From contig CAJFVQ010000024.1 in NCBI GenBank assembly GCA_904420535.1, positions 1 to 39,458 of the forward strand: 39,458 nucleotides of DNA, read 5' to 3'. A program made the translations under genes and the position numbers. Shown here piece after piece: positions 1-39,458 of this stretch. The DNA is from Candidatus Cryptoclostridium obscurum (GTDB lineage Bacteria > Bacillota > Dehalobacteriia > UBA7702). The notes under the pieces are model-generated. The model was not told the origin of the DNA and made no database searches. It saw only the letters and a program-made list of their open reading frames with translations. How positions within the stretch are numbered: position 1 is the first letter of the stretch; every line of letters begins with the position of its first letter.

Positions 1-176
1 AATGCCCGTACCTTTGTGTAAATCAAGTTGCGGCTTATGGTGTACAATGAAGTAGCGGTTGTCATCACCCTCATGAATAATGAAGCGGCTCTGCATGGTT
101 GCATCATGATGGAAACGTGATTGTTTGGAAATACGGGCATTGGATTTGGGACCAGTTGATGTAACAAAAGATGCAT
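1..176 (-). CDS. Possible 5' end of an antisense gene leaving the window (unrecognised)
   Basis: Two overlapping minus-strand frames stay open from here to the window edge. One starts with ATG at 176 behind an AGAGG-like ribosome site (190-186). The other, with more protein-like composition (it includes IIHEGDDNRYFIVHHKPQ), has no ATG before position 96. A single-base shift just after the ATG at 176 would join the start to the better frame. I recognise no family and only about 58 codons are visible. It may be a gene start, a decayed remnant or chance. Confidence 0.2.
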   Translation of the reverse strand, partial: MHLLLHQLVPNPMPVFPNNHVSIMMQPCRAASLFMRVMTTATSLYTISRNLIYTKVRA

Positions 177-339
177 TATATAAAACCTCTATTTGTGATT
201 ATTGTAAAATACCAATAGTCTTACAGGATATGGCAAAAGTTTACTATTTGTGTAAAAAATAGAAGGATTTGGTATTTTTATGTTGAAATTATCAATTTTT
301 TATACGGAGGGTATTATCATAAAGAAATAACTAACATTT

Positions 340-2229
340 TTGGTTGTTGTCGCTTTCTTGCCGTGTTTTTCATCCAGTGCTTTTGCTGCAGATGTCCAAA
401 AACAGATACAGGATAAAATGCAGGAAGCTATTGGTCAAGAAGGTGAAAATTCTTTTGTTGGTAATCCTTTGGAGACCGGGCAAGTAGTTGTTTCTGAATT
501 TCCTGACTATGCTGACAGAATTGCTACGGAAGAACAACCATCGTCTGTTTCGGTCGAAGATAGTTTTCCCATTATGGATGTTGAAGATTTAGAAACATTT
601 CGTGATAGAGTTAACAAAGGGGAAACAACCTTAAACGGCCATTTAATGGCGAACATTGATTTAGATTTTGAAACTTGGACACCTATCGGAACATCGACAA
701 ATCCATATCATGGGGTATTTGATGGGCAAGGTTTCAGAATTGAAGGCCTTTATGTTGTTCAATCTTCGACAAGTCTTGCGGGATTGTTTGCTTTTACCGA
801 TGGAGCATTGATAGAGAATCTTGGCATTGAAGGTAAAATTAACGGAGGAAGCAGGGCAGGTGGCATTGTAGGCAGCGCTCTGGATACCTCTATTACCAAC
901 TGTTACAATAAATGTACTGTTATCGGATATGGGCCCAGCGGTGGTCTTGTAGGTGGATTATCAGGAGAATCTGTAGTTGCTTCTTGTTGCAACAAAGGGA
1001 TCGTTTCAGATACAAATACAAACGAAGAAAAGGCCTCGTTTAATGGTGGAATTTGTGGTGTTATTGAAGGTTCCTCTTCAATCTTTTATTGTTATAATAT
1101 AGGAACTATAACCGTATCACAAGGAGCCGTTGGTGGAATCGTCGGATGCTCGGCTCGAGAGTCTTTGGTGATAAGCTGCTATAATATCGGAGAAATAGGA
1201 AAATCCGGTTCTTCTGGAGGCATTGTGGGTTTTGCAACGGATATATCCGGAGTTTTAAATTGTTGTTACCTGCAAGGGGCAACTCCTGGGATTGGCGGAG
1301 ATATGAGCGCCTACGAACACAAAATTTATTATGGCACTTCCGAAAATATGAAGACGTCGGCGTTTATTACTTTCCTCAATGGTGGCGAAGGCGAGTTCTT
1401 TGTTGCTGATGGATACAATATTAACAATGGTTATCCTGTTCTATCTTGGGAAAAACCTGCGCTGCCATCTTATAAAATCTCCGTAAGTAATGAAATCATT
1501 GTCTCGAAGACCAAGGCAGAACCCGGAGAAACGATCCAGCTTCTTGCTCCCAAAGAAAACTTTATTGGTTGGAAAAGTACACCGAGTCTTGAAATTGCTA
1601 CAGGAGAGTTAAGTTCTCAAGTTTATGGCATGTTTACAATGCCAGATAGCGCTGTAACAATCACCGCACAGTATAAATCGAGTACCAAATTCCAAGACGT
1701 TCCTGACAACGCATGGTTTGCGCCGTTTGTTTACGACTTAGCAGGGCAGGGGATCTTGAACGGAAGAAGTGATACTATTTTTGATCCTGACGGCAACATC
1801 ACACGTGGAGAATTTGCAAAAATACTAGCTTATGCATCTCAGGATGATTTGAGTCAATATAAAGGTACTTCAAATTTTGCTGACAGTAAAGGCCACTGGT
1901 CAGAAACTAATATTAACTGGGCTTATCAAAATGGTATTGTAAAAGGTCAATCTGAAACCACTTTTGCTCCCAATGCCAAAATTACTCGTCAGGAAATGGC
2001 CGTGATGATTAAACGCTATGCCGACTATAAAGGAATCGACTTACCGAAAAGCAATCAAGCGGTGACTTTTGTCGATGATGGTAAAATTGCAGCATGGGCC
2101 AAAGCAGAGGTGACAGCAATGCAGCAGGCAGGCATTATCAATGGTAGACCCGGTAACCTTTTTGATCCGGAAGGCAATGCCTCAAGAGCGGAAGCTGCTA
2201 AAATGATTTCCGTTCTGCTGGATCTCTAA
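340..2229 (+). CDS. GLUG-repeat, SLH-domain surface protein (start region damaged)
   Basis: Secreted protein probably held on the cell wall by three C-terminal SLH domains. The order is: a hydrophobic signal-peptide core ending at SSSAFAA (about residues 1-16), a linker, glycine-rich GLUG-type repeats (about 120-310, with recurring GGIVG and NCYN/SCYN motifs), a small beta repeat domain (about 375-445), and SLH domains at about 450-500, 512-562 and 575-628. The only open start is TTG at 340, which has no ribosome site and gives a signal peptide without its positive n-region. A good GGAGGG site (307-312) instead points to ATA AAG AAA TAA at 319-330, which looks like a former Met-Lys-Lys start with a stop after it. 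The gene may therefore be inactive or poorly expressed. SLH domains bind pyruvylated wall polymer in known cases; the role of the repeats is unknown. Confidence 0.75.
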   Translation: MVVVAFLPCFSSSAFAADVQKQIQDKMQEAIGQEGENSFVGNPLETGQVVVSEFPDYADRIATEEQPSSVSVEDSFPIMDVEDLETFRDRVNKGETTLNGHLMANIDLDFETWTPIGTSTNPYHGVFDGQGFRIEGLYVVQSSTSLAGLFAFTDGALIENLGIEGKINGGSRAGGIVGSALDTSITNCYNKCTVIGYGPSGGLVGGLSGESVVASCCNKGIVSDTNTNEEKASFNGGICGVIEGSSSIFYCYNIGTITVSQGAVGGIVGCSARESLVISCYNIGEIGKSGSSGGIVGFATDISGVLNCCYLQGATPGIGGDMSAYEHKIYYGTSENMKTSAFITFLNGGEGEFFVADGYNINNGYPVLSWEKPALPSYKISVSNEIIVSKTKAEPGETIQLLAPKENFIGWKSTPSLEIATGELSSQVYGMFTMPDSAVTITAQYKSSTKFQDVPDNAWFAPFVYDLAGQGILNGRSDTIFDPDGNITRGEFAKILAYASQDDLSQYKGTSNFADSKGHWSETNINWAYQNGIVKGQSETTFAPNAKITRQEMAVMIKRYADYKGIDLPKSNQAVTFVDDGKIAAWAKAEVTAMQQAGIINGRPGNLFDPEGNASRAEAAKMISVLLDL

Positions 2230-2244
2230 TCTATATTTGATCAT

Positions 2245-2276
2245 AGAGCCTCCTTCTCCCGGCAGAAGGGGGCTCT
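2245..2276 (+). terminator. Stem-loop after the SLH protein gene
   Basis: An AGAGCC arm pairs with GGCTCT and an inner CCTTCT pairs with AGAAGG around a short CCCGGC loop, 15 bases past the stop codon. No clear T-tract follows, so termination efficiency is uncertain. Confidence 0.5.
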
Positions 2277-2400
2277 CATAATAAATGGTTAAATTTCTCT
2301 CATCAATCATGGCAGCATTGTCATGGGATTGATCAACGAACTCTATTGATGAAAAAGGTATAAAATCCAACGTTCACAGTGATATCATAAAATCCTTGTA

Positions 2401-2430
2401 TTGACAAAGATTTATAAAATGTGCTAAATT
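2401..2430 (+). promoter_or_regulatory. Sigma-A promoter for the MATE gene
   Basis: TTGACA at 2401-2406 and TAAATT at 2425-2430 are separated by 18 bases, about 90 bases upstream of the MATE start codon. The rest of 2277-2400 holds nothing I can assign. Confidence 0.55.
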
Positions 2431-2471
2431 CAATATTGATGATGAATTTTTTAACGATTTTACAGGGTAAG

Positions 2472-2488
2472 ATTTCAGAACCTGAAAT
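2472..2488 (+). promoter_or_regulatory. Perfect inverted repeat in the MATE leader
   Basis: ATTTCAG and CTGAAAT flank a 3-base centre, between the promoter and the start codon, followed by a pyrimidine-rich run (TTTGCTCTTTTTCTTTT). It could be a repressor operator or a weak attenuator hairpin. The sequence alone does not decide. Confidence 0.4.
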
Positions 2489-2520
2489 TTTGCTCTTTTT
2501 CTTTTGGTGGTGATCTTATA

Positions 2521-3870
2521 ATGTCTTATGATCTTACAACGGGCAATCTTTTTCGACGGCTAATTTCCTTCTCTTTGCCCTACTTTTTGTCATATTTCAT
2601 GCAGAGCCTCTATGGTTTGGTAGATCTTTTTGTCATTGGTTTATATAACGGAACTGCCACTGTGGCTGCAGTCTCCATTGGTAGCCAGGTGATGCATATG
2701 TTGACAGTGATGATTGTGGGGCTGGCCATGGGAGCGACAGTCCGCATAGGCTTTGCCGTGGGCCAGAAGGATCAAGAACGGGCGGCCAAAACCATTGGGA
2801 ACTCCGTAACGTTTTTTGCCTGTTTTGCTTTGATTTGTATGGTATTGTTGTTGATCTGCACCAACGGGATTGCAGGATTGATGCAGACGCCGCCGGAGTC
2901 GATGAAGGAGACGATCCAATATCTTCGAATCTGTTTTGCTGGAATTCCCTTTGTCGTAGCTTACAATGTGATCAGTTCTATTTTTCGCGGAAAAGGTGAT
3001 TCCAAAACTCCAATGGTATTTGTGGCGATCGCCTGTTTTGTCAATATTGTTTTGGATTTTCTGTTGATCGGAGGTTTTCATTGGGGGGCTGTTGGCGCGG
3101 CTTGGGGGACGGTTTTGGCCCAAGCGGTGAGTGTGGGCTGCGCTCTGCTTTGGCTTCGTCGCCGTCCCCTCGGCTTTCCTTTTTATAAAGAAAGTTTTCG
3201 TCCTAAAGCCGCTGTTTTAAAAGAAATTACCGTGGTTGGCGGCCCCATTGCATTGCAAGACGGCCTGATTCAAGTGGCGTTTTTATTAATTACCGTGATT
3301 GCCAATACACGAGGAGTTACTATTGCCGCCGGCGTTGGCATTGTGGAGAAAATCATCAGTTTTTTATTCCTAGTGCCGTCGTCGATGCTTTCATCTATTT
3401 CTGCCATGACTGCTCAAAACATCGGTGCGGGGAAGTTTGTCAGAGTGCGGAAAACACTTAATTATGGTTTTGCCATTTGTTTGGCTTATGGGATTATCGT
3501 AAGTGCATATTGTTGGTTTTTTCCGGAAACGCTGTTGCGACTTTTTTCCGATGATCCCGATGTGATCATTTACGGTTGCCAATATTTAAGCGCTTATGCC
3601 CTTGATTGTGTTTTTGCGGGAATTCATTTTTGTTTCAGCGGTTATTACTGCGGTTGTGGTCATTCCGGCGTTTCATTTTTTCATAATCTTATTTCCATCA
3701 TGTTCGTGAGAATTCCCGGAACGTATTTGGCGGCACAGGTCTTTCCTGCATCCCTCTTCCCTATGGGGCTGGCGGCGCCTTATGGGTCAATTCTTTCTGC
3801 TCTGATTTGCGTGATTTTTTATTTCGTTCTGAAAAAACGAGGACGTCTCTATCCAATGATGGGAATGTAA
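2521..3870 (+). CDS. MATE family efflux transporter
   Basis: Integral membrane exporter of the multidrug and toxic compound extrusion family, normally a Na+ or H+ antiporter for cationic drugs or metabolites. At 449 residues it has the usual family length, with about twelve hydrophobic segments and the family-typical N-terminal stretch TGNLFRRLISFSLPYF followed by a LYGLVDLFVIG segment. The ATG at 2521 sits behind GGTGGTGAT. It is transcribed alone from its own promoter and has an inverted repeat in its leader, which may mean inducible expression. The substrate cannot be read from sequence. Confidence 0.88.
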   Translation: MSYDLTTGNLFRRLISFSLPYFLSYFMQSLYGLVDLFVIGLYNGTATVAAVSIGSQVMHMLTVMIVGLAMGATVRIGFAVGQKDQERAAKTIGNSVTFFACFALICMVLLLICTNGIAGLMQTPPESMKETIQYLRICFAGIPFVVAYNVISSIFRGKGDSKTPMVFVAIACFVNIVLDFLLIGGFHWGAVGAAWGTVLAQAVSVGCALLWLRRRPLGFPFYKESFRPKAAVLKEITVVGGPIALQDGLIQVAFLLITVIANTRGVTIAAGVGIVEKIISFLFLVPSSMLSSISAMTAQNIGAGKFVRVRKTLNYGFAICLAYGIIVSAYCWFFPETLLRLFSDDPDVIIYGCQYLSAYALDCVFAGIHFCFSGYYCGCGHSGVSFFHNLISIMFVRIPGTYLAAQVFPASLFPMGLAAPYGSILSALICVIFYFVLKKRGRLYPMMGM

Positions 3871-3900
3871 TGTTTTACTGCGGATGATTGCGGTTTCCGG

Positions 3901-3929
3901 TTGCCTTTTGAGATAAAATGGGTTACAAT
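3901..3929 (+). promoter_or_regulatory. Sigma-A promoter for the YbaK-family gene
   Basis: TTGCCT at 3901-3906, a 17-base spacer and TACAAT at 3924-3929, ending 37 bases before the GTG start. It sits immediately after the MATE gene, so the two genes are probably transcribed separately. Confidence 0.6.
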
Positions 3930-3966
3930 GTTTACTGTTATTACAGACGGACAAGGAGGAAGGAAC

Positions 3967-4434
3967 GTGTCAGTGGAAAATGTAAAATCATATCTTGCTC
4001 GGTTTGGCGTCGACGATCGCGTGATGGAGTTTGAAACCTCCAGCGCCACGGTGGAATTGGCTGCGGAAGCTGTGGGCACCGAGCCTGCCCGTATTGCAAA
4101 GACTCTTTCTTTTGCGGTGGGAGATGAATGTATTCTGGTGGTTACGGCAGGAGATATGAAAATTGATAATAAAAAGTTTAAAAATTGCTTTGGTGTAAAG
4201 GCTAAAATGCTATCTCTTGATGCGGTGGAATCAATGACAGGCCATCCGGTAGGCGGTGTTTGTCCTTTTGGCGTAAAACAAGGCGTTAAAATCTATTTGG
4301 ATGATTCAATGAAACGTTTTGATTCAGTTTATCCCGCAGCAGGCTCTTCCAATTCAGCCGTAGAGATGACTTGTGACGAGCTGATGCAATTCTCGAATGC
4401 AGAGGCTTGGGTTGACGTCTGCAAAGAATCATAA
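3967..4434 (+). CDS. ybaK: YbaK/EbsC (ProX-like) aminoacyl-tRNA deacylase
   Basis: A 155-residue protein of the YbaK/aminoacyl-tRNA-associated family, whose characterised members hydrolyse mischarged tRNAs such as Cys-tRNA(Pro). The fold signature is visible: TEPARIAKTLSF, a KIDNKKFKNCFG segment with conserved lysines, GHPVGGVCPFG and a C-terminal SSNSAVEM strand. I chose GTG at 3967 because AAGGAGGA lies six bases upstream. The frame is open further upstream, but that part overlaps the promoter. It is a single-gene unit closed by a strong terminator. The exact tRNA target is unknown. Confidence 0.85.
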   Translation: MSVENVKSYLARFGVDDRVMEFETSSATVELAAEAVGTEPARIAKTLSFAVGDECILVVTAGDMKIDNKKFKNCFGVKAKMLSLDAVESMTGHPVGGVCPFGVKQGVKIYLDDSMKRFDSVYPAAGSSNSAVEMTCDELMQFSNAEAWVDVCKES

Positions 4435-4453
4435 ATTTTATGGATCATAGAAG

Positions 4454-4494
4454 AAAAAACCGTCGCGGAGAGAGCTCCTCCGCGACGGTTTTTT
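4454..4494 (+). terminator. Strong intrinsic terminator
   Basis: An 11-bp GC-rich stem (CCGTCGCGGAG with CTCCGCGACGG) and a 7-base loop, flanked by six A on the left and six T on the right. It could work in both directions. Confidence 0.93.
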
Positions 4495-4569
4495 GCGTAA
4501 ATTCGAGCAGTATCATCGATTTGCGGCATACAATTGGCATGAGGCGCAAAACGACTTCTTTTTTCTCTC

Positions 4570-4738
4570 TTTGTCGAAGATTGATGAAAGTGTGCCGTTG
4601 GCGTTGTAAAAGAAAGTTTTTGGCCTTTGACTCAGTGCCTGCATTCCTGGGGAATATGGAGTCTTCTGCGGAGAATGAAACAATGATTAACGCTTTGAGC
4701 AGGGGTTTTAAAGATGAGAATTTTGTCGGAATGTCGAA
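4570..4738 (+). promoter_or_regulatory. Spo0A-box-like sites upstream of the M23 peptidase gene
   Basis: TTTGTCGAA at 4570-4578 matches the Spo0A box exactly. TTTGTCGGA at 4722-4730 and AATGTCGAA at 4730-4738 are close matches in tandem, ending 19 bases before the -35 element of the next gene. The stretch 4495-4815 has no convincing gene; a frame across 4440-4742 begins inside the terminator and has no ribosome site. Confidence 0.45.
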
Positions 4739-4757
4739 ATGAGGGGTACGGTTTTCA

Positions 4758-4787
4758 TTGCAATTTGTTTTTCTACAATGGTATAGT
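4758..4787 (+). promoter_or_regulatory. Promoter for the G5/M23 peptidase gene
   Basis: TTGCAA at 4758-4763 and TATAGT at 4782-4787 with an 18-base spacer. The predicted start point is about 20 bases before the GTG codon. Confidence 0.6.
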
Positions 4788-4815
4788 GAAGAAAATTTAA
4801 GAAAGGAAGTGTCAT

Positions 4816-6030
4816 GTGATTTTCATTAAAAGACGTACCATTGCTTTTTGTTTATTGTTACTTTTTCTTGCGGCAACTGCTTTGCTATGTCTCAGTTACC
4901 AAACGGTTTATGCTGTAACAGTCAATGGTGAACCTTTGCTCTACATAAAAAGTGAGAAAGAGGGCAAAATGATTTTAGACCATTATCTCGATGAAAATAA
5001 GAAGGTTTATGGTGATTCTGTTAATTTTAAACAGGATGTTTCACTGGAGCGGTGCTTTCGCCGCAGTGACATGGAATTTTCCGAAGTAGAGCAAGGACAA
5101 AAGAAATTGCAAAAAGCAACGGAATTGGAGATGGAAGCTGCCGTGATCGTCATTGATGGAGAAGATACCGTTGCCGTGAAGGATGAATCTACTGCTACGG
5201 AAGTACTGGGAGAAGCCCGTGAAGAAGACGAAGCCCCTGCGGATAATGCTGAAATTCTTTCCGAAGGATTCCGCGAAGAGGTAGAAATTGAGGAAAAAGT
5301 CCTTGATGTCGACGCTGTTGTGGCAGAGACTGACGCTGTAGATACTTTGACCGGTGGAGAGGAACCGAAGCTTTGTTGGGAAGTTGTCTATGAGTATACA
5401 AGGACACTGGAAATTGAGGCGCAAATAGAGTACGTCGATGACGATACTCTGGCTTACGGAACCACCAAAGAAATTTCTCCCGGAAAAAACGGCGTCGAAG
5501 AACAAACCATCCATGCAGTACAAGACCAAAACGGTAACTGGGAAGAAAGTGTGGTATCTTCCAGAGTTGTGGAACCTGCGGAAAATCAAGTGATTGCCCG
5601 GGGAACAGGGCCTGTTTTCGCCGATGTTAGTGAACAGATCGTTTTGGGACAGACAGAAGTTCCCATCAGTGGGAGAATTACCGCGACTTTCGGCTCTTCC
5701 GGCGCTTACTGGAGCAATCGGCATACGGGCCTTGACATTGCCGCGGCGGCCGGAACGCCGGTGCGCGTCGTCTCCCCCGGAACTGTTATTTCTGCAGAAT
5801 GGAGCGGATCTTACGGCAATATGGTGACGGTAGATCACGGCAACGGTATTTCTACTCGTTACGCCCATCTTTCCTCCATTTCTGTTGCCGTCGGCGATAC
5901 GTTGGCTTTCGGGGATGTACTGGGGTTGTGTGGCAGCACAGGAAACGCCACTGGAGATCATCTTCATTTGGAGGTACTAATCAATGGTGAATGCCATAAT
6001 CCCGAAGAATTTTTTAATATTTCTATGTAA
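4816..6030 (+). CDS. Membrane-anchored G5 / M23 (LytM) peptidoglycan endopeptidase
   Basis: A 404-residue exported wall hydrolase. An N-terminal membrane segment (about 8-32) follows a basic start. An acidic linker region (about 100-180) leads to a G5-type domain (about 190-275) and a C-terminal M23 zinc peptidase domain (about 290-402). The zinc and catalytic residues are present: H303 and D307 (HTGLD), H351 (YAHLS), and H382 and H384 (HLHLE). It should therefore be active, unlike degenerate LytM proteins. The GTG start at 4816 follows GAAAGGAAG; the ATG at 4814 meets a stop at once. The Spo0A-like boxes upstream suggest a role at sporulation onset, as an inference only. It could equally be a vegetative wall-remodelling enzyme. 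Confidence 0.88.
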   Translation: MIFIKRRTIAFCLLLLFLAATALLCLSYQTVYAVTVNGEPLLYIKSEKEGKMILDHYLDENKKVYGDSVNFKQDVSLERCFRRSDMEFSEVEQGQKKLQKATELEMEAAVIVIDGEDTVAVKDESTATEVLGEAREEDEAPADNAEILSEGFREEVEIEEKVLDVDAVVAETDAVDTLTGGEEPKLCWEVVYEYTRTLEIEAQIEYVDDDTLAYGTTKEISPGKNGVEEQTIHAVQDQNGNWEESVVSSRVVEPAENQVIARGTGPVFADVSEQIVLGQTEVPISGRITATFGSSGAYWSNRHTGLDIAAAAGTPVRVVSPGTVISAEWSGSYGNMVTVDHGNGISTRYAHLSSISVAVGDTLAFGDVLGLCGSTGNATGDHLHLEVLINGECHNPEEFFNISM

Positions 6031-6095
6031 ACGATGTAAAAAATGAAAAAATGTGATAGAATGGGGAAAGAAATGGTAGTAAGGTGGTAATAGCA

Positions 6096-7025
6096 ATGGC
6101 AGATACAAAAGAATTATACGATATGATTATTGTCGGCGGCGGTCCTGCGGGACTTACCGCAGCCATTTACGGCGGCCGTGCCGGTCTAAAAACTCTTGTT
6201 TTAGAACGGGCTATGGTTGGAGGTCAGGCCGCCAATACACATCTTATCGAAAACTATCCTGGTTTCCCCGAGGGGATTGGTGGTTGGGATTTGATGCAGC
6301 TTTTTCTTGCCCAGGCCCAACGTTACGGAGCAGAAGTAGTCACTTCCACCGTAACTGCCTTGTCAGACATGGGAAATGAAAAGCTGGTGCACTGTGGTGA
6401 TATTGTTTATCGCAGTCGTGCTGTAATCGTTGCCAGTGGCGCCGGTCCCCGCCCTTTGGGAGTGCCTGGAGAAGAAGATTTCTCCGGTCGTGGAGTATCC
6501 TACTGCGGAACTTGTGACGGACCGCTGTTTCGCGATAAGACCGTTGTTGTGATTGGCGGCGGTAATACGGCTTTTCAGGAATTGATTTTTTTAAGTCGCT
6601 TTGTAAAAAAGATTTACCTTGTCCATCGTCGCAGTGAGTTTCGTGCCCAAAGAGTTTTAGTGGATGAAGCTCGTGAAAACGAAAAACTGGAATTTTGTCT
6701 CGAGGCGGAAGTCGTCTCCATCTACGGTTCCAATGTGGTAGAAGGGGTGAAGATCCGCCAAAAAGGGGAAGAGCGGGATTTGAAGGCCGACGGCGTCTTC
6801 ATTTTTGTGGGGCATTCGCCCCATACGGAGTTTTGCCAAAATTTCCTGGCCCTTGATGAGGGAGGTTTCCTTTTGGCCGATCCTGATTTAAGAGCGTCCC
6901 GCCCCGGTTTTTATGGCGCAGGAGATGTTGTCAGCAAAGATTTCTTCCAGGTTGCTACTGCTGTAGGCGAAGGTGCTCAAGTGACCCATTCGATCTTAAT
7001 GGATTTTCAAGTACAGGATCAATAA
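6096..7025 (+). CDS. trxB: Thioredoxin reductase-like FAD/NAD(P) oxidoreductase
   Basis: A 309-residue two-dinucleotide-fold flavoenzyme of the thioredoxin reductase family. The FAD motif GGGPAGLTAA is near residue 14, the redox pair CGTC is at residues 137-140 followed by DG, the NAD(P)H motif GGGNTA is near 155, and the closing GAGDVVSKDFFQVATAVGEG binds FAD. Length and order match TrxB, which reduces thioredoxin with NADPH. I chose ATG at 6096 (MADTKELYD) because AAGGTGG lies eight bases upstream; a GTG at 6084 falls inside that site. No thioredoxin gene is adjacent, so a ferredoxin-dependent or other TrxB-like role is possible. Confidence 0.87.
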   Translation: MADTKELYDMIIVGGGPAGLTAAIYGGRAGLKTLVLERAMVGGQAANTHLIENYPGFPEGIGGWDLMQLFLAQAQRYGAEVVTSTVTALSDMGNEKLVHCGDIVYRSRAVIVASGAGPRPLGVPGEEDFSGRGVSYCGTCDGPLFRDKTVVVIGGGNTAFQELIFLSRFVKKIYLVHRRSEFRAQRVLVDEARENEKLEFCLEAEVVSIYGSNVVEGVKIRQKGEERDLKADGVFIFVGHSPHTEFCQNFLALDEGGFLLADPDLRASRPGFYGAGDVVSKDFFQVATAVGEGAQVTHSILMDFQVQDQ

Positions 7026-7046
7026 AACAATCTTATGCCTCATTTT

Positions 7047-7080
7047 ACAGCTGTTACATTAGTAACAGCTGTTTTATTTT
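7047..7080 (+). terminator. Intrinsic terminator after the trxB-like gene
   Basis: A perfect 11-bp stem (ACAGCTGTTAC with GTAACAGCTGT) and a 4-base loop, followed by TTTATTTT. Confidence 0.92.
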
Positions 7081-7162
7081 GTAGTCATAATTGCAAAGGG
7101 AGCAACGTAAAATGGAATAAAGCGCTATGACCAAAAGTGATAGCAAAACAACGGAGGATGGC

Positions 7163-8167
7163 ATGGTAGAAATCGGCGAAATCAGCAGCGCCTGGGGAAT
7201 CGTTCCACAAGAGGTGAAAACGGTTAAGGACAATGTATGGCGCATTAAGGCCGTTGACGGTGAATACGCACTGAAGCGCAGTGGTTTATCTCCCGCTAAA
7301 CTGCAATTTATCGCCGAAGCCCAGAACCATTTAACGCACTGTGGGTTTCAGTACTTTTCCCACCCGTTATTCTGTGGTGGTGCTCCTTTTTTAGAGCGGG
7401 AAGACGGTATCTATACCCTTTACGAATGGGTAGCGGGAGATCGGTGTGATTTTGACCATCTCGGCCATTTGAAGGCTGCAGCGGAGACTTTGGCTCGCTT
7501 TCATTTGGTATCGCGTTTACCATCTGTGGTAAAAATAAAATCCCATAAAAAGCCGGAACTTCGTTGGGTACGTCGCATCAGTACGCGTATTGAGGATATG
7601 GAACGATATGCCGTTGTCGCCTCAGAACATGCCGAAGGTTTTTTTGAAAAAATGTATCTGGCCTTCTATGGTCCTATGATGAAAAAGGCATCGGATTCTC
7701 GTCGTCTACTTTTGTCTTCCGAATATCCGAGATTGGAAGAAGAGGCAAGAAAAGTAGGAAGCTTTATCCACTATGATGTTGCTGCTAGAAATTTTATCAT
7801 TCAAGATGGAAAAGCTTATCTTATTGACTTCGATTACTGTGCTCGAGATCTTCCTTTGGTAGATTTAATGCGCCTTATGAAACGATCTTTGAAGTATGGC
7901 AATAATGCTGAAAATAAATTAAAAGTCATCATCGAAGGGTATGGACGGATCTATCCCATGTCAAAAGAACAATGGGAGGTGCTCCATGCTTTGTTGCTTT
8001 TTCCTCAAAAGTATTGGCGTTTGGCTCAACGATATTTCCAGAATGACCCACACCGTGATAATGACTTTTTTAAAAAGAGAATCCGTACCGCGGTGGCAGA
8101 ATTGGAGCGGGAGGATCAATGGATTAAAATTTTTCGACGATATACAGGGCTGGAGGTGGCAAGATGA
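7163..8167 (+). CDS. cotS: CotS-family spore coat protein (kinase fold)
   Basis: A 334-residue protein of the CotS family, aminoglycoside-phosphotransferase/choline-kinase-fold proteins found in the spore coat. The kinase-like loop is intact: H203-Y204-D205 with N210, and the metal-binding D222-F223-D224, followed by the family-typical DLPLVDLMRLMKR. I start at ATG 7163, five bases after GGAGG; an in-frame ATG at 7127 lacks a good site. Its stop overlaps the next start (ATGA), so translation is coupled. In Bacillus, cotS lies beside the glycosyltransferase gene cotSA, the same pairing as here, which supports a coat function. The phosphorylated substrate is unknown. Confidence 0.85.
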   Translation: MVEIGEISSAWGIVPQEVKTVKDNVWRIKAVDGEYALKRSGLSPAKLQFIAEAQNHLTHCGFQYFSHPLFCGGAPFLEREDGIYTLYEWVAGDRCDFDHLGHLKAAAETLARFHLVSRLPSVVKIKSHKKPELRWVRRISTRIEDMERYAVVASEHAEGFFEKMYLAFYGPMMKKASDSRRLLLSSEYPRLEEEARKVGSFIHYDVAARNFIIQDGKAYLIDFDYCARDLPLVDLMRLMKRSLKYGNNAENKLKVIIEGYGRIYPMSKEQWEVLHALLLFPQKYWRLAQRYFQNDPHRDNDFFKKRIRTAVAELEREDQWIKIFRRYTGLEVAR

Positions 8168-9135
8168 AAGAGGAAGCCAAGGTGCTTTCCTATTGGGGAC
8201 ACCGGGGAGATTTGAGCCGTTGTGGGAAAAATAGCTGGTTGATTAAAAAAGGGAGAGAAAAGTATCGCCTTTTACGGCGCGATGCGGGAGATGGTTTTGC
8301 CATGAGTGAAGCAGCAGTACGCTGCTATTTGGCAGATCGAGGATTTTCCTATCAACCACGTCTCTGCTTGGGAGAAGACGGCGCTGTTGCCAGACGTGAT
8401 AATAGCGAATATTTGTCAGAGCATTGGAGCGGTGCCGGCCGGTTTCCTTTTGATGATGGTTATCATGTGATCGAAGCCGCCCGTGTTCTAGGGGAATTTC
8501 GAAACATTATGATGGATTTTGATTGGCGTGAACATGGATTTCCTATAAAAGAAATGCTTCATCGTCCTCGACGCCTGGAACAGATGTTGGAAACAGGAGA
8601 GCATTGTCAAAGTTCCTTTCGCCACCTATTGCCCCAGGAGGAAATGGAGGATATTTTATCTCGGGGAAAGCGCAGCTTATCCGTACTTTCCGGTCCTCTT
8701 TATGAAAAAGTTTCGGGAAATATTTTGAGAAATGGAGGCGTTGCGTATCGTGCGATTCGGCGCCGCGGATTGATGCTTCACCATGGAGAACCATTGCTTA
8801 CAGATTTTTCCAGACTTTCCGAGGACTTGCCTGTGGTTGATTTATGGCAGCTTCTACGCCGCTATTTTTCTTATGAAGGAAGCCGCGGTGAAGTTATCCA
8901 ATCAGCCATTACTGCCTATGAAGCGCCGTGCCCTCTATCGATAGAAGAAAAAAATATATTGATTCAGTTGTTGTGCTTTCCTTATGTGTTGTTGCGGAAT
9001 TTGGAGCGTTTGGAAAAAGATAAGGCAAACGACCGCTTACGCCGTGAGACGGTTCATATTTTACGAGCGGAGCATTTTCACAAAAATTTCTATCGAGAAC
9101 TGGAAAAGGAGGGGAGCTATGAAAATTGCCATTGA
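8164..9135 (+). CDS. CotS-related protein lacking catalytic residues (probable pseudokinase)
   Basis: A 323-residue relative of the preceding gene; the alignment is clearest at TDFSRLSEDLPVVDLWQLLRR against IDFDYCARDLPLVDLMRLMKR. Aligned back from D214, the upstream loop HYDVAARN becomes YRAIRRRG (195-202). The catalytic His, catalytic Asp and metal-binding Asn are replaced by Y195, A197 and G202. Only the DFD-type Asp (D214) remains. The fold is probably kept for structure or binding. It starts at ATG 8164 with GGAGGTGG upstream and overlaps the cotS stop, and it overlaps the next gene by 17 bases. It is full length with no internal stop, so loss of catalysis looks selected rather than random. 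Confidence 0.75.
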   Translation: MKEEAKVLSYWGHRGDLSRCGKNSWLIKKGREKYRLLRRDAGDGFAMSEAAVRCYLADRGFSYQPRLCLGEDGAVARRDNSEYLSEHWSGAGRFPFDDGYHVIEAARVLGEFRNIMMDFDWREHGFPIKEMLHRPRRLEQMLETGEHCQSSFRHLLPQEEMEDILSRGKRSLSVLSGPLYEKVSGNILRNGGVAYRAIRRRGLMLHHGEPLLTDFSRLSEDLPVVDLWQLLRRYFSYEGSRGEVIQSAITAYEAPCPLSIEEKNILIQLLCFPYVLLRNLERLEKDKANDRLRRETVHILRAEHFHKNFYRELEKEGSYENCH

Positions 9136-10255
9136 CGGACGGGGAGCCTTCCATTACCGTGGTACGGGGATTGGCACGTACACTTGGCGCCTGATTGATG
9201 CGTTGGAGCATGGGATGTATTTTGATACTCCCGAGGATCATCTGCGTGTCTTCTTTCCCGGTGAAGAGTATCGCGGGATTACCATTCAAGATCAATCTCC
9301 CGCGTTTCCTCATCATGGCGGCGATTTATGGCGAGACTATTTTTTGGATCATGCGTTACATCAGGAGGGAATTGAACTTTACCACGTACCGCAAAATGGC
9401 ATTGGTTTGCCCAAAAAAAAGCAGTGTTTGGAAACAGTCACTATTCACGATATGATTCCCTATGTGTTCCCGGAGACCGTAGGAAAAGGCTATCTGAAAG
9501 AATTTTTAGGGGAAATGCCTAAAATTATGGAACGGTGTGATGGTATCATTACGGTATCTCAATGTTCCAAAAAAGATATTTTACGGCTGTTTGATTATCC
9601 GGAAGATCGCATTACAGTGATTGCGGAAGCTGCGGAACCCATTTATCATCCCATACCCAAAGAAAAGGCCAAAGCGCACCTTAGGGACCATTATGGTCTT
9701 ATGGGCGACTATATTATTTATGTGGGCGGTTATGGAATCCGCAAAAATGTGAAAGCTCTTCTAGTGGCGTTGTCTTTATTGAAACATGAAGAAAATCATC
9801 GTATTCAACTGGTGCTCCCGGGAAAGCGGCATCGTGATTTTGACCAGTTGGAACAGTTGGCCGAAGCCTTGAAGATTGGTGATAGAGTGGTATTTCCCGG
9901 TTTTCTCCCGGTAGAAGAATTGCCATATTTTTATGGAGGTGCAGAGTTGATGATTTATCCTTCTATGTATGAGGGGTTCGGCCTTCCTCCTTTGGAAGCT
10001 ATGGCTATGGGCATTCCTGTTTTGGCTGCCAAATCTTCTTCGCTGCCTGAAGTCCTGGGAGATGCCGCTGTCTACTTCGACCCTTTGGACAGTCTAGAAC
10101 TGGCGGAATACATTCATGCCCTATTGCGATGTGAAGGGAAACGTCGCCTCATGGGGGAACAGGGATTGGCCCGGGCAAAAGAGTTTTCTTGGCAGCGAAA
10201 TGCGGAGGAAACCGTAGCTTTTTGGCGTCGCATTATGGAGATAGGCGCGCGATGA
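9119..10255 (+). CDS. cotSA: CotSA-like GT4 family glycosyltransferase
   Basis: A 378-residue GT-B glycosyltransferase of family GT4. The N-terminal acceptor domain starts [19 protein letters not shown], a glycine-rich opening typical of the group. The donor domain carries [24 protein letters not shown] and the nucleotide-sugar motif [21 protein letters not shown]. The ATG at 9119 follows GGAGGGGAG. Position after two CotS-type genes suggests it glycosylates a spore coat or surface component, as proposed for Bacillus CotSA. It is the last gene of a three-gene operon closed by a terminator. Confidence 0.85.
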
Positions 10256-10272
10256 TTGATTCATAAAAATTC

Positions 10273-10303
10273 GGGAGCATCCAATTTTAGGTTGGATGCT
10301 CCC
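10273..10303. terminator. Shared terminator between convergent genes
   Basis: A 12-bp stem (GGGAGCATCCAA with TTGGATGCTCCC) and a 7-base loop, between the glycosyltransferase (plus) and the DUF554 gene (minus). The T-tract is better on the minus side (GAATTTTTATG). Confidence 0.85.
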
Positions 10304-10309
10304 AAATAT

Positions 10310-10990
10310 TTATGAAAAAAATTTTTTGATGAGGAACCAAATCACAGGGATGAGAAGAGAGGGTAGTAAATTCATGGTTTTGCAATCTTTAATCCCGAGA
10401 ATCGAAAGACCAGAACTGGCAATTAATATACCGCCTACGATGGAAAGCTCTGTCATTAATTCTGTGGAAATCACCGCTCCTAAAAGACTGGCGATCAGAT
10501 AGATCGCGCCTTGCCAGCAAAAGAGAATGCCAGCGGCAATGGCAATCCCAATGCCATAGGCGGAGGCAAACACCATGGATGTCACGAAATCCAATGTGGC
10601 ATTGGTGAATAAGAAGGTATGATCGCCGTGGAGCGCACTCTCAATGGGACCCAAAATGGAAAGAGTACCGATGCAAAAAATCAGTGTGGCAGTGGACAGT
10701 CCCTGTCCCAGATCTGAAGACGAAAACCGTTTTGATAATCGTTGAAAGCGCCCTTCTATGTCGATGATGGTGCCTATAAGGCTGCCTGCGGCAAGGCTGA
10801 TAATAAATAATACTGGGTATTCACTGTCGGGTAAGTGATTGACAATGGCATTGATTCCCAATGCCGTTGCTGCCAATCCCATGGCCGTAAATAATGCGCC
10901 CTTATATTCTTCTTTGATTCCTTTTTTGGCAATACTACCGATAAAGCTTCCCAATAAAATGGTGGCGGTGTTGACAATGGTACCGATCAT
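10310..10990 (-). CDS. DUF554 family membrane protein
   Basis: A 226-residue protein with about six or seven hydrophobic segments, matching the DUF554 (YdfK/YqgA) family. Typical features are the opening MIGTIVNTATILLGSFIG, the LGINAI region and a TLDFVTSMVFASAYGIGIA segment. The ATG at 10990 has AAGGAGA upstream; the longer open frame runs into the promoter. The function of the family is not established, and transport is a common guess. It lies behind a MerR-type promoter and directly downstream of a MerR-family gene, so its expression is probably inducible by a small molecule. Confidence 0.82.
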   Translation of the reverse strand: MIGTIVNTATILLGSFIGSIAKKGIKEEYKGALFTAMGLAATALGINAIVNHLPDSEYPVLFIISLAAGSLIGTIIDIEGRFQRLSKRFSSSDLGQGLSTATLIFCIGTLSILGPIESALHGDHTFLFTNATLDFVTSMVFASAYGIGIAIAAGILFCWQGAIYLIASLLGAVISTELMTELSIVGGILIASSGLSILGIKDCKTMNLLPSLLIPVIWFLIKKFFS

Positions 10991-11018
10991 ATGATTATCT
11001 CCTTTTTTCTTTCTTAAA

Positions 11019-11049
11019 AAAATAAACCCTCTAGTAGCTAGAGAGTCAA
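11019..11049 (-). promoter_or_regulatory. MerR-type promoter and operator for the DUF554 gene
   Basis: On the minus strand, TTGACT (11049-11044) and TATTTT (11024-11019) are 19 bases apart. This overlong spacer is the hallmark of MerR-activated promoters. It holds a near-perfect dyad, ACCCTCTAG-TAG-CTAGAGAGT on the plus strand (11026-11046). The -35 element overlaps the stop codon of the MerR-family gene. Confidence 0.8.
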
Positions 11050-11873
11050 GATGTTTTTTGAAAGGGAAGCTGAATTTCTGTAACAAATTGATTGGGATCA
11101 TTGGTGATTCCATAGTCGATCAGGGTGATCTCCACAGAATCGCCGCAGAGCATGTAATGATTTTGATGGAAATATTCTAAAAGTTGGCGGTAGTAACGAT
11201 TTGCTTCGGTATGTTTTCCCCGGAAGCGAATGACGGCATAATCTCCTTCTCGTATAAAACTATGGATACCTGCTGCTTCTGGGAACTCCTCATCTTCCAG
11301 GAGAACAAAAATGGCGGAAAAATTCTTATAGTCTCCCAAAAGAATTTGCTGTTGGTCCATGGATACGCCCACATCACCTAAAAACATTAATCCTTCCAGA
11401 TCATTGGCGCGTTCCAACTGACGGATGGGATACTCCAGATCATCTTCAATGGGAATGGACTGTCTGAGAATTGCTGCTTTGCGCGGCGGAAGATGAATCT
11501 CATGAATTTCATAGAGGGGAGCGTTGAGGGCATCATCAATCTGATGAAGGCGGCGTTGTATTTTTTTCCCAATGCGGTGGAATTCCTGAATGCGATTTTG
11601 AATTTCCCTTTGCTGTTCTCTGAGAAGCGATTTTAGAGTATCTGTTTCTTTTCGATCGAAGAAATGAGCAACGCGATCCAATGGCATATCGAGAGCACGC
11701 AGATATTTGATGGTATTCATTCGTTCGAACTGTTTGGTGGAGTAATAGCGGTAGCCACTATTATCATCCCGCCATTCCGGCTTTAATAAGCCGATTTCGT
11801 CATAATAGCGAAGGGTGCGGATATTGGTTTGAAACAGCTTTGCCATTTCACCAATGGAAAATAGCTCTCTCAT
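11046..11873 (-). CDS. MerR-family regulator with GyrI-like ligand domain (BmrR type)
   Basis: A 275-residue transcription activator. The N-terminal winged helix carries FSIGEMAKLF, TLRYYDEIGLLKP and SGYRYYS. A coiled coil follows (about 80-115), then a C-terminal GyrI-like effector-binding domain (about 125-272), ending ITNDPNQFVTEIQLPFQ as in BmrR-like multidrug sensors. The ATG at 11873 follows AAGGAGG by seven bases. Its stop lies in a MerR-type operator, so the regulator and the DUF554 gene form a likely sensor-target pair. Members of this group bind lipophilic cations or drugs; the ligand here is unknown. Confidence 0.88.
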   Translation of the reverse strand: MRELFSIGEMAKLFQTNIRTLRYYDEIGLLKPEWRDDNSGYRYYSTKQFERMNTIKYLRALDMPLDRVAHFFDRKETDTLKSLLREQQREIQNRIQEFHRIGKKIQRRLHQIDDALNAPLYEIHEIHLPPRKAAILRQSIPIEDDLEYPIRQLERANDLEGLMFLGDVGVSMDQQQILLGDYKNFSAIFVLLEDEEFPEAAGIHSFIREGDYAVIRFRGKHTEANRYYRQLLEYFHQNHYMLCGDSVEITLIDYGITNDPNQFVTEIQLPFQKTS

Positions 11874-11923
11874 CAATTGCCTCCTTTGTGGAAATCATCT
11901 GGAAAACAAGACTTATAAAAATG

Positions 11924-11957
11924 CTGTTGTCATCTTTTCTGTTGACAACAGTTTTTT
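11924..11957. terminator. Hairpin with T-tracts on both sides, in the merR-like leader
   Basis: A 9-bp stem (CTGTTGTCA with TGACAACAG) and a 10-base loop. It is followed by TTTTTT on the plus strand and CATTTTTA on the minus strand. On the minus strand it lies in the leader of the MerR-family gene, where it could act as an attenuator. Confidence 0.55.
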
Positions 11958-12042
11958 ATTGGCGCGTGCACATCCATAAGGACTCTTCGCACCAAATCTG
12001 TCATTGGATTCAGCATTTCTCAAAGTTGTGTTTTGTCAAGTG

Positions 12043-12071
12043 ATAGTATCAGGTTCTGCGAAAAAAGTCAA
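12043..12071 (-). promoter_or_regulatory. Candidate promoter for the MerR-family gene
   Basis: Minus strand TTGACT (12071-12066), a 17-base spacer and TACTAT (12048-12043). It would give a leader of about 160 bases that includes the hairpin at 11924-11951. Confidence 0.4.
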
Positions 12072-12196
12072 GGGCTGAACTATTTTCTCTAGGCAGTATG
12101 GAACGACACCGAAAATAAATATCTAAAACCCCAAGACAGAAATCATTCTAGTGTTTGACCTGATTTTAGAGTTTTGATCTAAATCATAGTACGTAA

Positions 12197-12232
12197 TTTC
12201 TGCCGAATTTTAAGCGTCAAAATTTTCAGAAA
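12197..12232. promoter_or_regulatory. Candidate activator-binding inverted repeat
   Basis: Nested inverted repeats TTTCTG...CAGAAA and AATTTT...AAAATT lie 90-125 bases upstream of the sigma-54 promoter, the usual distance for enhancer sites. A second, looser repeat (GATTTTAGA...TCTAAATC) lies just upstream near 12163-12186. No other function is evident in 12072-12196. Confidence 0.35.
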
Positions 12233-12320
12233 ATAGCCAAAATTTTTGCTGAATATTGTTTTAAATGCTTTTGAGGAGAATCGAAAAGGCCTTAAGCTGG
12301 CAATTTTTAGGATGTATGAT

Positions 12321-12338
12321 TTGGCACGATTTTTGCTA
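12321..12338 (+). promoter_or_regulatory. Sigma-54 (-24/-12) promoter
   Basis: TTGGCACGATTTTTGCTA has the invariant GG (12323-12324) and GC (12335-12336) exactly ten bases apart and matches TGGCAC-N5-TTGC fully. It lies about 110 bases before the flavoprotein start. The operon is followed by a gene for a sigma-54 activator. Confidence 0.9.
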
Positions 12339-12370
12339 TATGGAATAAATCATAGGATACATATGACGTG

Positions 12371-12421
12371 GAAAGGAGGAATGTGCGTGACCTAAGTAAA
12401 ATGCCCTGTTGCAAATAGTGT
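12371..12421 (+). promoter_or_regulatory. Extra ribosome site and tiny frames in the operon leader
   Basis: GAAAGGAGGA (12371-12380) precedes very short frames (GTG ACC TAA at 12387, ATG CCC TGT TGC AAA TAG at 12401). The real flavoprotein site, AAAGGAGG, follows at about 12438. This could be a leader peptide or a relic. Confidence 0.3.
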
Positions 12422-12449
12422 AGATGATCATGTTCGTAAAGGAGGAATT

Positions 12450-14195
12450 ATGTTAAAAGCAGATGTCGTAATTATTGGAAGCGAAGGCGCCGGAGCACGC
12501 GCCGCGATTGAGGTCGCTCGCCATGGTGTAAAACCGTTGGTTTTGACGAAGGGTCCCATTGGGAAAAGTGGAGCCACCATTACGGCAATGGCCGATTTTG
12601 AGGTTGATTCCCGCAGTGCAAAAGAAGTGTTGGGACTGAATGGCGATATAAGAGACAGTCAAGAGAAATTTTTTGAGGACACGCTGATTAGCGGCGGTTA
12701 CCTGAACAATCAAAAGATGTTGGAACGCCATGTAACTGAAATTCCCGCCATTGCCAAAGAGATGATTGATAAAGGTATGAAAGTGGAAAAAGATCTCGAC
12801 AAAGCAGCCGGTCAATCTTATCCCAGAAGCGTTATCACCACTGGTCACGAATTTATGAAGCCTTTGATCAAAATGTGTAAAGAAGAGAATGTGGCGGTAT
12901 ACGAATACTTTATGGCGACAGATCTGGTAAAGAAGGATGGAAAGATTGTTGGTGTTGTCGGCCTTGATCTGTCCACCGGGGAATTTGTAGAAATCAGCAC
13001 AAAGGCTGTAGTTTTGGCAACCGGCGGCGGTATGCAGATCTACCCCTATTCTACCGCACCGGATGAACTGACCGGAGACGGACATGCCATGGCCTTCCGC
13101 GCCGGAGCATCGTTCATTGATATTGAGATGGTGCAATTTATGGGTGGAACAATGATTGCTCCTCCCGCCGTAGAAGGACAAGGGTTTGGTTATGCGTTAT
13201 GCGCTGATTTAAATTCCATGGATTGTTGGATGCTGAATAAGTTTGGTACCCGCTTCATGGCAGAAAAGGATCCTGTCCACAAAGAACACGTTACCAGAGA
13301 TAAACTTGCTGTCGGTATGATGACAGAAGTCTTTGAGGGAAGAGGCACGCCCAATGGCGGCATCTATGTATCCGTATCGCATCTTCCGGATCAGATTATC
13401 GATCATTATCCCGCAGCGAAAAATGTGCCCTATCTTTCCAAAGATTGGGATTTTATGGGCTTCAATTATAAACAGATCATGGAAGAGGCCAAACGAGGGA
13501 AGGCATTGGAAATGGCCGTTGCCAGTCATTTTTTCTGTGGCGGGATCAAAATTGATGAAACAGGTTCGACAGGAATTCCCGGATTTTATGCAGCGGGAGA
13601 AGTTACCGGAGGAACTGAAGGCGGCAACCGTATTAGCGGAAACGCATTGACTCAGGTTTTGGTGCAAGGGAAAGATGCCGGAGCTTCGGCGGCGGAATAT
13701 GCCAAGAAGGCAAGTTTTGAAGAACTTCCTAAAGATATGGGACAATATAAGGATCGTGTTTTGAGCCCGATCTCCAGGGAAGGAAGCGAATCCTCCTTTG
13801 AATTGCGCAAACGCCTGCAAAAGCTATGTTGGGACAATATGTGTGTAGTCAGAACCGAAGAGTCTTTGCTATACGTAATCAGCGAGCTTCAAAAGTTCAA
13901 AGAAATTCTGCCCCACATCGGAATTCGTGCAAAAAACAGAGTGTATAACCGAGAATGGGTCGACGCGCTACAACTGGAAAGCTTGATTACCGTTGCCGAG
14001 CTGGTGGCGACCGGCGCATTACAACGAAAGGAAAGTCGCTGTGTGCATTATCGCCAAGATTTCCCGGTGGCCGACTATCAGAATTATAGCATGAATAATA
14101 TTCTAGAAAATGATAACGGAAAAATTTCCGCTCATTTTGAACCCTGTGTCGTAACATCAATTTCTATTCCTAAGGAGGCTCCCAAAAATGAGTGA
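12450..14195 (+). CDS. FrdA/SdhA-like FAD-dependent oxidoreductase, non-canonical active site
   Basis: A 581-residue flavoprotein of the succinate dehydrogenase/fumarate reductase superfamily. The FAD motif is VVIIGSEGAGARAAIEVA, and the C-terminal FAD segment GFYAAGEVTGGTEGGNRISG is well kept. Of the known fumarate-site residues, equivalents of Arg287 (VTRDKLA), His355 (ASHFFCGG) and Arg390 (GNRISGNAL) appear present. The VQ(F/Y)HPT motif with His232 is replaced by VQFMGGT. The covalent-FAD His is also absent (KSGAT in place of SHT), as in non-covalent relatives such as L-aspartate oxidase. It starts at ATG 12450 after AAAGGAGG and overlaps the ferredoxin-like gene by eight bases, so the two probably form one enzyme. 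The substrate is probably not succinate or fumarate. Confidence 0.85.
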   Translation: MLKADVVIIGSEGAGARAAIEVARHGVKPLVLTKGPIGKSGATITAMADFEVDSRSAKEVLGLNGDIRDSQEKFFEDTLISGGYLNNQKMLERHVTEIPAIAKEMIDKGMKVEKDLDKAAGQSYPRSVITTGHEFMKPLIKMCKEENVAVYEYFMATDLVKKDGKIVGVVGLDLSTGEFVEISTKAVVLATGGGMQIYPYSTAPDELTGDGHAMAFRAGASFIDIEMVQFMGGTMIAPPAVEGQGFGYALCADLNSMDCWMLNKFGTRFMAEKDPVHKEHVTRDKLAVGMMTEVFEGRGTPNGGIYVSVSHLPDQIIDHYPAAKNVPYLSKDWDFMGFNYKQIMEEAKRGKALEMAVASHFFCGGIKIDETGSTGIPGFYAAGEVTGGTEGGNRISGNALTQVLVQGKDAGASAAEYAKKASFEELPKDMGQYKDRVLSPISREGSESSFELRKRLQKLCWDNMCVVRTEESLLYVISELQKFKEILPHIGIRAKNRVYNREWVDALQLESLITVAELVATGALQRKESRCVHYRQDFPVADYQNYSMNNILENDNGKISAHFEPCVVTSISIPKEAPKNE

Positions 14196-14523
14196 TAAAA
14201 AGATCGTAAAACTTAAGGTATTCCGGTTTGATCCCGCCATCGATCAGGAACCGCATTATGATATTTTTGAAGTAGAGACCCAAACAGGGTACAGCATCTA
14301 TAATGCTTTGGAATATATTGCGGAAAATCTCGACTCAACATTAGCCTATTATGCTTCATGCAGAATTGGGGCATGCAATGGCTGTGTAGCTCGAGTAAAC
14401 GGTAAAGTTGTGCGGACTTGTACCACAATATTGACTGATGATATCACAGTGGAACCGGTAAATAAGGATAAAGTACTGAAGGATCTGGTTTTGAAATGTG
14501 CCCCATTGCCGGAAGTTATGTAA
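14188..14523 (+). CDS. Stand-alone [2Fe-2S] subunit (SdhB/FrdB N-terminal domain)
   Basis: A 111-residue protein equal to the plant-ferredoxin-like N-terminal domain of succinate dehydrogenase iron-sulfur subunits. It has the cluster motif SCRIGACNGCVARVNGKVVRTC, i.e. C-x4-C-x2-C-x11-C, and the opening KIVKLKVFRFDP. The C-terminal half with the 4Fe-4S and 3Fe-4S clusters is missing, and no second iron-sulfur gene is nearby. It therefore passes electrons between the flavoprotein and an unknown partner, possibly a soluble carrier. Its ATG at 14188 follows AAGGAGG inside the end of the flavoprotein gene. Confidence 0.87.
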   Translation: MSDKKIVKLKVFRFDPAIDQEPHYDIFEVETQTGYSIYNALEYIAENLDSTLAYYASCRIGACNGCVARVNGKVVRTCTTILTDDITVEPVNKDKVLKDLVLKCAPLPEVM

Positions 14524-14541
14524 TGGTCAGGAGGTGTTCTT

Positions 14542-16008
14542 ATGGGCCAAAATCAAACATCAACAAAAAAAAGTAGGTTGATCCGAACACCGAGGAAACT
14601 GAGCGTTGCGGAGACATATATCACGATTGCTTTTATGCTCTGTGCCCTGATCGTTTTATATGCCATCGTTGGTTGGGATCTTAAAATTACGTTATTGCTG
14701 GTATTGGCATTTAATGTATTTATGGGATGGCGCATTGGAACCCCTTTTAAAACAATGGAAAAATACATCGGCGATCGTATTGGCAGTTTGGGATTCTTTA
14801 TGCTGGTATTGTTGGGAATTGGTTTTCTCATGGCAACGTGTATTTGTTCCGGTACCATTCCCGTTTTAATTTCTTGGTTGGTACAATGTGTTTCTCCCTC
14901 CATTGTTTTATTGCTGTGTCTGATTTTGCCAAGCATATTGTCGGTGGCTGTGATTTCCAGCTTTGCCACTTTGGGAACTTTGGGGATCATTATGTTTAGC
15001 GTTGCAACTATGTGCGGAGTTCCGCCGGGCCTGGCCGCAGCGGCTTGTATCTGCGGTGCAAATTTTGGACAATACTTCTCTCCTTTAGGAGATACGACGA
15101 ATCTTTGCGCCCAAGTCAATGGCATCAGTATCCAACGATTCATGAAAGGTTTTAGCATTCCCTTTGGAATTTCCTTTGTGATTACGGCTATTGTGTTCTT
15201 CATTCTTGGAAATATGTATGTCAGTGGCTCCGGAACAGGCAGCGATATCGCGGTTATTACCGATTGGGTACATGCGAATTTCAATACCAGCGTACTGGTG
15301 CTGCTTCCCTTTGTTGTGGCAATTGTGTTAGCGTTGTTGAAGGTACATGCCATTATTTTGATTTATGGCACCGGTGTTACTGCTATGATTCTCGGCTTTA
15401 CCTTGCAAGGTTTTGGTGTTGTCGATTGTATTAATGCAGCTTATAACGGTTTTTCCACTGATATTATGATGCCGGGAGTGGAAATTCCCGAAGCGGTTTC
15501 AAGTCTGCTGAATCGCGGCGGTATTTACAGCATGGCCGACGGTATTGTCTTTTTCCTGATTATGCTGGCCTGTATTGCCGTATTAGATGCCATCGGTGTC
15601 TTTGATGTATTGAAAGAGTCGATGTTTAAAAAACCTGGTACAGCAGGAGTTATGACGTTGAAAGCATCGATTTGCAGCTTCGTTTTTGCCATTGTTGCCT
15701 GTGAGACCTATACTACGGTCATGCTCAGTTCCGAGGTAATTAAGCGCCCCATAGAAGCTGCCGGCTATGATCCGACGAAGGCAGCCAATATATCAATTGC
15801 TATGGGGCAACTGACCTCATATTTATGTCCCTGGTCTTTTTTGGCGATTTATATGGCGGCGATCTGCGGCGTATCGGTTTTAGATTTTGCACCCTATGCC
15901 GTGCTGTTCTGGATTTTACCCATCGTAATTATCGTATTGAGTTTTCTGGGAATCGGCAATAAAAAATTGCAGACCGTCAAAGCCGAGGTTCCTCAGGGAG
16001 AATTGTAA
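14542..16008 (+). CDS. NhaC-family Na+/H+ antiporter-like transporter
   Basis: A 488-residue membrane protein with about twelve hydrophobic segments of the NhaC family. Typical motifs are CGANFGQYFSPLGDTTNLCA and SYLCPWSFLAIYMAAI, matching the S/C-P-L-(G/S)-D-(S/T) and PW regions of the family. The ATG at 14542 follows CAGGAGGTG, 18 bases after the ferredoxin-like gene. Members exchange Na+ for H+ or, in divergent clades, organic anions (for example malate for lactate). In this operon it may export a product or recycle Na+ brought in by the next transporter; both are inferences. Confidence 0.85.
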   Translation: MGQNQTSTKKSRLIRTPRKLSVAETYITIAFMLCALIVLYAIVGWDLKITLLLVLAFNVFMGWRIGTPFKTMEKYIGDRIGSLGFFMLVLLGIGFLMATCICSGTIPVLISWLVQCVSPSIVLLLCLILPSILSVAVISSFATLGTLGIIMFSVATMCGVPPGLAAAACICGANFGQYFSPLGDTTNLCAQVNGISIQRFMKGFSIPFGISFVITAIVFFILGNMYVSGSGTGSDIAVITDWVHANFNTSVLVLLPFVVAIVLALLKVHAIILIYGTGVTAMILGFTLQGFGVVDCINAAYNGFSTDIMMPGVEIPEAVSSLLNRGGIYSMADGIVFFLIMLACIAVLDAIGVFDVLKESMFKKPGTAGVMTLKASICSFVFAIVACETYTTVMLSSEVIKRPIEAAGYDPTKAANISIAMGQLTSYLCPWSFLAIYMAAICGVSVLDFAPYAVLFWILPIVIIVLSFLGIGNKKLQTVKAEVPQGEL

Positions 16009-16045
16009 AATCGATTGACTTTCTTTAAAAATCGTTAAAATCGAT

Positions 16046-17473
16046 GTGCGGCCGGATCAAGAAATAGTAGAAAGGAGGAAAGAATACGATGGGATAATTG
16101 AACAGTTTGGAGCTTTTGTCGCGGATCTGGGCGCATGGTTGTGGGGGATTCCACTACTGATCATATTCCTTTTTTGTTATTTGTTTATCTCAGCCAGTAC
16201 GGGATTTGTCCAGTTTCGACATCTCGCCCATATCTGTAAAAATACCTTTGGTGAAATGTTTGGCCGTAAAAAGGGAGAAGGCACTATCCGCCCCTTCTCC
16301 GCCGCCATGACGGCGCTTGCCCAAAGTGTGGGTGCTTCCAACATTGTGGGCGTGCCTCTAGCGATTGCTATCGGTGGGCCAGGAGCACTCTTCTGGCTAT
16401 GGGTTGCCTGTCTTTTGGGAATGGGGATGCGATATGCGGAAATCGCCATCGCCGTAAAATACCGAGAAAAAAACGCCAATGGCGAATGGGTAGGCGGCCC
16501 CCAAATGTATATGAAAAAGGGACTCCGCGCCGGGGCTTTGGCGATGGTATGGTCCGTTGCTTATGTTCTGGTGGTGTTGCTTTCCGTACCTGCGCAAACT
16601 GCCTCTGTTGTTGAAAATGCTTCCACCGTTGGTGTACCTGGATGGCTGGTAGCCGGTATTATGTTTATTGCTACCGCGCTTGTCATTTTTGGCGGCATCA
16701 AACGTATTGCAAAAATTACGGATATTTTGGTCCCTTTTATGGCGCTGTTTTATTTCCTTACGGCATGGGGCATTATATTCTCTCACGGCAACGCTTTGGG
16801 TAGTTCTTTGGTACTAGTATTTCAGTCGGCTTTTGCTCCAGCTGCCGCTGTTGGCGGTTTTGCGGGATCCGGTGTGATTATGGCAATTCGTCAAGGGGTA
16901 GCTAGGGGGATTTATTCTTTCGGCGCTGGTATGGGGGACTTTACCATTGCCCATGCTGCGGCAATTACAGATCATCCGTGCCGTCAAGCCCAGTGGGGAG
17001 TTTTTGAGATGATATGCAGTTTTGTTATTTGTACAACTTCCGGCTTATTGGCTTTGACAACAGGTTTGTGGACTGTTGGAGAAAGTGCCGCAGGAACCAT
17101 TCCCTCATTGGCTTTTGCCGAGTTTTATCCCGGAAATTTAGGACCAATTCTGTTATCTATTTCCCTGTTTTTGTTTGCCTATTCCACCATTTTGGTGGCG
17201 ATTCACTATGGACGTAAACAGGCGGAATATGTCGGTGGACAAAAACTGTCCCAAATTATGGGGGTAGTATATCTTCTTTGCATACCTTTTGGCGCAGTTG
17301 CCACCATGGGATATTTTTTAAATTTCGTAGACATTATGCTGGCCTTTGTTGTATTTACAAATATTATTTCTGTAACACTGATGTGGAAGCAAATCAGAGC
17401 GCTTGTAGCAGATTATTTCGGGAATCCAAATTTTTATCCGCGGAGAAAAAAGTTTCGCAATGAAAACGGATGA
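16046..17473 (+). CDS. AGCS-family Na+:amino acid symporter (start region suspect)
   Basis: A Na+/alanine(glycine) symporter family member with about eleven hydrophobic segments. Family motifs include GEGTIRPFSAAMTALAQSVG, the stretch around SNIVGVPLAIAIGGPGALFW, WVGGPQMYMKKG, GVARGIYSFGAGMGDFTIAH and an AYSTILVAIHYG region. The open frame begins at GTG 16046, which has no ribosome site. A strong site (AAAGGAGG, 16071-16078) lies inside this frame and points to ATG 16089, which is one base out of frame and reads Met-Gly-stop. One extra G in the GGG run would give MGIIEQFGAF in frame. The true product is probably about 461 residues, and the copy as read is frameshifted at codon 2, or one G is missing from the sequence. 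It is likely the substrate importer of the operon. Confidence 0.82.
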   Translation: MRPDQEIVERRKEYDGIIEQFGAFVADLGAWLWGIPLLIIFLFCYLFISASTGFVQFRHLAHICKNTFGEMFGRKKGEGTIRPFSAAMTALAQSVGASNIVGVPLAIAIGGPGALFWLWVACLLGMGMRYAEIAIAVKYREKNANGEWVGGPQMYMKKGLRAGALAMVWSVAYVLVVLLSVPAQTASVVENASTVGVPGWLVAGIMFIATALVIFGGIKRIAKITDILVPFMALFYFLTAWGIIFSHGNALGSSLVLVFQSAFAPAAAVGGFAGSGVIMAIRQGVARGIYSFGAGMGDFTIAHAAAITDHPCRQAQWGVFEMICSFVICTTSGLLALTTGLWTVGESAAGTIPSLAFAEFYPGNLGPILLSISLFLFAYSTILVAIHYGRKQAEYVGGQKLSQIMGVVYLLCIPFGAVATMGYFLNFVDIMLAFVVFTNIISVTLMWKQIRALVADYFGNPNFYPRRKKFRNENG

Positions 17474-17532
17474 TAAGCGACTCTGGACATCATCCATCAT
17501 TTCTTTTATGATTTATTAAAGGAGGTATTTAT

Positions 17533-18318
17533 ATGACTCTAGTATTAGAAAATCAAGTTGCTGTAGTTTTTGGCGGAGCCGGAATTATTGGGGCGGAAAT
17601 GTGTAAAGCCCTGGGGGCTGCCGGCGCAGCTGTTGCCGTTCTGGACATGTTGCCGGAATCAGCGCAAAAAGTCGCGGATGAAATTGTTGCCGATGGAGGC
17701 AAAGCGTCGGCTTTTCAATGCAAAGCCGATGAAGAAGATAGCGTGGCTGCCGCTTTAAAAGCTGTCCATGATGCTTATGGCCGTATTGACATTTGTGTCA
17801 GCAGTATTCACAGACAATTTATTCCCGAATTTGTTGTGAACCAAACTTGGGAATATTGGGATCGTCATATCGAGGCAATTAAAATCCATATGTTTATCTG
17901 TAAACATACGGTGCCATATATGCAGGAACATCGATATGGACGTATTATCTATATTTCCGGTGGGATGTGCCGGCGTTTTTATGAAGGCGGCTCGGCTTAC
18001 TCCTGTGTCAAAGCCGGTTTAAATGCTTTTACGAAAACCCTTGCTATGGAGGTTGGTAAGGATAATATCATGGCAAATGTCATTGCTCCCGGCCGTATTG
18101 TGGACGAGTCCGGCGGGCTTACTTCTGAACGAGCAAATGCTTTGGATAGTAAAGCCGAAGAAGATCCCATGGATGATGTGTGCGAAGCCCCCACGGGACA
18201 ATATGCTACGGCAAAGCATGTTGCTGAATGCGTTGTCTGGTTAGCTTCCCCAGGATGCTACAATACGACAGGGCAGACGATTTATGTCGGTGGCGGCGAA
18301 ATCATGCCGATGCCCTGA
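17533..18318 (+). CDS. Short-chain dehydrogenase/reductase (SDR)
   Basis: A 261-residue NAD(P)-dependent oxidoreductase of the classical SDR family. The nucleotide-binding glycine motif is GGAGIIGAE near residue 14, the active site has a Ser in ISGGM and the Y-x3-K motif YSCVK, and the C-terminus has the usual ASPGCYNTTGQTIYVGGG. The structural NNAG motif is altered to VSSI. The ATG at 17533 follows AAAGGAGG. As the last gene of the sigma-54 operon it probably oxidises or reduces an alcohol/ketone intermediate of the imported substrate; the substrate is not identifiable. Confidence 0.87.
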   Translation: MTLVLENQVAVVFGGAGIIGAEMCKALGAAGAAVAVLDMLPESAQKVADEIVADGGKASAFQCKADEEDSVAAALKAVHDAYGRIDICVSSIHRQFIPEFVVNQTWEYWDRHIEAIKIHMFICKHTVPYMQEHRYGRIIYISGGMCRRFYEGGSAYSCVKAGLNAFTKTLAMEVGKDNIMANVIAPGRIVDESGGLTSERANALDSKAEEDPMDDVCEAPTGQYATAKHVAECVVWLASPGCYNTTGQTIYVGGGEIMPMP

Positions 18319-18369
18319 GAATAAGAATTAAACTCTGATTCAATCCTTTGCTTTATATTATACCAGTAA

Positions 18370-18400
18370 ATACCACGCTTTCTGAGAGCGTGTGTAGTAT
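18370..18400 (+). terminator. Hairpin after the SDR gene
   Basis: CACGCT and AGCGTG pair around a 7-base loop, with flanking ATAC/GTAT able to extend the stem, followed by CCTTTTCTTT. Confidence 0.55.
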
Positions 18401-18426
18401 CCTTTTCTTTCCCCTCTATAAAGATT

Positions 18427-18470
18427 CCCCGGCAGCACAAACCAAGGTGCTGCCGGGGAGTTTCTGTTTT
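18427..18470. terminator. Strong stem-loop between convergent genes
   Basis: A perfect 12-bp stem (CCCCGGCAGCAC with GTGCTGCCGGGG) and an 8-base loop, followed by AGTTTCTGTTTT. It separates the sigma-54 operon from the convergent activator gene. Confidence 0.85.
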
Positions 18471-18524
18471 AGGGCAATAACGGCATAAATTCCATGTGAA
18501 ATATGTTATGATCCTATGTTTTTA

Positions 18525-20261
18525 TTATTCTGGAGGAATAAGGTCGAATTTTTTTATTTTATATTGTAGATTGGAACGACTGAGCCCCAATGATTCTGCG
18601 GCTTTTGTGATATTCCATCTGTACTTTTGCAATGCGTTGGAGATGAGCGATTCCTCGATTGCGGTGAGAGTATCTTTTAGATTTCCGTCATTGCATTGTT
18701 GGCTGTATGCTTGAGTGCCATCTTGTTCTGGAAAAAGTGGCGTGCTGTTTTCATTATTTTGGGCGTGTAATTCCGGAAGACGGAAGGAGATGCTGTCAGA
18801 ATCTAATATTAACAGAGAATGGAGCATCGTATTTTGTAATTCTCGCACATTTCCCGGCCAAGAATAGGACATCAATGTTTCGTGATTTTTGGGGGACAAA
18901 CAGATGCAAGGGATCTCATAAGCCGAAGAGTATTTCTCCAGAAAATATTCAGCCAGCGGAATAATATCTTCCTTTCGCTCTCTTAATGGAGGTACATTGA
19001 TGGTAAGCGCGGAAATTCGATAATAGAGATCCTCCCGCAAAGTATGGTTGGAAATGCACTCCTGGGGTTGCTGATTAATGGACGACATGATCCTGCACCC
19101 TACCTTATGCTCCTTGGTGTCACCAAGCTTACGGTATGTTTTTTCCTGGATGACTCTTAACAATTTTGCTTGAAGGTTACCGGGCATGGAATTGATTTCG
19201 TCCAAAAACAGTGTCCCTTGACCGGCCTGTTCAATAAGGCCCTTGGTATTTTTTGCCTCGGTAAAAGCACCGGGTACAGAGCCGAATAATGTAATCTCAA
19301 GCAGATTTTCAGGAATGGCGGCGACATTAACGGCAATAAAGGGCTGCGACGCATTGGCACTGGCATTGTGGATGCTTTGAGCGATCATTTCTTTCCCGGT
19401 ACCAGTTTCTCCGCAGATCAGGATAGGTACTAAATTGAAAGAGGCTGCTTTTTGTGCAAGTTTTATGGTTTCTTTCATGGATGGGCTTTCTCCAATGATG
19501 CTGGAGAAAGTATAGTAAGTGTTATTTTTATTGGTATTTTCGGCGGAGATTTGGTTTTGGTACTCCAGGATATCATTTAATAAGGGGGTAAGCTGTGTAT
19601 TCCAGTGAAGCACAGTACAAGCGGCAATGGTTTTCCCTTCTTTTTTAATGGGATAAGAACTGCCGAAGGCAACGATGGTTTTTCCAGATGGTGTTGTATA
19701 TACATTTTTTTTATTTAAAAGTTCCTTTCCTGTTCTCAATGTTGTCAACATATTGCTGCTTTCTGGATTTGGAAAAACTTCTTCGTATTTTTTCCCAACG
19801 ACCATTTCCGGAGATGTGTCATCATCGGAGTGAATTGATTGCGGCAGATGGTAGAGTAACGTCGTATGATCTACATCACTGATCATAAACCCTAAATCAC
19901 TTGCGGAATTCATAAATTCCTTATAGATATATAATTCATCCATGGATTTTTTAGTGGATGTATTGTCAGATATTGTATAAAAATAGAAAGGTTCTCCTTG
20001 AAAATTCTTTTTACTACTATGAACAGAAAGGATACAATCATTCAACTGAAACGAGAATTGGGTTCTGCTTTTAGGCAAGGAAGATAATTTTTTTATGAGG
20101 ATCTCTTTGGCTAAATGCATTGTCGTGGAAAAATCAATGAAGGCTTGGTTATAACATACGATGTTATAATTTTCTGCAATCATGACGATGCTGCAAGGGA
20201 GACAGTCCAAAAGATTTTTTGCCTCTTTCAAATTTGACTTTAAAGAATCTTGTTGTTGCAT
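18525..20261 (-). CDS. Sigma-54-dependent activator (PAS, AAA+, Fis-type HTH)
   Basis: A 578-residue enhancer-binding protein. Two PAS-like sensory regions (about 15-110 and 115-235) precede the AAA+ domain (about 255-485). Walker A is GETGTGKE (284-291) and Walker B GTLFLDEI. The C-terminal Fis-type helix-turn-helix reads NITKAAESLGLSRSNLQYKI. The sigma-54 contact loop is GAFTEA (331-336), not the usual GAFTGA. The ATG at 20261 follows GAGAGGAGAG. It is convergent with the only sigma-54-promoted operon in the window and is its likely activator. The PAS domains presumably sense the substrate or a metabolite. Nothing else is assigned in 20262-20454 apart from an AT-rich region that may hold its promoter. 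Confidence 0.92.
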   Translation of the reverse strand: MQQQDSLKSNLKEAKNLLDCLPCSIVMIAENYNIVCYNQAFIDFSTTMHLAKEILIKKLSSLPKSRTQFSFQLNDCILSVHSSKKNFQGEPFYFYTISDNTSTKKSMDELYIYKEFMNSASDLGFMISDVDHTTLLYHLPQSIHSDDDTSPEMVVGKKYEEVFPNPESSNMLTTLRTGKELLNKKNVYTTPSGKTIVAFGSSYPIKKEGKTIAACTVLHWNTQLTPLLNDILEYQNQISAENTNKNNTYYTFSSIIGESPSMKETIKLAQKAASFNLVPILICGETGTGKEMIAQSIHNASANASQPFIAVNVAAIPENLLEITLFGSVPGAFTEAKNTKGLIEQAGQGTLFLDEINSMPGNLQAKLLRVIQEKTYRKLGDTKEHKVGCRIMSSINQQPQECISNHTLREDLYYRISALTINVPPLRERKEDIIPLAEYFLEKYSSAYEIPCICLSPKNHETLMSYSWPGNVRELQNTMLHSLLILDSDSISFRLPELHAQNNENSTPLFPEQDGTQAYSQQCNDGNLKDTLTAIEESLISNALQKYRWNITKAAESLGLSRSNLQYKIKKFDLIPPE

Positions 20262-20454
20262 GCATGATCTCTCCTCTCGTTAACAAAATATCGGAAGTCC
20301 ATCTGGTTAATGAAAAGTTCCCTCCTAATTACTATATTAATTCTATCATAATTTCTTTTTAAAATAAATATATCCTGAATACTTTGCCTATTTGTAATAA
20401 AAAATTAGCAAAAATAATTTCAGTTTTATAGAATACAATTGGATTTTGCTATAA

Positions 20455-20487
20455 AAATAAAAAAACCTGATGCTGTAAAACATCAGG
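20455..20487 (-). terminator. Terminator of the tRNA operon
   Basis: On the minus strand, CCTGATG pairs with CATCAGG around an 8-base loop, followed by seven T. Confidence 0.88.
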
Positions 20488-20495
20488 ATTATGAA

Positions 20496-20572
20496 TGGTG
20501 ACGCGTAGGGGATTCGAACCCCTGAATGCCAGCGTGAAAGGCTGGTGAGTTAAGCCGCTTCTCCAACGCGCC
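20496..20572 (-). tRNA. tRNA-Glu (TTC)
   Basis: Full cloverleaf on the minus strand: acceptor GGCGCGT with ACGCGTC, anticodon arm CCAGC-CTTTCAC-GCTGG giving anticodon TTC, T arm AGGGG-TTCGAAT-CCCCT, and an encoded CCA end. Confidence 0.96.
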
Positions 20573-20576
20573 ATAA

Positions 20577-20652
20577 TGGTAGCGGTGAGTGGATTTGAAC
20601 CACTGACACCCCGGGTATGAACCGAGTGCTCTGACCTCTGAGCTACACCGCC
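20577..20652 (-). tRNA. tRNA-Met (CAT), elongator type
   Basis: Cloverleaf on the minus strand: acceptor GGCGGTG with CACCGCT (G-U first pair), anticodon loop TTCATAC giving CAT, T loop TTCAAAT, encoded CCA. It closely resembles Firmicute elongator tRNA-Met rather than initiator. It lies four bases upstream of tRNA-Glu in the same transcript. Confidence 0.94.
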
Positions 20653-20664
20653 ACAGCGAATTAT

Positions 20665-20693
20665 ATTATTATACAAAACTGTGAAAAAGTCAA
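20665..20693 (-). promoter_or_regulatory. Promoter of the tRNA operon
   Basis: Minus strand TTGACT (20693-20688) is followed by overlapping AT-rich -10 options: AATAAT at 17-base spacing (20670-20665) and TATAAT at 14. Confidence 0.65.
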
Positions 20694-20712
20694 GTGTTTT
20701 TTTCAAAAAAGT

Positions 20713-21375
20713 CTAATTTTCCTTTCTTTCCAGATAAAGTTTGCCATCCCGATATGTGATGGTGTCGATTTCGCTCCAATTCTCCACGCCGTTTTCCCGT
20801 AAAAATTCCAATACGGTTCCTTCGTCAATGGACAACTCTTGCCATATTTCCGTTTTGATCTCTCCGTGTTCCACCAGATATTTTGTCCCTTCAGCACCAA
20901 AAAAGCGCGGTGTGATGGGAGCTGCCTCGTTTTTCAAAATCACGCTAAATCGGCCGCTGGGTTCCAAATTGGCAATGTCTACATCCTTTTCATCTCTGAG
21001 CCCTTTGATACGAAGTTCTTCCATAACGGCGGCTTGGTCAATCCGGTGAATTAGCAAATTTTTTTTAATCAGTTTTCCGTTGCGGATTACAGGAACTGGA
21101 CCTCCTTCCATGACTTTGCCGACCTTTGGCATTTTTGAATATAGGGAAGATAAAATGATTTGTAATGCCGTCAATGTTGCAATGGCAACCATGGGGCGAA
21201 TCATACTTGCTTCCCCGCTCAAAGGAGAACCCATAATTTCACCAATGCCCAATACAACCACATAATCTAGGGGTTCCATATCTCCCAGCGAGCGGTAGCC
21301 CATGAGCCGAAAACAAAATAATGTGAAAAGAAACAGCACAGCTGTTTTACCGATCATCATAAAAGATTCCGTCAT
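20713..21375 (-). CDS. DUF421 (YetF-like) membrane protein
   Basis: A 220-residue protein with two or three N-terminal membrane segments (about 7-80) and a soluble C-terminal domain, matching the DUF421/YetF family. Typical features are FRLMGYRSLGDMEPLDYVVV, the GPVPVIRNGKL strand and the MEELRIKGL helix. The ATG at 21375 follows AAAAAGGAG. Several such genes are linked to sporulation or germination in spore-formers, but the biochemical role is not established. It is divergent from the DUF606 transporter gene, sharing about 170 bases of upstream DNA. Confidence 0.85.
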   Translation of the reverse strand: MTESFMMIGKTAVLFLFTLFCFRLMGYRSLGDMEPLDYVVVLGIGEIMGSPLSGEASMIRPMVAIATLTALQIILSSLYSKMPKVGKVMEGGPVPVIRNGKLIKKNLLIHRIDQAAVMEELRIKGLRDEKDVDIANLEPSGRFSVILKNEAAPITPRFFGAEGTKYLVEHGEIKTEIWQELSIDEGTVLEFLRENGVENWSEIDTITYRDGKLYLERKEN

Positions 21376-21545
21376 GGTTTTGCTCCTTTTTCTTTCATTC
21401 TCTGTTATAGTATGTCCTTTTGTAATGGAAATATGGCATAGAACGTCTGTCAATGGAAAAGCTATATTCCAAGAGATATGACGAAAGATATCAATCTTAC
21501 TTGATAGTTTATCTTTGGTCGATTACGAATGAAAAGGAGAATAGT

Positions 21546-21989
21546 ATGAATCATATTGTTTCTTTTTGTATGGCCGCCGTTGCCGGCGCGGCCATGGCGC
21601 TTCAAGGAACCTTTAACACGGCTGCTGGTAAAGTCATTGGCATCGGTGAAAATACTTTATTAGTACATCTCATCGGTGCAGCTACAATGGCGTTAATTTT
21701 GCTTTTTGGTTTTGGAAAAGGCGATTGGTCGAAGATTACGGAGATTCCGTGGTACGGATACCTCGGCGGAATTCTCAGTGCAGTGATTATTTTTGCCGTA
21801 ATTTCAGGAATGTCGGCTTTGGGAGTGGGGAATGCCACGGCCGTGATTGTTTTATTCCAAGTTGCCATGGCGCTCATCATTGATAGTTTTGGTCTCTTTG
21901 GAGCAGACAAAATCCCCTTTTCCTGGTGGCGCATTTTAGGTCTGGCATTATTGGTGGCGGGCACGAAATGTGTATTTTATAAAAGTTAA
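21546..21989 (+). CDS. DUF606 (YdcZ-like) DMT-superfamily transporter, copy 1
   Basis: A 147-residue half-size transporter with five hydrophobic segments. It is related to the drug/metabolite transporter superfamily; proteins of this size are thought to work as dimers. The conserved ALQGTFNTAAGKVIG near the N-terminus and FGLFGADKIPFSWWRILGLAL near the C-terminus match the paralogue at 31576. The ATG at 21546 follows AAAAGGAGA. TTGATA with TACGAA at 17-base spacing (about 21502-21530) is a possible promoter. The substrate is unknown. Confidence 0.82.
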   Translation: MNHIVSFCMAAVAGAAMALQGTFNTAAGKVIGIGENTLLVHLIGAATMALILLFGFGKGDWSKITEIPWYGYLGGILSAVIIFAVISGMSALGVGNATAVIVLFQVAMALIIDSFGLFGADKIPFSWWRILGLALLVAGTKCVFYKS

Positions 21990-22128
21990 ATCCATAAAAA
22001 ACTTTTTAACATGAATCACTTGCTGTCGGATTCTGCGGTCCTTTTATAGAGGCGCTTTTTGATATCTTTGCAAAAAAGAGGCGACGATGTGATCTAGATT
22101 GTACGGTTTCTTCCGAAGGTTGGGGAAT

Positions 22129-22195
22129 CTTGTCGTTAACTTATCATCGCCATAGCCTTGATGCGACATGATTTGCGGCCATTTTGTCTTATAAT
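22129..22195 (+). promoter_or_regulatory. Candidate Spo0A-controlled promoter of spoIIE
   Basis: TATAAT at 22190-22195 has no good -35 at 17 bases. GCGACA at 22163-22168 is 21 bases upstream, the spacing known for Spo0A-activated sigma-A promoters such as Bacillus spoIIE. Spo0A-box-like sequences are CTTGTCGTT (22129-22137) and, reversed, ATGTCGCAT over the -35. The 21990-22128 stretch holds nothing else I can assign. Confidence 0.5.
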
Positions 22196-22223
22196 GGCAA
22201 CAGTAAATGAAGGAGTGAGGGAA

Positions 22224-24638
22224 ATGGCCGAACAAGTGAAAAATGATCTTTTTGAGCAATCTGCTCCCGAAATGGGGAAAACAGAGTCTTTCACCAACCG
22301 ACTGCGTCGATGGAAAGACGCAGTGTTGCTTCACTTTCATGTGATGAGTCTGTTTTTTGCGGCCGCAGGGTTCCTTCTGGGCGGAGCCTCTGTCGCGGAG
22401 CAACTGTCTCCTTTCGGCATTGCCTGGTATGGCGCTCTCGGTGCCGTTGACCGGCGAAATTTGTTATTTCAATGGGCGCCGGTGATGGCCGGTTATCTCA
22501 TTTGGGCGCCGCATCCTTTGGTTTACGGTGCCATCCTTCTTTTGCTCTTTGTTTTTCTGGGGTTATATACCCCGGCTGGGAAAAAACCGCGGCTTTTGCT
22601 GCCCTTGACAGTATTTTCTGCAGTTATAGCTGTGCGCGGTATTTTCTTAGTGTTCTCCGGCATTTCGGATCTCCTCCTGGTTATCATCTTTGTGGAAAGC
22701 ATCTTAGCCGCCGGTTTGTCCTTTGTGCTTTATATGGCAGCAGAGACCTTTCATCGTTTAGCATACGTGGACAAGCTGGGCCGGGAGGAGCTCCTATGCA
22801 CCTTTGTGTTTGTTGTTTCCGTTCTTTTGGGAATGGAACGTGTGGCCTTTGGAACGGTGGCTCTCAGCGACGTTGCCATGGGGCTGGTCATACTGATAGG
22901 AGCACTGTTGGCAGGAGCCGGCGGCGGTGCCGCTATGGGGGCATTGATGGGAATAGTTCCCGGTTTGGCCGGGCTCACTGCTCCCGAAGCTTTAGGCGTA
23001 TTTGCCTTTTCCGGTCTATTGGCCGGTGTGTTTCAGCGTTTTGGACGCCTTGGTGTTATCGTCGGTTATGTGGCCGGTAATTTGCTTCTGACATTCTATT
23101 TGCTCAGTACGTCTCATATATTATCTTCTATCGTCGTGGCATTGGTTTCGTCACTGTTATTTTTGCTGATTCCTCAGGGCATGATGTTTCGTTGCAAAGA
23201 ATTATTTCATCCGGGAACTGCCATTCCCCGAGGTCCGAAACAAAAATTCTACCATGATTATGCGCGAAGCCGCTTGGGGGAAATCAGTCAAGGTTTTTCC
23301 GAGCTGGAAGTGGCGGTAGAACAGTGCCAGCAGAACGTTACCCCTTTGGAAGAAAAAAATATTAAATCAATCCTGGCCCATATCTCCAGAAAAGTTTGTC
23401 GTGAATGCAGTTTAAAAGAGATGTGTTGGAAAGATGACTTTTACAACTCTTACCGTGATGTGATGACGATGTTTGCTGCAGCCGAGGCCCGTGGAGTCGT
23501 GACCTCGAAAGATGTTCCGACAGCGCTGAAACGTCGCTGTTTCCATGAAAAGGAAATGGTAGCTACAGTGAATTGCCTTTATGAAATGTATCGTCAAGGA
23601 GAATATTGGCAGGGGCAAGTGGCTGCCGGTCGTCGCCTGACCATTGATCAGTTGAAAAACACTTCAGAACTTTTGGAAAAAATTGGCAGGGAAATGCGTA
23701 CATTTCAAGATTTACGAAATGTATTGGCGGGAAAGCTTCCCGGCGCCCTGCGAGCCGAAGGCTTTTCTGTGGATTATTTGACGGTGGTTGAGGCCAATGA
23801 TAAAGTAATCGACTTGCGTTTACGTACACGGCGTTGTCGTGGCGGCGGTGTTTGCGGTGAGACGGTAGCTGACGCCATTTATGATTTGACAGGGAAAAAC
23901 TTTTTTGCGGCATCCTGCCAATGCAGTAAAGAACGTAATGAGCTTTGCCGCTGTACATTGCTGAAAGAAGGCGCTTTGAACCTTGATATCGGTTCTTTAC
24001 AGATTCCCAAAAACGGCAGTGGAATTTCAGGGGATTTTGCCGCGGACTTCCTTTTGCCCGATGCGTCTTATGGTTTGATGATTTGTGACGGCATGGGCAG
24101 CGGTGAGGAAGCAAGAGACAGCGCAAAACGTACTGCCGAATTGGTTCAAAATATGTTGCAATGCGGCTTTCAAAAAGATTTTGCCGCTGAAATGGTGAAC
24201 TATCTTACCATCATGGACCGAAAAAATGAAGTTTTTGCCACCATGGATCTTTGCGTGATTGACCGTCATAAAAAAGAAGCATGTTTTGTAAAAATGGGAG
24301 CCGCTACCTCCTATATTTATTCTTCCCGCCATGGCCGGGAAGGGGTGCGGCGTATCTCCGGAAACAGTCTCCCTTTGGGTGGCATCCATGACCAAACAGC
24401 AGAAATTTTCCGCGAACCAGTCGCGCCCGGCGATATGATTCTGATGATTAGCGATGGTATTTTAGACACGGGGGTGAACCGCGACGAAATGGAATACTGG
24501 CTTACCAGAACCTTTGCGGAAAGCACAGGAGAGGAAGCCCGCATTGTGGCGGAGCGATTGCTCAATGGGGCTCTGGCTTTTTCCAAAGGATCCGCGCGGG
24601 ATGATATGACTGTCACGGCAGTGGTAATAAAAGAATAG
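22224..24638 (+). CDS. spoIIE: Stage II sporulation protein E, PP2C-type phosphatase
   Basis: An 804-residue membrane serine phosphatase that dephosphorylates SpoIIAA to release sigma-F in the forespore and links this to the division septum. The N-terminal half (about 40-325) has about ten membrane segments. A central region with cysteine-rich motifs (CRECSLKEMCW, CQCSKERNELCRC) follows, then the PP2C domain (about 600-804) with metal-binding D622 in MICDGMGSG and D744 in ISDGILDTG. Length is close to the Bacillus protein. I start at ATG 22224, eight bases after AGGAG; the longer frame starts inside the promoter. It is a single-gene unit with its own terminator. Confidence 0.95.
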   Translation: MAEQVKNDLFEQSAPEMGKTESFTNRLRRWKDAVLLHFHVMSLFFAAAGFLLGGASVAEQLSPFGIAWYGALGAVDRRNLLFQWAPVMAGYLIWAPHPLVYGAILLLLFVFLGLYTPAGKKPRLLLPLTVFSAVIAVRGIFLVFSGISDLLLVIIFVESILAAGLSFVLYMAAETFHRLAYVDKLGREELLCTFVFVVSVLLGMERVAFGTVALSDVAMGLVILIGALLAGAGGGAAMGALMGIVPGLAGLTAPEALGVFAFSGLLAGVFQRFGRLGVIVGYVAGNLLLTFYLLSTSHILSSIVVALVSSLLFLLIPQGMMFRCKELFHPGTAIPRGPKQKFYHDYARSRLGEISQGFSELEVAVEQCQQNVTPLEEKNIKSILAHISRKVCRECSLKEMCWKDDFYNSYRDVMTMFAAAEARGVVTSKDVPTALKRRCFHEKEMVATVNCLYEMYRQGEYWQGQVAAGRRLTIDQLKNTSELLEKIGREMRTFQDLRNVLAGKLPGALRAEGFSVDYLTVVEANDKVIDLRLRTRRCRGGGVCGETVADAIYDLTGKNFFAASCQCSKERNELCRCTLLKEGALNLDIGSLQIPKNGSGISGDFAADFLLPDASYGLMICDGMGSGEEARDSAKRTAELVQNMLQCGFQKDFAAEMVNYLTIMDRKNEVFATMDLCVIDRHKKEACFVKMGAATSYIYSSRHGREGVRRISGNSLPLGGIHDQTAEIFREPVAPGDMILMISDGILDTGVNRDEMEYWLTRTFAESTGEEARIVAERLLNGALAFSKGSARDDMTVTAVVIKE

Positions 24639-24688
24639 AAAGAGAAGTTCCTGAAAAGCAGGGAAAGGGTGCGTTGGGATAGAATATA

Positions 24689-24719
24689 TAGAATCGGTAT
24701 CGTGCCGATTCTATTTTTC
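24689..24719 (+). terminator. Intrinsic terminator after spoIIE
   Basis: A 9-bp stem (TAGAATCGG with CCGATTCTA) and a 7-base loop, followed by TTTTTCTG. Confidence 0.88.
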
Positions 24720-24742
24720 TGTTTGACACAGTAGGAGGATCT

Positions 24743-26083
24743 ATGGGCAATTGTATGGGCGGAGCTGTAAAAAGTTTTAAAAATGTTATGGAATCCCTTG
24801 GCGTTTTAGGGTGCGCGCATCGATTTTTATTGTGTGTTTCCGGAGGGCCGGACTCCATGGCGATGCTTCATATGATGGCAACAGAATTCCCCATGGAAGA
24901 CTTCGGCGTTGCCCATCTCAATCACGGTTTGCGCAAAGAAGCGGAACGAGAATCCGATATGGTAAGGAGTTTTTGCGCGCAAGAGGGAATTCCGTTTTAC
25001 CGAAAGCAAGCCGATGTCTCGCGATATGCCGCGCAGAATAAAATTGGAATCGAAGAGGCTGGTCGAAAACTGCGCTATGAATTTTTTCGCAGTTTGGGGT
25101 ATGAATACATCATGACTGCCCATCATAAAAATGATCAGGCTGAAACGGTTCTGGGAAACCTCATCCGCGGTTGCGGCCTCCATGGTGCCCGAGGAATGCT
25201 GCCGTTGGAAGGAGATCTCCTCCGGCCGTTGTTGGATGTTTCCAAAGAAACTTTGGAAACATACTGCCGCGATTATGGAATTCCCTTTGTGGAGGACGCA
25301 TCCAACCACGAACTTTGTTACCGTCGCAATGTAATACGTCATCGAATTCTACCATCGTTGGCAGAGATCAATCCCGAAGTCGTGGATGCGCTTTGTCGTT
25401 TTGCTCAATCGGCAGGAGAAGAAGACGCTTTGATTGAGTCCATGGCAGAAAATGCCTTCCGAAATTGTGTATCACAGGATGGTGATGAATATTCTCTTTC
25501 CTGTCAATGGGTGACTGATTCTCCCAAAGCGTTGGCCCGCCGGGTACTGAGAAAATGCGGAGAAGCCCTAGGGGGCGCATTGGATTTTGCTACGACGGAA
25601 CGCATATTTTTTTTGGGAGAGGGAAAACAAATACCATTGGGGCAACGGTGTTTCTGCCGCTGCAGTGGTAGAAAGTTTATTTTTTATCGGGAACATCACC
25701 AGAGGTTTTCGGCCGAAATTATGAAACCTGTTGCAGTAAATCTTTACGGAAAAACAACGTTTCCCTCGGGATATATGACTGCGACTCCTTATTCCGGACA
25801 GAAAAATCTGCCCTCGTATGGATTTTCGGCACTTTTCCCTAAAAGATTGCTGGAACAAGGGGTAGTATTGCGTAGTCGTCAGCAAGGCGATTGGTTTTAT
25901 CTGCCTCATGGAGGAAGAAAAAAATTGAGCGACTATATGATTGACGAAAAAATTCCGGCGGAACAACGCGACGGTGTTTTATTGTTAGCGGTGGGACATC
26001 GTATTCTTTGGATTATCGGTCGACGAATTTGCGAAATTCCGCAAGATGACAATATTTTTTTCAAAGTATTTTTAAAAAAATAA
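24743..26083 (+). CDS. tilS: tRNA(Ile)-lysidine synthase
   Basis: A 446-residue ATP-dependent enzyme that converts C34 of tRNA-Ile(CAU) to lysidine, so that it reads AUA. The ATP pyrophosphatase loop SGGPDS is at residues 33-38. HLNHGLR, ADVSRYAAQNKIGIEEAGRKLRY and TAHHKNDQAETVLGNLIRG are family blocks, and the C-terminal TilS domain has RSRQQGDWFYLPHGGRKKLSDYM. The ATG at 24743 follows AGGAGGA. The gene precedes ftsH, as in many Firmicutes, although no hpt gene lies between them here. Confidence 0.95.
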   Translation: MGNCMGGAVKSFKNVMESLGVLGCAHRFLLCVSGGPDSMAMLHMMATEFPMEDFGVAHLNHGLRKEAERESDMVRSFCAQEGIPFYRKQADVSRYAAQNKIGIEEAGRKLRYEFFRSLGYEYIMTAHHKNDQAETVLGNLIRGCGLHGARGMLPLEGDLLRPLLDVSKETLETYCRDYGIPFVEDASNHELCYRRNVIRHRILPSLAEINPEVVDALCRFAQSAGEEDALIESMAENAFRNCVSQDGDEYSLSCQWVTDSPKALARRVLRKCGEALGGALDFATTERIFFLGEGKQIPLGQRCFCRCSGRKFIFYREHHQRFSAEIMKPVAVNLYGKTTFPSGYMTATPYSGQKNLPSYGFSALFPKRLLEQGVVLRSRQQGDWFYLPHGGRKKLSDYMIDEKIPAEQRDGVLLLAVGHRILWIIGRRICEIPQDDNIFFKVFLKK

Positions 26084-26113
26084 TAACAATGCCTTTTAAA
26101 ATCTACATTTCTG

Positions 26114-26122
26114 TGATATAAT
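26114..26122 (+). promoter_or_regulatory. Extended -10 promoter for ftsH
   Basis: TGATATAAT is an extended -10 element with a perfect TATAAT (26117-26122), 44 bases before the start codon. The -35 region (TTTTAA) is poor. Confidence 0.5.
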
Positions 26123-26165
26123 CTCTTGATAATGGGTTAGATTTAGCTCTGAAAGGAGAACGGAT

Positions 26166-28115
26166 TTGAAATACGCAAAGAATATCATGATATATATCAT
26201 CATCGTTTTGGGGGTGATGGTTCTTTTTCAGTTTTTAAGCGGAAATTCCTCCTCTTTGGAAGAATTGACAACGTCCGAATTCAACACTATGGTACAGGAC
26301 AATGAATTTACCGATGTGAATATCATTGCCAATGACAATGCCTGGGAAGTAGAAGCCAGGGGAAGCGACGATACCGTATACCGCGCCACCATTCCACCCA
26401 GTGAAACTCTGGTGGAAACATTAGAAGGGAACGGCGTCAGCGTCTCTTACAATGAAGACCCCGGAGATCCATGGTGGATGAATCTTTTGATTATGTTGGT
26501 TCCTACGTTGCTGATCATCGGCATCTTCCTTTTTATGATGAATCAAAGTCAGGGCGGCGGTTCCAAGGTGATGCAATTTGGCAAGAGCCGTGCAAAAATG
26601 CAGGAACCGAATACAAAGAAAGTTACTTTTGCTGATGTAGCAGGTGTGGATGAGGTTCGTGAAGAGCTACAAGAAGTGGTTGACTTCTTAAAGGACAACC
26701 GTAAATATAGCGCGTTAGGTGCAAAAATTCCCAAGGGCGTGCTGCTTTTTGGCTATCCCGGTACCGGGAAAACCTTATTGGCCAAAGCCGTGGCTGGAGA
26801 AGCCGGTGTCCCTTTTTTCTCCATCAGCGGTTCTGACTTTGTGGAAATGTTTGTGGGGGTTGGAGCGTCTCGCGTTCGCGATCTCTTTGATCAGGCGAAG
26901 AAAAATGCTCCTTGCATTGTATTTATTGATGAAATTGACGCAGTGGGACGTCAACGCGGCGCAGGTGTTGGCGGTGGCCATGATGAACGGGAACAGACTT
27001 TGAATCAACTGTTGGTGGAAATGGACGGCTTTGCAGAAAATTCCGGTATTATCGTTATTGCGGCAACCAACCGCCCCGATATTCTTGATCCAGCACTTCT
27101 CCGTCCTGGGCGTTTTGACCGCCAAATCAGTGTGGGCGTTCCCGATGTGAAAGGTCGCGAAGAGATTCTCCGCGTCCATATGAAGGGAAAACCCATTGAC
27201 AGCGATGTGGATTTGAAAGTTCTTGCCCGCCGCACTCCCGGGTTTACCGGAGCCGATTTGGCCAATTTGGTTAATGAATCGGCATTACTTTCGGCACGCC
27301 GCAATAAAAACACCATCCACATGGCGGAAATGGAAGAATCCATTGAAAGGGTCATCGCCGGTCCGGAAAAGAAAAGTAAGGCAATCAACGAAAAAGAAAA
27401 GAAACTTGTATCTTACCATGAAGCGGGGCATGCTGTTGCAGCTTACTATTGCTCAACTTCCGACCCTGTCCATAAAATTTCTATTATTCCCCGGGGACAA
27501 GCCGGTGGCTATACACTGATGCTGCCTACGGAAGACCGTAACTACGTAACCCAGAGCCATATGGAAGATGAAATCGTGATCCTTTTGGGAGGACGTATTG
27601 CAGAAGAGCTGATCTTAAAAGATGTCAGCACCGGCGCCCAAAACGACTTGGAGCGTGCTTCGGAAATTGTTCGTAAAATGATCACCCGTTACGGTATGTC
27701 AAAGAAACTGGGTGCCTTGACTTTTGGTCATACCCAGGAACAGGTATTTTTAGGCCGGGAATTAGGGCAGGAGAAAGGATATTCCGAAGAGATTGCCAGC
27801 GCCATTGACCAGGAAGCTCGGCGCATGATCGATGCCGCGTATGAGAAATGCACCCAAATTTTACAGGAGCATGCCGATCAGCTCCATTTGATTGCAAAAA
27901 CCCTGTATGAAAAAGAAACCGTGGAAGCCGATGAGTTCCTCGCCTTAATGGAAGGTAAGTCTTTAGACGCTCCAAAGGATTCTGAACCCCATGGTGATAC
28001 GACGGGAGACGACATTGTAGACGTCGAATTTGTCAGCGTTGAAGATCACGCTCCGCAAAACGATAATCAGGATAAAGATAATGAAAGAAATGACAAAACT
28101 GGGGAAGATTCTTAA
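26166..28115 (+). CDS. ftsH: ATP-dependent zinc metalloprotease FtsH
   Basis: A 649-residue membrane AAA+ protease that degrades misfolded membrane and regulatory proteins. Two membrane segments (about 6-25 and 104-124) flank an extracellular domain. The AAA+ module has Walker A GYPGTGKT (196-203), Walker [12 protein letters not shown] and the second region of homology RPGRFDRQ. The protease domain carries HEAGH (418-422). The tail is acidic. Residue 197 is Tyr where FtsH nearly always has Pro (GPPGTGKT). The start is TTG at 26166, seven bases after AAGGAG, so initiation may be modest. The next gene overlaps its 3' end. Confidence 0.96.
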
Positions 28116-28596
28116 TTCTTCCCCATACCAATTTTATGTGGATTCCATTGCCCAATGGGAGAAAAAAAGGATGTTTTGCCGCCATGACCGCAGCCATTTT
28201 TTGGATACGGCCAGGGTGGCTTATATTCTTTTTCTGGAAAAAGCTGTAGCTTGTCCAGAGTTAGATTCCTTCGGACAAGATGAAATCCGTGAGATGATCT
28301 ATACTGTGGGATTTCTTCACGACATTGGCCGTTACTTGGAATATGAGGATCCAGCCAAAGATCATGCCCAAGAAAGTGCCAGATTGGCAGAGCCTTTGCT
28401 GCGGGACGCGGGATTTCCCGATGATGCATGCCATCTGATTTTAAAAGCTATATCGAACCATCGCAAAAAAAATAATCAAGGGTTTGATCTTTTGATTTAC
28501 CGCGCCGATAAGGAAGGGCGGCCGTGTTCTCACTGTGATGCTTTGCCGCAATGTAAAAAATTTGCCGCCGGGGAAATTCCTTTGGTAAAATACTAA
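28081..28596 (+). CDS. HD-domain protein, putative phosphohydrolase
   Basis: A 171-residue protein of the HD superfamily of metal-dependent phosphohydrolases. Metal-binding motifs are FCRHDRSHFLDTARVAY, GFLHDIGRYLEY and the later AISNHR. A C-terminal CSHCDALPQC cluster might bind a metal. It begins inside the end of ftsH (35-base overlap); ATG 28081 or 28090 are both possible and neither has a strong ribosome site, so coupling to ftsH translation is likely. The substrate is unknown; nucleotide hydrolysis is the family norm. Confidence 0.78.
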   Translation: MKEMTKLGKILNSSPYQFYVDSIAQWEKKRMFCRHDRSHFLDTARVAYILFLEKAVACPELDSFGQDEIREMIYTVGFLHDIGRYLEYEDPAKDHAQESARLAEPLLRDAGFPDDACHLILKAISNHRKKNNQGFDLLIYRADKEGRPCSHCDALPQCKKFAAGEIPLVKY

Positions 28597-28627
28597 TAAA
28601 ATTTGAATGAATTAAAGAGGTAGTAGC

Positions 28628-29824
28628 ATGAATCAATTTAATGTGCGTACCGTTGTGCTCAACAATGTAAAAGAAGCGGAAGCCTTCATGGAGAACTATA
28701 TTCATTGTGATGCCAAAGGCACTGTGATGATGGGACGCAAGTTGGGGAAGATGGCCATCGTCGCAGAAAATCTTCGCCCTCCGGCATGTTCCATTTTAAA
28801 GCAGACCATGCTTTCTTTGGGCGGCGAAGCAGCAGTCCATCGTAATGTTTTGGTTCAGAAAGTGGAACATTCTTCCGTGTTGCTGATGGGGACGTTGGCG
28901 CAAATGAAACGGCTTGTGAAAAAAATCAAACCGCAAGATTTTGGGCTGGCAATATTATCCGATGAATTGAATGAAGTTTTAGAGGCGCCGAAACCCCGCA
29001 GCAAGCGGGTTATGCCCTATCGCGGTGGCGAATTGGAGTTCGGCAAAAAAACTTTGATCATGGGGATCTTAAATTGTACCCCTGATTCTTTTTCCGACGG
29101 CGGCCAGTGGTTTGATACGCAAAAAGCCATTGACCATGCGTTGGAAATGGAGGAAAACGGCGCGGATATTATTGATATCGGCGGCGAGAGTACTCGCCCC
29201 GGTTCTGCGGAAGTAACGGCGGAAGAAGAAATGAAACGTGTTTTACCTGTGATTGAGGGGCTTCAGGGGAAGCTTTCCATTCCCATCTCCATCGACAGTT
29301 ATAAGGCCGTTACAGCGGAAAAAGCCTTGGAAGCCGGTGCTCACATTATCAACGATGTTTGGGGATTTCAGCGCGACAAGGAAATGGCCGATGTCGCTGC
29401 AAAATTCCAATGCCCATCCATTGTAATGCACAATAAAGTTGAAGCCGTATATAATGATCTGATGAGCGAATTGATGGCATTTTTACGGAAGAGTATCGAC
29501 TTGGGTGTTAGCGCCGGATTACCGAAAAGCCAGATCATTGTGGATCCCGGTTTCGGCTTTGGCAAAACTATGGAACACAATCTTACATTAACTGCAAAAT
29601 TACGGGAATTGAGCGCTACAGGATGCCCTATTCTCATGGCAGCCTCCAGAAAAAAAACCTTGGGGTTGATTTTGGACGCGCCGCCGGATCAACGTTTGGA
29701 AGGAGATTCCGCCATTACGGCAATGTCGATCCTCAATGGCGCCGATATGGTACGTGTTCACGATGTGAGGGAAATGGTAAATGTTGCCAAAATTGCCGAT
29801 GCCGTAGCGGCAGCCGGTTATTAA
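28628..29824 (+). CDS. folP: Dihydropteroate synthase with N-terminal extension
   Basis: A 398-residue enzyme of folate synthesis, joining p-aminobenzoate to dihydropterin pyrophosphate. The DHPS barrel (about 135-398) has GILNCTPDSFSDGG, DIGGESTRPGS, SIDSYKAVTAEKALEAGAH, DPGFGFGKT and ASRKKTLG. About 130 residues precede it, with no motif I recognise, whereas standard DHPS is about 270-285 residues. The ATG at 28628 follows AAAGAGGTAG. It heads a folP-folB-folK operon. The extension may be structural or regulatory. Confidence 0.93.
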   Translation: MNQFNVRTVVLNNVKEAEAFMENYIHCDAKGTVMMGRKLGKMAIVAENLRPPACSILKQTMLSLGGEAAVHRNVLVQKVEHSSVLLMGTLAQMKRLVKKIKPQDFGLAILSDELNEVLEAPKPRSKRVMPYRGGELEFGKKTLIMGILNCTPDSFSDGGQWFDTQKAIDHALEMEENGADIIDIGGESTRPGSAEVTAEEEMKRVLPVIEGLQGKLSIPISIDSYKAVTAEKALEAGAHIINDVWGFQRDKEMADVAAKFQCPSIVMHNKVEAVYNDLMSELMAFLRKSIDLGVSAGLPKSQIIVDPGFGFGKTMEHNLTLTAKLRELSATGCPILMAASRKKTLGLILDAPPDQRLEGDSAITAMSILNGADMVRVHDVREMVNVAKIADAVAAAGY

Positions 29825-29847
29825 TGATTAAGGGAAAGGCAAAGATT

Positions 29848-30207
29848 ATGGATAAGATTTATTTGAATGATCTGGAATTCTACGCTTATCATGGAGTATT
29901 TGATTTTGAAAAAGAAGAAGGGCAAACTTTCTTTGTCTCCCTGGTTTTGGAAATGGATTTGGCGCCTGCGGGCACGTCTGACGATCTGAACCAGACCGCC
30001 AACTACGGTACAATTTATGATATCGTTGCCGAAATCACGCTGAGTCATAAATATGATCTCATCGAGACTTTGGCGGAACGAATTGCCGCTGCGGTGTTAG
30101 AGGAATTTCCCAAGGTGGCGGCCGTAACTGTGCGGGTGGATAAGCCGAAGGCGCCGGGATCTGTGAAATTCCACGCCGCCGTGGAAATTCGGAGGGAACA
30201 GTCATGA
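29848..30207 (+). CDS. folB: Dihydroneopterin aldolase
   Basis: A 119-residue enzyme converting dihydroneopterin to hydroxymethyl-dihydropterin. Signature features are MDKIYLNDLEFYAYHGVF, the catalytic-region EKEEGQ, ANYGTIYD and RVDKPKAPG with its conserved lysines. I start at ATG 29848, eight bases after AAGGGAAAGG, matching family length. An in-frame ATG at 29824 overlapping the folP stop would add eight residues. Confidence 0.93.
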   Translation: MDKIYLNDLEFYAYHGVFDFEKEEGQTFFVSLVLEMDLAPAGTSDDLNQTANYGTIYDIVAEITLSHKYDLIETLAERIAAAVLEEFPKVAAVTVRVDKPKAPGSVKFHAAVEIRREQS

Positions 30208-30695
30208 GCAAAGCAGTCATCGCCTTAGGCAGTAATGTAGGAGATACCTTATCAAATCTGAAAAAGGCTGTGAGGCTTTTAGAGGACGCGGGGTGTCGCG
30301 TATTGGCAAAATCAAAACTGTATTTGACAGAACCTTGGGGCTATGCTGATCAGGATGATTTCCTCAACGGCGCGATCATCGTTGATACGGAGTTGGATCC
30401 TTTGTCCCTGCTCGGAGTTACCCAGGGAATCGAAGGCAAAATGGGCAGGGAAAAACTGTTTTTGAACGGTCCTCGCAATATTGATCTGGATATCCTTCTT
30501 TATGAAGAGGAAACTGTGGAAAAGGAAAATCTTGTCATTCCTCATCCTCGGCTTCATCAAAGGCTTTTTGTATTAATGCCCCTGAATGATGTAGCCTCTC
30601 AGTGGAAGGTTCCCGGCCACGGCAAAGTATCGGAGCTTTTGGCAAATTATCTTGGTGACGAACGTGTTATTTTAACGGACTTGTCTTTGGATTGA
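30204..30695 (+). CDS. folK: Hydroxymethyldihydropterin pyrophosphokinase
   Basis: A 163-residue enzyme using ATP to pyrophosphorylate hydroxymethyl-dihydropterin, the step before FolP. Motifs: ALGSNVGDTLSNL, TEPWGYADQDDFLNGA, GPRNIDLDILLY and IPHPRLHQRLFVLMPL. It overlaps folB by four bases (ATGA), so the last steps of pterin synthesis are translationally coupled. Confidence 0.95.
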   Translation: MSKAVIALGSNVGDTLSNLKKAVRLLEDAGCRVLAKSKLYLTEPWGYADQDDFLNGAIIVDTELDPLSLLGVTQGIEGKMGREKLFLNGPRNIDLDILLYEEETVEKENLVIPHPRLHQRLFVLMPLNDVASQWKVPGHGKVSELLANYLGDERVILTDLSLD

Positions 30696-30755
30696 GTTGT
30701 CACCAAAATCACAAAAAAACATAAAATAGGGTAGCGAAACAAAAGGAGTGATCCC

Positions 30756-30869
30756 ATGTTGTTTCTTGCTGCTCTTATTTTTTTCTCTCTGGCGGCGGTT
30801 TCCCTTTGGGTTGTGCTGAGCGGAGACGATGGTTCGGTGGATGATGATTTTTGGGATGAATATCCCTAA
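30756..30869 (+). CDS. Small membrane protein (37 aa), unrecognised
   Basis: A short gene with an excellent ribosome site (AAAAGGAGTG, seven bases before the ATG). It encodes one hydrophobic segment (about 1-23, MLFLAALIFFSLAAVSLW) and a very acidic tail (GDDGSVDDDFWDEYP). Its TAA lies 24 bases before the ferritin-like gene, so the two are probably co-transcribed. I recognise no family. Site quality, membrane-plus-acidic layout and tight spacing argue for a real gene. Confidence 0.6.
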   Translation: MLFLAALIFFSLAAVSLWVVLSGDDGSVDDDFWDEYP

Positions 30870-30892
30870 TGCAGGACAGAGGAGGTTTTTTT

Positions 30893-31336
30893 GTGGGAAA
30901 AAATAAGGATTTCCCCTGTGGGGAATGGGTATTGGAAGAAATGCTGAAAGTTGCGATGGAAGATGAAAAAAATGACCATATCAAATACTTAAAAATTGCC
31001 AAAATGGCCCGCCGCCAACGGGATAAAGAAAAGCTTTTGGCAATTGCAGATGATGAAAGACGGCATCGCCGGTGGCTCATGGCGATTTATAAAAATTTAT
31101 ATGGTAATCGCCGCCTAAACTTGCAAGAGCGCCCCAAAAAACTTTATCGGTTTGATGAAGCCATTGGCAAATCTGTTATCGCGGAATACGAAGGGATTGC
31201 TTTTTATCGTGAAATTTTAGGTAGAATCCCCTGTGAAGAGATGAAAAATGTCATTCGCAGAATTATGGAGGATGAGCAGCGTCACGCCTGTATCCTCGAA
31301 GATATGCTGGGGTTTTGCCATTGTCGGAGAAAGTAG
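30893..31336 (+). CDS. Ferritin-like/rubrerythrin-type diiron protein
   Basis: A 147-residue four-helix protein. Candidate iron ligands form the usual pattern of two E and two E-x2-H sets: EDEKNDH, DDERRH, AEYEGIAFY and EDEQRH. It lacks a rubredoxin domain. The GTG at 30893 is chosen because GGAGG lies seven bases upstream; an ATG at 30869 overlaps the preceding stop but has no such site. A role in peroxide or iron handling is the family norm. It may act with the small membrane protein encoded just upstream. Confidence 0.75.
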   Translation: MGKNKDFPCGEWVLEEMLKVAMEDEKNDHIKYLKIAKMARRQRDKEKLLAIADDERRHRRWLMAIYKNLYGNRRLNLQERPKKLYRFDEAIGKSVIAEYEGIAFYREILGRIPCEEMKNVIRRIMEDEQRHACILEDMLGFCHCRRK

Positions 31337-31384
31337 CGGCGCTCAATTGGTTGGCCGGGCACCGCCTTGCGGGGTTCGGCCGCT
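31335..31384 (+). other. GC-rich structured element after the ferritin-like gene
   Basis: Nested pairing GGCCG/CGGCC and CCGC/GCGG, plus an alternative outer AGCGGC/GCCGCT, followed by GATTTTTTGG. It is clearly more GC-rich than its surroundings. It may be a terminator or a structured RNA in the leader of the next gene. Confidence 0.4.
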
Positions 31385-31411
31385 GATTTTTTGGAAAGCT
31401 TCTATGCTTGA

Positions 31412-31440
31412 AGAATATGCCAAAATATGGTATTCTTTTT
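31412..31440 (+). terminator. Intrinsic terminator
   Basis: AGAATA-(tg)-CCA pairs with TGG-TATTCT around a short AT loop, followed by TTTT. No gene lies in 31337-31575. Confidence 0.65.
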
Positions 31441-31575
31441 CCATTGGTTCAAGGAATTTACATAGCAGCCAAAAGAGAAACAAAAAGTTAAATGTAATAG
31501 GATCTTTCTCGGTGTTGATGGTTCACTCCGTTCGACATAGCTTTTCGCCTATTGCGTGAAAGAAAGGAGATTTCC

Positions 31576-32025
31576 ATGGACAAGTTGTTTTATCTGTTGC
31601 TGGTGATTCTTGGCGGCGCAGCTACGGCAGTGCAATCTCCGGTCAACGCTGCTTTGGGGAAGCGCATTGGTGTCTTTGAAGGTGGTCTGGTGTCATTTAT
31701 TGGCGGAACCATTGTGATGCTAATCTTGGTGCTTTTATTTGGGAAGGGGGATTTTAGCGCTGTATTGAACGGCCCCAAATGGCAATTACTTGGCGGTGTG
31801 TTTGGTGTTATCATGGTGATGATGATCATCATTGCTACGCCGAAACTGGGTGTTAGCCTTGTTTTAGCAGGTGTTGTCTTGGGACAGTTGGTCGCAGGAA
31901 TGTTTATTGATCATTATGGCCTATTCCAAACCCAAGTGGTTCCGATTAATATGTATCGCATCATCGGCATCTTATTGATTATGGCCGGCGTTCTTTTTGT
32001 TTATAAAAGCAAAGTCGGCGCATAA
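31576..32025 (+). CDS. DUF606 (YdcZ-like) transporter, copy 2
   Basis: A 149-residue half-size membrane protein with five hydrophobic segments, paralogous to the protein at 21546. The shared landmarks are AVQSPVNAALGKRIG, LFGKGDF and a DHYGLFQTQVVPINMYRIIG region. The ATG at 31576 follows AAAGGAGA. The two copies may form a heterodimer, as half-size DMT transporters often do, but they lie 10 kb apart and this is an inference. Confidence 0.82.
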   Translation: MDKLFYLLLVILGGAATAVQSPVNAALGKRIGVFEGGLVSFIGGTIVMLILVLLFGKGDFSAVLNGPKWQLLGGVFGVIMVMMIIIATPKLGVSLVLAGVVLGQLVAGMFIDHYGLFQTQVVPINMYRIIGILLIMAGVLFVYKSKVGA

Positions 32026-32058
32026 TAAGGCAAACCGACCTTAATAAATGGTGATTTT

Positions 32059-32835
32059 ATGAAACGGATTCAAGAACAATTAAAAACGCGATGGCTGGGA
32101 CAAAACTACATTTATCGTGAAGAAGTCACATCGACCAATGACGCTTTACGGTCTTTAGCAGACGAGAAAGCGCCTATGGGAACTGTTCTGCTGGCGAATC
32201 AACAAACCGCCGGCAGAGGCCGAAAAGGCCGTACTTGGGAATCGCCGGCAGGAAAAGGTCTGTGGTTTTCCCTGTTGCTGCGGCCACCTTTACATCCTAG
32301 AGAAGCCGTTGCTTTAACACTAGTAACAGCGGTGGGGATCTGTCGCGGTCTCGATTATTATCCCGGTTTGGGGGCTGCCATTAAGTGGCCCAATGATATT
32401 TTATGTGACAGCAAAAAGCTTGGCGGCATTCTCTCAGAAATCAATGCTGCTCAGGAAAAGCTTCATTATGTTGTAATCGGTGTGGGCCTCAATTTACAGG
32501 CGGCGTATTTATCGGAATCGGTTGCCCCTATTGCCGTGGGAATGGAAGATATTTTACAGCAAGGTGTGGACCAACGGGAACTTTTGTGCCGTCTTTTATT
32601 GGGATTGGAAAGCGTTTATGACGAGTTCTTTCACAATGGTTTTGGGTTGCTCCGTCAGGAATGGGAAGAGCGTTCTCCGATGCTCGGGAGAGAAGTCCAT
32701 GTTTCCACAGTCAACGGAGACCTGGACGGTGTCGTCTTGGGATTGAGTGAGGAGGGGTTTTTACGGCTTCAATTGGAAAACGGCAAAGTCGCCCATGTGA
32801 TCTCCGGTGATGTGCAAATGGTGGAGGGAAGGTGA
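32059..32835 (+). CDS. birA: Biotin--[acetyl-CoA-carboxylase] ligase
   Basis: A 258-residue biotin protein ligase that activates biotin with ATP and attaches it to carrier proteins. Motifs: the adenylate-binding GRGRKGR (52-58), KWPNDIL, KKLGGILSE and GVGLNL, plus the C-terminal SH3-like cap. The N-terminal winged helix of repressor-type BirA is absent, so this enzyme should not regulate biotin genes itself. The start at ATG 32059 has a weak site (GGTGAT). The pepT start follows five bases after its stop. Confidence 0.93.
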   Translation: MKRIQEQLKTRWLGQNYIYREEVTSTNDALRSLADEKAPMGTVLLANQQTAGRGRKGRTWESPAGKGLWFSLLLRPPLHPREAVALTLVTAVGICRGLDYYPGLGAAIKWPNDILCDSKKLGGILSEINAAQEKLHYVVIGVGLNLQAAYLSESVAPIAVGMEDILQQGVDQRELLCRLLLGLESVYDEFFHNGFGLLRQEWEERSPMLGREVHVSTVNGDLDGVVLGLSEEGFLRLQLENGKVAHVISGDVQMVEGR

Positions 32836-32839
32836 ATTC

Positions 32840-34065
32840 ATGCATGTGAGAGAGCGTTTTCTACGCTATGTTGCCTTTGATACGCAGTCGAACCCAAAAA
32901 GCGGTTTTCATCCCAGTACGGAGAAACAGAAAAAATTAGGTGAAATCTTGGTAGAAGAATTGGCGGCCATGGGAGTATCCCAGGTGTCCATGGATCAATA
33001 TGGATATGTTTACGCTGCAATACCTCCTTCCAAAGGGCTGGAAAATGAGCCTGTCATCGGGTGGATTGCTCATATGGATACGGCACCCGATTGTTCTGGC
33101 GCCAACGTCAAGCCGAGGGTAGTGGAAAATTATGATGGCGGAGAGATCTTCTTAAATGATGGAATCGTGATGTCTCCTTCAGAATTTCCTCATCTTTTGG
33201 ATTATGTGGGAAATGATTTAATTGTTACCGATGGTACTACTCTGTTGGGCGCCGATGATAAAGCCGGTGTGGCGGAAATCATGACCGCAGCGGAACTCTT
33301 GTTGGCGGAGGATGGTCCGGAACACGGGGCGATTCGCATTGCTTTTACCCCTGATGAGGAAATTGGCGAGGGAACGGATTATTTCGACATAGATGGCTTT
33401 GGTGCTGATTTTGCCTACACTGTTGACGGCGGTGCCTTGGGCGAAATTGAGTATGAATGCTTCAACGCTGCCGGAGCCCTCGTTACGGTTAAGGGAGTTA
33501 ATATCCATACCGGTGACGCAAAGAATAAGATGAAAAACGCATCTTTGATCGCTATGGAGTTTTTATCTATGCTTCCTCCGGTGGAACGGCCGGAACATAC
33601 CGAGGGATATGAAGGGTTTTACCATCTCCATTCTATGGAAGGTAATGTGGAACGTGCAGAGATGGAATTCTTAATTCGAGATCACGATAGCAGCGCGTTT
33701 CAAAAACGAAAAGAGATCATGGAGCGAATCGCTGTGTTCCTTAATGAAACCCATGGTGCTGATACGGTGGATCTTGCCATCAAAGATAGCTATTATAATA
33801 TGAAAGAGAAAATTGAGCCCCATATGGAAATTGTGGAACGAGCAGAACGAGCTATGCTCGCCGAGGGCGTTATCCCCAAAATACAGCCCATTCGCGGCGG
33901 CACCGATGGGGCGCGTCTTTCTCATGAAGGGCTGCTTTGCCCAAATTTATCTGCGGGAGGTCATAATTCCATGGCCGCTTTGAGTATATCCCGGTACAAT
34001 CCATGGAGACTATGGTGCGGGTTTTGCTTCGATTGGTAATTCCTTCGGAAAACCAAAGAAATTGA
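32840..34065 (+). pseudogene. pepT: Peptidase T, frameshifted near the C-terminus
   Basis: A zinc aminotripeptidase of the M20B family. Metal-site motifs are present: AHMDTAPD, LLGADDKAG and FTPDEEIGEGTDYF. After PIRGGTDGARLS and SAGGHN the frame breaks. The read frame ends at 34039 with an unrelated tail, while one base over it continues HGRFEYIPVQSMETMVRVLL to a stop at 34065. Restoring one T near 33967-33969 gives GGHNFHGRFEYIP and 408 residues, the length of E. coli PepT. As read, the protein loses the last zinc-ligand His (His379 in E. coli), so it would be inactive. The start is ATG 32840 after GGAGGGAAGG. It is either a recent mutation or a base-call error in a short T run. Confidence 0.85.
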
Positions 34066-34083
34066 CCGAAAGGTTGTGAAAAT

Positions 34084-34863
34084 ATGTTGTTAGCCATCGA
34101 TGTGGGGAATACCCATGTGGTGATTGGTGCCTTTCATGGAGAGGATATTACCCATCATTGGCGTATTGCCACCCATGGTGGAAAGACTGAAGATGAAATC
34201 GGTCTGATTTTGCTTGAGCTTTTAGAACGCTCTCATTTAGATGCCAACGATGTGAATGGAATCGTCATTGGTTCTGTGGTACCTACTTTAACGGAATCAC
34301 TGTTTTATATGGCCCAAAAATATTTTAAAATTAAACCTTTGGTTGTCAATGGTCGTATCAAAACAGGAATGCCAATTTTAATGGACAATCCTGTAGAAGT
34401 GGGAGCTGATCGAATTGCCGATGGTGTGGCGGCTTATCGTCTTTACGGCGGCCCTGTGATTGTAGTGGACTTTGGCACAGGAACCACCTTTGACTATATC
34501 ACTGAACGGGGAGAATATGCCGGTGGCGTTATTGCGCCAGGGATTGGTATTTGTATTGAAGCGCTTTTCCATCGTGCGGCTAAGTTGTCGAAAGTGGAAT
34601 ATGTGAAACCGCCGAAGGTGATCGGAACTAACACTGCCAATAGCATGCAGTCAGGATTCTATTATGGTTTTGCGGGACAAGTCGACGGCATTTTGGAGAG
34701 CATGATCCGCGAAATCGGACACGATCATGTCAAGGTTGTCGCTACCGGCGGCTACGGTCGTCTTGTGGAGCGGGAAAGCCAGTATATTCAGGTTGTGGAA
34801 AGCAATCTCACGCTCTATGGGTTGAAAATGCTATACGAGGAAAATTTAGGCCATGTCGACTGA
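34084..34863 (+). CDS. coaX: Type III pantothenate kinase
   Basis: A 259-residue ASKHA-fold kinase catalysing the first step of coenzyme A synthesis. Motifs: MLLAIDVGNTHVVIG (phosphate 1), NPVEVGADRIADGVAAY, VVDFGTGTTFDYI (phosphate 2), GGVIAPGI and ATGGYGRLV. The length is typical. The ATG at 34084 follows GAAAGG, and the gene overlaps dusB by eleven bases. Confidence 0.95.
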   Translation: MLLAIDVGNTHVVIGAFHGEDITHHWRIATHGGKTEDEIGLILLELLERSHLDANDVNGIVIGSVVPTLTESLFYMAQKYFKIKPLVVNGRIKTGMPILMDNPVEVGADRIADGVAAYRLYGGPVIVVDFGTGTTFDYITERGEYAGGVIAPGIGICIEALFHRAAKLSKVEYVKPPKVIGTNTANSMQSGFYYGFAGQVDGILESMIREIGHDHVKVVATGGYGRLVERESQYIQVVESNLTLYGLKMLYEENLGHVD

Positions 34864-35872
34864 ATGGAAGATCGGTACCACCCATCTGAATAATCGTGTT
34901 ATTGTCGCACCTTTGGCAGGAATTACCGATAAAGTATTCCGCCGCATTTTGGAAGAGATGGGCGTGGGGCTTTGCTTTACGGAGATGGTCAGTGCCAAAG
35001 CTCTGATTTACCAGAATAAAAAGACCCATGCCATCATGGATATCCGTGGAGAGGAAGACGTTTGTGGCATTCAGTTATTTGGTCCCGATCCCGGCGAAAT
35101 GGCGTTAGCCGCCAAAATGGCCGAGGATCGCGGGGCCAAAGTCATTGATATCAATATGGGATGCCCGGTGCCAAAAGTTGTAAATAATGGAGAGGGAGCC
35201 GCGCTGCTTCGGGATATTCCCCGTGCCTTAAAAATTGCCGAAGCCGTTGTCAATGCCGTAAGTGTCCCTGTGACGGTAAAGCTGCGCCGCGGCTTTGACA
35301 AAGACCGTAACGGCATTGACCTTGCCAAAGAGTTGCCTTCCGTCGGCGTGCAGGCGTTGACAATGCACGGACGGGATCGTACGCAATATTACAGTGGGAA
35401 AGCCGATTGGGAAGCAATTGCTGATGTGAAGCAAGCGGTATCCGTTCCCGTGATTGGAAATGGGGACATATTTACCCATTCAGATGCAGTCGCAATGCTG
35501 CGAGAAACGGGTTGTGACGGCGTTATGTTGGCCCGCGGAGTCCTGGGAAATCCTTGGTTGGTGCGGGAGACAGTCGCTTGTCTTCAAGGTATGCCTGTGC
35601 CTCCTGCGCCTACCATTGGTCAGCGGATTGATTTGGCCATCCGCCATTTGGAGGAGAGTTGTTCTCTTTATGGCCAGTGGTTGGGTGTTCGCTATATGCG
35701 TAAGTTTTTAGGCTGGTATATCAAAGGATTTCGCGATGCTGCGAAAATGCGCCGTCAAATCAATACCCTTACGGAAATGTCAGAAATTAAAGAATGTCTT
35801 TTATCCTACGCTAGATCTTGTGAAGAGCATGGGGAAGGACAGTGGGATTGTTCCGCTCCTGCTGATTTATAA
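34853..35872 (+). CDS. dusB: tRNA-dihydrouridine synthase B
   Basis: A 339-residue FMN enzyme that reduces uridines in tRNA D-loops. Motifs: VAPLAGITDKVFR, the catalytic Cys104 in NMGCPVPKVV, TVKLRRGFD, MHGRDRTQYYSG, VIGNGDIF and GCDGVMLARG. It begins inside coaX (ATG 34853). The coaX-dusB-greA-lysS order is common in Firmicutes. Confidence 0.95.
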   Translation: MSTEWKIGTTHLNNRVIVAPLAGITDKVFRRILEEMGVGLCFTEMVSAKALIYQNKKTHAIMDIRGEEDVCGIQLFGPDPGEMALAAKMAEDRGAKVIDINMGCPVPKVVNNGEGAALLRDIPRALKIAEAVVNAVSVPVTVKLRRGFDKDRNGIDLAKELPSVGVQALTMHGRDRTQYYSGKADWEAIADVKQAVSVPVIGNGDIFTHSDAVAMLRETGCDGVMLARGVLGNPWLVRETVACLQGMPVPPAPTIGQRIDLAIRHLEESCSLYGQWLGVRYMRKFLGWYIKGFRDAAKMRRQINTLTEMSEIKECLLSYARSCEEHGEGQWDCSAPADL

Positions 35873-35884
35873 AAAATGAATCAA

Positions 35885-35917
35885 GGTCATATCATGCAAT
35901 GAGGTGATATTATGACC
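35885..35917 (+). promoter_or_regulatory. Hairpin covering a start codon
   Basis: GGTCATATC pairs with GATATTATGACC (two-base bulge). The ribosome site GAGGTGAT sits in the loop and adjoining arm, and the ATG lies in the 3' arm. The structure may limit translation of the following gene. Confidence 0.4.
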
Positions 35918-36685
35918 CTAATTGCAGAACCTGTGGTGGATTCGCGCCCCTGCTCGTTGTTCGCAAAAGAGCGAATAGGAGAGGCTGTCGCCATTGCGGG
36001 AGCCCACTGGGTTCCTCTGTTTTGCGGAGAAAATCGCAAGCCCTCTTTTTTGCATCGCCGCCGTCCTTTGGTAGAATACCCCGATTATCTTACCGATTCT
36101 TCTCTTTGTCTGCCCGAAGAGTTAAGGAGTATCCCCACTCTGAAAGGAGATTCTGTGGCCGCTTTGGCTATGGCTTGGCATTTGCAGGAACACTTTTCTT
36201 TGAAAGACCGCTCAGTAATTTTTTGTGGCCTTCGGGAGGCGGCGTCTCTATTTTGGTGTGGATTTTTATTGTCTTTGGATGCATCTTTATATCTTTGGGA
36301 TCGGGAGAAATCTTTTGCGGAACGGTTCGCTTATGATCTATACCATGAAAGCGGAGTTGTCGTTCCCGTCGTATATCGGGAATCTTTACATGAGGGCGTT
36401 CCTGTGCTCGTTCATGGCAATGTATCTACTCCTTTTTTGCGGAATCCTATCATACCGATTCATAAAGACAGCCTTTGCTTTCAATGGAAAAAACGGCTTT
36501 TCCCATCTGCTGTAATGGAGGGTGTGCTGCGAGGCCAAGGATGGCATCCTCCTGAACTTAAACAATTGGAATCCGAAAAAATTCGGAATGATTTTATGTG
36601 TCGATTAAAAGAAAATCAAATGACAATTTGGCGAGAAAGAAACCTTGACAATTTGCGTTGGGAGAAATATAATACATATAATTAG
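35912..36685 (+). CDS. Unknown protein with a possible Rossmann-like segment
   Basis: A 257-residue protein I cannot assign. The middle (about 90-160) reads LKDRSVIFCGLREAASLFWC, then LSLDASLYLWDREKSFAERF, then VVVPVVYRES. This looks like a beta-alpha-beta-alpha-beta pattern of a nucleotide-binding fold, though it lacks a clean GxGxxG. There are no membrane segments or signal peptide. The ATG at 35912 follows GAGGTGAT and lies in a hairpin. The 3' end contains the greA promoter. A dehydrogenase-like or DprA-like fold is possible but not shown. Confidence 0.7.
   Translation: MTLIAEPVVDSRPCSLFAKERIGEAVAIAGAHWVPLFCGENRKPSFLHRRRPLVEYPDYLTDSSLCLPEELRSIPTLKGDSVAALAMAWHLQEHFSLKDRSVIFCGLREAASLFWCGFLLSLDASLYLWDREKSFAERFAYDLYHESGVVVPVVYRESLHEGVPVLVHGNVSTPFLRNPIIPIHKDSLCFQWKKRLFPSAVMEGVLRGQGWHPPELKQLESEKIRNDFMCRLKENQMTIWRERNLDNLRWEKYNTYN
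36645..36673 (+). promoter_or_regulatory. greA: Full-consensus sigma-A promoter for greA
   Basis: TTGACA (36645-36650), exactly 17 bases, TATAAT (36668-36673). It lies within the last codons of the unknown gene and would start a leader of about 100 bases before greA. Confidence 0.88.
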
Positions 36686-36714
36686 ATGGCATAGTTTGAA
36701 TGTGTCTGTAATTG

Positions 36715-36757
36715 GGTGGTTTTATCGCATGATAAGACCGCCTATTTATCATTTTTA
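36715..36757 (+). terminator. Terminator-like attenuator in the greA leader
   Basis: A 12-bp stem with two G-U pairs (GGTGGTTTTATC with GATAAGACCGCC), a GCAT tetraloop, then TATTTATCATTTTT. It lies between the greA promoter and the greA start, so it also ends transcripts from upstream. Confidence 0.8.
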
Positions 36758-36780
36758 AAAATACTCAAAGGAGCAATGAT

Positions 36781-37263
36781 ATGAGTAACGAACAAGAAGA
36801 AGTTCTTTTAACAGCGGAAGGGCTTGAGAAGCTGAAAGAAGAATTGGAAAATTTAAAAACTGTGCGCCGCAAGGAAGTGGCTGCCCGTATCAAACAGGCC
36901 ATTGAGTTCGGTGATATCAGTGAAAATTCTGAATACGACGATGCCAAAAATGAACAGGCCTTTATTGAAGGAAACATTCTCGATTTAGAGAAAAAACTCA
37001 GTCACGCCAGAATTATTGATGATGATCCATCTGATACTGAAAAAGTTTCCATTGGTTCAACGGTCATTTTGGAAGATGTGGAACTCGGTGAAAAAATGGA
37101 GTATACCATTGTTGGTTCCATGGAAGCCGATCCTATGAACGCAAAGATTTCCAACGAATCTCCTGTGGGCAGTGCCATTATCGGTCAAACACTTGGCGCA
37201 ATTGTAGATGTTGCAGCCCCTGCAGGAACCATTCAATATAAAATTGTCAACATTAAAAAGTAA
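36781..37263 (+). CDS. greA: Transcription elongation factor GreA
   Basis: A 160-residue factor that enters the RNA polymerase secondary channel and stimulates cleavage of backtracked RNA. An N-terminal coiled coil (about 10-75) carries the tip acidic pair in [18 protein letters not shown], followed by the FKBP-like C-terminal domain ([18 protein letters not shown]). The ATG at 36781 follows AAAGGAG. lysS begins 15 bases after its stop, so they form one operon. Confidence 0.97.
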
Positions 37264-37278
37264 ATAAGAGGATATACT

Positions 37279-39207
37279 ATGTCAAAAAATGAGTCTAAAG
37301 AGGCCGCTTTGGGGCTGAACGATCAGATGCTGATCCGGAGACAAAAGATGGAAGCCCTGCGCGAACAGGGAATCGATCCCTTCGGCCATCGTTTTGAAAG
37401 AAGTTGTTTTAGTCAAGAAATTATTGATCATTTCGATACCATGGAAGGAAAGACCGTTTCGGTTGCCGGACGCATTATGTCTGTTCGCGGTCACGGAAAA
37501 GTTTCTTTTATGGAGCTTTCTGACTTAAAAGGTACCATACAGTTGTTTTTCAAAATTGACGCTATGGAAGAAGAATCCTTTAAGCGCATCAAATTGTTGG
37601 ATATCGGTGATATTATTGGCGTGACCGGGGAAGTATTTCGCACTCAACGCGGGCAGATATCCGTACGTGTGGCCACATGGGAGATGCTTTCCAAGAGTCT
37701 TCGTCCTTTGCCGGAAAAATACCATGGTTTGAAAGATACGGAACTTCGTTACCGGCAACGCTACGTTGATCTGATTATGAATCCGGAAGTAAAGGATGTT
37801 TTTATCAAGCGCAGCAAGATCATCCGTGCCATTCGCAACTGCCTCGATCATGACGGTTTTATGGAAGTGGAGACCCCGACCCTCCATACCATCGCCGGAG
37901 GAGCTGCGGCACGCCCGTTTATTACCCATCATAACGCTCTCGATATGGAACTCTATATGCGAATTGCCTTGGAGCTCCATTTAAAACGTTTGATAGTCGG
38001 TGGCCTGGATCGCGTATATGAAATTGGCCGCGTATTTCGGAATGAAGGGATTGATATCAAGCACAATCCTGAATTTACCATGCTTGAGATCTACCAAGCT
38101 TTTACCGATTATCAAGGTATGATGGATCTGTTAGAAAACTTGGTAAAAAATGTTTGTGAAGAAGTTCTGGGCAGCACTACCGTTACTTATCAGGGAGAAT
38201 CGTTGGATTTCTCTCATTGGGAGCGTATGACGATGGTAGAAGCTGTCAAAAAATATAGCGGTATTGATTATTATGAATATGAAACCTCCGAAGCTATGAT
38301 TGCGGCCATCAATGAAAAAGGAATTCAGTTGGAATATGATGGAACGCCTACCAAAGGAACGCTTTTAAATTTATTATTTGAAGAAACTGTAGAGGATCAC
38401 CTGATTCAGCCTACCATTATCATGGATTATCCTATTGAAATTTCTCCGTTGGCAAAAAAAATGGAGGATCCCAAGTTTACCTACCGTTTTGAAGGGTTCG
38501 TTTATGGGCGTGAACTTTGCAATGCTTTTTCAGAATTAAATGATCCTTTGGATCAGCGGGATCGCTTTGAAAAACAAATGGAGCTCCGCGCCAAAGGAGA
38601 TGACGAAGCCCACCCCCTCGATGAAGATTATCTGCTTGCTATGGAATACGGATTGGCTCCCACCGGTGGCATTGGCATTGGGGTAGATCGGTTGGTAATG
38701 TTGCTGACCGATAGCGTGTCGATCCGAGATATTCTCCTTTTCCCCACGATGAAACATATTGGCGGGGGAAGCGGTAAAAAGTCAGAGAAACAGACGGTGG
38801 CAACGGATGCGACAGAAGAAAAAGAAGTCATAGATTTTTCAAAAGTTGAAATCGAACCGCTGTTTAAAGACTACGTTGATTTTGAGACCTTTAGCAAATC
38901 TGATTTCCGCGCTGTAAAGGTAAAAGACTGTATTGCCGTACCAAAGTCCAAGAAGCTCCTTCAGTTCACTTTAGACGACGGAAGCGGCGAAGATCGTACC
39001 ATTTTAAGCGGGATTCACGCATATTACGAACCAGAAGATCTGATTGGTAAAACTTGTATTGCTATTACCAACCTGCCTCCCAGAAAAATGATGGGGATTG
39101 ATTCCTGCGGTATGCTGATTTCCGCTGTTCACAGTGAAGAGGGAGAGGAAAAACTTCATCTTTTGATGGTGGACGACCATATTCCTCCAGGCGCAAAACT
39201 TTATTAA
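37279..39207 (+). CDS. lysS: Class II lysyl-tRNA synthetase fused to a C-terminal tRNA-binding domain
   Basis: A 642-residue enzyme charging tRNA-Lys. The OB-fold anticodon domain (about 55-150) is followed by the class II core with LRYRQRYVDL, motif 2 YEIGRVFRNEGIDIKHNPEF and motif 3 GGIGIGVDRLVMLL. The usual enzyme ends near residue 500. Here an acidic linker (about 497-525) leads to an extra Trbp111/MetG-C-like domain (about 530-642) with FRAVKVKDCIAVPKSKKLLQ and TNLPPRKMMGIDSCGMLI. The extra domain probably raises affinity for tRNA. The gene has no separate promoter that I can see. Confidence 0.96.
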   Translation: MSKNESKEAALGLNDQMLIRRQKMEALREQGIDPFGHRFERSCFSQEIIDHFDTMEGKTVSVAGRIMSVRGHGKVSFMELSDLKGTIQLFFKIDAMEEESFKRIKLLDIGDIIGVTGEVFRTQRGQISVRVATWEMLSKSLRPLPEKYHGLKDTELRYRQRYVDLIMNPEVKDVFIKRSKIIRAIRNCLDHDGFMEVETPTLHTIAGGAAARPFITHHNALDMELYMRIALELHLKRLIVGGLDRVYEIGRVFRNEGIDIKHNPEFTMLEIYQAFTDYQGMMDLLENLVKNVCEEVLGSTTVTYQGESLDFSHWERMTMVEAVKKYSGIDYYEYETSEAMIAAINEKGIQLEYDGTPTKGTLLNLLFEETVEDHLIQPTIIMDYPIEISPLAKKMEDPKFTYRFEGFVYGRELCNAFSELNDPLDQRDRFEKQMELRAKGDDEAHPLDEDYLLAMEYGLAPTGGIGIGVDRLVMLLTDSVSIRDILLFPTMKHIGGGSGKKSEKQTVATDATEEKEVIDFSKVEIEPLFKDYVDFETFSKSDFRAVKVKDCIAVPKSKKLLQFTLDDGSGEDRTILSGIHAYYEPEDLIGKTCIAITNLPPRKMMGIDSCGMLISAVHSEEGEEKLHLLMVDDHIPPGAKLY

Positions 39208-39226
39208 TAATTGGATTATAAAAATT

Positions 39227-39276
39227 AAGGGACTTTTTGCGAAATGATACGAAAAGTCCCTTGATTTAAAATTTTT
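39227..39276 (+). terminator. Terminator of greA-lysS
   Basis: An 11-bp stem (AAGGGACTTTT with AAAAGTCCCTT) followed by GATTTAAAATTTTTC. Confidence 0.82.
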
Positions 39277-39298
39277 CTAAAAAATCCTTGAAAAAGTG

Positions 39299-39327
39299 TT
39301 GACTTTTGGAAAGAAAAGTGTTATAGT
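39299..39327 (+). promoter_or_regulatory. rRNA operon promoter P1
   Basis: TTGACT, 17 bases, TATAGT. The -10 element overlaps an inverted repeat, AAAAGTGTTA (39314-39323) with TAACACTTTT (39349-39358), which encloses a smaller CCCGTT/AACGGG hairpin. Confidence 0.8.
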
Positions 39328-39402
39328 TAAATTCGCCCGTTAAACGGGTAACACTTTTGTCAAGACTGAGTAAAAATTCAAGCAAAAGTTAGTAGAAAGT
39401 AC

Positions 39403-39431
39403 TTGACAAAGTGAAGGAGAAGTAGTATACT
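39403..39431 (+). promoter_or_regulatory. rRNA operon promoter P2
   Basis: TTGACA, 17 bases, TATACT. Two strong promoters in tandem about 100 bases apart are typical of rRNA operons. Confidence 0.88.
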
Positions 39432-39437
39432 TTAAAA

Positions 39438-39458
39438 GCTGGTCTTTGGGAACTGAAC
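39438..39458 (+). other. rRNA leader sequence at the window edge
   Basis: GGTCTTTGGGAACTGAAC closely resembles the TCTTTGAAAACTGAAC sequence found just upstream of Firmicute 16S rRNA genes. The 16S gene itself is not in the window. Confidence 0.75.

Follow-up and report, generated by a model that had tools for sequence, protein, structure and literature searches.

A five-gene flavoprotein, 2Fe-2S protein, transporter and dehydrogenase module behind a perfect sigma-54 promoter, with a possible role in the use of an amino-acid-like monocarboxylate

What does a compact set of enzyme and transporter genes behind a sigma-54 promoter do in Candidatus Cryptoclostridium obscurum, and does the activator gene at its end belong to it? 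We analyzed a stretch of 39,458 nucleotides (contig CAJFVQ010000024.1; hereafter, the window). A -24/-12 promoter of exact consensus, TTGGCACGATTTTTGCTA, lies at 12321–12338 on the forward strand, and TTGGCACGATTTTTGCTAT at 12321 was the sole exact match to TGGCACN5TTGCW in the 39-kb window, with 0.065 matches expected per shuffled window. The start codon of the first gene (ATG) follows at about 128 bp, and rpoN was found in the host genome. Pfam assigned the families of the five same-strand open reading frames: an FrdA/SdhA-like flavoprotein of 581 aa (Fp; 12450–14195; FAD_binding_2 and Succ_DH_flav_C), a 2Fe-2S-only protein of 111 aa of the FrdB N-terminal type (Fd; 14188–14523; Fer2_3), an NhaC/ArcD-superfamily antiporter of 488 aa (14542–16008; Na_H_antiporter), an AGCS-family Na+:amino-acid symporter (16046–17473; Na_Ala_symp), and a classical short-chain dehydrogenase (SDR) of 261 aa (17533–18318; adh_short_C2). 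Fp and Fd overlap by 8 bp, and the later gaps are 18, 37, and 59 bp. A strong intrinsic terminator with a 17-pair stem (18422–18463, forward strand), which overlaps a 13-pair terminator-like stem on the reverse strand, stands between the five-gene set and a convergent gene for a PAS-AAA+-Fis sigma-54-type activator (18525–20261, reverse strand; Sigma54_activat, HTH_8, and a weak PAS_9). Directly upstream of the activator gene are tandem genes for tRNA-Glu(ttc) and tRNA-Met(cat) (window 20496–20652, reverse strand). A sequence-only reading had named the perfect promoter, the five genes with their families, and the convergent activator-type gene, and all three were confirmed. Sigma-54 control of the operon, which that reading also asserted, is likely because of the perfect promoter, the presence of rpoN, and the same promoter type upstream of related Fp modules.

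The five genes might have come together by chance and serve ordinary Na+/H+ homeostasis and alanine uptake, as AGCS and NhaC are common transporter families. We consider this highly improbable, because the gene set is syntenic across distant genomes. In G314, a genome that matches Peptococcaceae UBA5318 and belongs to another family and order than the host, all five genes occur in the same order (locus L068), with identities of 79, 77, 71, 72, and 79% for Fp, Fd, the NhaC-like protein, the AGCS symporter, and the SDR, respectively. Moreover, this SDR type (E ≤ 1e-45) was found only in the host and G314 among 399 phylum genomes, that is, only with this gene set, and the symporter carries motifs unlike those of the AGCS paralogs of the host. 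The proposal that the five genes form one module was thus supported.

A parallel module in the host, on contig C94 (L031), has a divergent activator, and its Fp follows a -24/-12 site at a distance of 78 bp. Its Fp, Fd, and NhaC-like proteins share 60, 61, and 42% identity with those of the window, and it includes a member of the 2,4-diaminopentanoate dehydrogenase (Ord) family and a membrane permease, which we judge from its sequence to be YkvI-like (it had no NCBIfam or Pfam match). Both modules repeat one composition of a flavoprotein pair, an NAD(P)-type dehydrogenase, an NhaC-like antiporter, a permease, and an activator, and the recurrence of the NhaC-like protein with a permease also argues against a chance grouping.

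Among the 399 phylum genomes, Fp relatives of more than 60% identity occurred only in the host (two copies), G314 (79%), and G418 (68%). In the search for relatives, 42 same-class genomes gave no Fp match above 35% over most of the protein, and no further carriers turned up within the orders to which G314 and G418 belong. The full module was seen in two genomes only, and the case for co-selection rests on one synteny comparison and the paralogous module. Because of this patchy distribution, the data suggest horizontal transfer of the module. The predicted clustering of the five genes with the activator was found for the genes but not for the activator: in L068, a TetR gene (Pfam TetR_N) stands in front of the module instead. 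Two GGAGCGYGCTCC palindromes lie between the TetR gene and Fp and a third lies before the TetR gene (L068:14631–14642, 14678–14689, and 15341–15352); these are likely an operator set, with a swap of regulator. No strong -24/-12 site was found before the L068 module, though the G314 genome has rpoN. Since TetR and the palindromes stand in for the sigma-54 parts, the gene comparison indicates that module and regulator are separable, the structural module being kept while the regulator is exchanged.

We then considered the enzyme. Fp homologs were gathered with an alignment-based query across named genomes, and Fp residues were placed by alignment with SdhA and FrdA and then across 81 homologs; the L068 row lacked 51 C-terminal residues, which lie outside the part used for the active-site comparison. 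For complex II, we took as given the roles and numbers of the catalytic Arg, the His/Arg clamp, the distal-carboxylate His, and the covalent-FAD His. R283, D284, H360, and R394 of Fp were invariant (81/81), Gly41 took the place of the covalent-FAD His in all 81 homologs, and position 231, equivalent to SdhA H242, was Leu, Phe, Tyr, Met, or Ile, but never His. Fp is thus predicted to bind FAD non-covalently and to have a single-carboxylate clamp (R283, H360, and R394); it appears to have kept the catalytic acid and this one clamp and to have lost the pocket for a second carboxylate along with the covalent flavin. Because the second-carboxylate His is gone whereas one clamp and the catalytic Arg are kept, the substrate should carry one carboxylate only, with a different kind of group at its far end. 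NCBIfam scores were far under the cut-offs for SDH, FRD, TfrA, and NadB, and with both defining His residues absent, we rejected Fp as a fumarate reductase or succinate dehydrogenase. The best match was TfrA at 375.9 bits (equivalog cut-off, 718); TfrAB was rejected on this score and that of TfrB (69.5 vs. 385), and L-aspartate oxidase NadB was rejected on TIGR00551 (208 bits vs. 452.75).

Fd aligns to residues 3–105 of FrdB only, the C-terminal 3Fe-4S/4Fe-4S domain being absent; having just the N-terminal 2Fe-2S domain, this protein does not qualify as the three-cluster iron-sulfur subunit of complex II. The Fd gene was located within 600 bp of Fp in 73 of the 83 Fp loci, in bacteria and archaea. 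Fp homologs were distributed across Bacillota, Pseudomonadota, Myxococcota, Chloroflexota, Spirochaetota, Nitrososphaerota, and Bathyarchaeota, with Pseudomonas, Caballeronia, and Bradyrhizobium among the genera. Among the 83 loci, a sigma-54 site was found upstream in 8, and cysteine-synthase-like enzymes lay near 6; M20 peptidases lay near 15 and M24 peptidases near 13, a minority in each case and of varying subfamilies. Four related Fp–Fd operons (L070–L073, in G187, G261, G118, and G193) begin with an M24 peptidase gene behind a perfect -24/-12 site and carry a cysteine-synthase-like enzyme, with LarA or M20 in some; they constitute another sigma-54 module, one without description in the literature consulted. 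In G418 (L069 and L108), the 68%-identical Fp–Fd pair has as neighbors a gene of the arginase/agmatinase family and an ABC transporter of the branched-chain type; NhaC, AGCS, and SDR genes are absent from its surroundings. An ectoine pathway was rejected for the M24/M20-linked relatives, whose DoeA/DoeB2-like scores were far under the cut-offs. The pair matched neither a paper on SDH neighborhoods nor one on a benzene flavoprotein, and no described Fp–Fd family was found in the literature searched, in which this enzyme appears to be uncharacterized.

The antiporter scored under both equivalog cut-offs, namely those for NhaC (TIGR00931, 250.5 vs. 370) and ArcD (NF052307, 172 vs. 650). By contrast with these, the symporter scored 347.3 bits against TIGR00835, above the cut-off of 272.65, and so belongs to the subfamily. 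It aligns to the solved AgcS (PDB 6cse/6csf), from which its TM1 and TM10 motifs differ: the window and L068 proteins both have GASNIVG[VI]P and have lost GWSYYGE. Because the two other AGCS paralogs of the host do not have this pattern, the module symporter probably carries something other than alanine or glycine. As read from its sequence, the SDR keeps the Ser-Tyr-Lys motif typical of the family and is probably NAD(H)-dependent, given the Asp that follows beta-2. Among solved structures in the PDB, those nearest to it are 3-hydroxyacyl/3-hydroxybutyrate dehydrogenases and FabG.

With moderate confidence, we propose that the module takes up and dehydrogenates one particular amino-acid-like monocarboxylate, where the substrate, the direction, the electron acceptor, and the NhaC role are what we infer. 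The divergent AGCS symporter would, judging by its family, import the monocarboxylate with Na+. Fp would act as a dehydrogenase of amino acids or N-substituted acids: H360 and R394 would grip the carboxylate of the substrate, R283 would be the catalytic acid/base, and two electrons would pass to the non-covalent FAD. From there they would exit through the 2Fe-2S center of Fd, presumably to a soluble acceptor, while the NAD-type SDR would interconvert the resulting carbonyl and hydroxyl product, and the NhaC/ArcD-like protein may export the product or rebalance Na+ by antiport. Transcription would start from the sigma-54 promoter and stop at the terminator at 18422, the regulator being exchangeable between hosts. 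The earlier view of Na+-driven uptake plus redox conversion is still a fair one, with the AGCS and NhaC roles suggested by family membership.

This reading of uptake and dehydrogenation is favored by the five-gene synteny at 71–79% identity in a distant genome together with the parallel C94 module, by the Fp catalytic Arg and His/Arg clamp, invariant in homologs that lack both defining His residues, and by the adjacency of Fd to Fp. The neighbors of Fp (M20 and M24 peptidases, an arginase-family enzyme, and a branched-chain-type substrate-binding protein) point to an amino-acid or peptide role, and an oxidizing enzyme is favored because the genera Pseudomonas, Caballeronia, and Bradyrhizobium belong to mostly aerobic groups. 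However, no neighbor fixes the substrate, and the same active-site pattern would fit an enoate reductase such as UrdA. If so, the Fp–Fd pair would be an electron sink: fed with electrons via Fd, it would reduce an alpha,beta-unsaturated monocarboxylate (urocanate- or crotonobetaine-like) that derives from quaternary amines or enters the cell with them, and the methylotrophic host would thereby re-oxidize its carriers. FrdA His mutants show that non-covalent FAD is compatible with reduction, and 42 MttB genes in the host would entail a large methyl-oxidation electron load. The loss of the H242 equivalent with Arg/His/Arg kept also parallels UrdA, in which Tyr replaces the distal-carboxylate His (PMC7921117). 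Nevertheless, we consider a reductase unlikely, since homologs are common in mostly aerobic proteobacteria, peptidases and amino-acid enzymes are neighbors, the surroundings encode neither a cytochrome nor an FMN-domain donor, and UBA5318 has the module but no MttB gene.

The genomic context of the host bears on a further alternative, namely that the module handles the leftovers of quaternary-amine demethylation (N-methyl amino acids such as dimethylglycine, sarcosine, or norcarnitine) and so extends betaine metabolism. The 42 MttB genes are contained in a genome of 2.1 Mb. Host loci around activators (307 kb, window included) contained 22 strong -24/-12 sites, and the genes tested downstream of the surveyed sites were mostly MttB-family methyltransferases or BCCT betaine transporters; the remainder include MFS transporters and TauE-like and sodium:sulfate-symporter-like proteins. 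The MttB/BCCT sites, each beside an activator, are in the host genome (G000) at L088–L106 (contigs C91, C77, C1, C12, C66, C81, C10, C2, and C56). Many MttB frames of the host and its relatives hold one in-frame TAG, as expected for pyrrolysine, and others without it are of the MtgB-like type. The host appears to resemble betaine-using relatives of Dehalobacterium (PMC6716910, PMC9768040), although we infer this placement. Both this setting and the resemblance of the SDR to 3-hydroxybutyrate dehydrogenases, which would suit a norcarnitine-like 3-hydroxy acid, speak for a role in handling such leftovers. We still regard it as improbable: the window and C94 modules stand apart from most of the sigma-54 modules surveyed in the host in having no MttB or BCCT gene, the module is present in UBA5318 without MttB, and the related strain DCMF relies on Grd enzymes to reduce sarcosine (PMC9768040).

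The second half of our question concerns the activator. Its reading frame is unbroken and encodes Walker A and B motifs, but the sigma-54 contact loop (window 19255–19286, reverse strand) reads GAFTEA, which is neither GAFTGA nor a known working variant. Among the 22 host activators in which the loop was readable, 21 have GxxTGA, GAFSGA, or GAFTGS, and that of the window alone has GAFTEA. A degenerate FGxxxGAFTEA pattern occurred in 2 of 300 phylum genomes, one of them the host, as against 190 of 300 for the GAFTGA pattern; the second match (G295) lay among chemotaxis genes, inside a CheB/CheA region, and was rejected as an activator. In NorR, the identical substitution, G266E, yielded no functional protein, although D and N substitutions were constitutive (PMC2941729). 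The change may therefore disable the window activator, and its standing as the module's own activator is doubtful. That the activator is a fixed part of the module was not supported, given also the TetR gene of the second carrier and the lack of any activator ortholog at E ≤ 1e-130 in 399 genomes.

In a tree of the 22 host activators and one other, the window activator was the exclusive sister of the C94 activator (100/100 support), suggesting that regulator and enzyme diverged together within the host lineage. The C94 activator has a GAFTGS loop and the same recognition-helix core, SRSNLQY, and could serve both promoters; the upstream words common to the two promoters were a few 9-mers in AT-rich DNA, at about the chance level. 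There is hence a considerable possibility, if somewhat short of an even one, that the neighboring protein does not work or acts as a competitor or repressor; the promoter would then be silent or depend on a different activator, for which the C94 sister is the prime candidate. Against this, the gene is intact, different activators tolerate loop changes differently, and GAFTEA differs from GAFTGA by one base (GAG vs. GGG), which could possibly be an assembly error or a recent mutation. Two other identities were rejected: PrdR, the proline-reductase activator (315 vs. 795, NCBIfam equivalog), and an anti-phage role, for which the activator gave generic AAA matches only. An inverted repeat claimed at enhancer distance upstream proved to be at chance level, the best palindrome in 12060–12310 being equaled or exceeded in 27 of 60 dinucleotide shuffles. 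A pattern search of 11877–12321 found no TGT-N(9-13)-ACA element, though other motif types are possible; the site of clostridial activators is defined as TGT-N10-12-ACA (PMC6615313).

More broadly, we judge the chances to be evenly balanced that Fp–Fd represents an undescribed two-subunit intracellular flavin/2Fe-2S oxidoreductase family of bacteria and archaea for amino or N-substituted monocarboxylates, plugged into exchangeable transport/dehydrogenase modules and regulators, with the window module as one specialized, horizontally moved form. If this is true, many genes that score as fumarate reductase/succinate dehydrogenase flavoproteins would belong to a different enzyme family, recognizable by the retention of R283, H360, and R394, the loss of both defining His residues, and a 2Fe-2S-only partner. 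The window would then provide a compact setting for a test, since its symporter, enzyme, dehydrogenase, and antiporter jointly narrow the substrate. The perfect sigma-54 promoter next to an activator with GAFTEA also offers a natural test of variability in the sigma-54 contact loop.

Among known systems, the regulatory layout of the locus is of a kind already described. The OrdR regulon of clostridia, ord-ortBA-oraSEF-orr-nhaC (Nie et al. 2019, PMC6615313), likewise has a one-component PAS-type activator beside its target, a -24/-12 promoter, and an NhaC-type transporter with amino-acid enzymes, and the C94 module shares with it an Ord-family gene. The window differs from this regulon in its GAFTEA loop, in having no TGT-N10-12-ACA site, and in Fp–Fd in place of mutase/thiolase enzymes, and the five-gene set is absent from the 39 clostridial EBP groups described (PMC6615313). 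Fp shares the FAD fold, the catalytic Arg, and one His/Arg carboxylate clamp with complex II (SdhAB/FrdAB) and NadB, but it has neither the covalent-FAD His nor the second-carboxylate His; unlike complex II, Fd has no 3Fe-4S/4Fe-4S domain and the module has no membrane anchors. Similar to TfrAB and the alpha subunit of methanogen PAPS reductase, Fp is a soluble FrdA-like flavoprotein with an Fe-S partner, although the TfrB model spans 488 aa, as against the 111 aa of Fd, and Fp scores under the TfrA cut-off. Finally, Fp resembles UrdA and other free-acid reductases in its FrdA-like pocket with the distal-carboxylate His replaced, whereas it differs from UrdA in having no flavinylated FMN domain, a 2Fe-2S partner, and widespread homologs in mostly aerobic genera.

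Follow-up and report, generated by a model that had tools for sequence, protein, structure and literature searches.

What does a flavoprotein of the complex II superfamily do when its fumarate-binding motif is replaced and its only apparent partner is a shortened iron–sulfur subunit? This question is raised by two overlapping genes in a 39,458-nucleotide stretch of DNA (hereafter, the window) from the spore-forming bacterium Candidatus Cryptoclostridium obscurum, and it was approached through domain, structure, alignment, tree and gene-neighborhood analyses.

The Gene Pair

Both open reading frames were correctly located from the outset: the flavoprotein gene occupies positions 12450–14195 and the partner gene positions 14188–14523, both on the forward strand, with an overlap of 8 bp. 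Chance can be excluded, because both genes are conserved at 76–79% identity, in unchanged order, in another genome (locus L032).

The first gene codes for a 581-aa FAD flavoprotein of the SdhA/FrdA/NadB superfamily. Domain search revealed FAD_binding_2 (162 bits) and Succ_DH_flav_C (93 bits) domains, and the protein starts directly with the dinucleotide-binding motif, without a signal peptide. Its AlphaFold model (pLDDT 84) has an SDHA-like fold that best matches Mycobacterium Sdh1 (TM 0.85). The sequence shares 20–30% identity with fumarate reductases (FRD), succinate dehydrogenases (SDH) and NadB, and falls far under every NCBIfam cut-off for these three families. The top NCBIfam model is TfrA (NF004900; 375.9 bits versus a cut-off of 718), while the scores against the NadB (TIGR00551) and flavocytochrome c (TIGR01813) models are 208 bits (cut-off, 452.75) and 137.6 bits (cut-off, 285.45), respectively.

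The second gene codes for a protein of 111 aa that contains a Fer2_3 domain, also matches the related Fer2_4 weakly, and has all four [2Fe-2S] cysteines (Cys58, Cys63, Cys66 and Cys78); no 4Fe-4S domain was found in it by domain search. The AlphaFold model of this small subunit (pLDDT 86) covers only the N-terminal half of FrdB (TM 0.82 by query and 0.39 by target), so the original prediction that the partner corresponds to the N-terminal half of an SdhB is borne out. The same holds for the missing anchor: neither a cytochrome b nor any other membrane anchor gene is present in the operon, where the pair is followed by transporter genes.

Active-Site Residues

The flavoprotein was aligned with FrdA, SdhA and NadB of E. 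coli, as well as with the flavoprotein of the genome's own canonical FRD. In the column of FrdA His232, the window flavoprotein has Met (QFMGGT versus QYHPTG), which confirms the proposed replacement of HPT by MGGT (residues 231–234). A different His filling the His232 place was considered and ruled out, as the position is Met in the sequences with the MGxT form and Leu, Ile, Tyr or Met in wider relatives, with conserved flanks. The FrdA columns Thr244, Glu245 and Arg248 are lost as well, Thr244 being replaced by Cys, and the column occupied by Phe in FrdA and SdhA, and by Glu121 in NadB, is Ala. FrdA Arg287, His355 and Arg390, on the other hand, are kept as Arg283, His360 and Arg394, as had been claimed from the sequence; this triad is invariant in two of the alignments (A1 and A3) and present in all of the sequences lacking HPT.

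According to the literature, the equivalents of Arg394, His360 and Arg283 in urocanate reductase (UrdA) bind the urocanate carboxylate, the Arg283 equivalent serves as the acid, and the distal His site is occupied by Tyr373; UrdA does not act as a fumarate reductase, although slight activity of this kind appears with the Y373H substitution (PMC7921117). By the same logic, the window enzyme is expected to hold one carboxylate and to be unable to grip a second one.

Around the covalent-FAD His44, the window flavoprotein has SGAT where FrdA has SH-T, in agreement with the reported absence of this residue. Because the FAD-linking His is missing, the cofactor is predicted to be bound non-covalently, with a potential lowered by roughly 90–150 mV. 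Soluble homologs with non-covalent FAD have been found to reduce fumarate and not to oxidise succinate (PMC9557727).

Phylogeny and Distribution

When 398 genomes of the phylum were searched with the window protein (E ≤ 1e-80), 14 of them had matches. No matches were obtained when GTDB contigs were scanned with this single protein, whereas an alignment-based scan of the contigs yielded 20 loci, including those from archaea, Pseudomonadota, Chloroflexota, Spirochaetota and Synergistota; two of them had the MGxT form, and both were already known. The plasmid search returned only distant relatives, all of them below 60% identity and the best one listed at about 30%.

The maximum-likelihood tree was built from 56 rows, leaving out two duplicates and five of the 30 TfrA-like reference loci, whose ORFs had come out in the wrong frame. 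All 28 sequences without HPT fall on one side of a single branch (support 95/85), the window flavoprotein with its short Fer2_3 partner among them, and they originate from Bacillota, Pseudomonadota, Myxococcota, Chloroflexota, Spirochaetota, Synergistota and Nitrososphaerota. The NadB group adjoins this clade (91/90). Within it, the MGxT form defines a subclade of four members (100/100), namely the window protein, its paralog on contig C94, and proteins of genomes G313 and G417; these four were the only ones encountered, in three of roughly 590 genomes searched with the window protein. Elsewhere in the clade, the His232 site reads MFLPY, QFYP, QFIP and similar. Thus, the loss of the His is confirmed, but it is not specific to MGGT, being common to the broad clade and comparable to the Tyr of UrdA. 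The columns of Thr244, Glu245, Arg248 and Phe/Glu121 are likewise changed nearly everywhere in the clade.

Inspection of the raw DNA at 29 loci showed that a short, [2Fe-2S]-only partner of 104–123 aa is encoded at 25 of them, adjacent to the flavoprotein gene in all but two cases (about 4 kb away in L044 and about 0.8 kb away in L058). The shortened subunit is therefore a trait of the clade and no local oddity. Two loci have a longer iron–sulfur subunit: a TfrB-like protein of 511 aa with Fer4 and CCG domains in L041, and one of 224 aa, as measured from the match, in L043. At the remaining two loci no iron–sulfur partner was found within the stretch examined, which in L059 starts at a contig end. 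In the tree as drawn, L041 and L043 together branch off before the rest of the clade, and it therefore appears, with moderate support (87/81), that the fumarate site was lost first and the 4Fe-4S/3Fe-4S domain afterwards.

Operon Organization and Regulation

The pair heads a five-gene operon, and the gene order is identical in L032 (71–79% identity). The three genes downstream, all on the forward strand, code for an NhaC-type carrier of the Na_H_antiporter family, which also resembles the arginine/ornithine antiporter ArcD (14542–16008; 71% identity to L032), an AgcS-type sodium:alanine/amino-acid symporter scoring above the TIGR00835 cut-off (16046–17473; 72%), and an SDR-family NAD(P) dehydrogenase similar to 3-hydroxybutyrate dehydrogenases and 3-oxoacyl reductases (17533–18318; 79%).

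A sigma-54 (-24/-12) promoter, TGGCACG-N4-TTGCT, is located at positions 12322–12337 of the forward strand, 112 bp upstream of the flavoprotein start. The 39-kb window contains no other full-consensus site of this type, and none is expected according to 60 Markov shuffles; the genome encodes RpoN (rpoN). On the opposite strand, convergent with the operon, lies a gene for a PrdR-like sigma-54 activator with AAA+ and Fis HTH domains and a weak PAS match (18525–20261), which is the probable regulator of the operon. Its homolog (40% identity) stands divergent to the paralog operon on contig C94, upstream of which a good -24/-12 site (at 2114 of locus L015) and a TGTT-N10-AACA element (at 2033) were detected; the latter resembles activator sites reported in Clostridiales (PMC6615313). 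No classical TGT-N10-12-ACA activator site was found close to the window promoter. Further upstream, at 11927–11948 of the window, an inverted repeat (TTGTCA-N10-TGACAA) directly precedes the gene of a MerR/GyrI-like regulator (11046–11876, reverse strand) and is likely the operator of that regulator.

Related Loci in the Source Genome

The 2.1-Mb genome contains a second FAD/[2Fe-2S] pair, 61% identical to that of the window (contig C94, locus L015, 195–8182). It is accompanied by the sigma-54 activator gene, a 2,4-diaminopentanoate-dehydrogenase-like gene, an NhaC gene and a gene for an additional permease-like protein, and the two pairs represent two specialised versions of one system. An ornithine operon under sigma-54 control in Clostridiales likewise contains both ord and nhaC (PMC6615313). 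A full ornithine pathway was considered as an explanation of the paralog and rejected, as none is present beside either 2,4-diaminopentanoate-dehydrogenase-like gene.

A canonical FRD is encoded separately on contig C49 by genes for a flavoprotein, an anchor-like protein of 215 aa and an iron–sulfur subunit of 261 aa. Contig C9 carries yet another FAD_binding_2 protein (5055–9227), which has the HPT motif and an N-terminal extension and is devoid of the Succ_DH_flav_C tail; upstream of its gene is one for a protein of 242 aa that weakly matches Fer2_3, and downstream are thiF- and thiG-like genes (identified by eye), and this group possibly performs a redox step in thiazole synthesis. On contig C66 (9318–13169), genes for an MttB-like protein of the trimethylamine methyltransferase superfamily and a uroporphyrinogen-decarboxylase-like methyltransferase (by eye) were noticed, from which the organism may demethylate quaternary amines.

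Genomic Neighborhoods of the Relatives

In G417, a LIV-type ABC transporter and an arginase-family gene most similar to 3-guanidinopropionase lie beside the pair. The neighbors of wider relatives include M20 hydrolases (a cluster of 11 ORFs), M24 creatinase/ectoine-hydrolase-like proteins, creatininase, arylmalonate-decarboxylase (Amdase)/EutA-like proteins, amidohydrolases, DUF1989 proteins, RidA together with a class-V aminotransferase, and a carbamoyltransferase together with PreA. The thread common to these neighbors is the catabolism of nitrogen compounds, which is a pattern and not a statistic, with genes that vary between subclades. Clade members with uptake and hydrolase genes occur in marine Arenicellales and Rhodospirillales, as well as in Burkholderiales.

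In Anaerolineae (L062 and L063), the pair lies among Amdase, M20, carbamoyltransferase, MoaD-like, PreA-like and aldehyde:ferredoxin oxidoreductase (AOR) genes, a setting that resembles clusters for anaerobic degradation of purines and pyrimidines or of ureides. AOR is found beside the pair in four separate lineages (L034, L054/L055, L057 and L062/L063), at some of these loci accompanied by ferredoxin-like genes; this association may indicate either that the pathway involves an aldehyde or what the electron carrier is. AOR was ruled out as the electron partner in the source organism, the genome of which has no AOR gene.

Proposed Function and Alternatives

The original proposal, a soluble oxidoreductase of two subunits that differs in substrate and electron partner, still accounts best for the residues, the shortness of the partner and the lack of an anchor, although that difference goes beyond what was observed. 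The explanation favored here, tentatively and with somewhat less than even confidence, is that the two proteins work in the cytosol as an FAD/[2Fe-2S] oxidoreductase, which dehydrogenates an amino-acid-type monocarboxylate and passes the electrons to a soluble carrier; from the data above we infer complex formation, the substrate class, the direction, the carrier and the regulator assignment.

According to this proposal, the FAD subunit with its SDHA fold and the small [2Fe-2S] subunit would form a cytosolic complex, in which Arg394 and His360 would hold one carboxylate of the substrate and Arg283, beside the flavin, would act as proton donor or acceptor, as in FrdA and UrdA. The FrdA residues that bind a second carboxylate (His232 and Thr244) and relay protons (Glu245 and Arg248) have been lost, and the substrate should therefore not carry a carboxylate at its far end. 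Candidate substrates would be amino acids as well as beta/omega-amino, guanidino-derived and N-alkyl amino acids, presumably brought in by the Na+ symporter of the operon. The substrate class is suggested by features that the original proposal did not cover: the sigma-54 promoter with its regulator, the conserved five-gene operon with its transporters, the paralog, and the amino-acid and amidohydrolase genes that recur next to the relatives. Hydride would be transferred to the non-covalent FAD, and the [2Fe-2S] cluster would deliver single electrons to a soluble carrier, e.g., ferredoxin or flavodoxin, and not to quinone; because the distal clusters and the anchor are missing, electrons are expected to enter or leave at the [2Fe-2S] subunit through such a carrier. 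The SDR may handle a carbonyl or hydroxy partner compound, the NhaC-type carrier may exchange substrate or product, and sigma-54 with the PrdR-like activator would turn the operon on.

A dehydrogenase is more likely than a reductase, and oxidation is favored because of the gene neighbors, the proximity to NadB and the uptake- and hydrolase-linked members in probably aerobic marine and soil lineages. A reductive role is nevertheless quite possible. As a serious though less probable alternative, the pair could be an electron sink that reduces an alpha,beta-unsaturated monocarboxylate in the manner of UrdA during Stickland-like amino-acid fermentation, with ferredoxin or another low-potential carrier feeding electrons through the [2Fe-2S] subunit. 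The residue pattern matches that of UrdA, where the distal His has been lost and the Arg and His for the carboxylate and the acid Arg remain; the PrdR-like regulator recalls the control of proline reductase, and fumarate is already served by the separate canonical FRD. Non-covalent FAD lowers the flavin potential, which favors reduction (PMC9557727), and together with the kept acid Arg283 it would suit enoate reduction too. Against this, no enoate-making lyase or dehydratase is present in the operon, and relatives with catabolic hydrolases belong to probably aerobic marine and soil lineages; the uptake and hydrolase genes of Arenicellales, Rhodospirillales and Burkholderiales are more in keeping with catabolic oxidation than with an electron sink.

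Returning to the dehydrogenase, its special case would be the oxidation of beta-alanine or another 3-amino acid, with the SDR reducing the semialdehyde formed. Such an enzyme could descend from an aspartate-oxidase-like ancestor by loss of the second-carboxylate site, aspartate being a beta-amino acid with an extra carboxylate. The tree position beside NadB, the product (beta-alanine) of the 3-guanidinopropionase to which the G417 neighbor is closest, the PreA, amidohydrolase and M20 neighbors of pyrimidine/ureide type (L062, L063), and the resemblance of the SDR to 3-hydroxybutyrate dehydrogenase are all consistent with it. It is unlikely, however: Glu121, by which NadB recognises the amine, is not kept, and diamino acids would suit the NhaC carriers and the 2,4-diaminopentanoate-dehydrogenase-like gene beside the paralog equally well. 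The Ala in the Glu121 column also counts against the main proposal, as it leaves amine oxidation without support from a specific residue. The substrate of the MGxT subclade is poorly constrained, since the subclade has only four members.

It is very improbable that the enzyme is a true FRD, SDH or aspartate oxidase with an unusual distal site, for although the fold, the domains, 20–30% identity and three catalytic residues are shared, the His232, Thr244, Glu245, Arg248 and Phe/Glu121 columns are changed, the NCBIfam cut-offs of all three families are missed widely, and a canonical FRD that includes an anchor-like subunit is encoded elsewhere in the genome.

Significance

Relatives of complex II usually receive the annotation fumarate reductase or succinate dehydrogenase, and the members of this clade would be misread in the same way. 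The clade forms a natural series in which first the distal carboxylate site and then the 4Fe-4S/3Fe-4S domain were apparently lost, and on which the conversion of a respiratory enzyme into a soluble catabolic one could be tested. A broader scenario is conceivable, if rather doubtful: a widespread branch of the complex II superfamily lost the fumarate site once, and later the quinone-side half of its iron–sulfur subunit, and turned into a soluble FAD/[2Fe-2S] enzyme that dehydrogenates amino acids from guanidino, ureido and diamino catabolism, e.g., beta- or omega-amino acids, with electrons going to soluble carriers. If confirmed, the substrate would provide a function for many as yet unassigned flavoprotein genes located near amidohydrolases in Bacillota, Pseudomonadota, Chloroflexota and archaea.

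Precedents exist separately for the fold, for the two domains and for the loss of the distal His. In the open-access literature, no description was found of a non-HPT flavoprotein paired, throughout a clade and across several phyla, with an SdhB fragment that has only the [2Fe-2S] domain, nor of an enzyme of complex II fold with amino-acid dehydrogenase activity, although such absence is weak evidence.

Comparison with Known Systems

Similar to complex II (SdhAB, FrdAB), the window pair has the SDHA fold, the FAD_binding_2 and Succ_DH_flav_C domains, the catalytic Arg/His/Arg residues and the [2Fe-2S] domain of SdhB. Unlike complex II, it lacks His232, Thr244, Glu245, Arg248 and the covalent-FAD His, and, whereas SdhB carries three clusters, the window partner is devoid of the 4Fe-4S/3Fe-4S domain and no membrane anchor is present. 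With NadB, the window flavoprotein shares the absence of the covalent-FAD His, the kept Arg/His/Arg triad and a neighboring position in the tree, but NadB is a lone flavoprotein, and its His244, Thr259 and Glu121 are replaced by Met, Cys and Ala, respectively. The soluble two-subunit plan and the top NCBIfam model are those of the methanogen thiol:fumarate reductase TfrAB, and a TfrB-like or full-length iron–sulfur subunit persists in the early-branching relatives L041 and L043; unlike TfrB, the window partner has neither Fer4 nor CCG domains and hence no thiol site. As in UrdA, the carboxylate-binding residues are kept and the distal His is lost (Tyr373 in UrdA; PMC7921117), whereas UrdA is extracytoplasmic, carries an FMN domain and has no iron–sulfur subunit, in all of which the window pair differs from it.
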